DNA from: Amycolatopsis sp. FDAARGOS 1241
GTDB taxonomy: Bacteria; Actinomycetota; Actinomycetes; Mycobacteriales; Pseudonocardiaceae
Reading direction: 5' to 3'
DNA: 64,000 nucleotides
Assembly (NCBI RefSeq): GCF_016889705.1
Contig: NZ_CP069526.1
Coordinates: forward strand, 7,637,001-7,701,000
Part shown: piece by piece, positions 1-64,000 of the stretch
How the letters are laid out: every line of letters begins with the position of its first letter
Position numbering within the stretch: position 1 is the first letter of the stretch
Translations under genes and position numbers: made by a program
Notes under the pieces: model-generated
What the model was told of the DNA's origin: nothing
The model's input: only the letters and a program-made list of their open reading frames with translations
Databases searched by the model: none

Positions 1-661
1 TTTCGCCGAGCGTCGCGACGCGGCCCATCGGCACGTCGGCGAGCAACCGGTCGCGCGCCGCCGCCGGCATGGCGAGGACCTTGGGCGTCGCGAAGAGGCC
101 GGGCGCCACCGCGTTCACGCGCACGCCGTCGCCTCCCCACTCCGCGGCGAGCGAACGGGTCAGGCCGAGCACTCCGGCCTTCGCCGCCGCGTACGCCGCC
201 TGCCCGGGCAACCCGTCTTCGGCGGCGACGGACGACAGGAAGACGATCGCGCCGCGGGATTCCTTCAGCGCCGCGTGCGCCGCCCGGGCGACGACGAACT
301 GCGCGACGAGGTTGGCGTCCACATCGGACTTGAACGCGCCGAGCGGGAAAGTGCTGGCGCGGTGCACGGTGTCGACCACACCGGCGGCGCCGATCAGGGC
401 GTCGAGACCGCCGAGGCGTTCAGTCGCCTCGGCGACGGCCTGGGCCGCGGCGGTTTCGTCGGTCAGGTCGGCGGTGAGGTGGTCCGGCGGATGCTCGGTG
501 TCGCCGGCGTTTCCGGTGGGAGGTGCCACCCGGTCGATGCCGACCACCCGGGTTTCCGCCTGGGTCAACGCCATGACGAGCGCCTGCCCGAGCCCACCGG
601 CCGCTCCGGTGACCACCACTCGGCTGCCCGGCCGCGGAAGCGGCGACCAGTCCTGTTCCAC
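1..661 (-). CDS. SDR family oxidoreductase, cut by window edge
   Basis: Short-chain dehydrogenase/reductase: the N-terminal 220 codons are present and the C-terminus lies beyond base 1. The glycine-rich NAD(P) site reads VVVTGAAGGLGQA near residues 16-28. A GAAGVVD segment stands at the NAG position, and the active site is visible as FLSSVAAEDG followed by YAAAKAG (catalytic Ser, Tyr and Lys). The GTG at 661 is chosen because it gives a compact N-terminus and follows a purine-rich GAGGGTGGGG stretch. It is divergent from a TetR gene across 135 bp holding two palindromes, the usual layout of a repressor next to its target. Substrate cannot be read from the sequence. Confidence 0.85.
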   Translation of the reverse strand, partial: MEQDWSPLPRPGSRVVVTGAAGGLGQALVMALTQAETRVVGIDRVAPPTGNAGDTEHPPDHLTADLTDETAAAQAVAEATERLGGLDALIGAAGVVDTVHRASTFPLGAFKSDVDANLVAQFVVARAAHAALKESRGAIVFLSSVAAEDGLPGQAAYAAAKAGVLGLTRSLAAEWGGDGVRVNAVAPGLFATPKVLAMPAAARDRLLADVPMGRVATLGE

Positions 662-682
662 CCTTGCCCCACCCTCGCGTGC

Positions 683-751
683 CGATCGATTGATCGACAC
701 CCAGGTTAGCCACGCGGTGTTCGGCGCGTCAACGTGGCGATCGTACGATCG
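683..751. promoter_or_regulatory. paired palindromic operators between SDR and TetR genes
   Basis: Two related palindromes, CGATCGATTGATCG at 683-696 and the perfect CGATCGTACGATCG at 738-751, lie 55 bp apart centre to centre in the divergent promoter region. The second sits about 46 bp before the TetR start. Inference: binding sites for the adjacent TetR protein, controlling both genes. Confidence 0.6.
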
Positions 752-796
752 GCACGTTCGTCCCTCAGCTCTGCACGTCCGGTCGAGAGGAGCGCC

Positions 797-1393
797 GTGG
801 CCAGGAAGAAGAGCCTCGACGACGGGCCCGCGCTGCGCGGCCTGATCCTCGGGCGCGCGAGCGAGCTCTTCCACGAGCGCGGCTACGGCGCCACATCGAT
901 CCGGGACATCGCGGACGCCGTCGGCATCTCGTCGTCGACGATGTACCACCACTTCACCAACAAGCAGGACGTGCTGCACGCCATCGTGTCGCGGTTCATG
1001 ACCGACTTCGTCGCCGCGACCGTGCCGGTGCTGCGGGACCGTTCGCTGCCACCGGCCGAACGCATCCGCCGGACCGTGCGCCGGCACCTCGAACTGAGCG
1101 ACGACCGGCGTCCGGAGCTGCTGGTGGGCAACCCCATCCGGTACGCGCTCGACCCCGCACAGCAGGAAGAGGGCATCCGGCTGCAGACCGCCTACCACGA
1201 CGCCGTCCGCGACACGCTCGCCGAAGGCGCCGCCGCCGGCGTCTTCCGCATCGACGACGTCGCCCTCACGACCATGGCGGTACTCGACATGCTCAACGGC
1301 GTGCGCGAGTGGTTTTCCCCCGCCGGCCGGCTGAGCCGCGACGAGCTGGTGACCGCGTACGTCGCGTTGGTCGAGCGGTTGATCGGCGCCTGA
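797..1393 (+). CDS. TetR/AcrR family transcriptional regulator
   Basis: About 198 residues. The N-terminal TetR helix-turn-helix is clear: residues around 18-58 include ELFHERGYGATSIRDIADAV followed by GISSSTMYHHFTNKQDVLHA. The C-terminal half is a helical ligand and dimerisation domain with no recognisable ligand signature. The GTG at 797 is preferred over an upstream in-frame GTG at 734 because GAGAGGAG stands 4-12 nt before it and the HTH then begins at the usual distance. It is divergent from an SDR gene and probably autoregulates through the palindromes between them. A perfect hairpin follows the stop. Confidence 0.9.
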   Translation: MARKKSLDDGPALRGLILGRASELFHERGYGATSIRDIADAVGISSSTMYHHFTNKQDVLHAIVSRFMTDFVAATVPVLRDRSLPPAERIRRTVRRHLELSDDRRPELLVGNPIRYALDPAQQEEGIRLQTAYHDAVRDTLAEGAAAGVFRIDDVALTTMAVLDMLNGVREWFSPAGRLSRDELVTAYVALVERLIGA

Positions 1394-1400
1394 GCCCACG

Positions 1401-1432
1401 CGGAAAGCCCCGGCCGCGGCCGGGGCTTTCCG
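1401..1432. terminator. bidirectional hairpin terminator
   Basis: A perfect 32-bp palindrome (arms CGGAAAGCCCCGGCCG and its complement) lies between the convergent TetR and hydrolase stops. The AAAG/CTTT edges give a short T run on either strand. Position and symmetry suggest it ends transcription from both sides. Confidence 0.8.
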
Positions 1433-1445
1433 CTCGTCGCATGCG

Positions 1446-2276
1446 TTACTTGGTGGTTGCCTCAGCCGCGCTCAGGATGATGTCGGCGACCTTGTCCGGC
1501 CGCGAGACGAGCACAGCGTGCGAAGCGCCGGGCACGACGACGGTGTGGGCGCGGGCGCGCTGGGCCATCCACTCCTGCGCCGCCGGCGGGATGTTCTTGT
1601 CACCGGTCGGGATCAGGCTCCACGACGGGATGTTCTTCCACGCGCCCGGACCCGAGGCCTCGTCGAGCGCCGCCGCGGTGATCGGCCGCTGCTCGACGGC
1701 CATGAGGCGCGCCTGAGCCGGCGGGACGTCGGCCGCGAACTGCTTCGGGAACAGGTCCTGCTTCACGTAGAGGTCGGTCTCGCCGCCGGGGAGGGCGACC
1801 TGCTGGAGCGTGTCACCGAGCGTGCTGCCCGGGAACTTGGCGGACAGCCCACCGGCGGACTCGCCCTGGTCGGGAAGGAAGGCCGCGATGTAGACCAGCG
1901 CCTGCACCTTGGGGTCGTTCAGCGCCGCGGTGCTGATCACCGAGCCGCCGTAGGAGTGACCGACGAGCACGACGGGCCCGTCCACGCTGTCCACCAGCGC
2001 CTTGATGTAGGCCCCGTCGGACGCGACCCCGCGCAACGGGTTGGCGGCCGCGATCACGGAGTAGCCGCGCCGCTCGAGCCGCTCGACCTCGCCGTTCCAG
2101 CTCGAGGCGTCGGCGAACGCGCCGTGGACCAGCACGATCGTCGGTTTCACCTTGTGGTTGCCCTGCGCTTCCTTTTGCTGCGGCGCCGCCGACGAAGGCA
2201 CTGCAGCAAACACGGCGGCCGCGGCCAACGCGACGGTGGCGGCGGCGATCTTGGTGAGGCGGGTCCGGGTACGCAT
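1446..2276 (-). CDS. secreted alpha/beta hydrolase
   Basis: About 276 residues. It starts MRTRTRLTK, followed by an Ala-rich hydrophobic segment and a likely signal-peptidase site near PSSAAPQ (residues 25-32), so it is probably exported. The mature part has the alpha/beta-hydrolase order: oxyanion strand VLVHGAFADASSW, nucleophile elbow GHSYGG (Ser), and GASHAVLVSRPDKV carrying the catalytic His; the acid is probably the Asp in IPTGDKN. The ATG at 2276 is preceded by AAGGAG; a longer frame to 2342 lacks such a site and would bury the signal peptide. Substrate unknown. An operator-like palindrome lies about 58 bp upstream. Confidence 0.88.
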   Translation of the reverse strand: MRTRTRLTKIAAATVALAAAAVFAAVPSSAAPQQKEAQGNHKVKPTIVLVHGAFADASSWNGEVERLERRGYSVIAAANPLRGVASDGAYIKALVDSVDGPVVLVGHSYGGSVISTAALNDPKVQALVYIAAFLPDQGESAGGLSAKFPGSTLGDTLQQVALPGGETDLYVKQDLFPKQFAADVPPAQARLMAVEQRPITAAALDEASGPGAWKNIPSWSLIPTGDKNIPPAAQEWMAQRARAHTVVVPGASHAVLVSRPDKVADIILSAAEATTK

Positions 2277-2333
2277 CTCTGGCTCCTTGTGAAGTGCGGT
2301 GAAGTTCAGGCTTCTCGCTTGCCTCTGAAGAGT

Positions 2334-2361
2334 ACAACTCAATTGTGCGCAATCAAGTTGT
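2334..2361. promoter_or_regulatory. 28-bp inverted repeat in hydrolase promoter
   Basis: Arms ACAACT (2334-2339) and AGTTGT (2356-2361) enclose a partly symmetric AATTG/CAAT core. An outer AGAGT/ACTCT pair extends the symmetry with a 2-bp offset. The site is AT-rich against a GC-rich background and lies between the hydrolase start and a plus-strand gene. It resembles the AT-rich palindromes used by MarR-type regulators; which protein binds is not known. Confidence 0.5.
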
Positions 2362-2489
2362 CCACTCTGAGATGTGGATCATCCTTATTCGAGGAATAAC
2401 CCAGCCCTGGCAGCAGATGTGCGACACACTCGACAGCAGAGTCCGAAGGGCACGAACCCGGCACGTTCTGGCTGCTGCTGCCTCTCCTC

Positions 2490-2936
2490 GTGCTGACGGT
2501 GTCGCTCCTGCTTCACCGGTCCACTCGCGCGGCCGGAGGTCTGCTCGTGGCCGCGGTGTTGCCGACGTACGTGACGTACGCCGTGTCGAGGCCGACGATG
2601 GACTACCTCGACCGCTTCGCCGACCACGGTGTTCCGGTCATCACGAACGCCCGGCCGACCGTCGTGATCATCACCGCGCCGAGCCCGCAGGTGCACGACG
2701 TCCGCTACGGCGTGCGCAGCCTCGAAGCCGCGGCCGGGTACGAGGAGGTCACCGCCGTGGCGATGCGCGGCAACTACTACCAGACGATCTGGGTGCTGCC
2801 CGAGTGGGCAGCCACCGTGCGCGACCACGTGAACGCGGCGGTCGCGCAAGCCGCGCCCGCCAACGACCCCGGCCGCTACGACGAAACCGTCGGCCGCCGG
2901 CTCGACCGGTTCAAGGCCCAGCTGCCGGGGTCCTGA
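2490..2936 (+). CDS. small membrane-anchored protein of unknown function
   Basis: About 148 residues from GTG 2490. Two hydrophobic stretches at the N-terminus (LTVSLLL and AAGGLLVAAVLPTYVTYAV) precede a soluble domain with VVIITAPSPQVHDVRYGV and NYYQTIWVLPEWAATVRDHV. I recognise no family. The frame is open back to 2400 without an ATG, GTG or TTG, and the upstream residues (FWLLLPLL) also look like membrane segment. The true start may therefore be non-canonical, or the 5' end is damaged. No ribosome-binding site is visible before 2490. Confidence 0.55.
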   Translation: MLTVSLLLHRSTRAAGGLLVAAVLPTYVTYAVSRPTMDYLDRFADHGVPVITNARPTVVIITAPSPQVHDVRYGVRSLEAAAGYEEVTAVAMRGNYYQTIWVLPEWAATVRDHVNAAVAQAAPANDPGRYDETVGRRLDRFKAQLPGS

Positions 2937-2945
2937 CCCGGCGGC

Positions 2946-3614
2946 TCAGCCGAGCTGAGCCTCGAACTCCGGATTCAGCGACGCGGCCGGCACCAGCGCG
3001 TGGCGCACCGCCAGGGCCGCGGCCTCCAGGCGGGAGTGGACCCCCAGCTTCACCAGCACGCCCTGGACGTGGCTGCGCACCGTCGCGGTCGACACGCCAA
3101 GGCGGCGCGCCATGGTCTCCGTGGTGTTGCCGTCGATGAGCATCGCGAGGCACTGGCGTTCGCGGGTGGTGAGAAAGCGTTCGCGCAGGTCGACCTCGTG
3201 CGAGCGTTCCGCGGCGGGCTCGGCGGTGCGGGCGGGGACGTCGACGTGGGTTTCGCCGGCCACGACGCGGCCGATGGCGCTGATGAGATGCTCCACGCCG
3301 CGCGTCTTGTGCACGTAGCCGGCCGCGCCGGAGCGCAGGGCGTCGGCCACCGCGAGGTTGCCGGGGCTGGCGGTGAGCATGATGACCTTCGTCCTCGGGC
3401 TGGCGTGCAGCGTCGCCGCGACACCGTCTTCCACTGGGCCCTCGCCGAAGTTGCGGTCGAGCAGGCAGACATCCGGGCGCGCGCCGCGCACCTGGTCCAC
3501 CACCTCCGCGAGGGTGCGGCCCGTGCCCACCACCCGCATCCCGTTCCGCTCCAGCAGCCCGGCCAGGGCGTCCAGAAAAACCTTGTGATCGTCACCGAGG
3601 ACGATGCTCGTCAT
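2946..3614 (-). CDS. NarL/FixJ-type response regulator
   Basis: 222 residues. Receiver domain with the acidic pair GDDH near residue 8, phospho-acceptor Asp in CLLDRNF, Thr in MLTAS and Lys in VHKT, so all conserved positions are present. The C-terminal LuxR-type HTH runs LTTRERQCLAMLIDGNTTET to STATVRSHVQGVLVKLGVHS. The start ATG at 3614 overlaps the stop of the upstream kinase gene by 4 nt, which implies translational coupling and a cognate pair. Targets are not known; the neighbouring deacetylase and lipoprotein genes are plausible. Confidence 0.93.
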   Translation of the reverse strand: MTSIVLGDDHKVFLDALAGLLERNGMRVVGTGRTLAEVVDQVRGARPDVCLLDRNFGEGPVEDGVAATLHASPRTKVIMLTASPGNLAVADALRSGAAGYVHKTRGVEHLISAIGRVVAGETHVDVPARTAEPAAERSHEVDLRERFLTTRERQCLAMLIDGNTTETMARRLGVSTATVRSHVQGVLVKLGVHSRLEAAALAVRHALVPAASLNPEFEAQLG

Positions 3615-4246
3615 GGATGTTCCTCCCCTTCACTTTTCCGGCTGGGGAAGACGATCCGCACGCAAGTGCCCGCCGGCTCGCCCGGACCGACCAGCGTCTG
3701 CGCGCCGCAGGACTCGGCCAGCCGCGCGACCGTCGCCAGGCCCAGCGACGCCGTGCCCGGCGGGATGCGCCCGAACCCGGGCCCGTCGTCCGAGATCGAC
3801 ACGGTGACCGGCGAGTTGGCCGTGAGCTCCACGCGCACGTGGCCGCCATCACCGGCGGCCCGCACCGCGTTGCCGAGCACGTTGGCCAGGATCCGCCACA
3901 GGACCGTGCTGTCCGCACGGACCGCGGCTGCGGCACCGTCCACGAGCACCACCGACGACCGGCTGACCCGATCGGTCAGCTTCACCAGCTGCGCCAGCAA
4001 CGGCCGCAGCTGCACGACCTCCGCGTGCGTCTCGGCGGCCAGCGCGTGGGCGACGAGCGTGCGCAGGCGCACGACCTGCTCGCCGATCAATCCCGCCCCG
4101 GCCAGATCCTTGAATTCCGCCTCGACCAGGTAGGTCAGTGTCGTGATCTCGTGGCCGAGATCGTGCAGCACTCCCCACAGGGCCTCGACGGTTCGGTCCT
4201 CGCTTCGGCGCCCGGTGCCCGCGCGACGTTCCGGCACGGATTCCAT
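3611..4246 (-). CDS. sensor-less histidine kinase
   Basis: 211 residues, cytoplasmic, with no membrane segment or sensor domain. LHDLGHEITTLTYLVEAE near residues 28-45 looks like a dimerisation/phospho-acceptor helix with the candidate His. The HATPase region shows an N box NVLGNAVRAAGDGG, G1 box DDGPGFG and G2-like GLATVARLAE. It is followed directly by its response regulator (ATGA overlap). The length suggests it relies on another protein for signal input. Function as a kinase is inferred from the motifs. Confidence 0.87.
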   Translation of the reverse strand: MESVPERRAGTGRRSEDRTVEALWGVLHDLGHEITTLTYLVEAEFKDLAGAGLIGEQVVRLRTLVAHALAAETHAEVVQLRPLLAQLVKLTDRVSRSSVVLVDGAAAAVRADSTVLWRILANVLGNAVRAAGDGGHVRVELTANSPVTVSISDDGPGFGRIPPGTASLGLATVARLAESCGAQTLVGPGEPAGTCVRIVFPSRKSEGEEHP

Positions 4247-4344
4247 GGCCTTTTCCCCCGCCTTTACTTCCCCGACCGAGAGAAGTCGTCCGCGATCTTG
4301 GGCGCGTTACTCGTGATGAGACGGTGATCGGAAACGGCCGGTTA

Positions 4345-5169
4345 TCACCTCTCGTGCGTGACACCGCTCGTGGTGACGACGATCTGCCACGGACCGGGTG
4401 GCACGTCGGCGGCGTCGGAGAACTGCCAGTCCACCCGATCATCCTCCCCGTTGAGGTCGGTGAACCCGAGGCAGCCGTTCAGCGCAGGTGACACGTCCAG
4501 ACCGGCGCCGTTGAACCGATGGTTCGCGGGCCGGGCGTCGTCGGAACCGAACACGTACCGGGCGTCGTCGTACCGGCCGGGGCCGGCGTCCTGGATCTGC
4601 CCGTAGCAGATCCTGCCCTCGTTGCGAATGCGAACCCAGCGATTTTTCAGGAGACTGAAGGTGGGCTCGGAAATTCGCGCGGAATAGTACTCTTCGTGCG
4701 CCCACGGCACCACCTGGGTGCGTTGCCGGCGTGCCGTCTCGTTACCCACATCGTCGAAAGGAAGGTCGAGGTAGAACGGATTCTCGCGTGGGACCACGTG
4801 AATGGGGAAGAATCCGTTGGACGCCGTCCGCCGTTCGGTCTCGCAGTTTCCGGCGACGACGACGCCGTCGCAGCCGCCGTAGTGCTCCAGCCAGCGGTCG
4901 TCGTACGCGGACTGGACCTGGCTGCCGTCCTCGGCGTCCGGGTCGAACACCTCCCCGACCCAGAAGGTCGTCGCGACGATTCCCGTGTGCCACGGATACC
5001 TCTGCTGCGAAGGCTGCACGGCCGGCGCGCCCGCCCGGGGGGTGTGGACGGGCGCGCCGGTGCAGGATGCGGTGATCAACACGGCCGCCAGACCCCACAC
5101 CGCATACCTGACCCGGGCCGCTGCCCGGCGGCTCCAGCTGGGCAGCGACGATGGGTGGACCTCAGTCAC
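4345..5169 (-). CDS. probable lipoprotein with double-psi beta-barrel-like domain
   Basis: 274 residues. The N-terminus carries basic residues, a hydrophobic stretch AVWGLAAVLITAS and then Cys in ASCTG, a weak lipobox. The C-terminal half has RWVRIRNEGRICYGQIQDAGPG, then GAGLDVSPALNGCLGF, a pattern resembling RlpA/expansin-type double-psi beta-barrels (the AGLDVSPA element). Residues before it contain YDDRWLEHYGGCDGV. The ATG at 5169 overlaps the stop of the deacetylase gene by 8 nt, so the two are co-transcribed and probably act together at the cell surface. The fold assignment is tentative. Confidence 0.7.
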   Translation of the reverse strand: MTEVHPSSLPSWSRRAAARVRYAVWGLAAVLITASCTGAPVHTPRAGAPAVQPSQQRYPWHTGIVATTFWVGEVFDPDAEDGSQVQSAYDDRWLEHYGGCDGVVVAGNCETERRTASNGFFPIHVVPRENPFYLDLPFDDVGNETARRQRTQVVPWAHEEYYSARISEPTFSLLKNRWVRIRNEGRICYGQIQDAGPGRYDDARYVFGSDDARPANHRFNGAGLDVSPALNGCLGFTDLNGEDDRVDWQFSDAADVPPGPWQIVVTTSGVTHER

Positions 5170-6679
5170 CTGGCTCCACGGGAGCGATGACCTGGCCCGG
5201 CTTCGACGGAACCAGCGGTTTCGCGTGCTTGCCGAACACGCCTGCCTTCACCGAGTTGCGGCTCGGCACCGCGAACCGCCGCGGACTCGTGGGCGACGCC
5301 TGGATGGCCGCCGCCGCGGCAGCGCCCGAACCCGCGGTGAACGAGTAGTCGTCGGTGGTCACGGAACCGTTGGCGATGAGCGCGAGGCCGAAGCTCAGCC
5401 CGACCGCGCCCGCGGGCGCCGGCGGGGTGGTGAACGTGCCCTGCGTCCAACCCGGCGCCGCGTCGAGCCACGGACCGGACGTCCAGTACTGCCAGAAGCC
5501 CTGCGTGTTGCGGTAGTACAGCGCGAACTGCGTGATCGCCGTGGACTTGTACCAGACGCCGACGGTGTACGTGCTGCCTGCGGTCACCGTGGGCGTGCAA
5601 GCGCCCAGGTCGAACGTCGGCAGGAGCTTCGCGTCACCGTCCGTGTAGCCGGTGACGTCGAGCCGCTCGGCGTACGTTCCGGTGTGCGCGTCGGTGGTGC
5701 GCGTCCACGTCGGCGTGTTGGCGCCGTAGCCACCCGGCATGTAGCAGTCGGGGAACCCCGTGCCGCTCGTCGAGCTCTCGAGCGAGGTGTTGGCCAGCGT
5801 CGTGTTCGTCGACGCCGGTGCGGTCACGATGGGTTTCACCGCGCCGCCGATGACCTGGTTGATGGTCTTCACCGTCGTGCCCACGCTCGTGCGTGTGGAC
5901 AGCCACGACAGGAACTGGTCGAGCCGCGTGGTCGGGATCGACAGCTCATCGCACCCCGTGCCGTCGCAGACGTGGTGGAAGGTGAACGTCAGCAGCCCGC
6001 CGATGTTCTCGGCCGCGGTGACCGCGCTCTGCATCTGCTCCAGGGTCCAGGTGTTGTCGTCCTCGTCGAGGGCGCGCAGCTCGAACGCGTCGCGGGGCGG
6101 CGTCGTCTCGGCAGCGGGACAGCCGGCGCAGCCGTGCGCCGAAGCGATGTCGCCGAGTCCGCGGGCGCTGTTGTACCCGCACGTGCGCGCCGTGTTCTTC
6201 ACCGTGGTGTTCAGCGACGCGTACGGGTACGCGAAGCTCGTGACGGAAAAGCCCATGCCGGCCAGCGCCGCGCGGTCGTTGCAGATCTGCCGCTTCGCCT
6301 CGTCGGCGGGCACCGTGGCGAGGTCGGGGTGCGTGACGGTGTGTCCACCGATCTCGTGCCCGGCACCGGCGATCGTCTGCAGGTCGGCCTGGGTGAGGTA
6401 GCCGGGCGCGCCGACCGAACCGCTGATGATGTAGAAGGTGCCCTTCATGTTGTACTTCTGCAGGATCGGCAGCGCGTTCAGCTGGTCCGCGTTGCCGTCG
6501 TCGAACGTGAGGCTCACGGCGAGCGGCCTCGCGAGCGACGCGGAAGCCGTGGAGCTCTCCGCCGCCAGCGCGGGCAGCACGCACAGCAGCGCGGCCGCGC
6601 AGACCGCGAGCTTCGTGCGCGCCCGCCGGAAGTCGAAGCCCCCGCGGGGCTTGCGGTGTTTCCGCCTTCTTCTTTGCAT
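5162..6679 (-). CDS. secreted polysaccharide deacetylase (NodB family, CE4) with C-terminal carbohydrate-binding-like region
   Basis: 505 residues. A basic N-terminus (MQRRRRKHRKPRG) and hydrophobic segment near residues 23-40 indicate export. The NodB domain follows with motif 1 LTFDDGNADQ, motif 2 HTVTHPD (metal-binding His pair) and motif 3-like FAYPYAS. A late HH pair in FTFHHVCDGTG gives the usual C-terminal His. From about residue 310 a beta-rich region (GSTYTVGVWYKS, WLDAAPGWTQGTF) resembles a carbohydrate-binding module. CE4 enzymes remove N- or O-acetyl groups from chitin-like glycans, peptidoglycan or PNAG. It is divergent from a polymer-biosynthesis operon, which suggests it processes that polymer. 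Confidence 0.92.
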   Translation of the reverse strand: MQRRRRKHRKPRGGFDFRRARTKLAVCAAALLCVLPALAAESSTASASLARPLAVSLTFDDGNADQLNALPILQKYNMKGTFYIISGSVGAPGYLTQADLQTIAGAGHEIGGHTVTHPDLATVPADEAKRQICNDRAALAGMGFSVTSFAYPYASLNTTVKNTARTCGYNSARGLGDIASAHGCAGCPAAETTPPRDAFELRALDEDDNTWTLEQMQSAVTAAENIGGLLTFTFHHVCDGTGCDELSIPTTRLDQFLSWLSTRTSVGTTVKTINQVIGGAVKPIVTAPASTNTTLANTSLESSTSGTGFPDCYMPGGYGANTPTWTRTTDAHTGTYAERLDVTGYTDGDAKLLPTFDLGACTPTVTAGSTYTVGVWYKSTAITQFALYYRNTQGFWQYWTSGPWLDAAPGWTQGTFTTPPAPAGAVGLSFGLALIANGSVTTDDYSFTAGSGAAAAAAIQASPTSPRRFAVPSRNSVKAGVFGKHAKPLVPSKPGQVIAPVEPGD

Positions 6680-6767
6680 GGGTGGCCACCAATAGCTCGG
6701 GGATTCCTGAACCGACCGTATTGTCCAGACCGCGGCACCGGATCCCCCTCCGAGACGAGGCCACCTA

Positions 6768-6779
6768 CCGCAAATGCGG
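6768..6779. promoter_or_regulatory. short palindrome in divergent promoter region
   Basis: CCGCAAATGCGG (5-bp arms) lies between the deacetylase start (6679) and the response-regulator start (6860). It is the only symmetric element I see in this 180-bp region, which must hold promoters for both operons. Inference only. Confidence 0.35.
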
Positions 6780-6859
6780 GATCTCCGTCATCTGCATGAG
6801 TCCGCTTTCGCACAGCTGGCTGAGGACAAGCCGGTGCGCGCGCTGCTTTGCTGTGCGGC

Positions 6860-7552
6860 GTGGACATCACCCGCCTCTTCCTGATCGAAGACCACCTCAT
6901 GGTGGCCGACGTGCTCACGTCGAGCCTCGCCACCGTGCCGTGGCTCAGGGTGGTCGGCACCCGGTCCGCCACGGACCCGGCGTTGCGCCCCGCGCTTTCG
7001 GCGCAGCAACCGGACGTGGTGACCGTCGAACTGCAGTCGCTCACCGACGTGCGTGAGCGGATCCGCACTTGGCGCGAAGCGGCACCAGCCGCGTGTTTCG
7101 TGGCGCTCACCGCGAGCCGGGATCGGGAGCTCGCGGTGAGCGCGGCCCACGCGGGGATCAACACCTGGATCCCCAAGGAGAGCTCGCTCGAAGACCTGCT
7201 CGACCGCGTCCGCGGCGCCCGCGCAGGGCACGCGTGGTACCCGCCGGAGCTGCTGGCCGCGCTGTTCGACCGGCTGCGCCGCGACGGTGCGGCACCGCGC
7301 CGGACCGGGTCGAGCCCCCTCGACGTATTGAGCGGGCGCGAACTCGAAGTGCTGGTCGCGATGGTCGACGGCGACCGCAGCGACCAGATCGCGGCGCGGC
7401 TTCAGCTTTCCCGTCACACCGTGCGCACGCACACCCGAAACCTGTTCCGCAAGCTGAAAGTCCACAGCGGACTGGAAGTCGTGAAGATCGCCCGAGCCGC
7501 CGGCATCGAGCCCACCGGCCAGACGCCGGCCCGGAAAGGGGAACTCCCTTGA
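6860..7552 (+). CDS. LuxR-type response regulator with Glu at the phospho-acceptor position
   Basis: About 230 residues from GTG 6860 (TTG 6848 is an alternative; neither has a strong ribosome-binding site). The receiver keeps the acidic residues of LIEDH, Thr of ALTAS and Lys of WIPKES. The strand that normally reads DVVLLDLxMP here reads DVVTVELQSL, so the phosphorylated Asp is Glu. The HTH is intact: LSGRELEVLVAMVDGDRSDQ to SRHTVRTHTRNLFRKLKVHS. The gene heads the polymer operon and its TGA overlaps a TTG start of the next gene. Inference: a phosphorylation-independent, possibly constitutively active regulator of the locus. Confidence 0.88.
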   Translation: MDITRLFLIEDHLMVADVLTSSLATVPWLRVVGTRSATDPALRPALSAQQPDVVTVELQSLTDVRERIRTWREAAPAACFVALTASRDRELAVSAAHAGINTWIPKESSLEDLLDRVRGARAGHAWYPPELLAALFDRLRRDGAAPRRTGSSPLDVLSGRELEVLVAMVDGDRSDQIAARLQLSRHTVRTHTRNLFRKLKVHSGLEVVKIARAAGIEPTGQTPARKGELP

Positions 7553-8841
7553 CTCTCATGGCCGAATCGCCCCTCAGCGAGGCCGACGACCTCGCGTCAA
7601 CCGCCGTCGTCGGCATGGGCTACGTGGGCCTGCCGACGGCGCTGGGCTTGCACGCCGCCGGCGCGCGCGTGCTGGGCCTCGACACGAGCGCCGCGCGGCG
7701 CGAGACGATCGCCTCCGGCGAACCCGACCTGGTCGACGCCGACGTCGCGCGCCTGGCGGCGGCCCGCGGCGACGACCGCTTCGCAGTCACCGGCGACCCC
7801 GCGCGGCTGGCCGAAGCCGACTCGGTGATCGTCTGCGTCCCGACGCCACTGGACCGCTACCTGACGCCGGACCTCGGCCCGCTGCGGTCGGCGTGCCAGG
7901 CCGTGGTCGAGCACGCGCGGCCGGGGCAGACGCTCATCCTCACGTCCACCAGCTACGTCGGCACCACGCGGGAGCTGCTCGTGGAACCGTTGGCCGACCG
8001 GGGCCTCGTGGTCGGCAAGGACGTGTTCGTGGCGTTCAGCCCGGAACGCATCGACCCCGGCGTCCCCGAGCACACGCAACTCGGCACACCCCGCGTCGTC
8101 GGCGGCTGCACGGCGGCGTGCGCCGGCCGCGCACGGCGCGTGCTGGAACGCTTGACCCCGCTCGTGCACGAGGTGTCCTCGGCCGAAGTGGCGGAACTGA
8201 CGAAGCTGTACGAAAACTCGTTCCGCGCGGTGAACATCGCACTGGCCAACGAGTTCGCCGGGATCTGCTCGACGTTCGAGCTCGACCCGATCGAGGTCAC
8301 GCGCGCGGCGGCGACCAAACCGTACGGCTTCATGACCTTCTACCCCGGACCGGGCGTCGGCGGCCACTGCATCCCGTGCGACCCGCACTACCTGCTGTGG
8401 CAGCTGCGCGAGGCCCGCGGCACCGCTCCGCTGATCAGCCAGGCCATGACGTCGATCGCCCACCGGCCGGGCCAGGTGGCCGACCGCGTGACCGCCACGC
8501 TGTCCGCCGCGGGCCGCGGGGTGGCGGGCACGCACATCGTCGTGGTGGGCGTGACGTACAAGCCCGGCGTGCGCGACCTGCGTGAGTCGTCCGCCCTGGA
8601 GATCCTCGAGCGACTGGCCGCTCGCGGCGCCAAGGTCGACTATCACGACCCCCTCATTCCGGAGCTGTCGCTGGGCGACCGGTCGCTCCAGAGCGTCCCC
8701 GACCCGCACGGCACGGACTTCGACCTGGCGCTGATCCACACCGTCCACCCCGGACAGTCCTACGACTGGATCGAGCACTGCCCCCTCGTCCTCGACGCGA
8801 CTTACACGTTCGAGGCCGCCGGGCACCGCGAACTCGTCTGA
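7549..8841 (+). CDS. UDP-glucose/UDP-N-acetylhexosamine 6-dehydrogenase family
   Basis: About 430 residues. Rossmann motif VVGMGYVGLP, middle-domain signature SPERIDPG followed by PRVVGG, and catalytic Cys in GVGGHCIPCDPHYL. The C-terminal UDP-binding domain shows VVVGVTYKPGVRDLRES. The SPERIDPG/PRVVGG wording is closer to WecC/WbpA (UDP-ManNAc or UDP-GlcNAc dehydrogenases) than to typical UDP-glucose dehydrogenases, but substrate is not certain. The TTG at 7549 is chosen because AAAGGGGA precedes it by 7 nt and it overlaps the upstream stop (TTGA); ATG 7558 is the alternative. It would supply a UDP-uronic acid precursor to the glycosyltransferase downstream. Confidence 0.93.
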   Translation: MTLMAESPLSEADDLASTAVVGMGYVGLPTALGLHAAGARVLGLDTSAARRETIASGEPDLVDADVARLAAARGDDRFAVTGDPARLAEADSVIVCVPTPLDRYLTPDLGPLRSACQAVVEHARPGQTLILTSTSYVGTTRELLVEPLADRGLVVGKDVFVAFSPERIDPGVPEHTQLGTPRVVGGCTAACAGRARRVLERLTPLVHEVSSAEVAELTKLYENSFRAVNIALANEFAGICSTFELDPIEVTRAAATKPYGFMTFYPGPGVGGHCIPCDPHYLLWQLREARGTAPLISQAMTSIAHRPGQVADRVTATLSAAGRGVAGTHIVVVGVTYKPGVRDLRESSALEILERLAARGAKVDYHDPLIPELSLGDRSLQSVPDPHGTDFDLALIHTVHPGQSYDWIEHCPLVLDATYTFEAAGHRELV

Positions 8842-8925
8842 CCCCGGCGCGGCCGCTTCGCCTGTCCGTTGCGGCCGCGCCGGCCTGTTCCATCCCAGCG
8901 ATTACTCCGACGAAAGGGCGAACCC

Positions 8926-9909
8926 ATGCGGTGCTTGGTGACCGGCGGGGCCGGCTTCATCGGTTCCCACCTGACCGAGCGGCTGCTCGGCGAAGACCGC
9001 GAGGTGGTGGTGCTGGACGACTTCAGCACCGGCACCGCGCAGAACCTCGCGGCCGTCGCGGACGACCCACGGCTGCGGATCGTCCGCGGCTCCGTGTGCG
9101 ATCCGGAGGCGGTGGAGTCGTGCCTGGCGGGGGTCGAGCAGATCTACCACCTCGCCGCGGCCGTCGGCGTGTTCACGATCATGCGCAAGACCCTGCAGAG
9201 CCTGCGTACCAACCTGCTCGGCACCGAAGTCGTGCTCGACGCGGCGCTGCGGCACGACGCCCGCATCCTCGTCACCTCGACCAGCGAGGTCTACGGCAAG
9301 AACACGTCGATCGGCCTGCGCGAAGACGACGACCGCGTGGTCGGCTCGCCGTTGAAGAACCGCTGGTCCTACGCCGAAGCGAAGGCGCTCGACGAGACGT
9401 TCACCCACCTCTACGGCACCGAGCTCGGGGTGCGGACGGTGCTGGTGCGGCTGTTCAACACCGTCGGCCCGCGCCAGCGCGGCCGCTACGGCATGGTCGT
9501 GCCGCGGTTCGTCGACCAGGCGCTGACCGGGCAGCCGCTCACGGTGTTCGGCACGGGCCGGCAGACGCGGTGCTTCTGCCACGTGCTCGACGTCGTGCCC
9601 GCGCTGGTCGCGCTGCTCGACGACGAGTCGGCGCACGGCACTGTGTACAACCTCGGCAGCCCGGAGCAGGTGAGCATCGAAGAGCTCGCGGGGCTCGTCA
9701 TCGCGGCGACGAAGTCCGGCAGCGAGATCGTGAAGGTGCCCTACTCCGAGGCTTACGGTGAGGGGTACGAGGACATGCAGCGGCGTATTCCGAACTGTGC
9801 GCGGGCCGCGCAGCAGGTCGGGTTCCGGGCGGCGCACAGCCTGCGGGAAACCATCGACGCCGTGATCGACGACCGGCGGGCGCACCTGCGGGCCGCCGTC
9901 GCCGGTTGA
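8926..9909 (+). CDS. NAD-dependent nucleotide-sugar epimerase/dehydratase
   Basis: 327 residues, extended SDR. GGAGFIGSHL at the N-terminus binds NAD, VTSTSEVYGK supplies the Ser/Thr region, and YAEAKALDE gives the catalytic Tyr and Lys. VRLFNTVGPRQ and GTGRQTRCFCHVLDV are typical of UDP-sugar epimerase/decarboxylase relatives. GAAAGGG precedes ATG 8926. The stop overlaps the next start by 1 nt. Together with the dehydrogenase it probably converts a UDP-hexose(amine) into an epimerised or uronic sugar donor. Exact product unknown. Confidence 0.92.
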   Translation: MRCLVTGGAGFIGSHLTERLLGEDREVVVLDDFSTGTAQNLAAVADDPRLRIVRGSVCDPEAVESCLAGVEQIYHLAAAVGVFTIMRKTLQSLRTNLLGTEVVLDAALRHDARILVTSTSEVYGKNTSIGLREDDDRVVGSPLKNRWSYAEAKALDETFTHLYGTELGVRTVLVRLFNTVGPRQRGRYGMVVPRFVDQALTGQPLTVFGTGRQTRCFCHVLDVVPALVALLDDESAHGTVYNLGSPEQVSIEELAGLVIAATKSGSEIVKVPYSEAYGEGYEDMQRRIPNCARAAQQVGFRAAHSLRETIDAVIDDRRAHLRAAVAG

Positions 9910-10982
9910 TGCCAACGCGCCCGGCCCGGCCGCGTCACCGCGGCCGGGTCGCCTTGCTGCTCGTCTGCGAGCTGCTGGTGCTGACGTTGCTGCGGGACGG
10001 AGGAGCGCGCGCGGCCGTGCGGCCACACACGATCGCGTCGCTCCCCTATTGGAACCTGGCCGACGGGACCGCGACGGTGCAGTCGCACACATCGCAGGTG
10101 ACGGAGGCTTCGCCGTGGCTCTACGGCCTCGACGCCGAGGGCCGGCTCGTCCCGCAGTCGGAGCGCACGGGTGATCTCGCGCAGCTGCGCGCCACGGGCG
10201 TGGAGCTGACTCCGACGATCGCGAACGTCACCGAGGGCCGGTGGCACCCGCAGATCGTGCAGCGGATCCTGCACGATCCGCCGGAGCTGACGCAGCACGT
10301 GGCGGACATCGTCGCGCTGGCCGTGGGTGAGGACTTCGCGGGTATCGACATCGACTACGAGGAGCTGCGCGCCGGCGACCGCGCGGCGTTCACGGAATTC
10401 ATCACGCGGCTCGCGGATTCGCTGCACCGCAACGAAAAACGCCTGTCGGTCGACGTTTTCGCCAAGACGACGGACGTCGGCTACGACGAGCGCAACCGTG
10501 CCCAGGACTACGCCGCGCTGGGCCGTGTGGCCGACCAGGTCCGGCTGATGGCCTACGACTACCACTGGCAGACATCGGCACCGGGCCCGATCGCGCCCGA
10601 GGGCTGGGTCCGCGACGTGCTGACGTACACCGTGACGCAGATCCCGCCCGGGAAGATCGTCCTGGGCGTGCCGATGTACGGCTACGACTGGGTGGGCCAC
10701 AGCGGCGTGCCGGTGACGTGGGTGCAGGCCTACGGCCGTTCGCGGGAGTTCGGCGCGGCCGTGGAGTGGGACGGCTTCAGCGAGTCGCCGCACTTCACCT
10801 ACACCGATTCCGCCGGGCAGCGGCACGACGTCTGGTTCGAGAACGCCTACAGCGCCTCGATCAAGTTCGCACAGGCGCGGCAGTTCCGGATCGGCGGGGT
10901 GTTCCTCTGGCTGTTCGGCACGGAGGACGACCTCGTCTGGTCCAAACTCGACACTTACTGGACACCCGCGGAGGCTCGATGA
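9909..10982 (+). CDS. exported GH18-family glycoside hydrolase-like protein
   Basis: 357 residues. The N-terminal hydrophobic segment VALLLVCELLVLTLL suggests a signal anchor. The barrel shows AGIDIDYEEL, the GH18 DxDxE signature with the catalytic Glu kept; the first Asp of the longer motif is Ala, as in some spore-type relatives. Later barrel motifs QVRLMAYDYHW and GVPMYGYDW match the family. It starts at ATG 9909 overlapping the epimerase TGA, and its own stop overlaps the glycosyltransferase ATG. GH18 proteins cleave beta-1,4-GlcNAc linkages; in this operon it may trim or release the nascent polymer. Confidence 0.9.
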   Translation: MPTRPARPRHRGRVALLLVCELLVLTLLRDGGARAAVRPHTIASLPYWNLADGTATVQSHTSQVTEASPWLYGLDAEGRLVPQSERTGDLAQLRATGVELTPTIANVTEGRWHPQIVQRILHDPPELTQHVADIVALAVGEDFAGIDIDYEELRAGDRAAFTEFITRLADSLHRNEKRLSVDVFAKTTDVGYDERNRAQDYAALGRVADQVRLMAYDYHWQTSAPGPIAPEGWVRDVLTYTVTQIPPGKIVLGVPMYGYDWVGHSGVPVTWVQAYGRSREFGAAVEWDGFSESPHFTYTDSAGQRHDVWFENAYSASIKFAQARQFRIGGVFLWLFGTEDDLVWSKLDTYWTPAEAR

Positions 10983-12802
10983 TCCCCCTTTGGCTGATGG
11001 CAATCTTCGTCTTCGGGGTGAACTTCACGTTGTGGGGCACTGCCGGGCTCGCGCGTGCGATCGAGAACCGCCTCCGCCGGCCGCGGCCGGCCCAGCCGTT
11101 GCCCGTGCCGTGCCGCCACCCGGGCGGCGTGCGCCGCTCGCGGGTCGCCGTGCTCATGGCCGCGCACAACGAGGAGATCGTGATCGCCGACTCGCTGGCC
11201 GCCATCACCCGCCTCGTCCGGCCCGAAAACGTCCACGTCGTCTCCGACGGTTCCACCGACCGCACGGTCGAGATCGCCCTCGCGTGCGGGGTGAATGTCA
11301 CCGAGACTCCCGTCAACGTCGGCAAAGCCGGCGCCCTGGAAGAAGGCGTGCGCCACTTCTCCCTCGCCACCCGCTTCGACGCCGTGCTGCTGCTCGACGC
11401 CGACACCCGCCTCGACCCCGGCTATTTCGACGCCGCCCTCCCGGAATTCGACGACCCGGCCGTGGTCGCCGTCGCCGGCTGCGCCGCCACCGACTGGTCC
11501 GCCGCCAAGCGGGGGTTTGCCGCCTGGCTGTTCACCGCGCACCGCTCCCGCATCTACGCCGTGCTCCAACGCCTCCTCAAGTTCGGCCAAACCTGGCACC
11601 GCACCAACGCGACGCCGATCGTCCCGGGCTTCGCCAGCCTTTATCGAGCCCACGTGCTGCCGCGGATCGACATCAACCCGCCGGGGCTCGTGATCGAGGA
11701 CTTCAACATGACGTTCGAGGTGTACCGCCGGCGCCTGGGCAAGGTCGGCTTCTCCTTGCGCGCCGTCGCCGTCACCCAGGACCCGGACTCGCTGCGGGAC
11801 TACGTGCGCCAAACCCGCCGGTGGGCCCTGGGCTTCTGGCAGACAGTCCGCCGCTTCCGGCCACGCGCCGACCTCTTCACGGCCATGCTCGGTCTCTACC
11901 TCGTCGAACTCGTACTGGCCAGCGTCTTCATGGCCCTGCTCCCCTTCGTGGTCGTCCTGCTCCTCCTCGCTGAGTTGCCTGGCTTCCTCGCCGTACCCGT
12001 AGCCGGCGACGTCACCCTCGCCGTCGGCCACTACGTCAACCTCCCGACGATCGCCTTCGGCATCCTCCTGCCCGACGTGATCCTGACGGTCGCCGTCGCC
12101 CTCACCGAACGCCGCGCCCGCTACCTCCTCATGGCGCCCTTCTACCTCCCCCTCCGTTGTCTCGACGCGTTCGTCGCTCTCTGGACGCTCCCCCGCGCCT
12201 GGCTCGAACGCTCCACCGGCCGCTGGCAGAGCCCCTCCCGCCGCGCCGCCGATGCCTCCGGCCTCTCCGGCGTCTCTGATGTCTCCGAGGTCTCCGTCGG
12301 CGCCCCCGGCCAGCCCCTACCCGGAGGCCCGCAACCGCACCAGACCCGCGGCCCGCGTCCTCGTGAATCCCACTCCAGTGGCTCGCTACCGCACCAGTCT
12401 CAACCCAGCAGCTCCCTCCCGCACCAGTCTCGACCCAGCAGCACGCTCCCTGGCCAGTCCCACTCCAGCGGCTCCCTCCCGCACCAGTCTCAACCCAACG
12501 GCCCACTCCCTCGCCAGCCGCAACCCAGCAGCACCCTCCCCGGCCAGTCCCATCCCAACGGCCCGCTCCCGCACCAGACCCACCCCAGCGGCCCACTCAC
12601 TCGCCAGTCCCAGCCCAGCGGCGGTTCGCTCCCCCGCCAGTCCCAATCCAGCAGCACCCTCGCCCGCCAGCCACACCCCACCGGACCCGGGCGAGGCCAC
12701 TCCATCCCGGACCACTCCACTGCCGACTCCGAACCGATCTGGCCATCGGAGCTGCCCCCGGAATGGCCGCCCGACCCGTTCCCGCGCGAGAAGGTCAGCT
12801 GA
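10979..12802 (+). CDS. membrane glycosyltransferase (GT2) with repetitive C-terminal tail
   Basis: 607 residues. One N-terminal membrane segment is followed by a GT2 catalytic domain: MAAHNEE, SDGSTD, LLDADT, VIEDFNMTFE and QTRRWALGFW. These are the D,D,D,Q/RxxRW residues of processive synthases such as hyaluronan, PNAG and cellulose synthases. Three to four membrane helices follow (LVELVLASVFMALLPFVVVL onward). From about residue 460 the protein becomes a disordered Ser/Pro/Gln/His tail of about ten 10-residue repeats. RBS GGAGG; ATGA overlap with the GH18 gene. Probably polymerises and exports an amino-sugar or uronic polysaccharide. Confidence 0.93.
   Translation: MIPLWLMAIFVFGVNFTLWGTAGLARAIENRLRRPRPAQPLPVPCRHPGGVRRSRVAVLMAAHNEEIVIADSLAAITRLVRPENVHVVSDGSTDRTVEIALACGVNVTETPVNVGKAGALEEGVRHFSLATRFDAVLLLDADTRLDPGYFDAALPEFDDPAVVAVAGCAATDWSAAKRGFAAWLFTAHRSRIYAVLQRLLKFGQTWHRTNATPIVPGFASLYRAHVLPRIDINPPGLVIEDFNMTFEVYRRRLGKVGFSLRAVAVTQDPDSLRDYVRQTRRWALGFWQTVRRFRPRADLFTAMLGLYLVELVLASVFMALLPFVVVLLLLAELPGFLAVPVAGDVTLAVGHYVNLPTIAFGILLPDVILTVAVALTERRARYLLMAPFYLPLRCLDAFVALWTLPRAWLERSTGRWQSPSRRAADASGLSGVSDVSEVSVGAPGQPLPGGPQPHQTRGPRPRESHSSGSLPHQSQPSSSLPHQSRPSSTLPGQSHSSGSLPHQSQPNGPLPRQPQPSSTLPGQSHPNGPLPHQTHPSGPLTRQSQPSGGSLPRQSQSSSTLARQPHPTGPGRGHSIPDHSTADSEPIWPSELPPEWPPDPFPREKVS
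12362..12690 (+). repeat. 30-bp tandem repeats within the glycosyltransferase gene
   Basis: About ten units of 30 bp, each coding for a variant of LPHQSQPSSS, with one unit lengthened to 33 bp. The plus strand is C- and A-rich and T-poor. All units stay in frame, so the tract encodes an extended hydrophilic tail. Repeat number is likely to differ between strains. Confidence 0.85.
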
Positions 12803-12895
12803 CCACTCGCATCCCGCCTCGGCAGCCGGCAGCACCCACGGGTCGCGCCGGAACCCACTCGCGGCTGCGACCGTAGAACCCTTGTTCCGCAGGCG

Positions 12896-14038
12896 TCACG
12901 CGCCCTTGGCCAGCGCGAGCTTCTGCGCGGCGCTCACCAACGGCAGCAACCGCGTTCCGAAGTTGCGCACCGCCATCCCCGCACGTGTCGCGGGGATCAG
13001 CAACGCCGTGGCCACGGGAACCTTGCGCTGTTTGGGATCCGACAGCTTCCGGTGCGCCGCCTCGTACCGCCGGAAGGCCAAGGCCGGATCGTGCGGGCTC
13101 GCCACCAGTTCGGTTGCGAGTGTGTACGCCCCAGCCATCGCCAGCGTCGAGCCGTCTCCGAACAACGACACACACGAAGCCGCGTCGCCCACCAGCACCA
13201 CCCGGCCCGCCGACCACTTCGGGACGCGCACGCGGCTCACGGAATCGAAGTACAAGTCCTCGGCCACGCGCACGTGCTCGCGCAGCTCGGGCACCCGCCA
13301 GCCCGCCCCGGCATACGCGTTCTCCAGCAACCGCTTGTGCTGCTCCGCGTCTCGGTGGTCGAAGCCGGGCACCGCCCGGCCGCGGAACATGAACGCCACG
13401 ATCCCGCGCTCCCGCGACGGGTGCAGCGCCATCGCACGCCCCGGCGAGTTGTACATGACGATCTCAGTGCGATCGCTCACCGGTCCGTCGAACGGCATGG
13501 TCGCAACGTATACGCCCATGTGCTCCACGAATCCCGGCTCCGGCCCGAACGCGAGCCGGCGCACCGCCGAATGCAGCCCGTCGGCGCCCACCACGAGGTC
13601 GAACCGCCGCGGCGCACCGTGCTCGAACGTGACGTCGACGCCGCCCGCATCCTGCGCGAGCGCGACTACGGAATCCTGGAACACGTACTCCGCGTCGTCG
13701 CCGCTCGCGTCGTGCAGGATGCGCGCGAGATCGGTGCGGGTCAGCTCGACGCCGGTGCCACCGCCATCGTCCATCGGCACCCGGCCGACGCTCTTCCCCC
13801 GGTCGTTCACAAACCTCAGGCTCGTGACGCCGGTGGCCGCCTCCCGCAGCCGCGCGCTGATGCCCATCTTCCGCGCCACGTCGGCAGCAGGCCCGCGCAC
13901 GTCGACCGGACTGCCGCTCGAGCGCAGTCCCGCCGCGCGTTCCACCACGGTCGGGTGGTACCCGGCGCGCACCAGCCAGTGGGCGAGCGTCGGTCCGGCG
14001 ACACCCGCACCGGAAATCAGCACTGTCTTCGTGGCCAT
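12896..14038 (-). CDS. FAD-dependent monooxygenase, class A
   Basis: 380 residues. ISGAGVAGPTLAHWL is the FAD dinucleotide fold, VVGADGLHSAVR is the DG motif, and VVLVGDAASCVSLFGDG is the GD motif. This set defines p-hydroxybenzoate-hydroxylase-type monooxygenases; TetX-like and aromatic-polyketide hydroxylases belong here too. Substrate cannot be decided. It is divergent from an unusual TetR-type gene with TGACCGTCGGTCA between them, so it is probably induced by a small molecule. Confidence 0.9.
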   Translation of the reverse strand: MATKTVLISGAGVAGPTLAHWLVRAGYHPTVVERAAGLRSSGSPVDVRGPAADVARKMGISARLREAATGVTSLRFVNDRGKSVGRVPMDDGGGTGVELTRTDLARILHDASGDDAEYVFQDSVVALAQDAGGVDVTFEHGAPRRFDLVVGADGLHSAVRRLAFGPEPGFVEHMGVYVATMPFDGPVSDRTEIVMYNSPGRAMALHPSRERGIVAFMFRGRAVPGFDHRDAEQHKRLLENAYAGAGWRVPELREHVRVAEDLYFDSVSRVRVPKWSAGRVVLVGDAASCVSLFGDGSTLAMAGAYTLATELVASPHDPALAFRRYEAAHRKLSDPKQRKVPVATALLIPATRAGMAVRNFGTRLLPLVSAAQKLALAKGA

Positions 14039-14069
14039 CGGTCATTCCTCCCCAGCCCGACGATCTATC

Positions 14070-14082
14070 TGACCGTCGGTCA
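14070..14082. promoter_or_regulatory. TetR-type operator
   Basis: TGACCGTCGGTCA, a 13-bp perfect palindrome (5-bp arms), lies 31 bp upstream of the monooxygenase start. Half sites GGTCA (14109-14113) and TGACC (14129-14133) follow next to the regulator start, suggesting a second, wider site. The form matches known TetR-family operators. Confidence 0.6.
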
Positions 14083-14135
14083 GTGCCGAAGGTACACGCC
14101 TGTCCACTGGTCAGGCAAGGAGGTAAGCTGACCGG

Positions 14136-14837
14136 GTGACAGAAGACGTTCCCCCCGACACCCGGGCCCGCATCCTGAGCGCCGCGATGGACATGTTCGC
14201 CGCGCGCGGATACCACGCGACGTCGGTGCGGGAAATCGCCGAACGGGTCGGTGTCACGAAGACCGCGGTGCTGTACCACTTCCCCGGCAAGGCCGACATC
14301 ATCGCCGCGCTCACCGAGCCGATGCTGGTCGACCTGGAGGCCGCGATCGACTCCGCCCAGGCCCTCGCGCCGGACCCGCACCGGGCCCGGGACGCGGTGA
14401 TCGAGGGCCTGCTCGACGTGTGGCTCCGGCACCGCTACCTGCTGCGCCTCAACCTGCGCGACCTCGGGTTGACGGCGTCCCAGTCGGTGTTCGACCGCTT
14501 CCGCAACGGCATGCTGCGGGCGAACCTGATCGTGGCAGGCCCCGGCGGGGACCTCGCCGGTGACGTTCGGGCCGCGCAGGCCATCGCCATGCTCAGCGAC
14601 CCGGTGGTGCTCTTCGCCGATCAACCGGCCGACGAACTGCGCGCCGCGGTGCTCGACGGGGTCCACCGACTCTTCGACCAGCCGCGCCCGCGTGCCGGGC
14701 GGGGCCGGCCGACGGTCATGACCGACAACCTGATGGTCCTGTGCCGCAAGCTCCACGACGAGGGCTTCTCGGCCGCCCGGATCGCCGACGAGCTGGGCGT
14801 CTCACGCGCGACGGTGTACCGCCATCTGCCGGGCTAG
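14136..14837 (+). CDS. TetR-family regulator with an extra C-terminal recombinase-type HTH
   Basis: 233 residues, longer than usual. The N-terminal TetR HTH is clear (MFAARGYHATSVREIAERVG then TKTAVLYHFPGKADI). The ligand domain ends near residue 185. It is followed by GRGRPTVMTDNLMVLCRKLH and SAARIADELGVSRATVYRHL, which look like the Hin/resolvase-type helix-turn-helix of serine recombinases. The protein therefore has two candidate DNA-binding domains. GTG start with AGGAGG 12 nt upstream. It probably controls the divergent FAD monooxygenase. Confidence 0.88.
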   Translation: MTEDVPPDTRARILSAAMDMFAARGYHATSVREIAERVGVTKTAVLYHFPGKADIIAALTEPMLVDLEAAIDSAQALAPDPHRARDAVIEGLLDVWLRHRYLLRLNLRDLGLTASQSVFDRFRNGMLRANLIVAGPGGDLAGDVRAAQAIAMLSDPVVLFADQPADELRAAVLDGVHRLFDQPRPRAGRGRPTVMTDNLMVLCRKLHDEGFSAARIADELGVSRATVYRHLPG

Positions 14838-14842
14838 CATTA

Positions 14843-14870
14843 TTGAGACGCTTTATGATACTTTTGAGAC
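14843..14870. promoter_or_regulatory. TTGAGAC direct repeats in an AT-rich patch
   Basis: TTGAGAC occurs at 14843-14849 and 14864-14870, 21 bp apart (two helical turns), in a locally AT-rich patch just after the TetR stop. It could be an operator or promoter for the small frame at 14935. Weak evidence. Confidence 0.3.
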
Positions 14871-14934
14871 ACCACCGGCACAGCAGTACTCAGGACTCAC
14901 CGAGAACCCGCGCACCGAGAAACAGGGGAGGCGA

Positions 14935-15057
14935 ATGGACGGAACAACGGCACGACATCCGGGCGTGTCAGCCCAGGACGGAACGGACCGTCTCTTCGTC
15001 GCGCGCGACGACTGTGGTGCCGTCGTCGGCCGTGATGATCGGGCGCTGGATCAGTGA
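14935..15057 (+). CDS. possible small ORF antisense to the ArsC-like gene
   Basis: A 40-codon frame (MDGTTARHPGV start) with a good ribosome-binding site, GGGGAGG, 4 nt before the ATG. It runs into the 3' end of the ArsC-like gene on the other strand. No family recognised. Only the RBS and the AT-rich upstream patch speak for it; it may be chance. Confidence 0.25.
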   Translation: MDGTTARHPGVSAQDGTDRLFVARDDCGAVVGRDDRALDQ

Positions 15058-15324
15058 AGGGTTGGCCGACAGCGCCTCGATCCAGCGGGCACGATCGGCC
15101 GGCGTGCGCGACCACGACTTCAGGTCGAGCTCCGCCGCGACCTTCTCGCCCGTGCGCGTGATGTCCCACGGATCGAGCCCGAGCCGGTCCAGCACGGCCT
15201 CTAGCTCGGCGGGCGTCGGCGGGTCTTCGAGGTAGCGGCGCACCGTGTAGGTGGCACCGGCCTCGTCGAGCAGCGACACGGCGGAGCGGCACTTCGAGCA
15301 CCGCGGATTGACCCAGATCTCCAC
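14968..15324 (-). CDS. ArsC/Spx-like thioredoxin-fold reductase
   Basis: 118 residues. The N-terminus NPRCSKCRSAVSLLDE is the CxxC-containing thioredoxin-fold active site of the ArsC/YffB family. RRYLEDPPTPAELEAVLDRLG and RPIITADDGTTVVARDEETV match the rest of that fold. Members reduce arsenate or have unknown thiol roles; no arsenic-resistance genes are nearby, so a general arsenate-reductase-like label is safest. Confidence 0.85.
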   Translation of the reverse strand: MEIWVNPRCSKCRSAVSLLDEAGATYTVRRYLEDPPTPAELEAVLDRLGLDPWDITRTGEKVAAELDLKSWSRTPADRARWIEALSANPSLIQRPIITADDGTTVVARDEETVRSVLG

Positions 15325-15342
15325 GGGCTCACCGTACGCGAC

Positions 15343-15942
15343 CTACTTCGAGAACGCCTGCAGCTGGCACTGGTCGGCCAGCTTGTCGAGGTTGTCGTAG
15401 GTGTCGGACGAGCCGTCGTCGATGCGCCACGTGAGGCCGTCGGGGTCGACACTGGTGTCGGGGGCCACGTGCACGTGGGCGCCCTGGGCGGTCATGCCCT
15501 TGACCATGTCGTGGAACTGGTCGCTGAACTTCGGGTTGGTTCGCGGCGACAGCTGGGGCGGCTGCAGCGGCAGCTTCCCCTTGCAGACTGCTTCGGCCTT
15601 CTTGGGCTGGGGGCTGTCGTCGTTCACGTCGAGCGCGGGTGGGCTGCCGGGGCCGCCGACGGGCCCGGCGTGCCCGCTCCGTCCACTGAGGACGGCGTGG
15701 CCGTTGGTGCGGAGGCAGGAGTCGTAGGCGTCCCAGTAGGCCTGTTCCTCCTCGGGCAAGCTGTCGAGCCGCAGCTGCAGGCGGCCGGCGTCGGCGCCGA
15801 CCGTGGTCGGCGACTCGGGCGCGCCGGCGGTCGCACTGCTCGTGTCGAGGGTGGCGACCTGCGGCGCGCCAGGCTGGCCGGAGCAGGCGCTGAGCAGGGC
15901 GAACGCGGCGCCGGCGACAAGAACGGTGATGGATGAACGCAC
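15343..15942 (-). CDS. lipoprotein of unknown function
   Basis: About 199 residues from GTG 15942; an in-frame TTG at 15972 is possible. Signal segment SITVLVAGAAFALL ends in the lipobox LSAC, so it is lipid-anchored outside the membrane. A segment WDAYDSCLRTNG resembles the CxRxNG motif seen in actinobacterial lipoproteins near efflux systems, but no transporter is adjacent. C-terminal third: GLTWRIDDGSSDTYDNLDKL. Function unknown. Confidence 0.72.
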   Translation of the reverse strand: MRSSITVLVAGAAFALLSACSGQPGAPQVATLDTSSATAGAPESPTTVGADAGRLQLRLDSLPEEEQAYWDAYDSCLRTNGHAVLSGRSGHAGPVGGPGSPPALDVNDDSPQPKKAEAVCKGKLPLQPPQLSPRTNPKFSDQFHDMVKGMTAQGAHVHVAPDTSVDPDGLTWRIDDGSSDTYDNLDKLADQCQLQAFSK

Positions 15943-16094
15943 GCCGCGAGCGTGCCGGCCGGTTGTGAGCAAGCTGTCACGACGGAGTCAGGAGGCCACG
16001 AGGACGTATCGAGGAGCGCCAACACCCCACGGGTGACGGGCGGGTGCCGCGGATCACCCGCCTGAGAAGGGCGTTTTCGGCGTACCGTTCACCC

Positions 16095-16625
16095 ATGGAC
16101 ATGCCTCTGACCACCGACCGCCTCGTGATCCGGGATTGGTCGGTCGACGACGCCGAAGCTGCCTTCCTCATCTACGGCTCGGATGAGGTCACGCAGTGGC
16201 TGACTCCCGCGATGGACCGCGTCACCGACATCGCCGCGATGCGGTCGGTGCTGCACGCGTGGCAGGAGGCACAGCCGAACCTCGTCCCGCCGCGCGGCCG
16301 CTGGGCCGTGGCGCGCGCCTCCGACGGTGCAGTGGTGGGCGGGCTGGGGATCCGGCTGCTGCCGCCGTACCAGGAGGACTTGGAGCTGAGCTGGCAGCTG
16401 CATCCGGACGCGTGGCACCAGGGCTACGCGACGGAGTCCGCGCGGGCGCTGATCGAGTGGGCGTTCACCCAGGACACCGACGAACTGTTCGCGGTCGCGC
16501 GCCCGTCCAACACCCGCGCCATCGCGACGGCCGAGCGCCTCGGCATGCAGTGGGTCGGCGAAACGACCAAGTACTACGACCTGCGGCTGCAGGTGTACCG
16601 CATCCGCCACAGCGACATCGTCTGA
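16095..16625 (+). CDS. GNAT N-acetyltransferase (RimJ/RimL-like)
   Basis: 176 residues. It begins MDMPLTTDRLVIRDW, the TxRLxxR opening of RimJ/RimL-type acetyltransferases. WQLHPDAWHQGYATESARALIEWAF holds the acetyl-CoA-binding Q/RxxGxA-like loop, and VARPSNTRAIATAERLGMQWVGE is the typical C-terminal element. The ATG at 16095 fits the family start; 17 extra upstream codons in the same frame do not. Acceptor unknown. A gene-free repeat tract follows. Confidence 0.9.
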   Translation: MDMPLTTDRLVIRDWSVDDAEAAFLIYGSDEVTQWLTPAMDRVTDIAAMRSVLHAWQEAQPNLVPPRGRWAVARASDGAVVGGLGIRLLPPYQEDLELSWQLHPDAWHQGYATESARALIEWAFTQDTDELFAVARPSNTRAIATAERLGMQWVGETTKYYDLRLQVYRIRHSDIV

Positions 16626-18152
16626 CCCGACCACGGACGCACCCCACCGGCGTCGGCCCGCCCCGGCGCCGGTGAACGCTGCGCGAACACTGGAAACGCC
16701 GCGCACCGCGCGAATCCCCCGCCCGCGACGCCCCGGCGGCAACACCCAGGCGGAGAAGCTTCCGCGCCCAGATCGCGGCGCCTCTCGCCGGCGACCCGGG
16801 GAGGTCCAGACGTCCGCGCGCACGAGAACTACGGCGCAGACGGTCATGGAGATGCCCAGACACCAAGACGTGCCCTGAAGATCGTGGCACATCGCGCCCG
16901 CCCCGGTGGTTGAACACCACAGCACGACCGCGCCGCCCGCCAACCAACCCAGCCGCCCACACCGCGGCAAAGACAGCGCGCCAGGCAACCAGCCTGAGCC
17001 TCCGCGAAACCCGAAGACCACGCCGCGGGCGCACCAACTCCGCCGCCCGCCGCACCGCCAGCAGGCCGCAGAGCCAGCGGACGGACTCCGGAGGCCGCGT
17101 GCCCCGACGAGATCGCCGCGCGAGCAGACCGGCCCGAGCGCTCGCACAAGCTTCGAAGACCACAACGCCAGCAGACCATTTCAGTCGCCCGCAGACCCCG
17201 GCACAACCACAGCGCAAGCAGACCAGCCGAGCCTCTACACAACCCGAAGACCACAGCGCAGGCGCACCAACTCCGCCGCCCGCCGCACCGCCAGAAGGCC
17301 GCAGAGCCAGCGGGCAGACTCGGGCGCCGACGCACCACCGAGAGATCGCGCAAGCAGCCCCGGCCCGAGATTCGAAGACCGCGACGCCAGCAAATCATGT
17401 CAGTCGCCCGCAGACCCCGGCACAACGGCAGTGCTAGCAGAGCAGCCCGAGCCACCACACAGAACCCGGAGACAGCGCAGGCACACCGACTCCGCCGCCC
17501 GCCGCACCGCCAGCAGGTCGCAGAGCCAGCGGACGGACTCCGGAGGCCGCGTGCCCCGACGAGATCGCCGCGCGAGCAGATCGGCCCGAGCGCTCGCAAA
17601 GGTCCGAAGACCGCAGTGCTAGCAGACCAGCCCGAGCCTCCACACAGAACCCGGAGACAGCGCAGGCACACCGATTCCGGCGCGCATGCACCGCGCGAAA
17701 CCGCAGAGCCGGCGGGCAGAATCGGGCGCCACGCACCACCGAGAGATCACGCCAGCAGCCGCCCGCCCAGGATTCGAAGACCGCGACGTGCGCAGACCCC
17801 AACTCCGGCACCCACGTACCGTGCGAAGAACCCGGGGGCAGACTCCGAGGCCCCTGCACCAGCGGAACAGCACCACGACAGACCAACCCAAGCGCTTGCC
17901 TGGACCCGAAGACCGCGACGCGCGCAGACCTCCGACACCCACGCACCGCGAAGAACCAGCGAACAGACTCTGCCGTCCCCGCACCAGCGGAACAACACCA
18001 CGACAGAACAACCCGAGCGCTCGCACAAGACCCGAAGACCGCGACGTCAGCTAACCAGCTCGGCCGAGCGCGCACCGCAAGAAGACCGTCAGGCGAGCCG
18101 GCAAGCTCGAGCGCCCGTGCGTCGCGAGCCGGCAAGTGGTGCCGGCGGCGGT
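16626..18152. repeat. 1.5-kb gene-free tract with degenerate long direct repeats
   Basis: No frame here reads like a protein: translations are Arg/Pro/Ala-biased and share no motif. A block of about 115 bp at 17032-17145 recurs almost unchanged at 17481-17600 and in part at 17262-17330. Shorter repeats include TCAGTCGCCCGCAGACCCCG (near 17182 and 17399) and a CACCACGACAGA block (near 17870 and 17996). The plus strand is C/A-rich and strikingly poor in T. It lies between the GNAT and MEKHLA stops. Confidence 0.75.
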
Positions 18153-18602
18153 TCAGGCGTCCGTGTAGCGCGGGAAGATCGCGGCCTGGCCGTGGTTCAC
18201 GCCGGTGGGATCGGTGAGGTTCCACATGGTGACGTCTTCGATCCAGAAGCGGCGGCCCGACTTGGCGATGCGGCGGCCGCGGTAGCCGGTGGCGAAGCCG
18301 TGGGCCGTGACGGCTGCGAGGAGGGCGTCGCGGTCTTCCTGGCGGTCAGGTTCGGCCGAGAGGCGCGAGGGCAAGCCCGTGAATTCGGGCCAGGGACGTT
18401 CGAAGGCTTGCTGCGCCATGAGGTTGGCGTAGGTGAAGTGGGGGTCGCCGGCGGTGTCGTGGGCGAGGAGGCCGAAGGGGGCGTCCGCGTAGAGCCAGTG
18501 GGCGAGGTCGTGCGGCTCGCCCGTGACGAGCGGGGTGCCCACCAGCCGCTCGTAACTGGAGGTCAGGAGGCGGGCGAAGGTGGCGTCCTGGGGCGACGGC
18601 AT
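18153..18602 (-). CDS. MEKHLA-domain protein (PAS-related)
   Basis: 149 residues. SYERLVGTPLV, FGLLAHDTAGDPHFTYANLM, LPSRLSAEPDRQEDR and YRGRRIAKSGRRFWIEDV, then WNLTDPTGVNHGQAA, match the MEKHLA domain throughout. The domain is a PAS relative found fused to plant HD-ZIP proteins and alone in bacteria; its ligand is unknown. The ATG at 18602 gives the family's usual single-domain length, although the frame is open to 18755. It ends beside the repeat tract. Confidence 0.85.
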   Translation of the reverse strand: MPSPQDATFARLLTSSYERLVGTPLVTGEPHDLAHWLYADAPFGLLAHDTAGDPHFTYANLMAQQAFERPWPEFTGLPSRLSAEPDRQEDRDALLAAVTAHGFATGYRGRRIAKSGRRFWIEDVTMWNLTDPTGVNHGQAAIFPRYTDA

Positions 18603-18759
18603 GTCGCCAAAGTACGCCCACCGCAACGCGGCAAGCGGGGACGGGTGATCGACTTCACGGGCGGCGTCCACTGTGGAAACGCGGCTCGCCACGGTCTCCC
18701 CCGCGCAACCGTGGCGAGCCGGCGAGCCTGCGGACGGCCGGGAGCCACCCCACAAGAAC

Positions 18760-19401
18760 TCAGGCGTTGACCGGCGTCCAGAGCTCGTCGATCTCGCGCT
18801 CGGCGGCGGCGAGGCTCTCGGCGGCCAGGCCGCGAAGGTCGGCCATGGCCGGGTTGGTGTCGGCGAGCGTCAGCTCGGCGGAGATGAAGCGCGGCTCGAG
18901 GCCGGTGATCGCGAGGCCGTGCGGCAGCCACGGCTCGGCGTGGTCCCAGCCGAAACGCGGGGTGCCCTCGCCGTAACCGCCGCCGCGGGAGGCCAGGACG
19001 AGGAACTCGCGCCCGTCGAGGAGACCGGCGCCAGTGGCGGGGTCGAAGGCCAGGCCGGGCGCGATGAGGTGGTCGACCCAAGCCTTCACGACGCTCGGGG
19101 CGCCGTAGTTGTACAGCGGCAGGCCGAGCAGCACCGTGGTGGCCTCGCGGATCTCGCCGACCAGTTCCTCGGTCAGCTTCCAGGACTCGTTCTGCTCGGG
19201 GGTGCGCTCCTCGGCCGGCACGAGGCGGGCGAGGCCGGCCACGGAGTCGAAGTGCGGAACGGGGTTCGCACCCAGGTCGCGGTAGGTGACGGTGCCGTCG
19301 GGGTGCGCGGCGCGCCACGCGTCAGCCGCGCGGGCGGTGAGCTTGCGGCTCACGGATCGGTCACCGTTGATGCTGGAGTCGATGTGGAGGAGGTGAGGCA
19401 T
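18760..19401 (-). CDS. azoR: FMN-dependent NADH azoreductase/quinone reductase
   Basis: 213 residues of flavodoxin-like fold. The N-terminus LLHIDSSINGDRSVSRKLT is the FMN phosphate loop of AzoR/AcpD proteins. PLYNYGAPSVVKAWVDHL and LVLASRGGGYGEG are further FMN contacts. Such enzymes reduce quinones and azo compounds with NAD(P)H. It is divergent from a MarR gene, a common arrangement for electrophile- or quinone-responsive control. ATG 19401 is used; GTG 19413 is a possible alternative. Confidence 0.92.
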   Translation of the reverse strand: MPHLLHIDSSINGDRSVSRKLTARAADAWRAAHPDGTVTYRDLGANPVPHFDSVAGLARLVPAEERTPEQNESWKLTEELVGEIREATTVLLGLPLYNYGAPSVVKAWVDHLIAPGLAFDPATGAGLLDGREFLVLASRGGGYGEGTPRFGWDHAEPWLPHGLAITGLEPRFISAELTLADTNPAMADLRGLAAESLAAAEREIDELWTPVNA

Positions 19402-19422
19402 CTCGTTAGCCACCCATAGATC

Positions 19423-19439
19423 GTTTGCGTAGGACAAAC
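19423..19439. promoter_or_regulatory. inverted repeat between azoreductase and MarR genes
   Basis: GTTTG (19423-19427) and CAAAC (19435-19439) form a small inverted repeat in the 84-bp divergent region. Candidate binding site for the adjacent MarR protein; short arms make this tentative. Confidence 0.4.
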
Positions 19440-19485
19440 CATTTATATCACACAGACGACTAGCGAGTTCTCGTACACTGGACAC

Positions 19486-19980
19486 ATGGCCTCGCTCCCG
19501 GTCGTCAACCAGCCGCCCCACCGGTGCGGCGCTCTGCTCGACCACCTCTCCCGCCGGGTGCGGACGCGGTCCGAGACCGTGCTGGCACCTCTGGGCCTGC
19601 GGCCGCGCCACCTGCTCACGCTCACCGTCCTGCGTGACCACGGCAGCAGCACTCAGCAGGCCCTCGCGGCCACGCTGGGCATCGACAGCACGAACCTCGT
19701 CGGGCTGCTCAACGACCTCGAAGCCGACAACCTGATCGAGCGCCGCCGCTCGCCGGAAGACCGCCGCCGGCACGTCGTGGACCTCACGGACGTCGGCGCC
19801 AAGAAGCTGGCCAAGGCGGAGTTCGCCCTGGCCGCGGTCGAGGACGAGGTGCTGGCCGCCCTCAGCGTCGAGCAGCGCGAGCAGCTCTACGGCCTCCTCC
19901 AGCAGGCCACCGCGACCACGGACGTCGTCGCCTGCGCCGGCGCGGAGGACGAACCGGTTCCGCCGGTCATGTACCGCTGA
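19486..19980 (+). CDS. MarR-family transcriptional regulator
   Basis: 164 residues. Winged HTH: LRPRHLLTLTVLRDHGSSTQ, ALAATLGIDSTNLVGLLNDL, IERRRSPEDRRRHVVDLT (the wing). No Cys is placed as in OhrR-type peroxide sensors; the only Cys residues are near residue 14 and at the C-terminus. Divergent from the azoreductase gene, which it probably represses until a quinone or related compound binds. Confidence 0.9.
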   Translation: MASLPVVNQPPHRCGALLDHLSRRVRTRSETVLAPLGLRPRHLLTLTVLRDHGSSTQQALAATLGIDSTNLVGLLNDLEADNLIERRRSPEDRRRHVVDLTDVGAKKLAKAEFALAAVEDEVLAALSVEQREQLYGLLQQATATTDVVACAGAEDEPVPPVMYR

Positions 19981-20097
19981 ACCGCGAAAAACGAACCCCA
20001 CCAGGCGATCCACGGCGTTGAAAAACCGACCCCGGTCGGCCTTCGTGAGCGTGCTCACAATGGGTACGCCCGCGCGCCGTTAGGGGGTCGAGGATCC

Positions 20098-21849
20098 ATG
20101 ACCGACACCGTGAACAGGCCTGTTCCGGTTCCGACGCGGCCTGCGTGGCGAGGAGCCAAGGGCGGGCAGGTCCTGAAGGTCGTGCGGACGACCGATCACA
20201 AGACGATCGGCGTGCTGTACCTCACGACGTCGTTCGCGTTCTTCCTGATCGGCGGGCTCACCGCGTTGCTCATGCGCACCGAGCTCGCGCAGCCCGGGCT
20301 GCAGTTCCTCTCCCCCGAGCAGTACAACCAGCTGTTCACCATGCACGGCACGATCATGTTGCTGCTCTACGCCACCCCGAACCTGTTCGGGTTCGCGAAC
20401 TTCGTGGTGCCGCTGCAGATCGGGTCGCCCGATGTGGCGTTTCCCCGGCTGAACGCGTTCTCGTACTGGCTGTATCTGTTCGGCGGGCTGATCGTGATCA
20501 GCAGCTACCTCACACCCGGCGGCCCGCCGGACTTCGGCTGGACCGCGTACACGCCGCTGTCCGACGCGATCCACTCGCCGGGCGTCGGCGGGGACCTGTG
20601 GATCACCGGGCTGATCGTGTCCGGGCTCGGGACGATCCTGGGCGCCGTCAACATGGTGACGACGATCGTCACGTTGCGCTGCCCCGGCATGACGATGTGG
20701 CGGATGCCCATCTTCACCTGGAACATCCTGCTCACCGGGGTGCTGATCCTGCTCGCGTTCCCGATCCTCACGGCCGCGCTGTTCGCGCTGCTGGCCGACC
20801 GGCACATCGGCGCGCACGTGTTCGACCCGGCCAACGGCGGCGCCATCCTCTGGCAGCACCTGTTCTGGTTCTTCGGTCACCCGGAGGTGTACATCGTCGC
20901 GCTGCCCTACTTCGGCATCGTCACGGAGATCATCCCCGTGTTCAGCCGGAAACCGCTCTTCGGCTACCGCACGATGGTGTTCGCGACGATCGCCATCACC
21001 GGCCTGTCGGCCACCGTGTGGGCGCATCACATGTTCGCGACCGGCGCGGTGCTGTTGCCGTTCTTCTCGTTCATGACGTTCCTCATCGCCGTGCCGACGG
21101 GCATCAAGTTCTTCAACTGGATCGGCACGATGTGGAAGGGCAGCCTGACTTTCGAAGCACCGATGCTGTGGTCGATCGGCTTCCTCGTCACCTTCCTGCT
21201 CGGCGGCCTCACGGGCGTCATCCTCGCCGCGCCGCCGCTCGACTTCCACGTGCACGACAGCTACTTCGTCGTCGCGCACTTCCACTACGTGCTGTTCGGC
21301 ACCATCGTGTTCGCGACGTTCGCCGGCATCTACTTCTGGTTCCCCAAGATCACCGGCCGGATGCTCGACGAGCCGCTCGCCAAGTGGCACTTCTGGACGA
21401 CGTTCATCGGCTTCCACACCACGTTCCTGATCCAGCACTGGCTCGGCGACGCCGGCATGCCCCGCCGCTACGCCGACTACCTGCGCTCCGACGGGTTCAC
21501 CCTCATGCAGAGCATCTCCACGCTCGGGTCGTTCATCCTGGGTGCGTCGGTGCTGCCGTTCATCTGGAACGTCGTGAAGAGCTACCGCTACGGCGAACGC
21601 GTCGAAACCGACGACCCCTGGGGTTTCGGCAATTCGCTGGAGTGGGCGACGACCAGTCCCCCGCCACGGCACAACTTCCTGGAACTGCCGCGCATCCGTT
21701 CCGAACGGCCGGCATTCGAGCTGCACTACCCGCACATGGTGGAGCGGATGCGTGAAGAAAGCCACATCCACCGCGGCGGCCGGAACCGGGCGACGCTCAG
21801 CGAGACCGCCGCATCGGCGACGATCCCGCCCGACCACCAAGACCGCTGA
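20098..21849 (+). CDS. ctaD: cytochrome c oxidase subunit I
   Basis: 583 residues with twelve membrane segments. Haem and copper ligands are visible: FTMHGTIM (low-spin haem His), [14 protein letters not shown] (CuB His and cross-linked Tyr), WAHHMF (CuB His pair), HFHYVLFG (haem His). It is the catalytic subunit of the aa3-type terminal oxidase that reduces oxygen to water. No subunit II, III or bc1 genes are adjacent, so this is a stand-alone copy; actinomycetes often keep ctaD apart and may have several. Confidence 0.96.
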
Positions 21850-21887
21850 TCGAAAGTGTCCTACTCTGCCTGCAGGAGGGCGGAACC

Positions 21888-23474
21888 ATGGACTCAGCGG
21901 CGGAGCGGCTCAGGAAGTACCGCGAGATGCGCGACTTCGAGCGCACCGCCGAGCCCCCGGGCGGCGACGCCGCGACGTCGCCCGGCAACCGGTTCGTCGT
22001 GCAGCGCCACCGCGCTCGCCGCCGGCACTACGACCTGCGGCTGGAGCTGAGCGGAGTGCTCATCAGCTGGGCCGTGCCGAAGGGCCCGACGCTGGACCCG
22101 AAGGCGCGGCGCCTGGCCGTGCACGTGGAGGACCACCCGCTCGAGTACGCCGACTTCGAAGGCGTGATCCCGCACGGCGAGTACGGCGGCGGCGACGTGA
22201 TCGTGTGGGACCGCGGCACGTGGGAGCCCGTCGACACCGATGACCCGGAGCAGGCGCTCGCCGACGGCAACCTCCACTTCGACCTGTTCGGGGAGAAGCT
22301 GCTCGGCCGCTTCGTGCTCATCCACCCGAGCCGCGACGGCGACGGCAAGCAGTGGCTGCTGCTGCACAAGCAGGACGACCACGCCACGGCCGGCTGGGAC
22401 GCCGAGGACCACCCGAAGTCCGTGAAGAGCGGCCTGACCAACGACGAGATCAAGGCAGCTCCCCCGGCGCTCTGGCGCGGCGACCTGCCCGCCGCCGAAG
22501 CCGAGCAGAAGCTCAAGCCCGTGTTCCGGCCCGCGTCGGACGACGAGCTGGCCGCGCTCGACGAGCTGGGCGCCAAGGGCTCGTGGGCCGTCGCCGGGCG
22601 CAAGCTCGCCCTCACCAACCTCGACAAGGTCCTCATCCCGGGCCGCGACGGCGAAGATCCCATCACGAAACGCGACCTCATCCGGTACTACACGCGCATC
22701 GGCCCGACGATGCTGCCCTACCTGGCCGAGCGCGCGCTCAACACGAACCGCTTCCCCAACGGCATCGAGAAACCGGGGTTCTGGCACAAGGAAGTGCCCG
22801 ACCACGCGCCGCAGTGGCTGCACCGCTGGCACTACGAAGCGGCCGATCCCGACGACGTGCAGCAGTACCTCGTGCCCGAGGGCGTCGCGGACCTGGCGTG
22901 GCTGGCCAACTTCGGCGCTTTGGAGCTGCACGCGTGGACGTCGCGGATCCAGGACGTCGAGCACCCCACGTGGACGCTGTTCGACATCGACCCCGGGCCG
23001 GAGACGTCGTTCGACGACGTGCTTGCCCTCGCCCGCCTGCACCGCACCGCGCTCGATCACCTCGGGGTCATTGGGCTGCCGAAAGTCACGGGGCAGCGCG
23101 GGATCCAGGTGTGGGTGCCGGTCGAGCCGCGCTACACCTACGCCGAGACGCGCAAGTGGGCCGAGACCGTGTCGAAGACGATCGGGCGCACGCTACCGGA
23201 CCTCGTGAGCTGGGCTTGGCAGAAGGATCGCCGCGGCGGGAAGGCGCGGCTGGACTACACGCAGAACGTGCTGAACAAAACGCTCGTCGCGCCCTACAGC
23301 GTCCGCCCGCGCCCGGGTGCGCCGGTTTCGGTTCCGCTGCAGTGGGATGAGCTCGACGATCCGGATCTCACGCCCGACCACTGGACGATTCGGACGGTCG
23401 CCGACCGCGTCGAATCGGCCGGTGATCCGTTCGCGGCGCTGCTGGGTGTGGAACAGCAACTTCCGAAGCTGTGA
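21888..23474 (+). CDS. ligD: LigD-type NHEJ protein: 3'-phosphoesterase plus polymerase, no ligase domain
   Basis: 528 residues. Residues about 35-185 form the LigD phosphoesterase domain with H41, H47, D49 and H83 in RHRARRRHYDL and EDHPLEYADFEGVIPHGEYG. Residues about 235-520 form the primase-like polymerase domain: LTNLDKVLIPG, RFPNGIEKPGFW, LANFGALELHAW, LFDIDPGPE (catalytic Asp pair), TGQRGIQVWVP, DYTQN. The central ATP-dependent ligase domain of mycobacterial LigD is absent and the order is PE-POL. Ligase and Ku would have to come from elsewhere. RBS AGGAGG before ATG 21888. Confidence 0.92.
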   Translation: MDSAAERLRKYREMRDFERTAEPPGGDAATSPGNRFVVQRHRARRRHYDLRLELSGVLISWAVPKGPTLDPKARRLAVHVEDHPLEYADFEGVIPHGEYGGGDVIVWDRGTWEPVDTDDPEQALADGNLHFDLFGEKLLGRFVLIHPSRDGDGKQWLLLHKQDDHATAGWDAEDHPKSVKSGLTNDEIKAAPPALWRGDLPAAEAEQKLKPVFRPASDDELAALDELGAKGSWAVAGRKLALTNLDKVLIPGRDGEDPITKRDLIRYYTRIGPTMLPYLAERALNTNRFPNGIEKPGFWHKEVPDHAPQWLHRWHYEAADPDDVQQYLVPEGVADLAWLANFGALELHAWTSRIQDVEHPTWTLFDIDPGPETSFDDVLALARLHRTALDHLGVIGLPKVTGQRGIQVWVPVEPRYTYAETRKWAETVSKTIGRTLPDLVSWAWQKDRRGGKARLDYTQNVLNKTLVAPYSVRPRPGAPVSVPLQWDELDDPDLTPDHWTIRTVADRVESAGDPFAALLGVEQQLPKL

Positions 23475-23528
23475 CATTTCCCGGTTCCGAGCGCACCTGG
23501 AGCGCGCTCAAGGCCTAGGGTCGGGGCC

Positions 23529-24515
23529 ATGCGATTCGGACTCTTCGTTCCCCAGGGCTGGCGCCACGACCTCGTCGGCATCGACCCGAAGGACCACTGG
23601 ACCACCATGCTCGACCTCGCCCGGTTCGCGGACGCGGGCCCGTACGAGTCGATCTGGGTCTACGACCACTTCCACACCGTGCCCGTGCCGAGCGACGAAG
23701 CGACGCACGAGGCGTGGAGCCTCATGGCGGCCTACGGCGCGGCGACTTCGCGCGTGCGGCTGGGCCAGATGTGCACCTGCATGGCGTACCGCAACCCGGC
23801 CTACCTCGCGAAGGTCGCGGCCACGATCGACGTGATCTCCGGCGGCCGCGTGGAGATGGGCATCGGCGGCGGCTGGTACGAGCACGAGTGGCGCGCCTAC
23901 GGCTACGGCTTCCCGAGCGCCGGCGAGCGCCTCGGCATGCTCGACGAGGGCGTGGAGATCATGCGCCAGCTGTGGACCGAGGGCAAAGCCACCCTCGACG
24001 GCAAGCACTACCAGGTCGACGGCGCCATCTCCCGCCCCCTGCCCTTGCAGGACGGCGGCATCCCCCTGTGGATCGCGGGCGGCGGCGAGAAGAAGACGCT
24101 GCGCACGGCCGCGAAGTACGCCCAGTACACCAACTTCGTCGGCGACGTCGAGGGCTTCAAGCACAAGTCCTCGGTGCTCGAAGCCCACTGCAAGGACGTC
24201 GGCACTGACTTCGGCGCGATCGTGCGCTCGGCCAACTACAACGTCGTGATCGGTGAGACCGAGAAGGACGTGCAGGACCGCCTGGCATGGATCCGCGCGC
24301 ACTACGCGCCGCACCTGCCCGCGGACGTCCTCGAGTCCACGTGCGACAGCTTCGCGAAGGGTCCGCTCGTCGGAACGCCGGAGCAGATCGTCGAGCGCCT
24401 GAAGGAGCTGGAAGCCCTCGGCATGACCTACGCCATCTCGTACTTCGTCGAGGCGGCCTACGACCGCTCCGGGATCGAGCTGTACACGTCGAAGGTGGTT
24501 CCTGAGCTCTCTTGA
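23529..24515 (+). CDS. LLM-class F420-dependent oxidoreductase
   Basis: 328 residues. Luciferase-like TIM barrel: MRFGLFVPQGWRHD, SIWVYDHFHTVP, LGQMCTCMAYRNPAYLAKVA, GRVEMGIGGGWYEHEW and PLVGTPEQIVERL match F420-type LLM enzymes of actinobacteria. Substrate unknown. A GC-rich hairpin follows the stop. Confidence 0.92.
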   Translation: MRFGLFVPQGWRHDLVGIDPKDHWTTMLDLARFADAGPYESIWVYDHFHTVPVPSDEATHEAWSLMAAYGAATSRVRLGQMCTCMAYRNPAYLAKVAATIDVISGGRVEMGIGGGWYEHEWRAYGYGFPSAGERLGMLDEGVEIMRQLWTEGKATLDGKHYQVDGAISRPLPLQDGGIPLWIAGGGEKKTLRTAAKYAQYTNFVGDVEGFKHKSSVLEAHCKDVGTDFGAIVRSANYNVVIGETEKDVQDRLAWIRAHYAPHLPADVLESTCDSFAKGPLVGTPEQIVERLKELEALGMTYAISYFVEAAYDRSGIELYTSKVVPELS

Positions 24516-24532
24516 GCTTTTCGGACGTCCAG

Positions 24533-24562
24533 CCGGCCGGCGCCCTCTGGGGTTCCGGCCGG
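24533..24562 (+). terminator. hairpin after the LLM gene
   Basis: CCGGCCGG at 24533-24540 pairs with CCGGCCGG at 24555-24562 across a 14-nt loop, followed by TTGTCCTTTG. Reasonable but not strong terminator. Confidence 0.4.
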
Positions 24563-24911
24563 TTGTCCTTTGTGGACTCCGTGGGAGCCGTTTCGCTGAC
24601 GGATGCCCCGGCCGCCGTGCTACCCCGCTACCCCCGCTCGCAACGCTGCCGCCGAGTTAGCGGGTCAGGACCGCCGGGAGAAAACCTCCGCCCTCCTGGG
24701 ACAAACCCCTGCCCTCCCTGGGCAGGGCTCCCGCCAAGGTGTTGTGGTGTCCAGGAGGATGCCGGGCAGGGCGAGTGCCCTGCTGCCGGCCGAAACCCGG
24801 CGCTGACCGAACACGGTGGACCGCTCGTGGGTGATCGCGGCGTGGAGGTGCCTTCCGGCGCCGACGGTGCGGGCGAACGTGCCGCACAGCGGTTTCGCGT
24901 CCACCGCAACC

Positions 24912-25362
24912 GCCAGTGACAGGTGTCGAGGCGGGGTTCGGCGGCATCGTGTCCGGCCGGCCAGGCACTGACCACGTTGTCGATCGGGACGGCGTCGATG
25001 CGGCTGGCCACTGGTCGCTCCGTGGCTTTATCCGTTGCGCATACCGGACCACGCGGGCATCGAATCGTGCGCAGGTCGTCCGCCCATCCAGGAGCAGTGC
25101 CAACCGCGACGCGCGGGGGCAGGCGATCAAGCGCGGGACGAACCAGCCTCGATGACGCGGCGGGCACGGCTCTCTTCCACGAGCAGGGGACCCGGAGTCT
25201 CACATGATCAACAGAGGTTGTAGGGCAGGATCGCCGGGAGACTAACCCCCGCCCTCCCGAGGGGGGCGGCCCCACGTCCATTCTATCGGCCGGCACCGAC
25301 AGTTTCGGAAAATGCGCCGCAGGGCGAGGTGGTTGTCCACAACTTGGATGCCCTGTGGACAA
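24912..25362 (-). mobile_element. degenerate repeated element, copy A (with conserved promoter and DnaA-box-like 9-mers)
   Basis: On the minus strand it begins with DnaA-box-like TTGTCCACA and TGTGGACAA (25333-25362), then TGTCGGTGCCGGCCGATAGA.. leading to the TAGAATGG promoter-like motif (25278-25290), a G-run hairpin, and a body containing CCGCGTCATCG, GGCTGGTTC and GCACTGCTCCTGGATG. The same order occurs in opposite orientation at 30190-30600. Body translations share PR-SR-ALLLD but are broken in one copy, so it looks like a decayed gene with its promoter. The promoter style recalls 5' flanks of DUF222/HNH (13E12-type) genes, from memory. The stretch 24563-24911 holds no gene I can support. 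Confidence 0.55.
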
Positions 25363-25546
25363 GCCGGTCTGTGCAAGCGCGATCACGGAGCCACGGCGGT
25401 ACGTTGGCGAGGGCCGCCCAACACAAGCAAGCCAAGCGACGTCCATCCACCTACGCAGACAGGAGGTCAATCCGAAGTACCCGAACCTGCCAAGCCATCC
25501 GCGCCAAGCCACAGAAGCGAACCGGCGCACGTCGCGTTGGAGGAAG

Positions 25547-26153
25547 TCAGAGAAGTGACTCGAACACATCCGGAAGGGCCACCAGCAGAACCGACACCAG
25601 AGCGCACTGAACAGCGAGCGCCGCGACGATACCGAGGTTCCTGAGCGAGCGGACGCCGAGCCCGAGCACCACGCCGATGCCCAGCACGGTGGCGACGGTC
25701 AGCGTCAGCGGGTCCTGCCGGCCCCCTTCGCGGACGGCGTCGGCGACGAGGAGGCCCACGGCGGCGGCCGTGGCGAAGGGACCGGCGGACGTGTCGCTGC
25801 CGATGTGGCGGAAGACGACACCGAGCAGGCCCGCGGCGAAGCCCAGCACGCACCACAGCACGACGGTCTCGGTCTCGAGCAGGTACGGCATACCGGAGTA
25901 CTTGATGCCGTACGCGATCTTCTTGCCGAAGGAGAACGCGAGCCGCCGGGACGAGCGCGGCGACCGTGCGCCAGTAGGCCCGCCTCGGCGAAGCGCGCGA
26001 CGAGATGGCGACGACGAGCACGATCCACAGCACGAAGGCGTGGGCGAGGATCCGCAAGCCGTCGGTGTAATACGCGAACGCGGCGAACGCACCCGACACC
26101 AGTCCAACGGCAACGGTCAATACCTCGGCCGGCCCGATCCGCGCCCCGGTCAT
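25547..26153 (-). pseudogene. DUF6518-like membrane protein, frameshifted
   Basis: Two frames together encode one membrane protein. From ATG 26153: MTGARIGPAEVLTVAVGLVS, then AFAAFAYYTDGLRILAHAFV and WRTVAALV. After a one-base loss near 25941-25950 the second frame continues SRRLAFSFGKKIAYGIKYSG, LGFAAGLLGVVFRHIGSDTS and TVATVLGIGVVLGLGVRSLR. The joined product resembles DUF6518 proteins (several helices, function unknown). RBS GAGGGGG before the ATG. Either a real lesion or a sequencing error in a GC-rich stretch. Confidence 0.7.
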
Positions 26154-26170
26154 CCATCCCCCTCGAACGA

Positions 26171-26731
26171 TCAGCGCTTCGTCAGCACCACCAGGTACCG
26201 GCACGCCTCTTGCGTCGGATTCACATACGTACCAGGCACCGGCCGGCCGAGTTGCAGGCAGTCGCCCGCGTCGAGGTCGTGGACCTCGGCGCCCTCGATG
26301 AAGCGCAGGTGGCCCGACAGCACCCAGATCTGGTGGTCGGCGAAGGCGTACGAGTCGGCCGGGAAGCCGACGGACGCGCCGGCCGGGAGGGAGACCTCCA
26401 CGAGTTCCGTCGCGCCGCGGGCTGGGGGCGAGATGGAGCGGCGGACGTAGCCGGTGACGGGATCGGTCCAGGTCGGCTGGTCGGCGAGGCGGGCGAGCCT
26501 GCGGTCGGCCGAGCCTTCGGCGCGGGCGACGAGTTCGGACAGCGTCAGGCCCAGCGCGGAGGCGAGCCGGCTGAGCAGGACGGCCGTCGGCTGGGCTCCG
26601 CCGCGTTCGATCTTGCCGATCATGGCACGGGAGACGCCGCTGCGGTCCGCGAGAGCGGCCGTGGAGAGGTCGTGGGACAGCCGGGCTTCTCGAAGCGTCG
26701 AAGCCAGGGAGGCCGACAGCGGGTCCGTCAC
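26171..26731 (-). CDS. XRE-family regulator with C-terminal cupin
   Basis: 186 residues. HTH_XRE at residues 9-65 (LREARLSHDLSTAALADRSG, SRAMIGKIERGGAQP) followed by a cupin sensor domain (GYVRRSISPPARG, HQIWVLSGHLRFIEGAEVHD, LDAGDCLQLG). The GTG at 26731 sits 7 nt after a TATAGT hexamer with no Shine-Dalgarno, so the mRNA is probably leaderless. Divergent from a GNAT gene; one long palindrome covers both promoters, implying autorepression plus control of the acetyltransferase. Confidence 0.92.
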   Translation of the reverse strand: MTDPLSASLASTLREARLSHDLSTAALADRSGVSRAMIGKIERGGAQPTAVLLSRLASALGLTLSELVARAEGSADRRLARLADQPTWTDPVTGYVRRSISPPARGATELVEVSLPAGASVGFPADSYAFADHQIWVLSGHLRFIEGAEVHDLDAGDCLQLGRPVPGTYVNPTQEACRYLVVLTKR

Positions 26732-26738
26732 AATTCGA

Positions 26739-26770
26739 CACTATAGCAGCCAGATAAGGCTACTATAGTG
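26739..26770. promoter_or_regulatory. 32-bp palindrome covering both divergent -10 elements
   Basis: CACTATAG-c-AGCC at 26739-26751 mirrors GGCT-a-CTATAGTG at 26758-26770, separated by 6 bp. Each arm contains TATAGT, a -10 hexamer for the outward gene on that side, so a dimer bound here would block both promoters. The GNAT-side arm ends 3 bp before its ATG. Confidence 0.75.
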
Positions 26771-26773
26771 CCC

Positions 26774-27295
26774 ATGCTGATCCGGGAAGCCGACGAACGC
26801 GACGCCGAGGCGTGCGCGGAGATCTACGCGCCCTACGTCCGCGACACCACCATCACCTTCGAACTCGAGCCGCCGACGCCGGCCGAGATGGCGGAGCGCA
26901 TCAAGCGCGCCGCGAAGACGCACGCGTGGCTCGTGCTGGAGGACAACGGACGCGTTGCCGGGTACGCGTACGCCGGCCCGTACAAGGAGCGCGCGGCGTA
27001 CCGCTGGTCGTGCGAGGTCAGCGTGTATCTGGAGCTCGGGCGGCGGCGCACGGGCGCCGGGCGGAAGCTCTACGAAGCGCTGTTCGCCCGGCTGGCTGAG
27101 CGCGGGTTCCGCACGGCCGTCGCCGGCATGACGCTGCCGAACGAGCCCAGCGTGGGCCTGCACCGGGCGCTCAGGTTCGAGCCCGTCGGCACTTACCGGC
27201 GGATCGGGTGGAAGCACGGAGCGTGGCGCGACGTCGCGTGGGCGCAGCGTCCGCTCGTGCCCGAGTCGGACGATGCTCCCGGCGACCCGGCGTGA
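26774..27295 (+). CDS. GNAT acetyltransferase, phosphinothricin-acetyltransferase-like
   Basis: 173 residues. IREADERDAEACAEIYAPYV, ITFELEPPTPAEMAERI and GYAYAGPYKERAAYRWSCEV match the PAT/Bar subgroup, with SVYLELGRRRTGAGRKLYEA as the acetyl-CoA loop and GLHRALRFEPVGTYRRIGWK near the end. Such enzymes acetylate phosphinothricin, methionine sulfoximine or other amines; the native substrate here is unknown. No Shine-Dalgarno; TATAGT lies 4 nt upstream of ATG 26774, consistent with a leaderless transcript. Controlled with the divergent XRE-cupin gene. Confidence 0.92.
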   Translation: MLIREADERDAEACAEIYAPYVRDTTITFELEPPTPAEMAERIKRAAKTHAWLVLEDNGRVAGYAYAGPYKERAAYRWSCEVSVYLELGRRRTGAGRKLYEALFARLAERGFRTAVAGMTLPNEPSVGLHRALRFEPVGTYRRIGWKHGAWRDVAWAQRPLVPESDDAPGDPA

Positions 27296-27313
27296 CGGTG
27301 CAGAATAGGAGCC

Positions 27314-27754
27314 ATGGGTGCCGACCTCGACGAGCTGCGCCGACTGCGAAGGGCGCGTGACCGGATGGACCGCGAGTACGCCCAGCCGCTCGACGTCCCG
27401 GCGCTGGCCCGCACCGCACTGATGTCGACGGCGCACTTCAGCCGCCGTTTCCGCGACGCGTACTCGGAAACGCCGTACTCCTACCTCATGACCCGGCGCA
27501 TCGAGCGCGCGAAGACGCTCCTGCGCAACGGCCTCACCGTCACCGAAGCGTGCTTCGCCGTCGGGTGTACGAGCCTCGGCTCGTTCTCGGCGCGGTTCAC
27601 GGAGCTGGTCGGCGAAACGCCGTCGGCCTACCGCGCGCGCAACCACGAGGACATCGCCGCGGTTCCGCCGTGCCAGACGATGGTGGCGACGCGCCCGCGC
27701 AAGACCGGCAGCAAGAGCAGTTTTGGAGAAGCGCCCGTCGGCGCGCCCGCATAA
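27314..27754 (+). CDS. small AraC-family regulator
   Basis: 146 residues, essentially only the two AraC helix-turn-helices: ALARTALMSTAHFSRRFRDA, TPYSYLMTRRIERAKTLLRN, VTEACFAVGCTSLGSFSARF, GETPSAYRAR. There is no ligand domain. It stands 9 bp upstream of a VOC-domain gene; this small AraC plus VOC pairing recurs in actinobacteria and suggests direct control of that gene. Confidence 0.9.
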   Translation: MGADLDELRRLRRARDRMDREYAQPLDVPALARTALMSTAHFSRRFRDAYSETPYSYLMTRRIERAKTLLRNGLTVTEACFAVGCTSLGSFSARFTELVGETPSAYRARNHEDIAAVPPCQTMVATRPRKTGSKSSFGEAPVGAPA

Positions 27755-27763
27755 TCTCACGAC

Positions 27764-28168
27764 ATGTCTGTTTCCATCGCTGCAGTGCACGTGATCGTCG
27801 ACGATCCCGATGCCGCCGTCGCCTTCTACCGCGACACCCTGGGCTTCAAGGTCCGCAACGAAGTCAGCAACGACGGGTTCCGCTGGGTCACCCTGACCAC
27901 CGAAACCCAGCCCGAGATCGAAATCGTGCTCTCGCAGCCGCACGCCGGCCGGTCACAGACCGACGGCGACACCGTGGCCGCACTGCTCGCCAAGGGTGAG
28001 CTCGGTGCGATCAACCTGCGCACCGACAACCTCGACGAGACCTTCGCCAAGGTCTCGGCCGCGCCCGGTGCCGAGGTGCTGCAGGAGCCGGCCGACCAGT
28101 TCTGGGGTGTGCGCGACGCCGCCGTCCGCGACCCGGCGGGCAACCTGGTGCGGATCGCACAGGCCTAG
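27764..28168 (+). CDS. VOC-family protein (glyoxalase/dioxygenase fold)
   Basis: 134 residues with paired beta-alpha-beta-beta-beta modules: AAVHVIVDDPDAAVAFYRDT opens the first, and GAINLRTDNLDETFAKVSA with FWGVRDAAVRDPAGNLVRIA forms the second. Glu/His metal positions are partly present. Function may be glutathione/mycothiol-type lyase, dioxygenase or drug binding; not decidable. In an apparent operon with the small AraC regulator. Confidence 0.88.
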   Translation: MSVSIAAVHVIVDDPDAAVAFYRDTLGFKVRNEVSNDGFRWVTLTTETQPEIEIVLSQPHAGRSQTDGDTVAALLAKGELGAINLRTDNLDETFAKVSAAPGAEVLQEPADQFWGVRDAAVRDPAGNLVRIAQA

Positions 28169-28247
28169 TTACTGAGCCGACCAAACCGGATAGCGGCGAC
28201 TGTTACTACGCACGCCGGATCGCCGTGACTGTGGTCGGATCGGTAAC
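28168..28247. terminator. large imperfect stem-loop between convergent genes
   Basis: GTTAC (28168-28172) and CCGACCA (28177-28183) pair with TGGTCGG (28232-28238) and GTAAC (28243-28247). The 90-bp convergent gap otherwise holds nothing. Possible bidirectional terminator. Confidence 0.4.
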
Positions 28248-28258
28248 GAACGGCACAG

Positions 28259-29245
28259 CTAGTCGCCGTTGATGTCGAGGTCCTCGATGTCCTGCTCGAG
28301 ACGGGCGCGCCAGGACCACTGCGGCTGGGCCCAGTCGGTGTCGTCGGCCGGGGGCTCGCCCAGCGGAAGCGCCTGGTCGGTGACGCCGTGGGTCACGCGG
28401 TAGGCCAGCGCCGACGTCGCCGCGCGGATCCAGCGGTCGCCGGCCGCGCCCGAAGGCGGCGCCACGCCGAACGCGTGCGTGAACCACACCGGCAGCAGCG
28501 CGCTGGATCCGATCGCGTCGGTGATGCGCTCGCGCAGCTTCGAATGCAGCTCTTCCCAGTCGCGTTCGGCTTTCTCGATCTGCGGGAGCACCCGGGTGCG
28601 CGTGACGTCGTCGGCGTCGAGCAGCTGACGCGCGGCCTCGGCGTCCTTGGTCGCGGCGGGCAGCTGCCGGTCCAGCACGACGCGGCGGCGGGCGACCACT
28701 TCGGACAGTCGCGCCTCCGCGTCGGCTCGGCGGTCGTCGCCGTGCTGGCTGGTGGCGAGCACGCCGAGCACGGCGACCAGCGCGCTGTCGCTCTCCAGCA
28801 GGGCTTCGCGCGCCTGCGGCAACCGCTCGAGGTCCTCTTCGTACGGCCGGCGCTGGTTCGCCGTGAGGAGCTGGGCGGCGAGGGCGTGGCGGCGTTCGGC
28901 GTCGGCGGCGAGCTTGCGCAGCGCCGGGCCGACGTCGTCGAGGTCCACCACGGGCACCTTCTCCGACACGCGCACCGCGCGTTCGAGCAGCTGCAGGCGC
29001 TGGCGCAGCCGTTCCAGCTGTCGCGTCGCCTGGTCGAGGCGCGATTCGTGGCGGGCGTGGGCGTCGGTGAAGGAGTCGAACGTCTCGCGCAGCTCCGTGA
29101 GCTCGCGCCCGGTGCGCGTCTCGAGGTCGACGACGGTCTCCTGCACGCCGTCGACGGTCTCGGACAGCGCGTCGAACTCCGGGTCACGCTCGTCTTCGCC
29201 GGGTTCGTAGTAGTCCGTGTCGGAGTAGTACTCGGAGTAGGTCAT
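28259..29245 (-). CDS. acidic coiled-coil protein of unknown function
   Basis: 328 residues. An acidic, Tyr-rich N-terminus (MTYSEYYSDTDYYEPGEDER) is followed by long heptad-rich helices (residues about 30-105: VDGVQETVVDLETRTGRELT, LDQATRQLERLRQRLQLLER) and a second helical region. The C-terminal quarter is Trp-containing (WFTHAFGV, WAQPQWSWRARLEQ). No known family recognised. The ATG overlaps the upstream membrane-protein stop by 4 nt, so the two are translated together and may form a complex at the membrane. Confidence 0.75.
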   Translation of the reverse strand: MTYSEYYSDTDYYEPGEDERDPEFDALSETVDGVQETVVDLETRTGRELTELRETFDSFTDAHARHESRLDQATRQLERLRQRLQLLERAVRVSEKVPVVDLDDVGPALRKLAADAERRHALAAQLLTANQRRPYEEDLERLPQAREALLESDSALVAVLGVLATSQHGDDRRADAEARLSEVVARRRVVLDRQLPAATKDAEAARQLLDADDVTRTRVLPQIEKAERDWEELHSKLRERITDAIGSSALLPVWFTHAFGVAPPSGAAGDRWIRAATSALAYRVTHGVTDQALPLGEPPADDTDWAQPQWSWRARLEQDIEDLDINGD

Positions 29246-29805
29246 CGGACCTCCTGCACCAGGAACAGCACGGCGGCCGCGGTGGCGAACGCGGCGAGGA
29301 CCACGAGCACGACCTGGGCGGTGCTCGCGAGCACGATCAGTGCCGCGGCCGTGAGCCCCGCCGCGAGCGCGCCGCTCCACGCGGCCCGCAGCCGGCGGTC
29401 GACCATCAGCGGCGTCGGCCCCAGCGGCCCCAGCGCGATCCGCAACCCGGCGACGACCAGCGGCACCGCGAGCAGGACCCACACCGGCCCGATGCCGCCG
29501 AACAGCATGAACGCCCCGGCGATCATCCCGACCGCGACGGGCACGGCCGCCAGGTACAGCGCCAGCCGCTGCGTGCCCGCGCGGTGCTCTTCGAGCTTCG
29601 CGGCCCGCACCTGCTCGTTCGCGATCTCCACCTCGTGCTCGGTGCGCAGCAAGTCCTCGGCGGTGTCGACCAGGCTGTCGAGCGCGCGCGTGCGCCCAGC
29701 GTCGTCGAGCTCGGGCAGGGCCGCCAGCCGCACCCGCATGTCCTCCTGCAGCCGGGCGACGCGCGCGGTGGCCTGGTCGCGCTTGTGCTGCGCTGGCGTA
29801 GTCAC
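29242..29805 (-). CDS. membrane protein with N-terminal coiled coil
   Basis: 187 residues from GTG 29805. Residues 5-75 are charged helices (RDQATARVARLQEDM, LLRTEHEVEIANEQVRAAKL). Four hydrophobic segments follow (LALYLAAVPVAVGMIAGAF, VWVLLAVPLVVAGL, SGALAAGLTAAALIVLAST, VLVVLAAFATAAAVLFLV). No family assigned. Overlaps the start of the downstream coiled-coil gene (ATGA). Probably the membrane anchor of a two-protein unit. Confidence 0.75.
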   Translation of the reverse strand: MTTPAQHKRDQATARVARLQEDMRVRLAALPELDDAGRTRALDSLVDTAEDLLRTEHEVEIANEQVRAAKLEEHRAGTQRLALYLAAVPVAVGMIAGAFMLFGGIGPVWVLLAVPLVVAGLRIALGPLGPTPLMVDRRLRAAWSGALAAGLTAAALIVLASTAQVVLVVLAAFATAAAVLFLVQEVR

Positions 29806-29942
29806 CCGGCCACTGTAGGTACGAACCGCGCCGGACCCGGGGAACGACGCGGCTTGTCGTGGTCACGGAGTGTTCATGGCGGGGCCGGCTCTGGGGCGCC
29901 CCCAGGGCGGCGCCGGGGTTCGTCGGGGTCGTGTGAGCCGCC

Positions 29943-30027
29943 GGTGCCGGTGTCCGAGCACTGCGCGCTCGAACACCGGCACCGCTGGTTCGGACCGGTG
30001 TTCAGGGCGCGGTCGTTCGCCCTGAAC
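29943..30027. other. two adjacent strong hairpins in a gene-free region
   Basis: Hairpin 1 spans 29943-29983 with 17-nt arms (GGTGCCGGTGTCCGAGC and its near complement, one mismatch) and a 7-nt loop. Hairpin 2 spans 30000-30027 with perfect 10-bp arms GTTCAGGGCG/CGCCCTGAAC. Neither has a T run, so simple terminators are unlikely. They lie upstream of the membrane/coiled-coil operon and beside element copy B. The rest of 29806-30189 shows no gene. Confidence 0.6.
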
Positions 30028-30189
30028 CTCCGCCAGGGGCCCGCTCACCAGGGACGTTCGCGCTCTCGGCCGGTGCATCGAGACCTCCAAGGACGGTCTT
30101 GCTCGAGCCGAGGCGGACGTCTGGTCGCTTCGACGAGGCAGGCCGGACGTGGCGGCCGGCTGCACCTCGGTTTCACCGGGCACCTCGGG

Positions 30190-30600
30190 TTGTGGACAAC
30201 ACCGAGAGTTGTGGACAGCTTCGCCCCCGGGGGCGCTGTGAGCCGGTTTTGTCGTTGGTCGCCGATAGAATGGACTCGGGGACGCCCCCTCGGGAGGGCG
30301 GGGGGTGTCTGTGGTCTGGCTGGGGGGGTGGCATGGTCTCGGTTGATCATGTGCGTGTCTGGACCATGATCGTGGGGGAGAAGCCAGTCCGCCGCGTCAT
30401 CGCGGCTGGTTCCGTGCCGGGCTTGAGCGCCTGACCGCGCTCATCGCGATGGGCGCTGCTCCTCGATGAGTGGGTGACCTGCGCAGACACTGGCCATGAT
30501 GCTCGCGGCATCGCCGGGGCGTGCGGCATTCGATTGAGTCGATCCCGGTGGTTGCCGTGGCGTCCGGGGCACGGTGGTTCACCGCGTTCGTGGAATGGGC
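30190..30600 (+). mobile_element. degenerate repeated element, copy B
   Basis: Same order as the copy at 24912-25362, inverted: DnaA-box-like TGTGGACAA (30191-30199) and TTGTGGACA (30209-30217), then TTGTCGTTGGTCGCCGATAG leading into TAGAATGG (30264-30273), a CCCCCTCGGGAGGG hairpin, a TTGATCATGTG segment, CCGCGTCATCGCGGCTGGTT and TGGGCGCTGCTCCTCGATGA. All are shared in order with copy A. No intact frame spans the body. 30601-30946 holds no gene I can support. Confidence 0.55.
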
Positions 30601-30946
30601 TGCCGACGGGCCACAACGCGTGCTGGCGCTGGGAGTCTGATCGCGTGAACGGTAGGTGGCATCGGAGAAGCCACGGTCCGACGAGCGGCCGGCCGTATCG
30701 GCGACATCCTCGATTTCGTGGTCAGCGCCTGGCTGCCCCGCGAGGGCGGAGGTGTCGGTGCCCGGCCGGCGCGGGCAAAGCCCGTGCTGCAGCAGCTTCG
30801 ACGCTGCGGACTGGGGACGCGCGTTCGCGATATTCGCAGGTCAGCGCGGACACACCAGCCGCCCGCGCGCGTCCCGCGGGTCAGCGCCGCGCAAATCCGG
30901 GATCTCCCTGACGCACAGCAGGCGCGAGGTCCGGCAGAATCTGGCG

Positions 30947-33900
30947 GTGCGGATCGGGTTGCTGGGGCCCCTGGAGGTACGGACCGGGGAGGGCGAGGCC
31001 GTCGAAGTGGCGGGCGCGCGGGTGCGCGCGCTGCTGAGCGCGTTGGCGCTCGAGGCCGGGCGGGAGGTGTCCGCCGGGCGGCTCGTGGACGCGGTGTGGG
31101 GCGAGCGGCCGCCCGCGACGGCGAACGCTTTGCAGGCCCTGGTGTCGCGGTTGCGGCGGGCGGGGGTGGCGCTGGAGTCGACCTCGGTCGGGTATCGGCT
31201 TGAGGCCGAGGTCGACGTGGCGCGGTTCGAGGAGCTGGTGGCGCGGGGCCGGCGGACGGGCGACGCCGAGGCGCTGCGGGAGGCGCTGGAGCTGTGGCGC
31301 GGGCCGGCGCTCGTGGACGTGGCCGACGGCGAGTACTTCCAGGGCCCGATCGCGCGGTTGACGGAACTGCGGCTGAGCGCGGTGGAGGACCACGCGGAGG
31401 CCGTGCTGCGGCTGGGCCGCGGTGAGGAGCTGACGGGTGAGCTCGCCGCGCTGCTGCAGGAGCACCCGCTGCGCGAGCGGCTGGCCGCCGCGCTGATGCG
31501 GGCGTTGCACGCGGCCGGGCGGCCGGCGGAGGCGCTGACCGTCTACGAGCGGCTGCGCAAGGCGCTCGTCGAGGAGCTCGGCGCGGATCCGTCGGCGCAG
31601 GTTTCCGCGGTGCACACGGCGATCCTGCGTGACTCCACTGTGGACACCGTGCCGGAAGAGGTGCGCACCAACCTGCGCGCCGGGCTGACGAGTTTCGTCG
31701 GCCGGGACGCGGACGTCGCCCAGGTCGGCAAGCTCGTGGCCGAGTACAGGCTCACGACGTTGACCGGGCCGGGTGGCGCCGGGAAGACGCGGCTGGCCAC
31801 GGAAACCGCGCGCACGCTGCTCGATCAGACCACCGGGGACACCTGGCTCGTCGAGCTCGCCCCGATCACCGACGGTGCCGACGTCGCGCAGGCCGTGGTC
31901 ACCGCGCTCGACGCGCGGGAGCAGGGCCAGCTGAGCTTCGGCGGCGGCGCCACGTCGGCCGAACGGGCCGTGCAGGCGCTGCGCGGCCGCGAGGCCCTGC
32001 TGGTGCTGGACAACTGCGAGCACGTGATCGACGCGGCGGCCGAGCTGGCCGAACGGCTGCTGGGCGAGTGCCCGCGGCTGCGCATCCTCGCGACGAGCCG
32101 CGAACCCCTGGCCGTGACGGGCGAGGCGCTGTGGCCCGTCGAGCCGCTGGCGCTGCCGCCGGAAGGGGCGAGCGTGCCGGAGGCGATGGCGTGCGCGTCG
32201 GTGCGGCTGCTGGCCGACCGCGCGGCCGCGGTGCGCCCGGGGTTCGAGGTGGACCCGTCGACGGTCGGCGCCGTCACGCGGATCTGCCGCGCGCTCGACG
32301 GCATGCCGCTGGCCGTGGAGCTGGCGGCGGCGCGGCTGCGATCGCTTACCGTGCCGCAGCTGGCTGCGCGCCTCGACGACCGTTTCCGCCTGCTGACGGG
32401 CGGCAGCCGCACGGCGCTGCCGCGGCACCGGACGTTGCGCGCGGTCGTCGACTGGAGCTGGGAACTGCTGTCGGACGCCGAGCGCACGCTGCTGCGCCGC
32501 CTCGCCTTCTTCTCCGGCGGCGCCACGGCGGAAGCGGCGGCCGCGGTGTCCGGCGTCGAGGACGCGCCCGACCTGCTGATGGCGCTCGTCGACAAATCGC
32601 TGCTGGTCGTGTCGGACTCCGTCGAACCGCGCTACGGCATGCTGGAGACGATCAAGGCCTACGCCTTCGAGCGCCTCGACGACGCCGGCGAACGCGAGCA
32701 GGTCCGGCGCGCGCACGCGGAGTGGTTCGCCCAGTTCGCGGAAACGGCCGACCCGCACCTGCGCCGCGCCGAACAGCTGGAGTGGCTGGTCCGGCTGGCG
32801 GCCGACCACGGCAACCTGACGGCCGCGGTGCGCGGCAGCATCGCGGCCGGTGATGCGGCCACGGCGCTGCGGCTCGTGGTCGCCGCCGGCTGGTACTGGC
32901 TGCTCGGGGGTCACAAGGCCGAGGGTCAGGAGCTGATCGTGGCGGCGCTCGGCGTGCCGGGCGAGGCGGACGTGAACCACCGCGCGGCGGCGAACGCGTT
33001 CGCCGTGCTGTTCGTGACGGCCGGCATCGCCGACGACAGCATGGCCGACGAGTGGACGCGCGCGGCGGTCGAGCTGTCGGCCGGCGCCGAGCACCACCAC
33101 CCGCTGCTGCGCTTCATGCTGCCCTTGCAGGAACTGCTGTCCAGCGGCCGCACCGGTGCGCGCCCGCGGATCGAGGCGCTGGACGAACTCGTCGCCGACG
33201 AGGACCCGTGGATCCGCGCCCAGGCCTACCAGAATCGCTTCCGCCTGCAGCTCAACCTGGGCCACGGCCACGCTGCCGCCGAAGCCGACGCCGAGGAGTC
33301 CGTGCGGTTGTTCCGCCTGAGCGGCGAACGCTGGGGCCTCTCCCTCGCCCTCACCAACCTCGCCGAACTCACCGCCCGCCGCGGCGACTTCCACCGCGCC
33401 ACCGACCAGTACCGTGAGGCGATCCACGTCGTCACGGAGATCGGGACGCTCGAAGACGTGCTGTGGGTACGCGCCCGCCTGGCTCAGCTGTACTGGCTGA
33501 TGGGTGACGTGCCGGCGACGAACGCCGAACTCGCGGCAGCGGACCGCGACGCGGCGGCGGTGGCGTTCCCGGACGCGCTGGCCGGGTTGGCCCTGGCCAG
33601 AGGAGATTTGGCGCGGTGGCGTGGCGAGCCTGAGGTCGCCGGCGCGGAGCTGGACCGGGCAGAGGGCCTGGTTCGGCACCTGTCGCTGCACCCCCTGTTC
33701 CGCGCGATGCTGTTGCAGCTCCGCGGTTTCTTGGCGGCCGACGCCGGCGACCTCGACGCCGCGGCCACGATGCGGCGCGAAGTCTTCGAGCTGACGACCG
33801 CGGGCGGAGATGTGGTTTATCTGGCGCATGCTGTCGTCGCGGTGGCCGATCACGCCTTGCGGGTCGGGATGGGCGAGGAAGCCGCCCGGTTGATGGCTAC

Positions 33901-34030
33901 GGCGGAGGTGCTGCGTGGTGGGCCGGATTTGAGTCTGCCTGATGCGGTGGCGACGGCTCGAGAGGTTGAAACGGCGCAGCCACTGGAGACGGACGAACTG
34001 CGGCGGGTGATTGATGTGGTGCTGGGTTGA
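30947..34030 (+). CDS. AfsR/SARP-like regulator: BTAD plus NTPase plus TPR-like helices
   Basis: 1027 residues. Residues 1-90 form an OmpR-type winged HTH (VRIGLLGPLEVRTGEGE, LVDAVWGERPPATANALQAL). Residues about 95-225 form the bacterial transcriptional activation domain (LELWRGPALVDVADGEYFQG, LTVYERLRKALVEELGADPS). A STAND NTPase follows with Walker A GPGGAGKTR and Walker B VLDNCEHV, then GMPLAVELAAARL. The C-terminal 450 residues are TPR-like helices. Start GTG 30947 is the first codon of the domain; the open frame upstream is element B remnant. Such proteins activate specialised-metabolism genes; target not evident. Confidence 0.92.
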   Translation: MRIGLLGPLEVRTGEGEAVEVAGARVRALLSALALEAGREVSAGRLVDAVWGERPPATANALQALVSRLRRAGVALESTSVGYRLEAEVDVARFEELVARGRRTGDAEALREALELWRGPALVDVADGEYFQGPIARLTELRLSAVEDHAEAVLRLGRGEELTGELAALLQEHPLRERLAAALMRALHAAGRPAEALTVYERLRKALVEELGADPSAQVSAVHTAILRDSTVDTVPEEVRTNLRAGLTSFVGRDADVAQVGKLVAEYRLTTLTGPGGAGKTRLATETARTLLDQTTGDTWLVELAPITDGADVAQAVVTALDAREQGQLSFGGGATSAERAVQALRGREALLVLDNCEHVIDAAAELAERLLGECPRLRILATSREPLAVTGEALWPVEPLALPPEGASVPEAMACASVRLLADRAAAVRPGFEVDPSTVGAVTRICRALDGMPLAVELAAARLRSLTVPQLAARLDDRFRLLTGGSRTALPRHRTLRAVVDWSWELLSDAERTLLRRLAFFSGGATAEAAAAVSGVEDAPDLLMALVDKSLLVVSDSVEPRYGMLETIKAYAFERLDDAGEREQVRRAHAEWFAQFAETADPHLRRAEQLEWLVRLAADHGNLTAAVRGSIAAGDAATALRLVVAAGWYWLLGGHKAEGQELIVAALGVPGEADVNHRAAANAFAVLFVTAGIADDSMADEWTRAAVELSAGAEHHHPLLRFMLPLQELLSSGRTGARPRIEALDELVADEDPWIRAQAYQNRFRLQLNLGHGHAAAEADAEESVRLFRLSGERWGLSLALTNLAELTARRGDFHRATDQYREAIHVVTEIGTLEDVLWVRARLAQLYWLMGDVPATNAELAAADRDAAAVAFPDALAGLALARGDLARWRGEPEVAGAELDRAEGLVRHLSLHPLFRAMLLQLRGFLAADAGDLDAAATMRREVFELTTAGGDVVYLAHAVVAVADHALRVGMGEEAARLMATAEVLRGGPDLSLPDAVATAREVETAQPLETDELRRVIDVVLG

Positions 34031-34106
34031 GTTGAGCATTTGGTTGGGGAAGGTCTTTTTCGCGTGCGGAGCAGGCGAGGGGATGCGGAGTTGCCGGCCG
34101 GGCTGT

Positions 34107-34620
34107 TGAAGTGACCAAGTGATTGGTGGCACCTGCGCCTATTTGCACAGCAGACAGCCGGATATGGCACGAACAAAGGGATGGGCTGACCCGCTGAAAC
34201 AACGATCCACGCAGTGGCACCCACCACTAATTGCGCAGCAGGCAGCCGGCAACGACTAGGACGAAGTGGCCACGAGCCCGTGAAGCACCCCTCCGCCCGA
34301 CGCCACGCACTCGCATCTGCGCAATAGACGACGGACAATGGCACGGACGAAGGGACCGACCGACCAGCCCGCCGAAACAACCATCCACCCGGTGCCACCT
34401 GCGGAACAGACAACCGGCAAGGACACGGAGGCAGCGATCGACCGCCCAGCTGAAACAATCATCCACCCGACGCCACACACTCGCATCAGCGCAACAGACA
34501 GCCGGCAGGGACACCAACGCACCGACCAACCGACCGACCGACCAGCCGAAGCAACCATCCACCCGGTGCCACCTACCCCCATCTAAGCAGCAGGCAGCCG
34601 GCAACGGTACGGACGGAGTG
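34107..34620. repeat. about six degenerate 75-95-bp direct repeats
   Basis: Each unit carries a version of GAAACAACCATCCACCCGGT, a GCCACC-type block, a GC(A/G)CAACAGACAGCCGGCA block and a GGACGAAGGG or similar. Units begin near 34191, 34279, 34374, 34452 and 34549, with a diverged first unit near 34110. The plus strand is C/A-rich and T-poor, and includes GACCAACCGACCGACCGACC slippage tracts. No protein reads through in any frame. It resembles the 16.6-18.2 kb tract in composition but not in sequence. Confidence 0.7.
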
Positions 34621-34662
34621 ACCGAGCAGCCCCTGCCCTGCTCCCCGATACGAAGCCAGAAC

Positions 34663-34722
34663 GCGGTTCGGGGCCTCTTGTCAAGGTACGCTTTCCCGCC
34701 TTGACAAGAGGCCCCGAACCGC
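34663..34722. repeat. perfect 24-bp inverted repeat with 12-nt loop (hairpin 1)
   Basis: Left arm 34663-34686 starts GCGGTTCGGGGC and ends TTGTCAAGG. The loop is TACGCTTTCCCG. Right arm 34699-34722 is its exact complement. The inner core (TGTCAAGG, loop, CCTTGACA) is shared, inverted, with the hairpin at 34854-34915, whose loop is the exact reverse complement. Between convergent genes, so termination is possible, but stem length and the shared core suggest a dispersed palindromic repeat. Confidence 0.85.
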
Positions 34723-34799
34723 AGTCACAATTGGGCTTCGGGGAGCGTCCCAAGTTTACTCTTTTCGCCGAAGGAGAAATCTTTTAGCCGAAGGCGAGA

Positions 34800-34818
34800 G
34801 AATTCCCTTCGGGAATTC
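34800..34818. other. small perfect hairpin
   Basis: GAATTCCCTTCGGGAATTC: 8-bp arms around TTC. It is preceded at 34760-34798 by two related copies of CTTTT(C/A)GCCGAAGG(A/C)GA. This AT-richer patch lies between the two long hairpins. Confidence 0.6.
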
Positions 34819-34853
34819 AGATCCCAGGGAACGGCCCCCATCTATCCATCGAT

Positions 34854-34915
34854 CTACGGGACTCACCTTGTGTCAAGGCGGGAAAGCGTACCTTGACACA
34901 AGGTGAGTCCCGTAG
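34854..34915. repeat. perfect 25-bp inverted repeat with 12-nt loop (hairpin 2)
   Basis: Left arm 34854-34878 starts CTACGGGACTCACC and ends TGTCAAGG. The loop is CGGGAAAGCGTA. Right arm 34891-34915 is its exact complement. Outer arm sequence differs from hairpin 1 while core and loop are the same in inverted orientation. No gene is visible from 34916 to 35004. Confidence 0.85.
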
Positions 34916-35004
34916 AAGAGGCTGGGGATCGGGGGCGGGGAGGTCTGGGTGGTTCCCCTCGTGTAGTTGTCGGTGCGTTTTCGCGTGGTTGAGTGGACGT
35001 CGTT

Positions 35005-35791
35005 CTACCGCACGATATTGCGTTCGAACAGTTTCCGTGCCCAGAAATACCCGCCCATCGAAATCGCCGCACACCACGCGATGGCAAGCGTGACGGTGGT
35101 AGTGCTCGTCGTCGTGCCGTGGAGTAGGGCGCGGAGGGTTTCCATGACGGGGGTGAAGGGTTGGTATTCGGCGAACCAGCGCAGGGCCGTGGGCATGGAG
35201 TCGGTGGGGACGAAGCCGCTGCCGAGAAAGGGGAGGAGGATGAGGGGCATGGGGAGGTTGGAGGCCGTTTCGACGCTCTTGGTGACCAAACCCAGTGCCA
35301 CCGTCCAGCCACGTCAGGGCGAAGGCGAGCAGCAGGAGCATGCCGGCGACGCCCAGCCACTGGAAGAAGTTCGCTTCGGTGCGGAAGCCGATGGCGAAGG
35401 CGATGGCGAGGATCACCGCGACGCAGAGCAGGGCCTGGATGACGCTGCCGAGGACGTGGCCCGTCAGCACCGACCCGCGGCTGATGGCCATGGTGCGGAA
35501 GCGGGCGATGATGCCCTGGGTCATGTCCATGGCGACGGAGATGGACGTGCCCTGGACCGCGCCGCACACGGCCATGAGGATGATGCCGGGCGTCACGTAT
35601 TCGAGGTAGGCCGTGCGGCCGCCGCCGGTGCCGCCGAGGCCGGCGCCCAGGGTGCCGCCGAAGACGTAGACGAACAGCAGCAGGAAAACGACGGGCATGA
35701 GCAGCAGCATCAGCGTCATCGACGGGTAGCGCAGCATGTGCTTGAGGTTGCGGCGCAACATGGTCGAGGAATCGCGCAGGGCGTGGGTCAT
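35005..35791 (-). pseudogene. ABC-2 type permease (DrrB-like), frameshifted
   Basis: From ATG 35791: MTHALRDSSTMLRRNLKHML, LLLMPVVFLLLFVYVFGG, TPGIILMAVCGAVQGTSISV, FRTMAISRGSVLTGHVLGS and LLLAFALTWL. Near 35299-35310 the frame shifts by one base and continues ALGLVTKSVETASNLPMPLI, GFVPTDSMPTALRWFAEYQP, ARKLFERNIVR. Joined, this is a complete six-helix DrrB-type exporter permease. ATGA overlap with the ATPase gene upstream. As read the transporter would lack its last helices; a sequencing error is the alternative. Confidence 0.85.
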
Positions 35792-36720
35792 CGGACTGCA
35801 CTCCGTTCGGTGAGGGCGAGGAAGACGTCGTCGAGGTCGGGCAGGTGGACGGACAGCTCGCCGACCTCGAGCTGGGCCGAGTCGAGCTTGTCGAGCAGGG
35901 AGCGCAGCGACTGGACGCCGCCGTCGCTGGGGACCTGCAGGGTCAGGGCGTCGTCGTCGCGGGTGGACGAGGGGAAGAGCGACGCGGCTGAGGACAGCGT
36001 GGGCACGTCGTCGAAGCGCAGCCGCACGTGGCCGCCCGGGATGAGGCGCTTGAGCTCGTCGGCGGTGCCCTGCGCGACGAGCCGGCCGTGGTCCAGCACG
36101 GCGATCCGGTCGGCCAGCTGGTCGGCTTCCTCGAGGTACTGCGTGGTGAGGAAAACCGTGACCCCGCCGGCGACGAGCTCGCGGATGATCGTCCACATCG
36201 TCCGGCGGCTGCGCGGGTCGAGTCCCGTGGTGGGCTCGTCGAGGAAGATGATGCGCGGCACACCGACGAGGCTCATCGCGAGGTCCAGACGCCGGCGCAT
36301 GCCGCCGGAGTACGTCGAGGCGAGTTTGCGCCCCGCGTCCACCAGGTCGAACTGCGCCAGCAGCTCCGTGACGCGCCGGCGACCGGCGGCCTTGCCGAGG
36401 TGGTGCAGGTCGGTCATCAGCCGCAGGTTCTCCTCCCCCGTCAGCAGGTCGTCGACGGCCGAGAACTGACCCGTGACGCCGATGGCGGACCGCACGCCGT
36501 CGGGGTCGGCCGCGAGGTCGTGCCCCGCGACGCGCACCGCGCCGGCGTCCGGTGTGAGCAAGGTGGACAGGATCCGGACCGTGGTGGTCTTGCCCGCGCC
36601 GTTGGGCCCGAGCAGGGCGAACACGCTGCCTTCGGTGACGTCGAGATCGATGCCGTCGAGCACCGTCTGGTCGCCGTAAGCCTTGCGCAGGCCCGTCGCC
36701 GTGATGGCTGAGGTGGTCAT
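35788..36720 (-). CDS. ABC transporter ATP-binding protein (DrrA-like)
   Basis: 310 residues. Walker A GPNGAGKTTT, Q-loop VTGQFSAVDDLLTGEENL, signature YSGGMRRRLDLA, Walker B IIFLDEPTTGLD and switch region TTQYLEEADQLADRI. The C-terminal extension (HLPDLDDVFLALT) is typical of daunorubicin-resistance type DrrA proteins. ATG 36720 is chosen at the family start. The ATPase pairs with the permease downstream for drug or lipid export; partner integrity is in doubt. Confidence 0.93.
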   Translation of the reverse strand: MTTSAITATGLRKAYGDQTVLDGIDLDVTEGSVFALLGPNGAGKTTTVRILSTLLTPDAGAVRVAGHDLAADPDGVRSAIGVTGQFSAVDDLLTGEENLRLMTDLHHLGKAAGRRRVTELLAQFDLVDAGRKLASTYSGGMRRRLDLAMSLVGVPRIIFLDEPTTGLDPRSRRTMWTIIRELVAGGVTVFLTTQYLEEADQLADRIAVLDHGRLVAQGTADELKRLIPGGHVRLRFDDVPTLSSAASLFPSSTRDDDALTLQVPSDGGVQSLRSLLDKLDSAQLEVGELSVHLPDLDDVFLALTERSAVR

Positions 36721-36820
36721 GTGGCCCCCGTTTCTCCGTGGTGCAGCCACCGTCGCCCACGGCGCTGACACTGCCCGGCGCTCGCGCTGACACGGTGCTG
36801 ACACGGGCTACGGTGGCCAG

Positions 36821-37688
36821 GTGAAGGTGTTCGTGACCGGAGGCACGGGCGCCGTCGGCGGCCACGCCGTGACGGCGCTGGTACGTGCCGGCCACACCGT
36901 GACCGGACTGGCCCGCACGCCGGCTTCCGCGGCCCTGCTGGCCGCGCGGGGCGGGTTTCGCTGTTCGACGCCGCCGGGTTGGCGGTCGGGTTCGACGGGC
37001 ACGACGCGGTGGTGAACCTGGCGAGCGCGTTGCCGCCGATGTCGCGCTTCCTCTTCCGCAGCGCTTGGCGCCGCTGCGAACACGTCCGCACGGAAGGCTC
37101 AGCCACTGTCGCGGAGGCGTGCCGGCGGGCGGGAGTGGGTCAGCTGGTGCAGGAGTCCGTGTGCCTGCTGTACCGGGCCGGCGGCCCGGATTGGGTCGAC
37201 GAGGACACGCCCGTCGACCGCTTCCCCGCGGCGCGGGGCAACCTCGCCGCCGAAGCCAACGCCACCGGCGGAGTCGTGCTGCGGTTCGGCTGGTTCTACG
37301 GCCCGGGGGCAAGGCACAGCGAACAACTGCTCACGCTGGCGCGCCGCCACCTCGTTCTCGAACTCGGCCCGCCCACGGGCTACTTGTCGACCATCCACGT
37401 CGCCGACGCCGGCGCGGCGGTGGTCGCAGCACTCACCGCGCGGCCCGGCACCTACAACATCGTGGACGACGAGCCCCTGACGGAACGCGCCTTCAGCGAC
37501 GCACTGTCCTCGGCCGCCGGCGCCCGCCCGTGGCTGCGCGGCCCGAGTTCCGCTGCCCTCCTCTTCGGCGACCGGCTCACGTCCCTGACGCGGTCGCTGC
37601 GGGTGCGGAACACGCGTTTCGTTCCGCGACCGGGTGGGCGCCCCAGTACCCGAGCGCACGCGAGGGGCTGGCGGCGATGGCTCGATAA
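36821..37688 (+). pseudogene. NAD(P)-binding epimerase/reductase-like gene with two frameshifts
   Basis: Frame 1 from GTG 36821: MKVFVTGGTGAVGGHAVTAL to LAARG. After an indel near 36946-36957 a second frame reads VSLFDAAGLAVGFDGHDAVV, NLASALPPMSRFLFRSAWRR, LVQESVCLLYRAGGPDWVDE, VLRFGWFYGPGARHS, LSTIHVADAGAAVVAAL, TYNIVDDEPLTERAF. Near 37617-37625 it shifts again to end SATGWAPQYPSAREGLAAMA. Together it is an extended SDR of the nucleotide-sugar epimerase-like group. Two lesions make a functional product unlikely unless the sequence is wrong. Confidence 0.8.
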
Positions 37689-37757
37689 CCGCCGCTTCTC
37701 GCCGGCGGAAGAACCAGCTCTCGGACTTCTCACTCCCGCCTGCCCAGCGTTGTCGAC

Positions 37758-38421
37758 ATGACCACCTACGTCCTCGTCCCCGGGGCCTGCCACGGTGGCT
37801 GGTGCTTCGACCGCCTCCCGCGGGAGCTGCGCGAGCGCCACCACCGCGTGCTCCCCCTGACGCTGACCGGCCTGAGCGAGCGGCGGCACCTGCTGCACGC
37901 GGGCGTCAACCTCGACACGCAGATCGAGGACGTGGTCAGCGCGCTCGAGGCCGAACGGGTCGAGGACGCGGTGCTGGTGGGGCACAGCTACGGCGGCATG
38001 GTCATCACCGGCGCGGCCGACCGGGTGCCGGACCTCGTGGACGCGCTGGTGTACGTCGACGCGTTCGTGCCGCGGAACGGGGAGTCGTGCTGGATGCTCA
38101 CGGACGACCGGCAGCGCGAGTGGTACCTGAGCGTGGCCGAGACCGGGCACGCGGTGCCGCCGCTGCCGTTCTTCGACGCCCGGGCATCGGCGCATCCGCT
38201 GGCGTCCTTCCTGCAAGGCATCCGGCTGTCGGGTGAGCTCAGCAGGTTCCGCAGGCGGGACTACGTGTACGCGAAGGTGTGGGACGGTGGTTCGCCGTTC
38301 GAATCGACGCACCCGCCTCAAGGACGATCCACAGTGGAACGTCCACGCCCTGGACGGCAAGCACGACCTGATGCGCGACGCCCCCGAGGAGCTGCTGCGC
38401 ATCGTGCTCGAGGCCGGCTGA
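37758..38421 (+). pseudogene. alpha/beta hydrolase (esterase-like), frameshifted near the C-terminus
   Basis: TTYVLVPGACHGGWCFDRLP, TLTGLSERRHLLHAGVNLDT and the nucleophile elbow VGHSYGGMVI define the salicylate/MES-type esterase group. After WDGGSPFESTH a one-base change near 38309-38317 moves the frame to RLKDDPQWNVHALDGKHDLM and APEELLRIVLEAG, which holds the catalytic-His region (GKHDLM). Without the shift the His would be lost. Confidence 0.8.
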
Positions 38422-38445
38422 CGAGGGCCCCCGCGGCGTGGTGCG

Positions 38446-39341
38446 ATGAGCGGCATGGAGATCCGGGAGATGCGGGCGTTCGTCGCGGTCGTCGAGGAGG
38501 GCGGGCTGTCCGCGGCCGCCCGGCGGCTGCACGTGAGCCAGCCGGCGGTGTCGCAGACCGTGCAGGCGCTGGAGCGCCAGCTCGGGGTGCAGCTGCTGGT
38601 CCGCAGCAACGCGGGTGTGCAGCCGACCGACGCCGGCCGGACGCTGCTGACCGAGGCGCGCGCCGTGCTCGCGCGGCACGATCAGGCGGTGGCGGCCGTG
38701 GCGCGGCACGTCACCGGCAGCACCCTGCTGCGCATCGGGATCCCGCTGGAGCTGCCGCCGAACCTGCTCTCGCGCGCGCTCGCCGACCTGGCCGGCGCGT
38801 TCCCCGACACGCGGGTGCAGGTCGTGCACGCGGCGACGACCGGCCAGCTCGACCTGCTCCGAGACGGTGAGCTGGACCTCGGGCTGCTGCGCGAGCGCCC
38901 CGTCGGCCCGGAGCTCGACGCGATGCCGGTGCTGGAGGAGAAGCTCGTGTGCTGCTGTCGAAGGAGGACGCCGAAAACCTCGCCGGGCCCGGCGGTGTCC
39001 GGCTCGACGCGCTGGCCGGGCTGACGTGGATCGGCTTCCCGCGCGAAGGCAGCCCGGCCTGGTACGACGAGATCGTCGCCATCTTCCGCTCCCACGGTCT
39101 GGAAGTCGGCCCCGAACCGGCCGCGAGCCCGGCGCTCATCGCCGAGCTGAAGTTCGCCGCCGTGAGCGCGGGTGGCGCGTTCACGCTCGCACCACCGAAC
39201 TGGGCGCTGCCCTTGCCCGAACAGGTGGCCTGGTGCCCACTCGCCGGCTCGCCGCTCGTGCGCCGCACGTGGGCGGCGTGGCCGGCCTCGTCGCACCGGC
39301 GCGACCTCGGGCACCTCGTGGCGGCTCTGGACGCCTTATAA
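38446..39341 (+). pseudogene. LysR-family regulator, frameshifted in the effector domain
   Basis: HTH: MEIREMRAFVAVVEEGGLSA, SQPAVSQTVQALERQLGVQL. The effector domain begins LLRIGIPLELPPNLLSRALA and LDLLRDGELDLGLLRERPV. After VLEEKLV a base is missing near 38946-38953; frame 2 continues LLSKEDAENLAGPGGVRLDA, WIGFPREGSPAWYDEIVAIF to LGHLVAALDAL. The joined length (about 298 residues) is normal for LysR. It lies just upstream of an intact SDR gene it may have regulated. Confidence 0.85.
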
Positions 39342-39444
39342 CCGCTATAAGCCGCACGTATCGCCAGGTCGGAAGGCTTTTCGTGAGGAAGCGCTTGAAC
39401 GAGTCGGCCGCGCACCTCGGCGCGACCGGATTCGGGAGATGACC

Positions 39445-40191
39445 ATGACAGCAGAACTGTCGGGAACCACGGCGCTCGTCACCGGCGCGACGAGCGGCAT
39501 CGGCCGCGCGACCGCGGTGGCGCTCGCCAAGCTCGGCGCCCATGTGCTGGTGAGCGGCCGCGACGCGGGCCGCGGTGAGCGGGTGGTGCAGGAGATCGTC
39601 GCGGCGGGCGGGCAGGGCGCGTTCCTCGCGTCCGACCTCGCGGACGCGGAATCGGCGCGGGACCTCGCTTCGCGCGCCCTCGCGGTCACCGGCCACGTCG
39701 ACGTCCTCGTCAACAGCGCGGGGATCTTCCCCTTCGGGCCGACGGCGGAGACCACGGAGCCGGACTTCGACTCGGTGTACTCGCTGAATGTGAAGGCCCC
39801 GTACTTCCTCGTCGCGGCCCTCGCGCCCGCGATGGCCAAGCGGGGCAAGGGATCCATCGTCAACGTGTCCACCATGGTCGCGGAGTTCGGTGCCGCGGGG
39901 ATGGGCCTGTACGGCTCCAGCAAGGCCGCACTGGAGCTGCTGACCAAGTCGTGGTCGGCGGAGTACGGCCCCAGCGGCGTCCGCGTCAACGCCGTGAGCC
40001 CCGGTCCGACCCGCACCGAAGGCACGGCGGACATGGGCGAGGGCCTGGACAACCTCGCGTCCCTCGCCCCCGCGGGCCGGCCCGCCACCCCGGACGAGAT
40101 CGCCGCGGCGATCGTCTTCCTCATCACTGGCGGCGCGAGCTTCATCCACGGCGCCGTGCTGCCGGTCGACGGCGGACGGGTTGCGGTGTAA
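39445..40191 (+). CDS. SDR family oxidoreductase (FabG-like)
   Basis: 248 residues. ALVTGATSGIGRATAVALAK binds NADP(H); VNSAGIFPFGP stands at the NAG motif; SIVNVSTMVAEFG supplies Ser; YGSSKAALELL supplies Tyr and Lys. ATG 39445 has GGGAG 8 nt upstream; ATG 39439 is in the same frame. Substrate unknown. A strong hairpin follows the stop. Confidence 0.92.
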   Translation: MTAELSGTTALVTGATSGIGRATAVALAKLGAHVLVSGRDAGRGERVVQEIVAAGGQGAFLASDLADAESARDLASRALAVTGHVDVLVNSAGIFPFGPTAETTEPDFDSVYSLNVKAPYFLVAALAPAMAKRGKGSIVNVSTMVAEFGAAGMGLYGSSKAALELLTKSWSAEYGPSGVRVNAVSPGPTRTEGTADMGEGLDNLASLAPAGRPATPDEIAAAIVFLITGGASFIHGAVLPVDGGRVAV

Positions 40192-40202
40192 CGGAAAACC
40201 CT

Positions 40203-40229
40203 CCGGTGCCGCGGCTTGCGCGGCACCGG
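40203..40229 (+). terminator. hairpin terminator after SDR gene
   Basis: CCGGTGCCGCG (40203-40213) pairs perfectly with CGCGGCACCGG (40219-40229) across GCTTG. Located 12 bp after the stop. The remaining 180 bp to the next (convergent) gene shows no other feature. Confidence 0.7.
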
Positions 40230-40411
40230 GGACGTCATCGCTTTCGCCCGGCAACCGGCGAATGAGCGCGCGGCGAGGAAAAGCCGCACACGCGATGTCC
40301 GGCACCTCGGCGCGAACAATCGCCCGGCGGCACTGCCCGGAGCCTCCCCGGCCAGGCGGGAAAACCACCGGCCGGGGGCGCCCTCGTGCGTGTCCGCAGC
40401 GGCGAACCGGG

Positions 40412-41440
40412 CTACGCGACGAGCGCCGGCACCCGCTCCCCCGTGGCCGGCGGCCCGGGCGGCGTGCCGTCGCCGAACGGCCGGCCGCCCAGTTCCTCGC
40501 GGCCGTGGGGCGTCAGCCAGCCCGACGGGTCCGGCCCCGCGGGGATGATGCCCGTCGGGTTGATCGAGCGGTGCACCACGTAGTAGTGCTCCTTGATCTG
40601 GTCGAAGTCGGTGGTGTCGCCGAAGCCCGGCGTCTGGAACAGGTCGCGCGTGTAGGCCCACAGCACCGGCAGTTCGGTGAGCTTCTGCCGGTTGCACTTG
40701 AAGTGGCCGTGGTACACCGCGTCGAAGCGGACGAGCGTGGTGAACAGGCGGACGTCGGCCTCCGTGATGGTGTCGCCGACGAGGTAGCGCTGGGTCGAAA
40801 GCCGCTCCGAAAGCCAGTCGAGCCGGTCGAACAGCTTCGTGTACGCCGCTTCGTACGCGGCCTGTGTCGTCGCGAAGCCGGCCTTGTACACGCCGTTGTT
40901 GACGTCGCGGAACACCTTCTCCGCGACGTCGTCGATCTCGTCGCGCAGCGGCTCCGGATACAGGTCGGGCGCGCCCTCGCGGTGGTACGCCCGCCACTCG
41001 AGCGACAGGTCGATCGTCATCTGCTTGAAGTCGTTGGTCACGACCCGACCGGTCGGGATGTCGACGATCGCCGGCACGGTGATGCCGCGCGGGTACTGCG
41101 GGTCGCGCTTGAAGAAGGCCTCCTGCAGCCGCTCGATGCCCAGTACGGGGTCGCGCCCGCCGGGATCGAGGTCGAACGTCCAGCTGCGCTGGTCGTGCGT
41201 CGGCCCGCAGATGCCCATCGACAGCACGCCCTCGAGGCCCAGCAGGCGGCGCACGATGGCGGCGCGGTTCGCCCACGGGCAGGCGCGGGCGATCACGAGC
41301 CGGTAGCGGCCGGGCTCCACGGGCCAGCCGTCACGGCCGTCGGCGGTGATGCGGTCGGCGAGGTAGTTCGTGTCGCGCTTGAACTCGCCCCTCTCTGCGT
41401 TCTCGGCACTGTCGGCAGTTGCGGCACTGTCGGCGGTCAT
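40412..41440 (-). CDS. glutathionyl/mycothionyl-hydroquinone reductase (GST omega/Xi type)
   Basis: 342 residues. The thioredoxin-fold active site ARACPWANRAAIVRRLLGLE (catalytic Cys) and the C-terminal helical domain (FATTQAAYEAAYTKLFDRLD, YLVGDTITEADVRLFTTLVR, YTRDLFQTPGFGDTTD) match YqjG/PcpF/ECM4. These remove thiol adducts from hydroquinones; actinomycetes use mycothiol, so mycothionyl-hydroquinone is the likely substrate. Co-directional 21 bp after a MarR gene, suggesting quinone-responsive expression. Confidence 0.93.
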   Translation of the reverse strand: MTADSAATADSAENAERGEFKRDTNYLADRITADGRDGWPVEPGRYRLVIARACPWANRAAIVRRLLGLEGVLSMGICGPTHDQRSWTFDLDPGGRDPVLGIERLQEAFFKRDPQYPRGITVPAIVDIPTGRVVTNDFKQMTIDLSLEWRAYHREGAPDLYPEPLRDEIDDVAEKVFRDVNNGVYKAGFATTQAAYEAAYTKLFDRLDWLSERLSTQRYLVGDTITEADVRLFTTLVRFDAVYHGHFKCNRQKLTELPVLWAYTRDLFQTPGFGDTTDFDQIKEHYYVVHRSINPTGIIPAGPDPSGWLTPHGREELGGRPFGDGTPPGPPATGERVPALVA

Positions 41441-41461
41441 GTCACCACTTTCGTCGAAGGT

Positions 41462-41938
41462 TCACTCCGGGCACTGCTGCCCCGGCGGCTCCAGGGCGGC
41501 GGCCAGCCGGGCGAGGATCGGGCCCGCGCCGCGGACCTCCTCGGGGCTCAGGTGGTCGAACAGGTGCGACCGCACGCGCTCGAGGTGCCCGGGGTACGCG
41601 GCCTTGAGCTTCGTCTGGCCCGCTTCGGTGAGCCGCGCGTTGGCCGCGCGCCCGTCGCTCTCGCACTTGACCTTCTCCACGAGGCCGCGCTTGACGAGGC
41701 TGTCGACGACCCGGCTGATACGGCTCAGCGACAGCGCCGTGGCCTTGGCCAGGTCGGTGAGCCGCAGCCACCCCTCGGCGGCCTCGGACAGCGACACCAG
41801 CACGGTGTAGTCGGTCATCGAGACGCCGGTCTCGTTCACGAACTGATCTTCCAGCACCCTCGGCAGCACGGTGATGATCCGCGTCAGCGGTCGCCACACG
41901 GCCTCTTCTTCCCCGCTCAACGGGGCCCTGTCCACCAC
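41462..41938 (-). CDS. MarR-family regulator
   Basis: 158 residues. SMTDYTVLVSLSEAAEGWLR, LTDLAKATALSLSRISRVVD, RGLVEKVKCESDGRAANARL (winged HTH and wing). One Cys in the wing (KCESD) could be redox-active; inference only. Upstream of and co-directional with the hydroquinone reductase, divergent from a YceI gene. Confidence 0.92.
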   Translation of the reverse strand: MVDRAPLSGEEEAVWRPLTRIITVLPRVLEDQFVNETGVSMTDYTVLVSLSEAAEGWLRLTDLAKATALSLSRISRVVDSLVKRGLVEKVKCESDGRAANARLTEAGQTKLKAAYPGHLERVRSHLFDHLSPEEVRGAGPILARLAAALEPPGQQCPE

Positions 41939-42005
41939 ACGAGTAGTCTACCGGAATACTTGCTCGCGCAATCACGTTTGATGCGTTAGTGTTCAGTTGA
42001 GCCCT

Positions 42006-42019
42006 CAACCAAGTGGTTG
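42006..42019. promoter_or_regulatory. palindrome in MarR/YceI divergent region
   Basis: CAACCAAGTGGTTG, 6-bp perfect arms around AG, 30 bp before the YceI start. Candidate operator for the adjacent MarR protein. Confidence 0.45.
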
Positions 42020-42048
42020 GGGGAGCGAGCCCCGGAGGAAGAGAGAAC

Positions 42049-42609
42049 ATGACCAGCGCGACCACCACGTACCCGCAGCTGACCGGCGAGTACACCATTG
42101 ACACCGCCCACAGCCGCATCGGCTTCGTCGCCCGCCACGCGATGGTGACGAAGGTCCGCGGTGCTTTCAACGAGTTCGACGGCACCTTCTCCGTGAACGG
42201 CGACGAGCCGGCCAAGTCGAGCGCCACCGTCACCATCAAGGCGCACAGCATCGACACCCGCAACGCTGACCGCGACGGTCACCTGCGCAGCAACGACTTC
42301 CTGTCGATGGACGAGTACCCGGAGATCAAGTTCGTGTCCACCGGGATCACCCAGACCGGCGACGCCAGCTTCGACGTGACCGGCGACCTGACCATCAAGG
42401 ACGTCACGCGGACCATCACGATCCCGTTCGACTTCGAGGGCTCGGCGAAGGACCCGTTCGGCAACGACCGCGTGGGCTTCGAAGGCTCCACCACGATCTC
42501 CCGCAAGGACTACGGCATCACCTGGAACGCCGCGCTCGAGACCGGCGGCGTGCTGGTGTCCGACAAGGTCACCCTCGAGTTCGAGATCTCGGCCATCAAG
42601 AACGCCTGA
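42049..42609 (+). CDS. YceI-family protein (lipid-binding-like barrel)
   Basis: 186 residues without a signal peptide, so cytoplasmic. LTGEYTIDTAHSRIGFVARH, VRGAFNEFDGTFSV, NADRDGHLRSNDFLSMDEYP, FDVTGDLTIKDVTRTITIPF and KDYGITWNAALETGGVLVSD are YceI hallmarks; the fold is a lipocalin-like barrel that binds polyisoprenoids. RBS GGAGGAAG. Divergent from MarR/hydroquinone reductase, which hints at a shared quinone-type signal. Confidence 0.95.
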   Translation: MTSATTTYPQLTGEYTIDTAHSRIGFVARHAMVTKVRGAFNEFDGTFSVNGDEPAKSSATVTIKAHSIDTRNADRDGHLRSNDFLSMDEYPEIKFVSTGITQTGDASFDVTGDLTIKDVTRTITIPFDFEGSAKDPFGNDRVGFEGSTTISRKDYGITWNAALETGGVLVSDKVTLEFEISAIKNA

Positions 42610-42642
42610 TTCTCGTCACAGACCCCGGGTAACCGGGTCGCG

Positions 42643-42681
42643 CAGGGCCGGCTCACCGAATTCCTCCGGTGAGCCGGCCTG
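42643..42681. terminator. strong bidirectional hairpin
   Basis: GGCCGGCTCACCG (42646-42658) pairs perfectly with CGGTGAGCCGGCC (42667-42679), extended by CAG/CTG with a one-base bulge. Between the convergent YceI and LLM stops. Confidence 0.8.
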
Positions 42682-42689
42682 CGGCGTTC

Positions 42690-43558
42690 CTACCCCTGTG
42701 CGACCAGCGCTTCCCCGAGTCGGCGCCAGTGCGGCATCGCCGTGGCCCCCGGTGGGGTCCCGATCACCTGCACGCCGACGTGGTCCGCCCCGGCATCGAG
42801 GTGCCCGCGCAGCTTCGCGGCGACGGTGTCGACGTCGCCCCAGAACACGAGGTCGTCGACGAGCCGGTCGCTGCCGCCGTTCACGAAGTCGGCTTCGGAG
42901 TAGCCCAGCCGGCGGAACTTCGCGACGTTGTACTTCGACGTCAGGTACCGCTCCAGGTGCTCGCGGGCGACCGCGCGGGCCCGGTCGGCGTCGGTTTCGA
43001 GCAGCACCGCGTGCTCCACACCGAGGAACGCGTCCGAGCCGAGGATCTCGCGCGCTTGCGCGGTGTGGCCCACGGTCACGTGGTAGGCGTGCGCACCGTC
43101 GGCCTTGTCACGCGCGAGTTCCAGCATCTTGGGCCCGTAGGCCGCCAGGATCCGGCGGATCGGCTGCGCCGGCGCCGGGTTCGGCGTCTCGACCGCGTCC
43201 ATCTCGTCGAGGTAGGCGGCCATGGCGGCCAGCGGTTTGACGTCCGGCCGCGCCCCGCCGAACCCGAGGCCGAGCACGTGCCGGCCCGGGTAGGCGTCGG
43301 CCAGCAGGCACGCGGCGCCTCGGGCCGACCGCGCGTCGCGCGACCAGATCTGCGCGATGCCGTTGACCACCCGCAGCCGGCTGGCGGAAGCGAGCAGGAA
43401 CCCCGCATGCGTCAGCGCTTCGCGGCCCAGCAGCTCCGGGATCCAGACCGCGGGCCACCCCCGTTCCTCCAGCTCTGCACGGAGTCGCGGACCAGCGCCG
43501 CGGGCTGGTGCTCGAAGTCGAACGTCCAGATCCCGAACTTCCCCATCTCAGTCTTCAC
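42690..43558 (-). pseudogene. LLM-class F420-dependent oxidoreductase, frameshifted near the N-terminus
   Basis: Frame 1 from GTG 43558 (or ATG 43546): MGKFGIWTFDFEHQPAALVR then DSVQ. Near 43471-43478 one base is missing; frame 2 reads LEERGWPAVWIPELLGREAL, THAGFLLASASRLRVVNGIA, RHVLGLGFGGARPDVKPLAA, YGPKMLELARDKADGAHAYH, GVEHAVLLETDADRARAVAR, ADHVGVQVIG. The joined protein is a full-length actinobacterial LLM enzyme. Lies downstream of ArsR and TetR genes with an operator-like palindrome at its start. Confidence 0.8.
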
Positions 43559-43568
43559 GTATCGAAGT

Positions 43569-43584
43569 ATCGCAGAATTACGAT
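43569..43584. promoter_or_regulatory. palindrome just before the LLM start
   Basis: ATCGCAGAATTACGAT: outer arms ATCG/CGAT with partial inner symmetry, AT-rich, ending 11 bp before GTG 43558. Candidate site for the ArsR-type protein encoded immediately upstream. Confidence 0.45.
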
Positions 43585-43625
43585 TTGATGGGCAACCGTG
43601 CAGGTGGGGAGCAGTAGCGGGGGGA

Positions 43626-43949
43626 CTACAACGTCTGGCCGAGCGAAGCGACCAGCTCGGCGATGCGGTCTTCGTCGCGCTTGTAGTGGGTCCACTTGCC
43701 CACGCGCGTCGACCGGACGAGCCCGGCTCGTTCGAGCTCCGCGAGGTACGCCGACACGGTCGACTGCGCCAGCCCGGCCTTGGCTTGGAGATGACTCACG
43801 CACACACCGGCTTCGTTCACACCGTTGTCGAGCGGGAAGTGCTGTTCGGGATCTCGCAGCCACGCGAGCAGCTGCAGCCGCACGGGGTTGGCCAGCGCGC
43901 GCAATGCCTTCACCACACCGGGATCCGGCGTCACCACGGCTGTGTCCAC
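43626..43949 (-). CDS. ArsR-family regulator
   Basis: 107 residues from GTG 43949. LRALANPVRLQLLAWLRDPE, CVSHLQAKAGLAQSTVSAYL, AELERAGLVRSTRVGKWTHY: winged HTH of ArsR/SmtB type. The metal-box ELCVCDL is replaced by VCVSHL with a single Cys, so metal sensing is unlikely. The frame extends upstream but lacks ArsR content there. It follows a TetR gene by 19 bp and precedes the LLM gene. Confidence 0.88.
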   Translation of the reverse strand: MDTAVVTPDPGVVKALRALANPVRLQLLAWLRDPEQHFPLDNGVNEAGVCVSHLQAKAGLAQSTVSAYLAELERAGLVRSTRVGKWTHYKRDEDRIAELVASLGQTL

Positions 43950-43968
43950 TCCGCCAGAATACCCGCGG

Positions 43969-44571
43969 CTACCGGCCCGCACTGGCGCGCAGGTTCTCGA
44001 TCGCCACGTCCAGCGCGGCTTCCAGGTGCGCGGAAGAGCCCGTGGACAGCAGCATGAGCACGCCGCCCTGCAAGCCCGCCAGCAGCGCCGACGCCGCGCG
44101 GTCAGCATCGATCGACGCCCCAACCTCGCCGATCGCCTGCAGGTGCCGGATCCCCGTGGCCAGCTCCCCCAGCCAGCGCTCCATCAGCTGCGTCGACACG
44201 GCCTGCGCGCCCGGCGTGTTGCGGCCGATCTGCGACATCACGACGTTGAGCGGGCAGTGCTGGCCCTGCTCGGTGTAGTGCGCGACCACGGTGTCGCGCC
44301 AGGCCCGCCAGTCGGCCCACGTGTGCAGCGCTCGCAGGTACGGCTGCTGCGACCCGAGCACCTGCTCGGCTTCGAACTCGGCGACAGCCAGTAGCAGCTG
44401 CTCCTTGCCGTCCGGAAAGTAGTGGAACAGCTGGCTCTTGCTCGTGCCGGTGCGCGCGCGGACGTCGTCGAGCGTCGTCGCGAGCACTCCGCGGTCGCGG
44501 ATCTCCGCCGCGGCGCCTTCGACGATCCGCTGCCGCGTCGCGGCACCCTTGCTGGTGAGCGTGCGGGTCAC
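43969..44571 (-). CDS. TetR-family regulator
   Basis: 200 residues. HTH: RIVEGAAAEIRDRGVLATTL, DDVRARTGTSKSQLFHYFPD. The C-terminal domain (QGQHCPLNVVMSQIG, LQGGVLMLLSTGSSAHLEAA) matches the group with a TetR_C_6-like helical domain seen beside oxidoreductases. Probably in one transcript with ArsR and the LLM gene. Confidence 0.9.
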   Translation of the reverse strand: MTRTLTSKGAATRQRIVEGAAAEIRDRGVLATTLDDVRARTGTSKSQLFHYFPDGKEQLLLAVAEFEAEQVLGSQQPYLRALHTWADWRAWRDTVVAHYTEQGQHCPLNVVMSQIGRNTPGAQAVSTQLMERWLGELATGIRHLQAIGEVGASIDADRAASALLAGLQGGVLMLLSTGSSAHLEAALDVAIENLRASAGR

Positions 44572-44617
44572 GTGTCCTCCCGAGCCGTCTGGACCGACGA
44601 GTCCACTCTAGCCCGGA

Positions 44618-45163
44618 TCAGTACGCCGCGCCGCCGTCCGACCAGTTCGTCTCGCCGAAGTCCTCTTCGTCCCCGGGCGCCCGGCGCGGGCGCGGTTTCG
44701 GCGCTTCGGCCGCCGGCATGTCCTCCGGCTCTTCGACGCGTTCCCGGGCCGGCGCCGCGTCCGGGACGCCGTTCGGCCAGACGCGCGGAGAGGTCGCACC
44801 GAGGTACAGCTTGCCGAGGTCGTCGGCCTGGATCGACATGTCGAAGCTGTCGGAGGTGTTGCGCGCGAACACGTACTGGCCGCCGGGCCGCTTGTCGGTG
44901 ACCACGGTGGAGCCGTGCGAACGCCACCAGGTGACGACGGCGTCGAACTGCTCGCCGAACGAAGCCACCGCCAGACCGGTGATCGCGTAGGTCACGGAGA
45001 TCTCGAACCGTCCGGGCGGGCCGCCGTCGGTCGGGTCGGTGCGCTCCGCGCGGTTCTGGGAGAACAAGGTGCGCGACGCAGGGGCCGGCGGCGCCGCGAA
45101 CGCTTCGCGCACGTAGTCCTCGACCCGGTCGTGGGCCTGTTTCTCGGTGATCGTGGATTCCAT
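44618..45163 (-). CDS. hypothetical protein downstream of the DUF1023-type gene
   Basis: 181 residues, soluble. AHDRVEDYVREAFA at the start, FEISVTYAITGLAVASFGEQ and FDAVVTWWRSHGSTVVTDKR in the middle, FDMSIQADDLGKLYLGATSP before a Pro/Glu-rich tail ending NWSDGGAAY. No family recognised with confidence; proteins of this shape occur beside WXG/DUF1023 genes. It follows the broken hydrolase gene by 72 bp. Confidence 0.7.
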   Translation of the reverse strand: MESTITEKQAHDRVEDYVREAFAAPPAPASRTLFSQNRAERTDPTDGGPPGRFEISVTYAITGLAVASFGEQFDAVVTWWRSHGSTVVTDKRPGGQYVFARNTSDSFDMSIQADDLGKLYLGATSPRVWPNGVPDAAPARERVEEPEDMPAAEAPKPRPRRAPGDEEDFGETNWSDGGAAY

Positions 45164-45235
45164 GGTCCCACCGCCGGGGGGATCAGGCGACAGTGGTCAG
45201 CAGGACGGCGAGGGCGGCGAGCGCCCGGCCGCGGC

Positions 45236-47035
45236 TCACCCCGGTTTCCCCGCGATGATGCGGCCGAACCTGCGCAGCGAGGGACTGCCGTCTTCGCAGT
45301 ACTCGCTATGCGACGCGCCGGAGAGCCCGCCCTCGTACCACAGGCCCTTCGTGCCCGGCGCGGATTCGAAGACCTGCCAGCCGAAGCCGGAGCCGGCCGG
45401 GTCGGGGCCGAGCGCGACGTCGTGGCCGGGGAGGCCGACGTTGGCGATCTTGATCAGGTCGTGCTCGGCGAGGGTCGAGTGCACGTGCTGGGCCGCCTGG
45501 CCCTGCGGGACGCCGTCGAGGTGCAGCTGGTTCGCGGGTCGACGCCGGCACCCGGGCTCGCGACGAAGACGAGGTCGTCGGCGTTGAGGCCGCCGTCGCG
45601 CGCGGCGTGGCCGACGACGGTGGTGCCGTAGCTGTGGCCGAGCATGGTGTTGTGCGACTGCGAGCCGCCGTGCGAAGCGCGCAGGCCGTCTTCGAACCTC
45701 GACAGGCCGGCTTTCCCGTTGTCCGCATAGCTTTCACTGGCGGCGTCCCACAGTTCGCCGGGCGCGTCGTAGCCGACCCAGGTGTTCACGGACGGGGCCG
45801 GCGAGCCCGCCATCGTCGCCGACTACCACATCTTGTCCGACCGGCTGAGGTCACCGCCGATCTTCCCGAGTTCAGTGCCGGTGCCGGGCACGTAGGTGGC
45901 GACGTCGGTGGCCGTGCCGGGGTTTCCCGCGGCGAGCACGGCTTTGCCGTCACCGCCGGTGTCGAGCTGCACCAGATACGCCCGCGGTTTCCCGGGCCCG
46001 GTCGCGGCCAGGCGGGTGCCGATGTCGTTCAGACCACGCAGCTTCGAGTTCGCGGCGTCGCCCGGGTCCTTCTGCAGCCGTGCGATTTCCCGTTGCAGGA
46101 CAAGGCGGTTGGCGGCTTCGCGGTCCGTGACGGGCACGCCGTCGAGGTTGCGGACGAGGTCCGGGGCGTCACGCAGGATCGCACCCTGCGTGGTGACCGA
46201 CAGGCTGTCCCACCACGCGCGGTTGTCGCTCTGCACGGCCCCCGCGTCGGCCGCCTGCGCGAGCGAAGTGGCGTCCTGGTCGGTGATCTCCCCGTCCGCC
46301 GCGCGCGCGAGGACGGCCGCGAAGCCGGCGTCGACGTCCGCCGCCTGGCGGAGGATCTGCTCGACGCGGATCCGGTCGCCGCGAACGGCAGCCGGACCGG
46401 GCACGGTGCTGATCGAGCCACCGTCGTCGATGGCGAACCCGTTGCGCGCGGCCAGCTCGTCGGTGTCGCGGACGTCGGCGCTGAGGCGTTCGACGGCCGG
46501 CTGCGTCTCGTGCGCGGCGCATGGCGGACGCTTCGGCGACCAGCTGTTCGAGCCGTGTGGTCAGCGCGGTGCCGCGAACTCGCGCGGCCGTCGCCGCGTC
46601 GCCGGCCCAGCCGTCGAGGCGCGACATGCCCGCCACGTCACCGTCGGCCGCGAGCAGCTTGGCGCACCGGTCGTTCAGCCCGTCGGCGACCGAACCGATC
46701 GCCGCGGCGTCCCAGCGCCGCACGTCCCCCAGCTGATCACCACCCTCCGAGCGCAGGCCCTCGGCCGCCGAGTTCTCGGTACGGCGGTGGGTTTCGGCGG
46801 CGTCGTCGAGCCGGCTGCCGTACGCGTCGGTGTCCTTCGCCCACTGCCGGACGGCTTCACCCCAAACGTCGCTCAGCTGCGCCGCCGCGGAAACGCTCGT
46901 GCCACCCGGCATTCCGGCGGCTGTCCCGCTGAGCGGTCCACTCAGGTCCACCGGCCGCACTGCCGCCGCCGCGCGGTGCGCGCAGCTCGCCGACTCCCCC
47001 ACGCTCGCCGGGACGACCTCGAACCCCGCGCCCAT
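45236..47035 (-). pseudogene. DUF1023-type alpha/beta hydrolase with WXG-like N-terminal region, multiply broken
   Basis: From ATG 47035 (upstream GAAGGTGCGC): GAGFEVVPASVGESASCAHR, DVWGEAVRQWAKDTDAYGSR resemble WXG/ESX-type helices. Near 46510-46520 the frame shifts to HETQPAVERLSADVRDTDEL and ARNGFAIDDGGSISTVPGPA. At 45823-45825 a TAG stop follows SRSDKMW; the same frame continues MAGSPAPSVNTWVGYDAPGE and the nucleophile motif LGHSYGTTVVG. Near 45535-45545 it shifts again to ANQLHLDGVPQGQAAQHVHS and IKIANVGLPGHDVALGPDPA. Two indels plus a nonsense codon point to true decay. Confidence 0.82.
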
Positions 47036-47172
47036 GCGCACCTTCTTCCCCCCGAGTGCTCAGCCGACACCGTCCGACGAACGGCCCTACCGCACGGTTC
47101 CTGAGCCGTATCGGAAATCCTCATTGTCCGGAAAACGTCGCCTGACCTGCGCAATCAGCTCGTGATCGTATC

Positions 47173-47201
47173 CACATATGTGAACGTCAGTCACGTGACT
47201 G
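47173..47201. promoter_or_regulatory. two palindromes upstream of the sugar porter gene
   Basis: CACATATGTG (47173-47182) and the perfect 14-bp CAGTCACGTGACTG (47188-47201) are adjacent in the 456-bp gap between the DUF1023 gene and the porter. They lie about 290 bp before the porter start, so could serve either promoter. Nothing else is visible in this gap. Confidence 0.45.
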
Positions 47202-47491
47202 AATAGTTATCAGCCGGTGTATTGCCCACCGCTGGACCGCGTGTGAATGTGTACGGCGAAGTTCGCCGGAACGCGCCGGCGGGGATCAGCGGCTGAACGG
47301 CCGGCGACGGGAAAGGCGTTGCCGGCGGGGGAAACAGCCGCTTCGCAGTCCTGCGCTGCGGAGTTCCGGCGCGCCCGGTGCAAGCCAGGAAACACCGGCT
47401 ATTCGAGACCCACCCCGCTCGGCCCGACGGCGCTGGCCACCCCCCAGTGAACCGGACCGGCCGGCCAGCCCAGGAAAGAGACGGCTCGGCA

Positions 47492-48892
47492 ATGACACAG
47501 ACAGCCGCGGCGCGGCGGCCCATCAACAGGATCACGTTGTACTTCTTCGGTGCCCTCGGCGGCATCCTGTTCGGTTACGACCTCGGTGTCATTTCCGGTG
47601 TTCTGCCGTTCATCGGCAAGACCTGGAACCTGACCGGGTGGGACAAGGGCGTGATCACGGCCAGCATTTCGGTCGGCGCGATCTTCGGAGCCCTCTTCTC
47701 CTCGCGGATCAACGAGAAGCTGGGCCGGCGCCGCACGATCATGGTGGCCGCGGTCATCGTCATCATCGGCACGATCGCGGCGAGCGTTTCGCCGACGTTC
47801 GTCCTCCTGACCATCTCGCGGCTGGTGATCGGCGTCGGCATCGGGCTTTCGTCGTCGACCGTGCCGACGTACCTGTCCGAGCTGGCCCCCGCCCGCCTGC
47901 GCGGGGCCATGGGCGCGCTGAACCAGATCTTCATCGTGCTCGGCATCCTGATCGCGTTCCTCGTGAGCTACGGGCTCGGCTCGTCGGGCAACTGGCGGCT
48001 GATGTTCGCCGGCGCCATCGTCCCGGCGCTGATCCTGCTGGTGGGCCTCGTCTTCCTGCCCGAGACGCCGCGGTGGCTGCTCGCCAACGGCCACGAAGAG
48101 CAAGCGCGTTCGGTGCTGCGCAGCTCCCACGGCACGGGCGTGAACGTCGACGAGGAGATCGGCACCATCCGCGAGGTCATCCGCCTCGACACGGAGTCGG
48201 CCAAGACACGCTTCCGCGACCTGTGGGCCCCGATGGTGCGGCCGATGCTCGTCGTGGCACTGCTGCTCGCGGTCGGCCAGCAGTTCAGCGGCGTCAACGC
48301 GGTCAACGCGTACTTCCCGACGATGCTGATCGGCCTCGGCTTCGCCACGCAGGCGGCGCTGCTGTCCGGCGTGCTGCTGGGGATCACGAAGTTCCTGTTC
48401 ACCGCGTGGGTGGTCTTCGTCGTCGACCGCTGGGGCCGCAAGCCGCTGCTGCTGATCGGCAACGTGCTCATGGTCATCACGCTCGTCGCGGCCGGCTTCA
48501 TCGTGCTCGAGGTGAACGACACCACCACCAAGGGCATCCTGATGCTCGTCGCGATGGTGCTCTACCTGGTGGGCTACGAGCTCGGCTGGGGCGCGGTCGT
48601 GTGGGTCATGATGGCGGAGGTCTTCCCGCTGAAGGTCCGCGCCGCGGGCATGGGCATCAGCAGCGTGGTCCTGTGGGCCGCGACCGGCCTCATCAGCGCG
48701 ATCTTCCCGATCATCTCCGACCCGGGCGCGCTCGGGCTGGGCGGCTCGATGTTCCTCTTCGCGGGGATCAACGTGGTGCTGTTCGGCCTCACCAAGTGGC
48801 TGGTCCCGGAGACCAAGGGCCGCACGCTCGAGCAGATCGAGCTCGACCTGCGCGGCCGGCACGGTGCGCGCGCCAAGGCCGAGGCGGCCTGA
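47492..48892 (+). CDS. sugar porter, major facilitator superfamily
   Basis: 466 residues, twelve helices. Signatures: GYDLGVISGVLPFI, RINEKLGRRRTIM, SRLVIGVGIGLSSSTVPTYL, LPETPRWLLANG, QQFSGVNAVNAYFPTM, VDRWGRKPLLLIG, PETKGRTLEQIE. These are the canonical sugar-porter motifs (XylE/GalP/GLUT family); likely a proton-coupled monosaccharide importer. The start with AGGAAAGAG upstream is chosen over a longer in-frame extension. A strong terminator follows. Confidence 0.95.
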   Translation: MTQTAAARRPINRITLYFFGALGGILFGYDLGVISGVLPFIGKTWNLTGWDKGVITASISVGAIFGALFSSRINEKLGRRRTIMVAAVIVIIGTIAASVSPTFVLLTISRLVIGVGIGLSSSTVPTYLSELAPARLRGAMGALNQIFIVLGILIAFLVSYGLGSSGNWRLMFAGAIVPALILLVGLVFLPETPRWLLANGHEEQARSVLRSSHGTGVNVDEEIGTIREVIRLDTESAKTRFRDLWAPMVRPMLVVALLLAVGQQFSGVNAVNAYFPTMLIGLGFATQAALLSGVLLGITKFLFTAWVVFVVDRWGRKPLLLIGNVLMVITLVAAGFIVLEVNDTTTKGILMLVAMVLYLVGYELGWGAVVWVMMAEVFPLKVRAAGMGISSVVLWAATGLISAIFPIISDPGALGLGGSMFLFAGINVVLFGLTKWLVPETKGRTLEQIELDLRGRHGARAKAEAA

Positions 48893-48906
48893 CCCGGCGA
48901 AATTGC

Positions 48907-48950
48907 GACGGCCGGGGTGGGCGGGATCTTCCCGTTCCACCCCGGCCGTC
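48907..48950 (+). terminator. strong hairpin terminator after sugar porter
   Basis: GACGGCCGGGGTGG (48907-48920) pairs perfectly with CCACCCCGGCCGTC (48937-48950); the loop contains an inner CGGGA/TCCCG pair. CGGCTTTTCC follows. Confidence 0.85.
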
Positions 48951-49072
48951 CGGCTTTTCCGGGTCCGTTGGGAGTCCGTATCCGGGTCCACTTCGGACAC
49001 GATTGCCTTGTGCGGTTGGCACGGTGGTGATCACGGTGCTTCACTGCCATCAGGACGCGAGGAGGTGGCGGC

Positions 49073-49477
49073 ATGACCGAGCCGGGCCGGTTGCCGGGCC
49101 GGCACCGCCTGCCCGACGCGCCCGACGACGACGCCGACGGCCTGCCGCTCGTGCGCCCGTACGCGAGGTCGCGCGCGGCCGCGCGCGTCACCCATGACCT
49201 CGCGCTCGAGACATTGGTCTCGACCACTGAGCTGGGCCACCGGCTGAGCCGCCTGCTGCGGCAGCCGTACGGGAGCGCGTGCGAGCTGTGCGTGTCCACG
49301 GTGTCGGTCGCCGAGCTGTCCGCGTACCTCGGCCTCCCGATCGGCGAAGCGCGCGAGCTCGTGGACGACCTGGTCAACGAGGAGCTGCTGCACGTCCACC
49401 CGCCGGTCGGCGCGTACGACCCGAAGGCCCGCACGGTGGTGCTCGACCGCGTGCTCGACGGGCTCGACCACCTCTAG
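49073..49477 (+). CDS. DUF742-family protein
   Basis: 134 residues. LPLVRPYARSR near residue 25, CELCVSTVSVAELSAYLGLP, IGEARELVDDLVNEELLHVH and LDRVLDGLDHL match DUF742, the third component of actinobacterial conservons (cvn: sensor-like ATPase, roadblock, DUF742, small GTPase). None of the other conservon genes is next to it, so it is an orphan. RBS GAGGAGG. It precedes the PrnB-like gene by 21 bp. Confidence 0.8.
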   Translation: MTEPGRLPGRHRLPDAPDDDADGLPLVRPYARSRAAARVTHDLALETLVSTTELGHRLSRLLRQPYGSACELCVSTVSVAELSAYLGLPIGEARELVDDLVNEELLHVHPPVGAYDPKARTVVLDRVLDGLDHL

Positions 49478-49498
49478 CGCCCGGGTATCCTCGGCGCG

Positions 49499-50710
49499 GT
49501 GACGACTGCGCTGGCTCGGTTCGACCGGTGGATCAGGAACGAGTTCGTCGAGCACAACACCAAGCTCGAAGAGGCGTACTTCGCCGAGCGGCGCGAGGTG
49601 CTCGACGGCCGTCCCGAGCTGGACCGGATCAAGCGAGCCCTCGTGGCCGAAGGCGACCACCTGATCGGCGGCATCCTGGCCGAAGACGCGCTGCCGGTGC
49701 CAGAGCGTGAGAAGTACCAGTTGCTGGGGATGGTGGGCTACCACCTCGCCGCCTGCCGGAGGCACGAATCGGCCGCGGCGGACGCCGCGGCGCTCTCGGC
49801 CGCCTGGTCGCTGGCGCTGCGGCTCGGGTCCTCGCTGGGGGTGGCGCCGCGGTTCGTCTTCGCGCACCAGGCGATGTACAACCCGGCCGTCGGCGGGCGG
49901 TTCCAGACGTTCACCTCGCTGGAGGATGAAGCCGTTTTCCTCACCAACAACGGCTTGGGGGTCTTCGCGTACCAGCGCGCGGCCGCCGCCGTGCACCGGA
50001 TCACGGCGATCGGGGTGTCGAGCCCGTTCTCCGGGCACCTGCTGGAGGCGGCGCGCGTGGCGCTCGACGAGGTGCTGCGGTTCAACCAGGTGCTGGCTAA
50101 CTCGCTCGACGTGGACCGGTTCTTCTTCAACGTGCGGCCGTACTTCAAGTCGCACCGGGTCGGCAACGCCGAGTACCGGGGCGTCAACGCCGGCGACTTC
50201 TCCGCGATCAACGAGCTCGACGTCCTGCTCGGGCTCACGAGCCTGCGGGATCCCTTCTACCAGAACGTCTTGACGGAGAAGTACGCGTACGTCACACCCG
50301 AGGACCAGACGCGGCTGCGCGCGATCGGGAGTGAGGAACCGCTGCTCGCGCAGTTCCTGCGGGAAGCCGAGGCCGCGCCGAACCCGCAGCTGACGCGCAA
50401 CGCGCAGCTGTTCCTCGACGTCTGCCGCGCGCACGGAGCCGCCTACACCTACCACCACCACAAGCTCGTGCTGCCGTTCCTGGTGGAACCGGCGAAAACC
50501 GCGCCCCCGGGCCGGCTTTCGGCACTCACGTCGAGTGGCCCACCGCTCGACGTCGTCGTCTCCGGGCTTTCGCACCTGGCCGACCTGCGGTCCGCGCGGG
50601 ACCGGCCAGGCAAACCCTCGGCCCGGCACTCGCTCGACCGGCTGCGGGAACTGATCTCCGTGCACCCGGGTGACGACCACCGTGCGCCACTCACCTCATC
50701 GGCCGAGTGA
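49499..50710 (+). CDS. PrnB/DUF1864-family protein (IDO/TDO-like fold, possible haem enzyme)
   Basis: 403 residues. VRPYFKSHRVGNAEYRGVNA, GDFSAINELDVLLGLTSLRD, PFYQNVLTEKYAYVTPEDQT and LTRNAQLFLDVCRAHGAAYT, YHHHKLVLPFLV match, as far as I can judge by eye, the DUF1864 group containing PrnB, the pyrrolnitrin enzyme that rearranges chlorotryptophan. No tryptophan halogenase or other prn genes are nearby. GTG 49499 has no Shine-Dalgarno, but TATCCT lies about 10 nt upstream, suggesting a leaderless mRNA. Family assignment is moderate; function unknown. Confidence 0.6.
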   Translation: MTTALARFDRWIRNEFVEHNTKLEEAYFAERREVLDGRPELDRIKRALVAEGDHLIGGILAEDALPVPEREKYQLLGMVGYHLAACRRHESAAADAAALSAAWSLALRLGSSLGVAPRFVFAHQAMYNPAVGGRFQTFTSLEDEAVFLTNNGLGVFAYQRAAAAVHRITAIGVSSPFSGHLLEAARVALDEVLRFNQVLANSLDVDRFFFNVRPYFKSHRVGNAEYRGVNAGDFSAINELDVLLGLTSLRDPFYQNVLTEKYAYVTPEDQTRLRAIGSEEPLLAQFLREAEAAPNPQLTRNAQLFLDVCRAHGAAYTYHHHKLVLPFLVEPAKTAPPGRLSALTSSGPPLDVVVSGLSHLADLRSARDRPGKPSARHSLDRLRELISVHPGDDHRAPLTSSAE

Positions 50711-50900
50711 GCCGAACCGCCAGAGCGCACGGTGACTGCGCCTTGGTCCGAACCAGTGCAACCGAACACGGCGCACCGGGTCGGAATTGTTATCCGGGCG
50801 AGGTGGACAAACGCCGTGGAAAATGTCTTGTCGACCCGATCGGGTGAGGAACGAAAAATTCCACCGAAGCCTTGTTGATGAAGATCGACGACGGCGGCGA

Positions 50901-50940
50901 AAAACGGCCCCGCTTCCCCCGAGGGAAGCCGGGCCGTTTT
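50901..50940. terminator. strong bidirectional terminator
   Basis: AAAACGGCCC-c-GCTTCCC pairs with GGGAAGC-c-GGGCCGTTTT: a long stem with A and T runs at its outer edges. It lies between the convergent PrnB-like and DUF11 genes. 50711-50900 holds no gene. Confidence 0.9.
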
Positions 50941-50955
50941 CTATCGCAGGGGCGG

Positions 50956-51810
50956 TCAGCAGCTCAGCAGCAGGCTGGTGACGGCGCGGCAGGAGCGCGA
51001 CGCCTTGTCATTGGCCGCGTTGGGGTCAGCCGGCGAACTCGCCTGGCGCTGGGCCGTGGTCGTGAACGTGCCGATGGTCAGCAGACCGGCGCGGGCGGTG
51101 AAGCTCGCCTTGGCCGACGCGCCGGACGCGATCGACGGGACGGCGCAGGTGACCGTGCGCCCGGAAGCCGTGCAGTCCGCCGACTTCGCGAACTGCAGGC
51201 CGCTGGGCAGCGAGGCCTGCAGCTTGACGCCGGTGGCGGCGGCCGGGCCGCTGTTCTTCGCGGTGATCGTGTATGTGAGCTGCGAGCTCAGCACGCCGGT
51301 CGGAGCGGCCGTGAGGGACACCCCGACATCGGCGGAGTCCATGGCAGGTGTGATGGTGACGGCGGGGCCGTCGAGCGTGTCGAAGGCGTAGTTGTCGCCC
51401 ACGAACTGGTCCTGGAGGGTCACCGAACCGTCGGGCGCGGTGTCCTTGACCTTGAGGGTGAAGGTGACCGTGGCACCCTGGCCCGGTCCCAGGTCGCCGA
51501 CGCCCGCGCGGAGGCTGCTGCCCAGCACGCCGCACGCGACGTCGCACGACACCACGTCGACGACGTCGGTGATCGGCGTTTCCTTGCCGTAGAGGGCGGC
51601 TTTCGCGCCGGTGACCGTGAAGTCGCGGTCGTTGAAGAGGGTCTCGGTGACCGTGAACGTCTCGCCGCGCTGCAGGCTCGTCGCGCTCACGTCGATGGCG
51701 CTGCTCGGCGGGGCGGCCCCGGCCGCCCCGGGCGCGACGAACAGCATCCCGGCGGTGGCCGCGACCGTCGACAGAATTGTGATGCTGCGCCGGCGTCTTT
51801 GCTTGTCCAT
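50956..51810 (-). CDS. secreted DUF11-domain protein
   Basis: About 284 residues. Basic N-terminus MDKQRRRRSITI and hydrophobic segment TVAATAGMLFVAPGAAGA end at a signal-peptidase site AGAAPP. Two beta-sandwich repeats follow; the second (DVGVSLTAAPTGVLSSQLTY, TITAKNSGPAAATGVKLQAS) is the DUF11 pattern common in surface proteins. Four Cys residues may form disulfides, with a Cys at the very C-terminus. Role unknown, probably cell-envelope or extracellular. The start codon is uncertain by three residues. Confidence 0.8.
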   Translation of the reverse strand: MDKQRRRRSITILSTVAATAGMLFVAPGAAGAAPPSSAIDVSATSLQRGETFTVTETLFNDRDFTVTGAKAALYGKETPITDVVDVVSCDVACGVLGSSLRAGVGDLGPGQGATVTFTLKVKDTAPDGSVTLQDQFVGDNYAFDTLDGPAVTITPAMDSADVGVSLTAAPTGVLSSQLTYTITAKNSGPAAATGVKLQASLPSGLQFAKSADCTASGRTVTCAVPSIASGASAKASFTARAGLLTIGTFTTTAQRQASSPADPNAANDKASRSCRAVTSLLLSC

Positions 51811-51961
51811 GCGTCTCACATTTTCGTCCGAAGGTACGTTTTTCGATTTTTCGGGAAAGCTCGGGAAAAGGTAGCTGCACCTCCGTCGCCGGACGGGGCC
51901 CGTTCGTTACACGGGTTTTTCGGGCAGGCGGCGGAGGACAGGTGGAGACCACGCTCAGTGA

Positions 51962-53158
51962 TCAATCCGGCAGCAACGGCACCGACATCCCGGGGTCGTG
52001 GCCGAGCAGGGCCGCGCGGGTGATGGCCGAGCTGCCGAACCGGTCACGGATGCCGTCGACGGCCGAGTCGACCGCCACCCCGTCCTCGACGGCGAACGGC
52101 AGCACCAGCTGTACCGAGCCGTGCCTCGTCAGGTTCGAGAACGACACCCCGATCAGCGTCAGGCCGCGGTCGCAGACCAGCGATTGGGACTCCAGCAGCA
52201 ACTTCCGCGCGGCGGCGAGCAACGTCTCCGTGTGGTCGGTCGCCTCGATCAGCGTCCGCGACCGCGTGGCCCGTGTGAAGTCGGCGAACCTCATGCGGAG
52301 CACCACGGTCCGCGTCAGCCGTGACGCGCCCCGCAGCCGCCGGGCAAGATGGTCCACAATGGACACCAGCAGTTCGTCGAGCTCCGCCATCGACCGGCGG
52401 CGCCGGCCCAGCGCGCGCTGCGAACCCATCGACCGCCGCCGGCGGCCCACCTGGACGGGCCGGGGATCCCGCCCGTGCGCCAAGGCGTGCAGGTGGTGCC
52501 CCGCGCCGCGGCCCAGCATCGACACCAGGTCCACTTCGGGCAGTTCCGCCACCTGCCGCACCGTGCGGATCCCGCGCGAGCGCAGCTTCTCCGACGTCAC
52601 CTTGCCCACGCCCCACAGCCGTTCGACCGGCAGCGGGTGCAAGAACTCCAGCTCCCGCTCGTGCGGCACCACGAGCAGCCCGTCGGGCTTCGCGACCGCG
52701 CTCGCGACCTTCGCGAGGAACTTCGTGCGCGCGACCCCGACCGTGATCGGCAGCCCGACGCGCGCGAGCACGTCCGCCTTCAACCGCCGCGCGATCTCGG
52801 CCGGCGTGCCCGCGATGCGCCGCAGCCCGCCGACGTCCAGGAACGCCTCGTCGATCGACAACCCCTCGACGACCGGCGTCGTGTCCCGGAAGACCTCGAA
52901 CACCGCCTTGCTCGCCGCGCTGTACGCCGCCATCCGCGGGGGCACGACGATCGCGTGCGGGCACAGCAGCAGGGCCTGCGCGCCGCCCATCGCGGTGCGC
53001 ACGCCCCGAGCCTTGGCCTCGTAGCTCGCCGCCAGCACCACGCCGCCACCGACGATCACGGGCCGCCCGCGCAGGCGCGGATCGTCCCGCTGCTCGACCG
53101 ACGCGTAGAACGCGTCGAGGTCGGCGTGGAGAATGGGCCCTTCGGTCGACACGAACAC
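51962..53158 (-). CDS. dinB: DNA polymerase IV (Y family, DinB)
   Basis: About 398 residues. ILHADLDAFYASVEQ and LSIDEAFLDVGG carry the catalytic acids; VVLAASYEAKARGVRTAMGG is the finger region; PLPVERLWGVGKVTSEKLRS is the HhH region; VQLVLPF near the C-terminus fits a beta-clamp-binding motif. Translesion polymerase. GTG 53158 is used; GTG 53152 is possible. A LexA-type box overlaps this start region, so SOS control is expected. Confidence 0.93.
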   Translation of the reverse strand: MFVSTEGPILHADLDAFYASVEQRDDPRLRGRPVIVGGGVVLAASYEAKARGVRTAMGGAQALLLCPHAIVVPPRMAAYSAASKAVFEVFRDTTPVVEGLSIDEAFLDVGGLRRIAGTPAEIARRLKADVLARVGLPITVGVARTKFLAKVASAVAKPDGLLVVPHERELEFLHPLPVERLWGVGKVTSEKLRSRGIRTVRQVAELPEVDLVSMLGRGAGHHLHALAHGRDPRPVQVGRRRRSMGSQRALGRRRRSMAELDELLVSIVDHLARRLRGASRLTRTVVLRMRFADFTRATRSRTLIEATDHTETLLAAARKLLLESQSLVCDRGLTLIGVSFSNLTRHGSVQLVLPFAVEDGVAVDSAVDGIRDRFGSSAITRAALLGHDPGMSVPLLPD

Positions 53159-53165
53159 ATGTTCG
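53152..53165. promoter_or_regulatory. LexA (SOS) box at dinB
   Basis: CGAACACATGTTCG: GAAC-N4-GTTC with flanking C/G, as in actinobacterial SOS boxes. It overlaps the start codon region of dinB, which would block transcription initiation if the mRNA is leaderless or nearly so. Confidence 0.75.
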
Positions 53166-53356
53166 CATCGAACGCCGACAAAACTGGCCCGCTTGTCACC
53201 TGAACGGCGCAATCAAGCCAGGGGCACAGCGCTGCAACCCCGTTCATCCGTAGCTCACGGCGATCCCGCGTGTCGACCAGGACGGTGCCCGACTGCTGCA
53301 TCGCGGCGAGGATCCGGCGCCCACACCGGACGCCGGCCGCACCCAGTGGTCAGTGG

Positions 53357-53917
53357 TCAGGCGCCGTAGCGGAGGCCGTCCAGCAGCAGGTCCAGCAGCC
53401 GCCCGGCCTGGGCGCGCTGCGACGGCGCACCGGCAGCAAGGGCGATCCCGCTGAGCCCGATCAGGACGTCGTCCACGAGCACGTCGGCGCGCAGCGCCCC
53501 CGCGGCGGTCAGCGGTTCGAGGAGCTTCCCGATCGTCGAGTTCAGCCGGTCGCGGCTGTGCGCGTACGGGTCGCCGCCTGACGCGATCACGGCGCGCAGG
53601 GCGTCGGACATGCCGATCTTCGTGGTCATGTAATCCACGAATCGGTCCATCCACGTGCGCAGCGCCTGTTCCGGGGGGAGCTCCTCCAGCAGCACCGGAC
53701 CGGCGTCGCACAGCTGGTCCAGCTCGTTGCGGTACGCCGCCTCGATCAGCGACTCCCGCGTCGGGAAATGCCGGTAGAGCGTGCCGATGCCGACCCCGGC
53801 GTCTTTCGCGATCGCGTCGAGCGTGGCGCCGAGGCCCTTCTCGGAGAACAGCCGGACCGCGGATGTGAGCAGGAGGTCGCGGTTGCGCCGCGCGTCGGCG
53901 CGCAGTGGCTTCGTCAC
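53357..53917 (-). CDS. TetR-family regulator
   Basis: 186 residues from GTG 53917, with AGGTGA 8 nt upstream. HTH: LTSAVRLFSEKGLGATLDAI, AKDAGVGIGTLYRHFPTRES. C-terminal LYRHFPTRESLIEAAYRNEL onward belongs to the SbtR-like group. Divergent from an SDR gene with two palindromic sites between them. Confidence 0.92.
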   Translation of the reverse strand: MTKPLRADARRNRDLLLTSAVRLFSEKGLGATLDAIAKDAGVGIGTLYRHFPTRESLIEAAYRNELDQLCDAGPVLLEELPPEQALRTWMDRFVDYMTTKIGMSDALRAVIASGGDPYAHSRDRLNSTIGKLLEPLTAAGALRADVLVDDVLIGLSGIALAAGAPSQRAQAGRLLDLLLDGLRYGA

Positions 53918-53971
53918 GTCGTCATCACCTCGTACCCCTTCCGGCTGGCCCCACTCAAGCATACTTGCAAT

Positions 53972-54016
53972 CGGAGGGTCCTCCGGTTAATGTCGAGCCA
54001 ACCGGAGGATTCTCCG
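53972..54016. promoter_or_regulatory. tandem palindromic operators between TetR and SDR genes
   Basis: CGGAGGGTCCTCCG (53972-53985, 6-bp arms) and CGGAGGATTCTCCG (54003-54016, 5-bp arms) share the CGGAG/CTCCG arms and lie 31 bp apart centre to centre (three helical turns). Probable sites for the divergent TetR protein. Confidence 0.7.
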
Positions 54017-54040
54017 CAAAGCCTTAAGGAGAGGACCGCC

Positions 54041-54961
54041 ATGCGCATCACCACCCCGTTCACCCGGGAATCCACCGCCGCCGACATCGTCGCGGGCGTC
54101 GACCTCTCCGGCCGCCGCGCCATCGTCACCGGAGGAGCGTCCGGGATCGGCGTCGAGACCGCCCGCGCGCTGGCGCGGGCCGGCGCGGAAGTCACGCTCG
54201 CCGTCCGCAACACCGAAGCCGGTCACCGCACGGCCGCGGACCTCAGCGCGACGACCGGCAACGAGGCGATCGACGTCCGGCACCTCGAACTCGCCGACCG
54301 CGATTCCGTCGCCAAGTTCGCGAGCGACTGGCAGGGCCCGCTGCACATCCTCGTGAACAACGCCGGCGTAATGGCCGAACCGCTCACCCGGACGCGCGAG
54401 GGCTGGGAGCACCAGTTCGCCACCAACCACCTCGGCCACTTCGGCCTCGCCGTCGGCCTCCACGACGCGCTCGAACGAGCCGGCGACGCGCGCGTGGTGT
54501 CCGTCAGCTCCAGCGCCCACCTGCGATCGGGCGTCGTGTTCGACGACATCCACTTCGAGCGCCGCGAGTACGAGCCGTGGTCCGCCTACGGCCAGAGCAA
54601 AACCGCGAACGTGCTCTTCGCAGTCGAGGCCACCCGGCGCTGGGCCGCCGACGGCATCACCGTCAACGCGCTCATGCCCGGCGGCATCCGCACCGCGCTG
54701 CAGCGCCACCACGAGGGCAACGCCGAGTTCGAAGCCGTGGCCAAGGATTTCGCCTGGAAGACGCCGGAGCAGGGCGCGGCGACGTCGGTGCTGCTCGCCG
54801 CGTCTCCCCTGCTGACGGGTGTCAGCGGCCGCTACTTCGAGGACTGCGACGAGGCCGCGCCGAACGTGCCGCCGGCGCGCGACGGGGTCGCTGCCCACGC
54901 ACTCGACCCCGCGGCGGCGGCGCTGCTGTGGGAGGTGTCGCTGGAGCTGCTCGCCCGCTGA
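54041..54961 (+). CDS. SDR family oxidoreductase (WW-domain oxidoreductase/retinol dehydrogenase-like)
   Basis: 306 residues. AIVTGGASGIGVETARALAR, ILVNNAGVMAEPL, VVSVSSSAHLRSG and YGQSKTANVLFAVE supply cofactor and Ser-Tyr-Lys motifs. NALMPGGIRTALQRHH follows. This longer SDR group acts on various lipophilic alcohols or ketones. RBS AAGGAGAGG. Repressed presumably by the divergent TetR. Confidence 0.92.
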   Translation: MRITTPFTRESTAADIVAGVDLSGRRAIVTGGASGIGVETARALARAGAEVTLAVRNTEAGHRTAADLSATTGNEAIDVRHLELADRDSVAKFASDWQGPLHILVNNAGVMAEPLTRTREGWEHQFATNHLGHFGLAVGLHDALERAGDARVVSVSSSAHLRSGVVFDDIHFERREYEPWSAYGQSKTANVLFAVEATRRWAADGITVNALMPGGIRTALQRHHEGNAEFEAVAKDFAWKTPEQGAATSVLLAASPLLTGVSGRYFEDCDEAAPNVPPARDGVAAHALDPAAAALLWEVSLELLAR

Positions 54962-55043
54962 TCCGACGGACGTCGTGCGCTGCTCGGGTTCGTTGTGCCC
55001 GATCGGCGTGCGGCAGCGGGCGGTGTCCGCTTAGGGTCGTTCC

Positions 55044-55685
55044 GTGCGGCTCGTGCTGTTCGACCTCGACGACACCCTCGTCGACCGCGCGGAGGGATTC
55101 CGGCGGTGGGCCTGGGAGTTCTGCGCGGAGCACCGGCTGACGGCCGACGACGCGGCGTGGCTCACTGCGGCCGACGAAGACGGGCACGCACCTCGCGAGG
55201 CGTTCTTCCAAGCCGTGCGCGACCGCTTCACGTTGAAGGACACAGTGGCCGAGCTCCTCGAGTTCTACCGCCGGCGGCACCCGGTGCTGATCCCCGCCGC
55301 GCCCGGCGTGCTCACGGGCCTGCCGCGCCTGCGCGCCGCGGGCTGGCGCATCGGCGTGGTGACCAACGGCAACGCCGAGCAGCAGCTCGCGATCCTGCTG
55401 CACACCGACGTCGCCGGACTCGTCGACGGCTGGGCGATCTCGGGGCACGAAGGCGTCGGCAAACCGGACCGGCGGCTGTTCGAGATCGCGGCGGAACGGT
55501 GCCAGGCACCGCTGGCCGATGGCTGGATGGTCGGCGACGGCGCGCGCGCCGACATCGCGGGCGGCCGGGCCGCCGGCCTGCGCACGGTGTGGGTCGACCG
55601 CGGGCGCGTGTGGAGCGGCGACGAGAAAGCCCCGGACCACGTCGTCGCCGACGCGGCCGGGGCCATCGAACTCCTGCTGGAGTGA
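55044..55685 (+). CDS. HAD-family hydrolase (phosphatase-like)
   Basis: 213 residues from GTG 55044. Motif I VLFDLDDTLVD, motif II VVTNGN, motif III GKPDRRLF, motif IV MVGDGARADIAGG. Complete HAD active site with an alpha-helical cap; small-molecule phosphatase of unknown substrate. The stop is 4 bp from the convergent kinase stop. Confidence 0.92.
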   Translation: MRLVLFDLDDTLVDRAEGFRRWAWEFCAEHRLTADDAAWLTAADEDGHAPREAFFQAVRDRFTLKDTVAELLEFYRRRHPVLIPAAPGVLTGLPRLRAAGWRIGVVTNGNAEQQLAILLHTDVAGLVDGWAISGHEGVGKPDRRLFEIAAERCQAPLADGWMVGDGARADIAGGRAAGLRTVWVDRGRVWSGDEKAPDHVVADAAGAIELLLE

Positions 55686-55689
55686 GGGG

Positions 55690-57216
55690 TCAGGTCCCTT
55701 CGCGAGCGATCTTCCAGGCACCGTTCTCGTTGACCATGGTGTAGGTGTGGTGCTCGTCGGAACGCACACCGGACTTCTTTACGTAGTGCACCGTGGCGCT
55801 CACCTGGTTCGCGCCGACCTGTTTCACGTCGCTGACGCTCACACTGGCGATTTCGCCCCAGAACGAGTCATAGCTCGCGCGACTTTGGGTGCTGCCGTGC
55901 GACTCGAACGAACTGGCCAGCATCGAGTAGCCGGCGTCCAGGTTGCCCGGCAGCAACCCGAAGTACTGCTGCACGGCCGCTTCCATGCTCTCCGCCGGGT
56001 TCGCGGCGCTGCTTGGCGTCGGCGGCGCGCTGCTGGACGAAGACGGCGTGCTCGGCGGCGGTGGCGTCTGCGAGTTCGTGGTGGTCGGCGGCGCCGTGGT
56101 GCTGGGAGCCGAGGAGTTCACGACGGGGGCGGGCGCGCCGCCGTTCGCGGTGGGCGACGGGCTGTCGTTGCGGGTGAGCAGCACGATGACCACGACGACG
56201 AGCACCACGACCACCGCGCCGGCGCCGGCGAGGATCATCGGGCGCCGTCTTCGGTCGACGGGGGCCGGGGCTGGGGTCGTCGGCGTGGCGGCGGGAGCGG
56301 CCGCGGGCGCGGCGGCCGGGACCGGAGCGGGCACCGTCAGGGGAACGGGCACCGACGCGACAGGCGTGGCGTGGCCGTCGAGCTCGCGCAGCTCGGTGAG
56401 CACCTCGGCCATGGAGGGCCGGTCGTCGGGCTTGAGCTCGAGCAGCTTGAGCAGCAGCGGTTCGAGCCTGCCGGCCTGCTTCGGCGGGTTGATCGAACCG
56501 CTGGACACGCGGTACAGCAAGGCGATCGCGTTGTCGGCCGTGCCGAAGGGCGGCTCGCCCTCCACCGCCATGTACAGCGTGGCGCCGAGGGCGAAGACGT
56601 CGGAGGCGAACGTCGCTTCCTCGCCGCGCGCGACCTCGGGCGCGAGGAACGCGGGCGTGCCGGAGATCTCGCCGGTGGCGGTCAGCGTGACGTCGCCGAC
56701 CGCGCGGGAGATGCCGAAGTCCGTGACTTTGACGGTGCCGTCTTCGCCGAGCAGGACGTTGCCGGGCTTGACGTCGCGGTGCACGATGCCGGCGCGGTGC
56801 GCGGCGGCCAGCACACCGGCGAGCTGCACGGCGATGGGGATGACCTCGTCGACGGACAGGGGGCCGTCGTCGTGCAGCTTCGCGGAAAGGCTGCGCGACG
56901 GCAGGTACTCCATGATCAGCCACGGCCGGTCTTCGTACTCGACCACGTTGAACACGGAGATGGCGTTGGGGTGCTGCAGGCGCGCGGCGATGCGGGCCTC
57001 GCGCATGGCGCGGCTCTTGGCCTCGTCGAGCTTTTCCTCGCCCTGGTTCACGGGCATGAGGAGTTCTTTAACCGCGACGACGCGGCCGAGGATCTTGTCC
57101 TCACCGCGCCAGACCATGCCCATGGCGCCGCTGCCGATGAGCTCGACGAGCTGGTAGCGACCGGCGATCTGCCGGCTCTCCTCGGTCAACGAAAAACCCC
57201 TCGGTACGACGTTCAC
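55690..57216 (-). CDS. membrane Ser/Thr protein kinase with extracellular domain
   Basis: 508 residues. Kinase domain about 20-285: ELIGSGAMGMVWRG, VAVKELL, HRDVKPGNVLL, VTDFGISRA, GTPAFLAPEV, SDVFALGATLYMAVEGEPPF. An Ala/Pro linker, a single helix near residues 332-352 (AGAGAVVVVLVVVVIVLL), a Thr/Ser/Pro-rich stalk and an extracellular domain (MEAAVQQYFGLLPGNLDAGY to NENGAWKIAREGT) of NTF2-like appearance follow. PknB-type transmembrane sensor kinase. GTG 57216 lacks a clear ribosome-binding site. Confidence 0.94.
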   Translation of the reverse strand: MNVVPRGFSLTEESRQIAGRYQLVELIGSGAMGMVWRGEDKILGRVVAVKELLMPVNQGEEKLDEAKSRAMREARIAARLQHPNAISVFNVVEYEDRPWLIMEYLPSRSLSAKLHDDGPLSVDEVIPIAVQLAGVLAAAHRAGIVHRDVKPGNVLLGEDGTVKVTDFGISRAVGDVTLTATGEISGTPAFLAPEVARGEEATFASDVFALGATLYMAVEGEPPFGTADNAIALLYRVSSGSINPPKQAGRLEPLLLKLLELKPDDRPSMAEVLTELRELDGHATPVASVPVPLTVPAPVPAAAPAAAPAATPTTPAPAPVDRRRRPMILAGAGAVVVVLVVVVIVLLTRNDSPSPTANGGAPAPVVNSSAPSTTAPPTTTNSQTPPPPSTPSSSSSAPPTPSSAANPAESMEAAVQQYFGLLPGNLDAGYSMLASSFESHGSTQSRASYDSFWGEIASVSVSDVKQVGANQVSATVHYVKKSGVRSDEHHTYTMVNENGAWKIAREGT

Positions 57217-57322
57217 GGACGGCGATCGCCAAGTTTTTCACGGCGCTCACCCGAGTGTCCCGACGACCCTCCGGTGGGGGTGGGGTTTGCTCCGTGTGGC
57301 TGAGCCGGGACACTCTGATCAC

Positions 57323-58555
57323 ATGAGCGCCCGCGCCCCCTCGTTCCGGAACGTGTTCGGCGTGGCGGAATTCCGGTCTCTGTGGCTCGCGCACGTGCTG
57401 TCGGTCGCCGGTGATCAACTGGCCCGGGTCGCGCTCACAGTGCTCGTGTTCGACCGTACCGAATCCGCGGGCTGGGCGGCGCTCACGTACGCGTTGACCT
57501 ACCTGCCCGACCTCTTCGGCGGTGCGCTCGGCGGTCTCGCCGACCGCTTCCCGCGCCGGGCCGTGCTCGTGGTGGCCGACGTGCTGCGCGCGGTGCTCGT
57601 GGCCGTGATGGCGATCCCGGGGCTGCCATGGCCGGCGGCCGCGGCGCTGCTCGTGGTGGTCCAGCTGGCGGCGGGGCCGTTCCAGTCGGCGCGGCAGGCT
57701 GTGCTGCCGGACATCCTCGGGCCGGACCGGCTGCCCGTCGGCCAGGCCGCGCTGTCCTCGACGTACCAGGCGGCGCTCGTGATCGGCTTCGGCGCCGGGG
57801 CTGCGGTGGTCGCGTGGCTCGGGGTCGCGGGTGCGCTGTGGGTCGACGCGGTGACGTTCGCCGTGTCGGCGCTCGCGCTGCGCTGGGGGCTGCGGCCGCA
57901 CCCGGTAGACGTCGTCGCCGAGCGGAAACCCCAGTGGGCGACGCTCGTCGCGGGCTGCCGCCTCGTCGCGCGGGACCGGCGGCTGCGGTCACTGCTGGCG
58001 ATCGCGTGCTGCTGCGGGTTCTACGTGGTGCCCGAGGGCCTGGCCGTCCCGATCGCCGCGCAGCTCGGCGGCACGGGGGTGCTGCCGTGGCTGCTGATCG
58101 CCAACCCGATCGGCACGCTCGTCGGCGCCGTGCTGCTTAGCCGGCTGCCGCGCGTGCGCCAGGCACGGCTGCTGGGCCCGCTCGCGGTCGCGACCAGCCT
58201 CGTGCTGCTGCCCACGGGATGGACGCCCGGCGTAGCGGTCACCGTGGTGCTCTGGACCATCTCGGGCGCGCTGTCGGCGCACGACCTGATCACACAGGTC
58301 CAGTACAGCCTCGCCGCCCCGCCCGAGCAGCGCGGCCAGGTGATCGGCGTCGCGATCGCCGCACTGCGCGCTTCGCAGGGCTTGGCCATCGCGGCCGCCG
58401 GGGCGCTGGCCCAGGTGCTCGCGCCCACCACCGTGGTCGCCGTCGCGGCCGCCACCGGCGCGACGGTCGCCGCCCTCGCCGCCACGGCCTGGACCCGAGC
58501 GGCCTGGCCTCGCCGAAGCCCCCTCGACGAGGCCACACCACCGGCGGCGCCCTGA
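57323..58555 (+). CDS. MFS transporter, EntS-like exporter group
   Basis: 410 residues. VFGVAEFRSLWLAHVLSVAG, DQLARVALTVLVFDRT, ALTYLPDLFGGALGGLADRF, PRRAVLVVADVLRAVLVAVM and PFQSARQAVLPDILGPDRLP match the MFS-3/EntS-like exporters of siderophores and small metabolites. ATG 57323 fits the family start. It is convergent with the mini-ORF array, whose last stop lies 46 bp beyond its own. Possible but unproven exporter for the array's peptides. Confidence 0.9.
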   Translation: MSARAPSFRNVFGVAEFRSLWLAHVLSVAGDQLARVALTVLVFDRTESAGWAALTYALTYLPDLFGGALGGLADRFPRRAVLVVADVLRAVLVAVMAIPGLPWPAAAALLVVVQLAAGPFQSARQAVLPDILGPDRLPVGQAALSSTYQAALVIGFGAGAAVVAWLGVAGALWVDAVTFAVSALALRWGLRPHPVDVVAERKPQWATLVAGCRLVARDRRLRSLLAIACCCGFYVVPEGLAVPIAAQLGGTGVLPWLLIANPIGTLVGAVLLSRLPRVRQARLLGPLAVATSLVLLPTGWTPGVAVTVVLWTISGALSAHDLITQVQYSLAAPPEQRGQVIGVAIAALRASQGLAIAAAGALAQVLAPTTVVAVAAATGATVAALAATAWTRAAWPRRSPLDEATPPAAP

Positions 58556-58600
58556 CCGCCACGCCGCGGCTGGTGACCGGCGGGGCCCTGTCGCGGGCAG

Positions 58601-58627
58601 TCAGCTGATCCAGTTGTTGTCACGCAT
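58601..58627 (-). CDS. mini-ORF 15, MRDNNWIS
   Basis: ATG start, GAGGGGG 8 nt upstream; last unit of the array, tail Ile-Ser. Its stop lies 46 bp from the convergent MFS stop; no clear terminator is seen between them. Confidence 0.78.
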   Translation of the reverse strand: MRDNNWIS

Positions 58628-58665
58628 GCCTTTCACCCCCTCGAAGGGCTTTTCGCCGGGTTCGG

Positions 58666-58692
58666 TCAGCAAGTCCAGTTGTTGTCACGCAC
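58666..58692 (-). CDS. mini-ORF 14, MRDNNWTC
   Basis: GTG start, GAGAGGAG 7 nt upstream; tail Thr-Cys. Confidence 0.8.
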   Translation of the reverse strand: MRDNNWTC

Positions 58693-58740
58693 GGGGTCGC
58701 TCCTCTCGGGTCGTCGGGGCCAGACGGGCGGGGTGCGGGC

Positions 58741-58767
58741 TCAGCGAGTCCAGTTGTTGTCACACAC
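58741..58767 (-). CDS. mini-ORF 13, MCDNNWTR
   Basis: GTG start, GAGAGGAG 7 nt upstream; Cys at position 2. Confidence 0.8.
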   Translation of the reverse strand: MCDNNWTR

Positions 58768-58807
58768 CGGCTCACTCCTCTCAGGTCACGTGGCGAGTTG
58801 GTCGGGT

Positions 58808-58834
58808 TCAGCAGGTCCAGTTGTTGTCGCGCAT
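58808..58834 (-). CDS. mini-ORF 12, MRDNNWTC
   Basis: ATG start, GAGAGGAG 7 nt upstream; tail Thr-Cys. Confidence 0.8.
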   Translation of the reverse strand: MRDNNWTC

Positions 58835-58874
58835 CCGTTCGCTCCTCTCGGGTCACCTGACTGGTTGGCCGGGT

Positions 58875-58895
58875 TCACCAGTTGTTGTCACGTAT
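58875..58895 (-). pseudogene. mini-ORF 11, RDNNW with ATA in place of the start codon
   Basis: All parts are kept (GAGAGGAG 7 nt upstream, CGT GAC AAC AAC TGG TGA), but the start position reads ATA. Either an inactivated unit or use of a rare start; six codons. Confidence 0.6.
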
Positions 58896-58940
58896 CCGTT
58901 CACTCCTCTCGGGTCACGTAGGTAGCCGGTCGGGTCGAGC

Positions 58941-58967
58941 TCAGCGGGTCCAGTTGTTGTCGCGCAT
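58941..58967 (-). CDS. mini-ORF 10, MRDNNWTR
   Basis: ATG start, GAGAGGAG 7 nt upstream; eight residues. Confidence 0.8.
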   Translation of the reverse strand: MRDNNWTR

Positions 58968-59012
58968 CCGTTCGCTCCTCTCGGGTCACGTAGGTGGCCG
59001 GTCGGGTCGAGC

Positions 59013-59039
59013 TCAGCGGGTCCAGTTGTTGTCACGCAT
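59013..59039 (-). CDS. mini-ORF 9, MRDNNWTR
   Basis: ATG start, GGAGG 9 nt upstream (no GAGAG prefix in this unit); eight residues. Confidence 0.8.
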   Translation of the reverse strand: MRDNNWTR

Positions 59040-59085
59040 GCGCTTGCACCTCCGGATTCATCGGGCCACAGGGGCGGGGTCGGGC

Positions 59086-59112
59086 TCAGCGAGGCCAGGT
59101 GTTGTCACACAC
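59086..59112 (-). CDS. mini-ORF 8, MCDNTWPR
   Basis: GTG start, GAGAGG 7 nt upstream. The most divergent peptide: Cys at 2, Thr for the second Asn, Pro in the tail. Confidence 0.72.
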   Translation of the reverse strand: MCDNTWPR

Positions 59113-59152
59113 CGGCTCACCTCTCCCAGGTCGTGGTGGTCTGCCGGTCAAG

Positions 59153-59179
59153 TCAGCGGGTCCAGTTGTTGTCGCGCAC
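59153..59179 (-). CDS. mini-ORF 7, MRDNNWTR
   Basis: GTG start, GAGAGGAG 9 nt upstream; eight residues. Confidence 0.8.
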   Translation of the reverse strand: MRDNNWTR

Positions 59180-59224
59180 CGGTTCGCGCTCCTCTCGGTT
59201 CGGCAAGTCGTTGACGGCGCGGGT

Positions 59225-59251
59225 TCAGCGGGACCAGTTGTTGTCGCGCAC
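59225..59251 (-). CDS. mini-ORF 6, MRDNNWSR
   Basis: GTG start, GAGAGAGG 7 nt upstream; eight residues, Ser in the tail. Confidence 0.8.
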   Translation of the reverse strand: MRDNNWSR

Positions 59252-59295
59252 AGCCGGGCCTCTCTCGCGCCGTGGGGCGTCTCGGTCGCTTTCAC

Positions 59296-59316
59296 TCACC
59301 AGTTGTTGTCCTGCAT
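59296..59316 (-). CDS. mini-ORF 5, MQDNNW
   Basis: ATG start, GAGAGGAG 9 nt upstream; six residues, same peptide as unit 2. Confidence 0.8.
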   Translation of the reverse strand: MQDNNW

Positions 59317-59373
59317 GGCGGAAAACTCCTCTCAGTCACTGGGATTGGAACCACTGCGAGCTCCAGGGCCGGC

Positions 59374-59394
59374 TCACCAGTTGTTGTCGCGCAT
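59374..59394 (-). CDS. mini-ORF 4, MRDNNW
   Basis: ATG start, GAGAGGAG 7 nt upstream; six residues. Confidence 0.8.
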   Translation of the reverse strand: MRDNNW

Positions 59395-59438
59395 GCGCTC
59401 GCTCCTCTCGGCTCGTCGCGGTGTCCGGGTCGACCGGG

Positions 59439-59465
59439 TCAGCGGGTCCAGTTGTTGTCGCGCAC
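59439..59465 (-). CDS. mini-ORF 3, MRDNNWTR
   Basis: GTG start, GAGAGGAGG 8 nt upstream. Eight residues with the Thr-Arg tail, the commonest form. Confidence 0.8.
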   Translation of the reverse strand: MRDNNWTR

Positions 59466-59547
59466 GTCAGCCACCTCCTCTCGGGCCGGACCGGGGCCGG
59501 GCCGGTAAGAATGCACGGTCACGCCAGGGATTGCCGACCGTCCTCGG

Positions 59548-59568
59548 TCACCAGTTGTTGTCCTGCAT
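59548..59568 (-). CDS. mini-ORF 2, MQDNNW
   Basis: ATG start, AGAGGAGG 8 nt upstream. Gln at position 2; six residues, TGA directly after Trp. Confidence 0.8.
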   Translation of the reverse strand: MQDNNW

Positions 59569-59656
59569 CGCAGAAACCTCCTCTCACTTCCCGAAACCGC
59601 CGAAACCGCCGAAACCGCTGGAGATCGCGAACCCCTGCCGCATCCAACGACCGGGC

Positions 59657-59677
59657 TCACCAGTTGTTGTTTCGCAC
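59657..59677 (-). CDS. mini-ORF 1, MRNNNW
   Basis: GTG start, GGGAGGAG 8 nt upstream. Only unit with Asn in place of Asp and with CGA for Arg. First transcribed unit; six residues. Confidence 0.75.
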   Translation of the reverse strand: MRNNNW

Positions 59678-59709
59678 AGCGGAAGCTCCTCCCGAGAGCA
59701 GGGAAAACC

Positions 59710-59726
59710 CTCGACCTCAGGTCGAG
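59710..59726 (-). promoter_or_regulatory. hairpin before the mini-ORF array
   Basis: CTCGACC/GGTCGAG (7-bp stem, 3-nt loop) followed on the minus strand by GGTTTTCCC, about 33 nt before the first mini-ORF start. It has the look of a short attenuator or terminator within the leader. A further inverted pair ACTGAC (59846-59851) and GTCAGT (59866-59871) lies upstream. The rest of 59727-60077 must hold divergent promoters and shows no gene. Confidence 0.4.
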
Positions 59727-60077
59727 CCGAAGGGTCCAGACCAATCCGGACCGATCACGCGACCTACCGCAAGAAACCCACCACCAGCCGTCGCAGACGG
59801 TCGCGGCCGGCGCGGCGACCGGGGGTTATGCAGCACTCGCACGTCACTGACCGTGGTTGCCGCACGTCAGTGGTGGTTACGCGGAGACCGCGGATTCCCA
59901 GGTCCACTGAGGAATCACGGCGGGCCACCGCTACACCCAGTGGTCACCTCCCCTCTGCACCGTCGGACGCTGGGCTGTCCGGGCGAAATTTCCCGGCCGA
60001 CTCCCAGACTCCGGACGACGGGCGGCACGCGGCGCGCCTCGTCGTTTACGGTAGAAGCCAACCGGGTGAGGTGAAGA

Positions 60078-61373
60078 GTGCGCGGACGAGCAAACCGGTC
60101 TGCCGGATGGTTCACGGGCTGGCGCCTTTGGCGGTTGCCCCCCTACGTCCGCACGTATGTGGTCCTCGTCAACTTCGTGGCGATCGCCGCGTCGCTGAGC
60201 ACCGCGTGGCTGGTGCCGGTGCACCAGGCGGACCTGATCCGCTTCGGCGTGCTGGCCGTGTGCGCGGCCGCGGCCATCGAGGCCACGCGGCACATCGAGC
60301 GCCAGCGCGAGTACAACCGCGCGCCGACCGTCGCGTACGTCGACACGAAGGCCGTGTGGAGCATCGCGGCCGTCGTGGCGCTGCCGGCGGTGCTGGCCAC
60401 GGCGATGGTGGTGTTCACCTACGCCGTCGCGTGGTGGCGGGTCTGGCCGCGGGAACGGCCGGTGCTCCCCCACCGCTGGATCTTCTCCGCCGCGACCGTC
60501 CTGTGCGGCACGCAGGCCGCGGTCACCGTGCTCGCGCTGGGCATGCACCACTACCCCGGTGTGCCCGCCCCCGGCTTCCTGCCGGGCCTGACCGACCTCG
60601 TCGTGATCATCTTCGCGGCCGCCCTGCGCTGGGCCATCAACACGGCGCTGGTCATGGTCGCCATCGCGCTGTCGAGCCCACCGCGGTCGCTGTCGGACCT
60701 GTTCTCCGGCTTCGGCGACCAGCTGCTGGAAGCCGGCGCGATCGGCCTCGGGCTGGTCACCGCCGCCCTGCTGCTGCTGGCGAACCCGCTGGTGCTGGTC
60801 GGCGTCGTCGTGGCGCTCGTGGCCCTGCACCGCGGCCTGCTGCTCGCCCAGTTCCAGCGCGACGCCCGCACGGATGTGACCACGGGGCTGGCCACCAAAC
60901 GCTGGTGGCGCACGCTGGCCGAGCAGTACCTCGAACGCGCCCGCACCGGCAACGGCACCGTCGGCGTGCTCCTGCTCGACCTCGACCACTTCAAAGCCAT
61001 CAACGACACCTACGGCCACCCCACGGGCGACCTGGTGCTGCGTGAGATCGCGATCGCCCTGCGCAGCGAGGTGCGGGAGCAGGACATCTGCGGCCGCTGG
61101 GGCGGCGAGGAGTTCGCGATCATCCTCCCGAACGTGCCGACCATGGAGCACCTGAGCCACCTCGCCGACCGCATCCGCCGGCGCATCCCGCAGGTCGTCG
61201 TCGCCCTGCCCGAGCGCGACACCGTGATCAGCGACCTGACGGTGTCCATCGGCTGCGCGATGTACCCGGCCGAGCACCTGACCGGCGTTGACGACGTGCT
61301 GGTCGCCACCGACACCGCCCTGTACCGGGCGAAGCAGGCGGGCCGCAACCGAGTGGAGCCCGCCACACACTGA
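60078..61373 (+). CDS. membrane diguanylate cyclase (GGDEF)
   Basis: 431 residues from GTG 60078 with GAGGTGA just upstream. Six or so N-terminal helices (YVVLVNFVAIAASLSTAWLV, VLAVCAAAAIEATRHIE, VWSIAAVVALPAVLATAMVV, LVVIIFAAALRWAINTALVM) precede a GGDEF domain: DVTTGLATKRWW, LLLDLDHFKAINDTYGH, catalytic GGEEF in GRWGGEEFAII. REQD five residues before GGEEF is an intact inhibitory I-site. It makes cyclic di-GMP, which controls development and adhesion in actinomycetes. Divergent from the mini-ORF array. Confidence 0.94.
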   Translation: MRGRANRSAGWFTGWRLWRLPPYVRTYVVLVNFVAIAASLSTAWLVPVHQADLIRFGVLAVCAAAAIEATRHIERQREYNRAPTVAYVDTKAVWSIAAVVALPAVLATAMVVFTYAVAWWRVWPRERPVLPHRWIFSAATVLCGTQAAVTVLALGMHHYPGVPAPGFLPGLTDLVVIIFAAALRWAINTALVMVAIALSSPPRSLSDLFSGFGDQLLEAGAIGLGLVTAALLLLANPLVLVGVVVALVALHRGLLLAQFQRDARTDVTTGLATKRWWRTLAEQYLERARTGNGTVGVLLLDLDHFKAINDTYGHPTGDLVLREIAIALRSEVREQDICGRWGGEEFAIILPNVPTMEHLSHLADRIRRRIPQVVVALPERDTVISDLTVSIGCAMYPAEHLTGVDDVLVATDTALYRAKQAGRNRVEPATH

Positions 61374-61472
61374 CAGCCGTTCCGGACAAGCCCGCCTTCC
61401 GTCCCGACGCGCCTTCCCCCTCGTGCCACGATGGACGGTGAGGGCCCCGCCGAGGCCCGCGAGGAGGTCCGA

Positions 61473-62285
61473 GTGCCCGACTGGGATGGCCGTGGGCTGC
61501 CGCCGGTCGCGCGGGCGCGCGTCGACCGGGCCGGTTCCTCCGGCCTGCGCACCTCGCTGCTGAGCGTGCCCGCGGCGGTCGGCTCGGAAGTCGCCGGATT
61601 CACCCCCGTGGGGGAGGTCATGGGGTGCGTCGTCGAGCGGCTCGGCTGGGTTTCCGGCTTCGGCGTCACCCCCAACCAGCAGGCCGTGATCTACGCCGAC
61701 GCGCTCCGCCAGGGCTACCGCGTCGCGCTCGACCGCCTGCGGCTCGAGGCGGAGGCGATCGGCGCCGACGGCGTCCTGGGCATCAGCACGTCCGTGACCA
61801 GGCTCGACGAGAGCATGCAGGAGTTCGTCGCCCTCGGCACCGCCGTGCGCGCGGAGACGCGGCAACGGCCGGGGCGCGTGTTCACCACGGAGCTGCCCGG
61901 CCAGGACGTCGGCAAGCTGATGCAGGCCGGCTGGGTGCCCGCGGGCGTCGCGATCGGCATTTCGGCCCACACGACGTTCGACTACAACATGCAGTACCAG
62001 ACCACGATGTGGGCCGGAAACGTCGAGGTCGACGCCCACACCCGGCTGGTCACCCAGGTGCGGGCCGACGCGCGGGCCCAGTTCCACAAGTCTGTGCAGG
62101 CCATCGGTGCCGACGGCGCGATCGTGTCGCGGATGGCGCTCGACACCTGGCAGCTCGGCGAGGTGGCCGTGGCGGGGGTGTCGAGCGTGTTCGGCACGGC
62201 CATCGCGCGCTTCCACCGGGGGCGCGCCGCACCCACGTCCGCGCTCACCATCCTGCCGCTGAACCGGATGAAGGAGGCCCAGTGA
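61473..62285 (+). CDS. YbjQ-like heavy-metal-binding-domain protein, double domain
   Basis: About 270 residues from GTG 61473, which has GAGGAGG 5 nt upstream; an in-frame ATG at 61431 is less likely. Two related domains: ALRQGYRVALDRLRLEAEAI, GADGVLGISTSV, EFVALGTAVRAE in the first, and ADARAQFHKSVQAIGADGAI with VFGTAIARF in the second, each preceded by a TTELPGQDVGKLMQAGWVP-like stretch. YbjQ proteins form pentamers of unknown role. Its stop overlaps the next start (GTGA). Confidence 0.8.
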   Translation: MPDWDGRGLPPVARARVDRAGSSGLRTSLLSVPAAVGSEVAGFTPVGEVMGCVVERLGWVSGFGVTPNQQAVIYADALRQGYRVALDRLRLEAEAIGADGVLGISTSVTRLDESMQEFVALGTAVRAETRQRPGRVFTTELPGQDVGKLMQAGWVPAGVAIGISAHTTFDYNMQYQTTMWAGNVEVDAHTRLVTQVRADARAQFHKSVQAIGADGAIVSRMALDTWQLGEVAVAGVSSVFGTAIARFHRGRAAPTSALTILPLNRMKEAQ

Positions 62286-63100
62286 CCACCACGGACCCCG
62301 CCGCGCAGCACATCCCCGAGGATGCGATGCGCCGGCTCGCCGAGATGCGGCCGGGACAGACGACGAGCCTGTTCACCTCGGACCTCAGCGTGAACGAGTT
62401 TCTGCTCGTGCGCGAAGCCGGGTTCCGCCCGCTGGGGCTGGTGCTCGGGTCGAGCATCTACCACGTCGGTTTCCAAATGGGCCGTTGGAGCAAGAACCAG
62501 GAGATGGACCGGCTCTCGGCCGCGATGTACCACGCGCGCGAGCTCGCGATGACGCGCATGGAGGCCGAGGCGGACCTGCTCGGCGCCGACGGGATCGTCG
62601 CCGTACGGCTGGAGATCGAGTTCAAGGAGTTCGGCAGCGACCTGGCGGAGTTCATCGCCGTCGGCACCGCCGTGAAGGCCGACGAACCCGGCGAGTGGCG
62701 CAACAACACCGGCAAACCGTTCACGTCCGACCTGTCCGGCCAGGACTTCTGGACGCTCGTGCAGGCCGGGTACGCGCCGCTGGGCATGGTGATGGGCACG
62801 TGCGTCTACCACATCGCGCACCAGCGGTTTCGCCAGGCGATGAGCAACATCGGCCAGAACGTGGAGATCCCGCAGTACACCGAGGCGCTCTACGACGCGC
62901 GGGAGCTGGCGATGTCGCGCATGCAGGCCGAAGCCGAGCAGTTGCACGCCGAGGGCATCGTCGGGGTGCAGCTGCTGTCACTGCCGCACCGCTGGGGCGG
63001 GCACACGACGGAGTTCTTCGCGATCGGCACCGCCGTGAAGCCACTGCGCCCCGACCACCGCATCACCAAGCCGCAGCTCGTGCTGCCGCTCACCGACTGA
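62282..63100 (+). CDS. YbjQ-like double-domain protein, paralogue of its neighbour
   Basis: 272 residues from GTG 62282. Domain 1: SLFTSDLSVNEFLLVREAGF, YHARELAMTRMEAEADLLGA, EFIAVGTAVKAD. Domain 2: PFTSDLSGQDFWTLVQAGYA, LYDARELAMSRMQAEAEQLH, EFFAIGTAVKPL. The two domains are clearly duplicates of one another and of those in the upstream gene. Coupled by 4-nt and 1-nt overlaps to its neighbours, so the three products are likely made together. Confidence 0.82.
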   Translation: MTTTDPAAQHIPEDAMRRLAEMRPGQTTSLFTSDLSVNEFLLVREAGFRPLGLVLGSSIYHVGFQMGRWSKNQEMDRLSAAMYHARELAMTRMEAEADLLGADGIVAVRLEIEFKEFGSDLAEFIAVGTAVKADEPGEWRNNTGKPFTSDLSGQDFWTLVQAGYAPLGMVMGTCVYHIAHQRFRQAMSNIGQNVEIPQYTEALYDARELAMSRMQAEAEQLHAEGIVGVQLLSLPHRWGGHTTEFFAIGTAVKPLRPDHRITKPQLVLPLTD

Positions 63101-63516
63101 TGGCCGGGTCAGAGCTGGGCCCGGCCGGCGAGTTCCACCTGCTGGTGGCCGCGCTGCGCGCCGACCGCGCCGACGTCGAGTCCTACTCCCGCGTGCTGTC
63201 GGAGACGCTGGGTGACGCGCTGCCGCCGGGCATGGTCGAAATCGACCGGCGGCGCAGCTTCGCCGACCGCGTCGCCGGCCGGACGGGTCAGCCGATCGAG
63301 GTGCGCGTGTCGACGCCGCACCAGCTGCTGGTGCTCACGGCCGCCCGCTCCGGCGGCGTGACGGCCGAGATCCGCCAGGTCGTCCGCGGCGTTGTCATCA
63401 GCCGCCGGGAAGCCGGCGTCGAGGAGTGGGTCACCGTGCTCGCCGAGGAGCTGCAAGCTCTGGCCTCGCGCGACGCGAAGGCTCGCGAAGCTCTTTCGCG
63501 GCTGCTGGGTGGTTGA
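63100..63516 (+). CDS. small hypothetical protein of the YbjQ-like operon
   Basis: 138 residues, starting inside the preceding stop (TGATG). FHLLVAALRADRADVESYSR, LSETLGDALPPGMVEIDRRR, SFADRVAGRTGQPIEVRVST and VVRGVVISRREAGVEEWVTV suggest a compact alpha/beta protein. Family not recognised. Operon position ties it to the two YbjQ-like proteins. Confidence 0.78.
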   Translation: MAGSELGPAGEFHLLVAALRADRADVESYSRVLSETLGDALPPGMVEIDRRRSFADRVAGRTGQPIEVRVSTPHQLLVLTAARSGGVTAEIRQVVRGVVISRREAGVEEWVTVLAEELQALASRDAKAREALSRLLGG

Positions 63517-63562
63517 ACCGCGCGTCCTTGACCTGCCCGGTTTGCCCGGTTAGAACTCGGGA

Positions 63563-63979
63563 ATGGACTGGACACTCGAGGTCGTCATCGTTCCCGTGTC
63601 CGATGTGGACCGCGCCAAGGCGTTCTACGCCGACGGCTGCGGCTTCCACGTCGACCACGACACCGTCGTCGGACCCGGCAACCGCGTCGTGCAGCTCACC
63701 CCACCCGGCTCCGGTTGCTCGATCGTCATCGGCGAAGGCGTGGTGCCGCCCATGCCGCCCGGCTCGTTGAAGGGCTTGCAGCTCGTCGTCGCCGATCTGC
63801 CGCAGGCGCGCGAAACGCTCGTGGCCGCCGGGATCGACGTCAGCGAGATCCAGCTCCTCGGGCCCGACCCCGGCACGGGCCGGCCCGAGGACCTGGACAA
63901 CATCGGCTTCATCCACTTCACCGACCCCGACGGCAACGCGTGGGCGGTGCAGCAGATCTCCGCCCGGGGAAAGGCCTAA
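63563..63979 (+). CDS. VOC-family protein (glyoxalase-like)
   Basis: 138 residues. WTLEVVIVPVSDVDRAKAFY, CGFHVDHDTVVGPGNRVVQL, GLQLVVADLPQARETLVAAG and GFIHFTDPDGNAWAVQQI match glyoxalase/bleomycin-resistance fold proteins of actinomycetes. A conserved His and Glu for metal are not both evident. Function not decidable. The window ends 21 bp later. Confidence 0.9.
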   Translation: MDWTLEVVIVPVSDVDRAKAFYADGCGFHVDHDTVVGPGNRVVQLTPPGSGCSIVIGEGVVPPMPPGSLKGLQLVVADLPQARETLVAAGIDVSEIQLLGPDPGTGRPEDLDNIGFIHFTDPDGNAWAVQQISARGKA

Positions 63980-64000
63980 TCGACCAGTGCGCCGCAGCTG

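Follow-up and report, generated by a model that had tools for sequence, protein, structure and literature searches.

Tandem six- to eight-codon cistrons beside a predicted membrane diguanylate cyclase gene: a likely peptide signalling system in Amycolatopsis and other actinomycetes

Introduction

What might a bacterium gain from a row of genes that are each only six to eight codons long? Amycolatopsis, whose surrounding actinomycete families are known for antibiotics, raises this question at one locus of the window, by which we mean the whole 64,000-nt stretch of DNA that was analysed. An initial annotation recognised a tandem array of near-identical peptide-coding units there, and proposed multi-copy signal or toxin peptides, minimal precursors close in size to the smallest precursors of ribosomal peptide products (RiPPs), or a tRNA- or ribosome-titrating RNA. 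No description matching the array, or the gene trio to which it belongs, emerged from literature searches with thin coverage of subscription journals.

Results

The array and its conserved peptide

The array occupies positions 58601-59677 of the minus strand and consists of 15 units, each led by a Shine-Dalgarno (SD) sequence and each ending in TGA:

59657..59677, minus strand: unit 1, GTG start, VRNNNW*
59548..59568, minus strand: unit 2, ATG start, MQDNNW*
59439..59465, minus strand: unit 3, GTG start, VRDNNWTR*
59374..59394, minus strand: unit 4, ATG start, MRDNNW*
59296..59316, minus strand: unit 5, ATG start, MQDNNW*
59225..59251, minus strand: unit 6, GTG start, VRDNNWSR*
59153..59179, minus strand: unit 7, GTG start, VRDNNWTR*
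59086..59112, minus strand: unit 8, GTG start, VCDNTWPR*
59013..59039, minus strand: unit 9, ATG start, MRDNNWTR*
58941..58967, minus strand: unit 10, ATG start, MRDNNWTR*
58875..58895, minus strand: unit 11, start reads ATA, probably dead, (I)RDNNW*
58808..58834, minus strand: unit 12, ATG start, MRDNNWTC*
58741..58767, minus strand: unit 13, GTG start, VCDNNWTR*
58666..58692, minus strand: unit 14, GTG start, VRDNNWTC*
58601..58627, minus strand: unit 15, ATG start, MRDNNWIS*

Fourteen units begin with ATG or GTG, and the ATA of the unit at 58895 probably marks a lost start. The pattern GACAACAACTGG, allowing at most one mismatch, matches the window 16 times, 15 of them inside the array, compared with a mean of 0.22 and a maximum of 2 matches in 100 shuffles. 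The array is thus real, with fifteen near-identical units as first described, but the regular period of about 72 bp ascribed to it is not: start-to-start distances range from 61 to 109 nt and the reading frame changes between units. The presence or absence of a two-codon tail accounts for an in-frame 6-nt length difference between units.

Across the 15 units, the SD (-15 to -10), the start codon and codons 3-6 carry high information; the Arg wobble base and most of the spacers carry little. The invariant AAC codons of the cores are consistent with codon use in five window genes (AAC 30, AAT 0). RNAalifold returned 0 pairs over the 15 units, hence no conserved fold, and an Rfam scan of the array region returned nothing at E values of 1 or below; the spacers are therefore not conserved as an RNA structure, a possibility that the initial annotation had wanted checked, and its view that the translated peptide is the conserved entity is borne out by the retention of SD, start and core codons. 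The 64,000-nt window contains no tRNA or tmRNA. A terminator-like hairpin lies immediately 5' of unit 1.

Two flanking genes form one unit with the array

The initial annotation correctly saw that no gene follows on the array strand, where the next gene is convergent, and that leader-peptide attenuation is unlikely since no regulated gene lies 3' on the same strand. It missed that the array forms one unit with two flanking plus-strand genes:

57287..58555, plus strand: 422-aa MFS transporter, encoded in convergent orientation to the array (Pfam MFS_1, 8.2e-22)
60078..61373, plus strand: 431-aa transmembrane (TM)-GGDEF protein, encoded divergently to the array (Pfam GGDEF), predicted receptor and diguanylate cyclase
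60627..60629, plus strand: R184 codon; this residue of the GGDEF transmembrane domain is predicted to contact the peptide Asp/Glu

The transporter scores 78 bits against MFS_1 (cut-off 33.4), and its best NCBIfam matches, an H+ antiporter subfamily and EntS, both fall below their cut-offs; it is likely to be a peptide exporter. The second protein starts with hydrophobic segments and carries a GGDEF domain (PF00990, 1.4e-41) at residues 264-425, with the GGEEF active site and RxxD I-site that form the diguanylate cyclase signature. Among 33 sequences, G342, G343, E345, R333 and D336 are invariant and E344 and F346 nearly so; the protein is accordingly predicted to make c-di-GMP.

The trio recurs in other genomes

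Of 113 homologous loci (132 minus identical proteins), 96 encode a related peptide at the equivalent position, which is not an unbiased rate because 25 loci, including the window, were fetched by the array pattern and all 25 have the motif; among the loci not chosen by the array itself, the count is 67 of 84. The set excludes loci in which no GGDEF hit covered the TM part (e.g., L204, L205 and L206). L205 and L206 each hold one DNNW unit, and neither gave a GGDEF hit within 20 kb; L206 has the MFS gene and L205 does not. Both count against the reading of a trio. By our mini-ORF criterion, 72 of 111 loci score positive; among the controls, opposite strands do so in 1 of 111 cases, Markov shuffles in 3 of 555 and other genomic segments in 3 of 362. 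Leaving out array-fetched loci and already-positive genomes, the figures are 45/82 versus 1/82 for opposite strands.

An MFS hit is found in 78 of the 96 peptide loci and in none of the 17 others, lying downstream of the GGDEF gene in five of the 78. The 18 peptide loci lacking it divide into nine with less than 5 kb of upstream flank and nine with more; for three short-flank cases (L298, L302, L303) a longer locus likewise gave no hit, whereas of the nine with more flank, L260 has a different MFS_1 protein at this position, and L270 and L278 show weak partial hits. In 41 representative loci, GGDEF is present in 40, MFS in 31 and the next-commonest gene cluster in four, so that no third gene recurs, nor does a shared protease or maturation enzyme. 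By comparative sequence analysis, then, the peptide recurs with a TM-GGDEF gene and usually also with an MFS gene.

Two candidate regulatory elements lie between the array and the GGDEF gene:

59973..59983, minus strand: conserved element CCCGGNYRGMC upstream of unit 1, candidate array promoter or operator
60044..60053, plus strand: GTTTACGGTA, TANNNT-like, 5' of the GGDEF gene, putative -10

On the array strand, CCCGGNYRGMC occurs in 37/96 peptide loci and 3/17 others (shuffles predict 1.35 and 0.35), and on the opposite strand in 2 and 0, respectively. The window site GTTTACGGTA fits the first 8 positions of a 10-position -10-like pattern without matching it in full; the full pattern is found on the array strand of 26/96 peptide loci and on the opposite strand of none (0.65 expected). 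We also considered the BldD-box motif, TNACN5GTNA, and rejected it for the peptide loci, with hits in 10 of 113 loci, of which four are among the 96 peptide loci and five in peptide-less f19 loci.

Arrays do occur in other genomes, a point that the initial annotation had set out for checking. The DNNW-type pattern (DNNW, NNNW, DNTW, NNTW) is present in 40 of 80 Amycolatopsis genomes, all 40 of which have the GGDEF orthologue (E ≤1.7e-109). Among the 40 pattern-less genomes, 32 lack a GGDEF match at E 1e-60 and seven have another W-ending peptide; in one, G004, no peptide was seen. Genome contigs contain the pattern in 71 stretches, 22 with at least two matches, all from Amycolatopsis, Kutzneria or Jiangella, and 49 with a single match, mostly from unrelated organisms. 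A class sample gave matches in 39 of 394 genomes and a phylum sample in 1 of 296, namely the window's own. At E 1e-20, 223 of 297 family genomes have a GGDEF match, from which 40 regions, mostly the best-ranked, were taken. The 38 viral stretches with the pattern carry one match each and none has two or more units, so no phage link is seen.

Peptide variants and coding form

The initial annotation spoke of an M-x-D-N-N-W peptide; across the loci the core varies by clade, which had gone unnoticed: DNNW, DNTW, DTTW, GNSW, ANSW, ENNW, DREA and more. The commonest unit form is MR...W (330 of 361 units), and mini-cistron copy number runs from 1 to 16 across 79 loci, with at most 1.5 kb scored at each. 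Motif assignment was by eye, and single-copy motifs (SKEQ, STQW, DIIW, NEIW, DVHW, DSTW, ENCW and others) are weak. L284 and L285 have mixed motifs.

A sister clade instead encodes single concatemer ORFs with PTDW, STDW, GNEW or GRPxxW cores, for example STDW six times, PTDW ten times and GNEW six times. Other relatives duplicate cores in frame, joined by R or RR, as in VRDNNWRDNNWR and MRENTWRENTWK. In-frame duplication and single-ORF concatemers argue that the peptide, and not the DNA or RNA, is conserved, be it in mini-cistrons or in in-frame concatemers. No signal peptide was seen on inspection of the precursors, and none of eight concatemers matched a Pfam or NCBIfam family above its cut-off. 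Protein searches returned no homologue at E 0.001 for the GNEW concatemer and six, all named hypothetical protein, for the PTDW concatemer.

Peptide identity co-varies with the predicted receptor

Placing the 32 peptide labels (31 motifs plus 'none') on the GGDEF tree (112 rows) takes 38 changes, where the minimum is 31 and shuffled labels average 78.3. On the MFS tree, 22 labels take 25 changes, against a minimum of 21 and a shuffled average of 47.7. The comparisons here and below use label permutations, which ignore phylogeny. Distances were compared in 75 of the 96 peptide loci, those with both MFS and a long GGDEF protein. Among 53 representatives, the TM domain is more diverged at equal catalytic distance where peptides differ (partial r 0.383, 0/500 permutations). 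This effect is also found inside Pseudonocardiaceae and inside Jiangellaceae, with a TM/catalytic ratio in Jiangellaceae representatives that differs little (1.161 for the same peptide, 1.24 for different ones). Given catalytic and TM distance, the MFS effect is -0.011 (280/500); without TM control it is weak (all loci, r 0.179, 1/500; representatives, 0.165, 1/500; Pseudonocardiaceae representatives, 0.304, 4/500). The catalytic domain effect given MFS distance is 0.307 (0/300). The DNNW receptor of a Jiangella locus (L196) has TM/catalytic distances of 0.434/0.49 to 26 Pseudonocardiaceae DNNW receptors and 0.339/0.22 to seven DNTW receptors of its own family. Within these alignments, peptide identity co-varies with the predicted transmembrane domain of the GGDEF protein.

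R184 is the best discriminator of acidic-first cores among all 431 positions: it is Arg in 62 of 64 loci with an Asp- or Glu-first core and in 3 of 32 others. The misses are DKIW and DREA, without Arg, and NNTW (two loci) and NEIW, with Arg. Six receptors from loci with no peptide seen also retain this Arg (L240, L245, L251, L254, L261 and L326). Among loci outside the selecting filter, Arg is present in 9/9 acidic-first and 2/23 others, in a test that was not blind, as the GGDEF alignment had already been displayed with its concatemer rows when R184 was noticed. Seven other GGDEF columns picked alongside it did more poorly on the fresh loci. Only P124 passed a filter for DNNW-specific receptor residues.

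Discussion

We consider it probable that the array yields a DNNW peptide that is exported by the MFS protein and sensed by the GGDEF transmembrane domain to give a c-di-GMP signal. The units would be translated into many copies of one tiny peptide with an Asp-Asn-Asn-Trp core, the many short cistrons perhaps giving ample product with no need for a signal peptide or dedicated protease. Trimming around the Arg and the tail may follow, with export by the adjoining predicted transporter. The receptor would sense the peptide from outside, and the peptide might activate, rather than inhibit, the cyclase, whose c-di-GMP could act, for example, through BldD in sporulating actinomycetes. Peptide, transporter and GGDEF protein are thus likely to form a system of signalling between cells that has a receptor of its own and no earlier description, and the multi-copy signal peptide was indeed among the roles first suggested; a toxin role found no support.

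The precursors' lack of a visible signal peptide (by inspection) and the peptide loci without an MFS hit would also suit intracellular peptides that modulate the GGDEF protein directly, for instance by holding it off, with the MFS protein serving some other purpose, for example small-molecule export or uptake of the peptide; transmembrane co-variation would fit any direct peptide-GGDEF contact. We regard this as unlikely given the MFS distribution (78/96 peptide loci, 0/17 others) and the concatemers, whose variable spacer residues resemble those of precursors cut into a small product. More doubtful still is a minimal natural product of ribosomal origin, for instance an antibiotic peptide, with the array as RiPP precursors, the MFS protein as exporter and the GGDEF protein regulating production. 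Precursor size near that of the biarylitide pentapeptides described in the accessible text of PMC13417212, the MFS gene and the Trp of nearly all cores speak for it; but the 41 representative loci hold no third recurrent gene, which leaves a tailored RiPP precursor unsupported, the single aromatic residue of each window core makes a biaryl bridge impossible, and peptide changes track the GGDEF membrane domain.

An RNA or translational device (attenuation, titration of tRNA-Trp or ribosomes, or an antitoxin-type repeat RNA) could draw on fourteen consecutive SD-start sites and the hairpin beside unit 1, yet the lack of conserved pairs, of an Rfam match and of a 3' gene on the array strand, together with the single concatemer ORFs of homologous loci, makes it very improbable; the titration role proposed earlier found no support. 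Neutral or selfish tandem repeats beside a regulatory gene pair would explain variable copy number (1 to 16) and a unit with a lost start, but we give this idea hardly any credence: core codons preserve the peptide while the Arg wobble base is free and spacers are little conserved, and the motif follows receptor phylogeny.

Returning to the exported, receptor-sensed peptide, we lean, with somewhat less assurance, towards a new class of communication, in which arrays of up to 16 six- to eight-codon genes, or concatemers, would give mostly Trp-ending pheromones of four to six residues, exported by MFS proteins and read directly, Arg to Asp/Glu, by membrane diguanylate cyclases, with several private c-di-GMP channels per genome. 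To our knowledge, the inputs of most diguanylate cyclases are unknown; the trio would supply one with a gene-encoded, clade-specific ligand and a predicted contact residue. It would also mean that cistrons of 21-27 nt, a size at which gene scans rarely look, work as arrays. The signalling reading is testable with synthetic peptides of four to eight residues.

Comparison with known systems

The locus has neither the regulated downstream same-strand gene of an attenuator leader peptide nor the conserved fold or Rfam match of a structured-RNA family. Multi-copy prohormones such as yeast alpha-factor and the FMRFamide precursors are likewise concatemers of short cores with basic or variable linkers; the present precursors differ in being bacterial, in showing no secretion signal and in also being split into mini-cistrons. 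C-di-GMP controls actinomycete development through BldD (PMC4151990), which shares with our model c-di-GMP signalling in sporulating actinomycetes and differs, as far as the available part of that source goes, in having no peptide input. Biarylitide-type precursor genes, in the accessible text of PMC13417212, are similarly tiny (18 bp, compared with 21-27 nt for the present units), likewise beginning with M-[RK] and in some cases ending in Trp; unlike them, the genes described here form tandem arrays, lack Tyr at position 3, have TM-GGDEF and MFS partners and probably lack a recurrent P450 neighbour (GGDEF and MFS genes alone recur across 41 loci). Biarylitides have two aromatics two apart (YxH, YxW), whereas the window cores are DNNW, NNNW and DNTW.

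A further parallel is with the Firmicutes peptide pheromone systems, namely Agr, ComX, SHP/Rgg, Phr and arbitrium. PMC4748050 speaks of processed oligopeptides in general terms. Like those systems, the trio has a short gene-encoded peptide, dedicated neighbours and peptide variants paired with receptor variants (pherotypes); unlike them, its receptor is a predicted membrane diguanylate cyclase, its transporter is of the MFS type, and its peptides come from tandem six- to eight-codon cistrons or concatemers with no recurrent maturation enzyme. Two hallmarks of a pheromone system are found here: a short gene-encoded peptide that is conserved at the peptide level, and a linked, predicted receptor that varies in its sensor domain along with the peptide, allowing for the R184 misses and for permutations that ignore phylogeny.

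The array and its neighbouring genes

Each unit of the array consists of a purine-rich Shine-Dalgarno (SD) sequence, about 7-9 nt, a start codon, six to eight codons and TGA. The array is flanked by two predicted genes:

57287-58555, plus strand: MFS transporter gene, convergent with the array
58601-59677, minus strand: array of 15 units
60078-61373, plus strand: transmembrane (TM)-GGDEF gene, divergent from the array

Start codons are ATG or GTG in 14 of the 15 units and ATA in the unit at 58895. Allowing at most one mismatch, the window contains 16 matches to the GACAACAACTGG core (0.22 expected), 15 of them within the array. Units are spaced by 61-109 nt without maintaining the reading frame, and thus the array is not a degenerate long gene. 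Across the 15 units, the columns of high information are the SD, the start and codons 3-6, whereas the arginine wobble base carries little, as do most spacer positions; the two-codon peptide tail is a 6-nt in-frame insertion. RNAalifold found no pairs in the units, and an Rfam scan of the region gave no match.

A terminator-like hairpin with a T-rich stretch after it lies directly upstream of the first unit (59708-59733, minus strand) and could terminate or control transcription entering the array. At 59940-59953 (minus strand), GGGAGGTGACCAC looks like the SD and lead-in that open the first unit in related arrays; no core follows, and it is perhaps a decayed unit. Two DNA elements recur between the array and the divergent GGDEF gene, and both may mark the promoters of the two.

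In a first comparison of 22 loci (the window, 18 from Amycolatopsis, two from Kutzneria and one from Jiangella), the array adjoins a GGDEF homologue in all 22 and an MFS homologue in 21 (exception, L158). Both genes recur in 41 representative loci (GGDEF in 40, MFS in 31), where the next gene cluster is present in only four. Of the 96 peptide loci, 78 gave an MFS match, versus none of the 17 loci without an assigned peptide; the upstream flank spans at least 5 kb in eight of these 17, a longer locus likewise gave no match for six of the rest, and the flank is shorter than 5 kb in nine of the 18 peptide loci lacking a match. The MFS gene lies downstream of the GGDEF gene in five of the 78, in four of them on the same strand and 55-65 bp apart. 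Two loci, L205 and L206, each carry one DNNW unit and no GGDEF match within 20 kb, with MFS in L206; their receptor may be elsewhere or lost.

A family of related peptides upstream of GGDEF genes

Searching the region upstream of GGDEF homologues without presupposing a motif, we found micro-ORFs that are related yet differ from clade to clade:

Upstream of GGDEF homologues: RNNTWRRNNTWS, MRENTWRENTWK, MRENNW, MRKQENNW, RDVNW, RDKIW, MRTNEIW
Jiangella family (f22): MRDNTWT, MRDTTWS, MRDTNWVLRDTNWSW, MRDSNWT, MRDNKWSR, MRANSWD, MRGNSWD, MRDNHW, MRDAHW
Other families: MRHTSWS, MRSVQWA, MRDVHWG, MRDTTWI

A criterion designed for mini-cistrons (separate tiny ORFs), not concatemers, was positive upstream of 72/111 GGDEF genes versus 1/111 opposite strands, 3/555 Markov shuffles and 3/362 other genomic segments; without pattern-fetched and already positive loci, the figures are 45/82 versus 1/82 opposite strands. 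In a sister clade, the same position holds a single ORF repeating its core in frame (PTDW, STDW, GNEW, GSEW, SNNW or GRPxxW).

In total, 31 motifs, assigned by eye and weak where single-copy, cover 96 of 113 loci and leave 17 unassigned. As 25 of the 113 came via the array pattern, a fairer figure is 67 of 84, for receptor-profile loci outside the genomes and contigs that were already positive; these were taken mostly from the top of match lists rather than at random. Arginine is residue 2 in 342 of the 361 mini-cistron units from 79 loci, and 330 read MR...W; as units were chosen by locus core, the tryptophan count is partly circular, the arginine count not.

The window's own genome (G000) has two additional TM-GGDEF/MFS loci, with the peptides MRDREA (three copies) and MRSKEQ (one), so the core need not end in tryptophan:

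G000:C1:1252500-1262500: locus L336
G000:C1:9462000-9472000: locus L335

In one f22 genome, G463, each of three loci (L346, L351, L354) has its own peptide (MRDNKWSR, MRDNHW, MRANSWD), a pattern suggestive of multiple parallel private channels.

The array pattern (DNNW, NNNW, DNTW or NNTW) occurs in 40 of 80 Amycolatopsis genomes, all 40 of which carry the TM-GGDEF gene (E at most 1.7e-109); 32 of the 40 pattern-negative genomes have no GGDEF match at E 1e-60. Seven of the other eight encode a different peptide, namely ENNW (G003, G027, G054, G057), DVNW (G031, G069) or DTNW (G019); in G004, a peptide was looked for and none seen. Beyond Amycolatopsis, we saw DNNW units in Kutzneria, Jiangella, Phytoactinopolyspora, Saccharomonospora and Qaidamihabitans. 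Distribution of the receptor gene is uneven: it was found in 223/297 genomes of the family sample, 39/394 of the class sample and 1/296 of the phylum sample (own genome only). Two profiles, with different E limits, were used across these samples.

Peptides co-vary with the TM domain of the predicted receptor

On a GGDEF tree (112 rows, quick method), 32 peptide labels require 38 changes (minimum 31, shuffled mean 78.3, 0/200 shuffles as low), and all 17 concatemer loci form a single group of 18 with one peptide-less locus. The MFS tree (76 rows) requires 25 changes for 22 labels (minimum 21, shuffled mean 47.7).

We then correlated peptide difference with protein distances, using the same-locus MFS as internal control and permutations that ignore phylogeny. 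For pairs at catalytic distance 0.12-0.45, the partial correlation is 0.778 with TM distance (0/300 permutations) and -0.065 with MFS distance (255/300); that with catalytic distance itself is -0.449 given TM and 0.307 given MFS (0/300). Other sets gave:

All 75 loci: TM 0.419 (0/500), MFS 0.179 (1/500), MFS given catalytic and TM 0.013
53 representatives: TM 0.383 (0/500), MFS 0.165 (1/500), MFS given both -0.011
Pseudonocardiaceae representatives: TM 0.600 (0/500), MFS 0.304 (4/500), MFS given both -0.129
Jiangellaceae representatives: TM 0.393 (0/500), MFS -0.020

A candidate peptide contact

A filter comparing 55 receptors of acidic-first cores with 9 others passed eight GGDEF and three MFS columns. 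One of these GGDEF columns, R184, lies in a hydrophobic segment of the protein; at loci outside the filter, arginine occupies it in 9/9 acidic-first cases and 2/23 others, a test that was not blind, the concatemer rows having been printed beforehand. Over all 96 peptide loci, arginine is present with 62/64 D/E-first cores and 3/32 others, the exceptions being DKIW and DREA (missing) and NNTW (twice) and NEIW (present). It is missing from the 17 concatemer receptors and 8 ANSW/GNSW receptors. Read from the GGDEF tree, there are three points of difference: mini-cistron versus concatemer clade, ANSW/GNSW within Jiangellaceae, and DVHW/DTTW versus HTSW/SVQW in distant families. No other of the 431 positions discriminates as well as R184, and the twelve best columns are all in the TM domain. 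From these sequence patterns, R184 would form a salt bridge to the first core residue of the peptide.

Arginine is also kept in six receptors without a recognised peptide gene at the locus (L240, L245, L251, L254, L261, L326), for which the R184 rule predicts an acidic-first peptide somewhere.

Proposed mechanism and relation to known systems

Most likely, the mini-cistrons would be translated into short peptides that would leave the cell through the MFS protein and bind to the GGDEF protein's TM domain, altering c-di-GMP. The receptor's GGEEF and RxxD motifs are intact.

The five retained TM-GGDEF loci of family f19 (L304, L305, L307, L308, L309) have no peptide or MFS match, and all carry a BldD-like TNACN5GTNA site 17-124 nt upstream; they may form a branch that works without peptides and is controlled differently.

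The literature, as partially covered here and including PMC13417212 on biarylitide precursors and PMC4748050 on processed oligopeptides, yielded no matching described system. Judged on its core sequence, the array/GGDEF system is no biarylitide pathway. It would work like peptide pheromone systems, with pherotypes.
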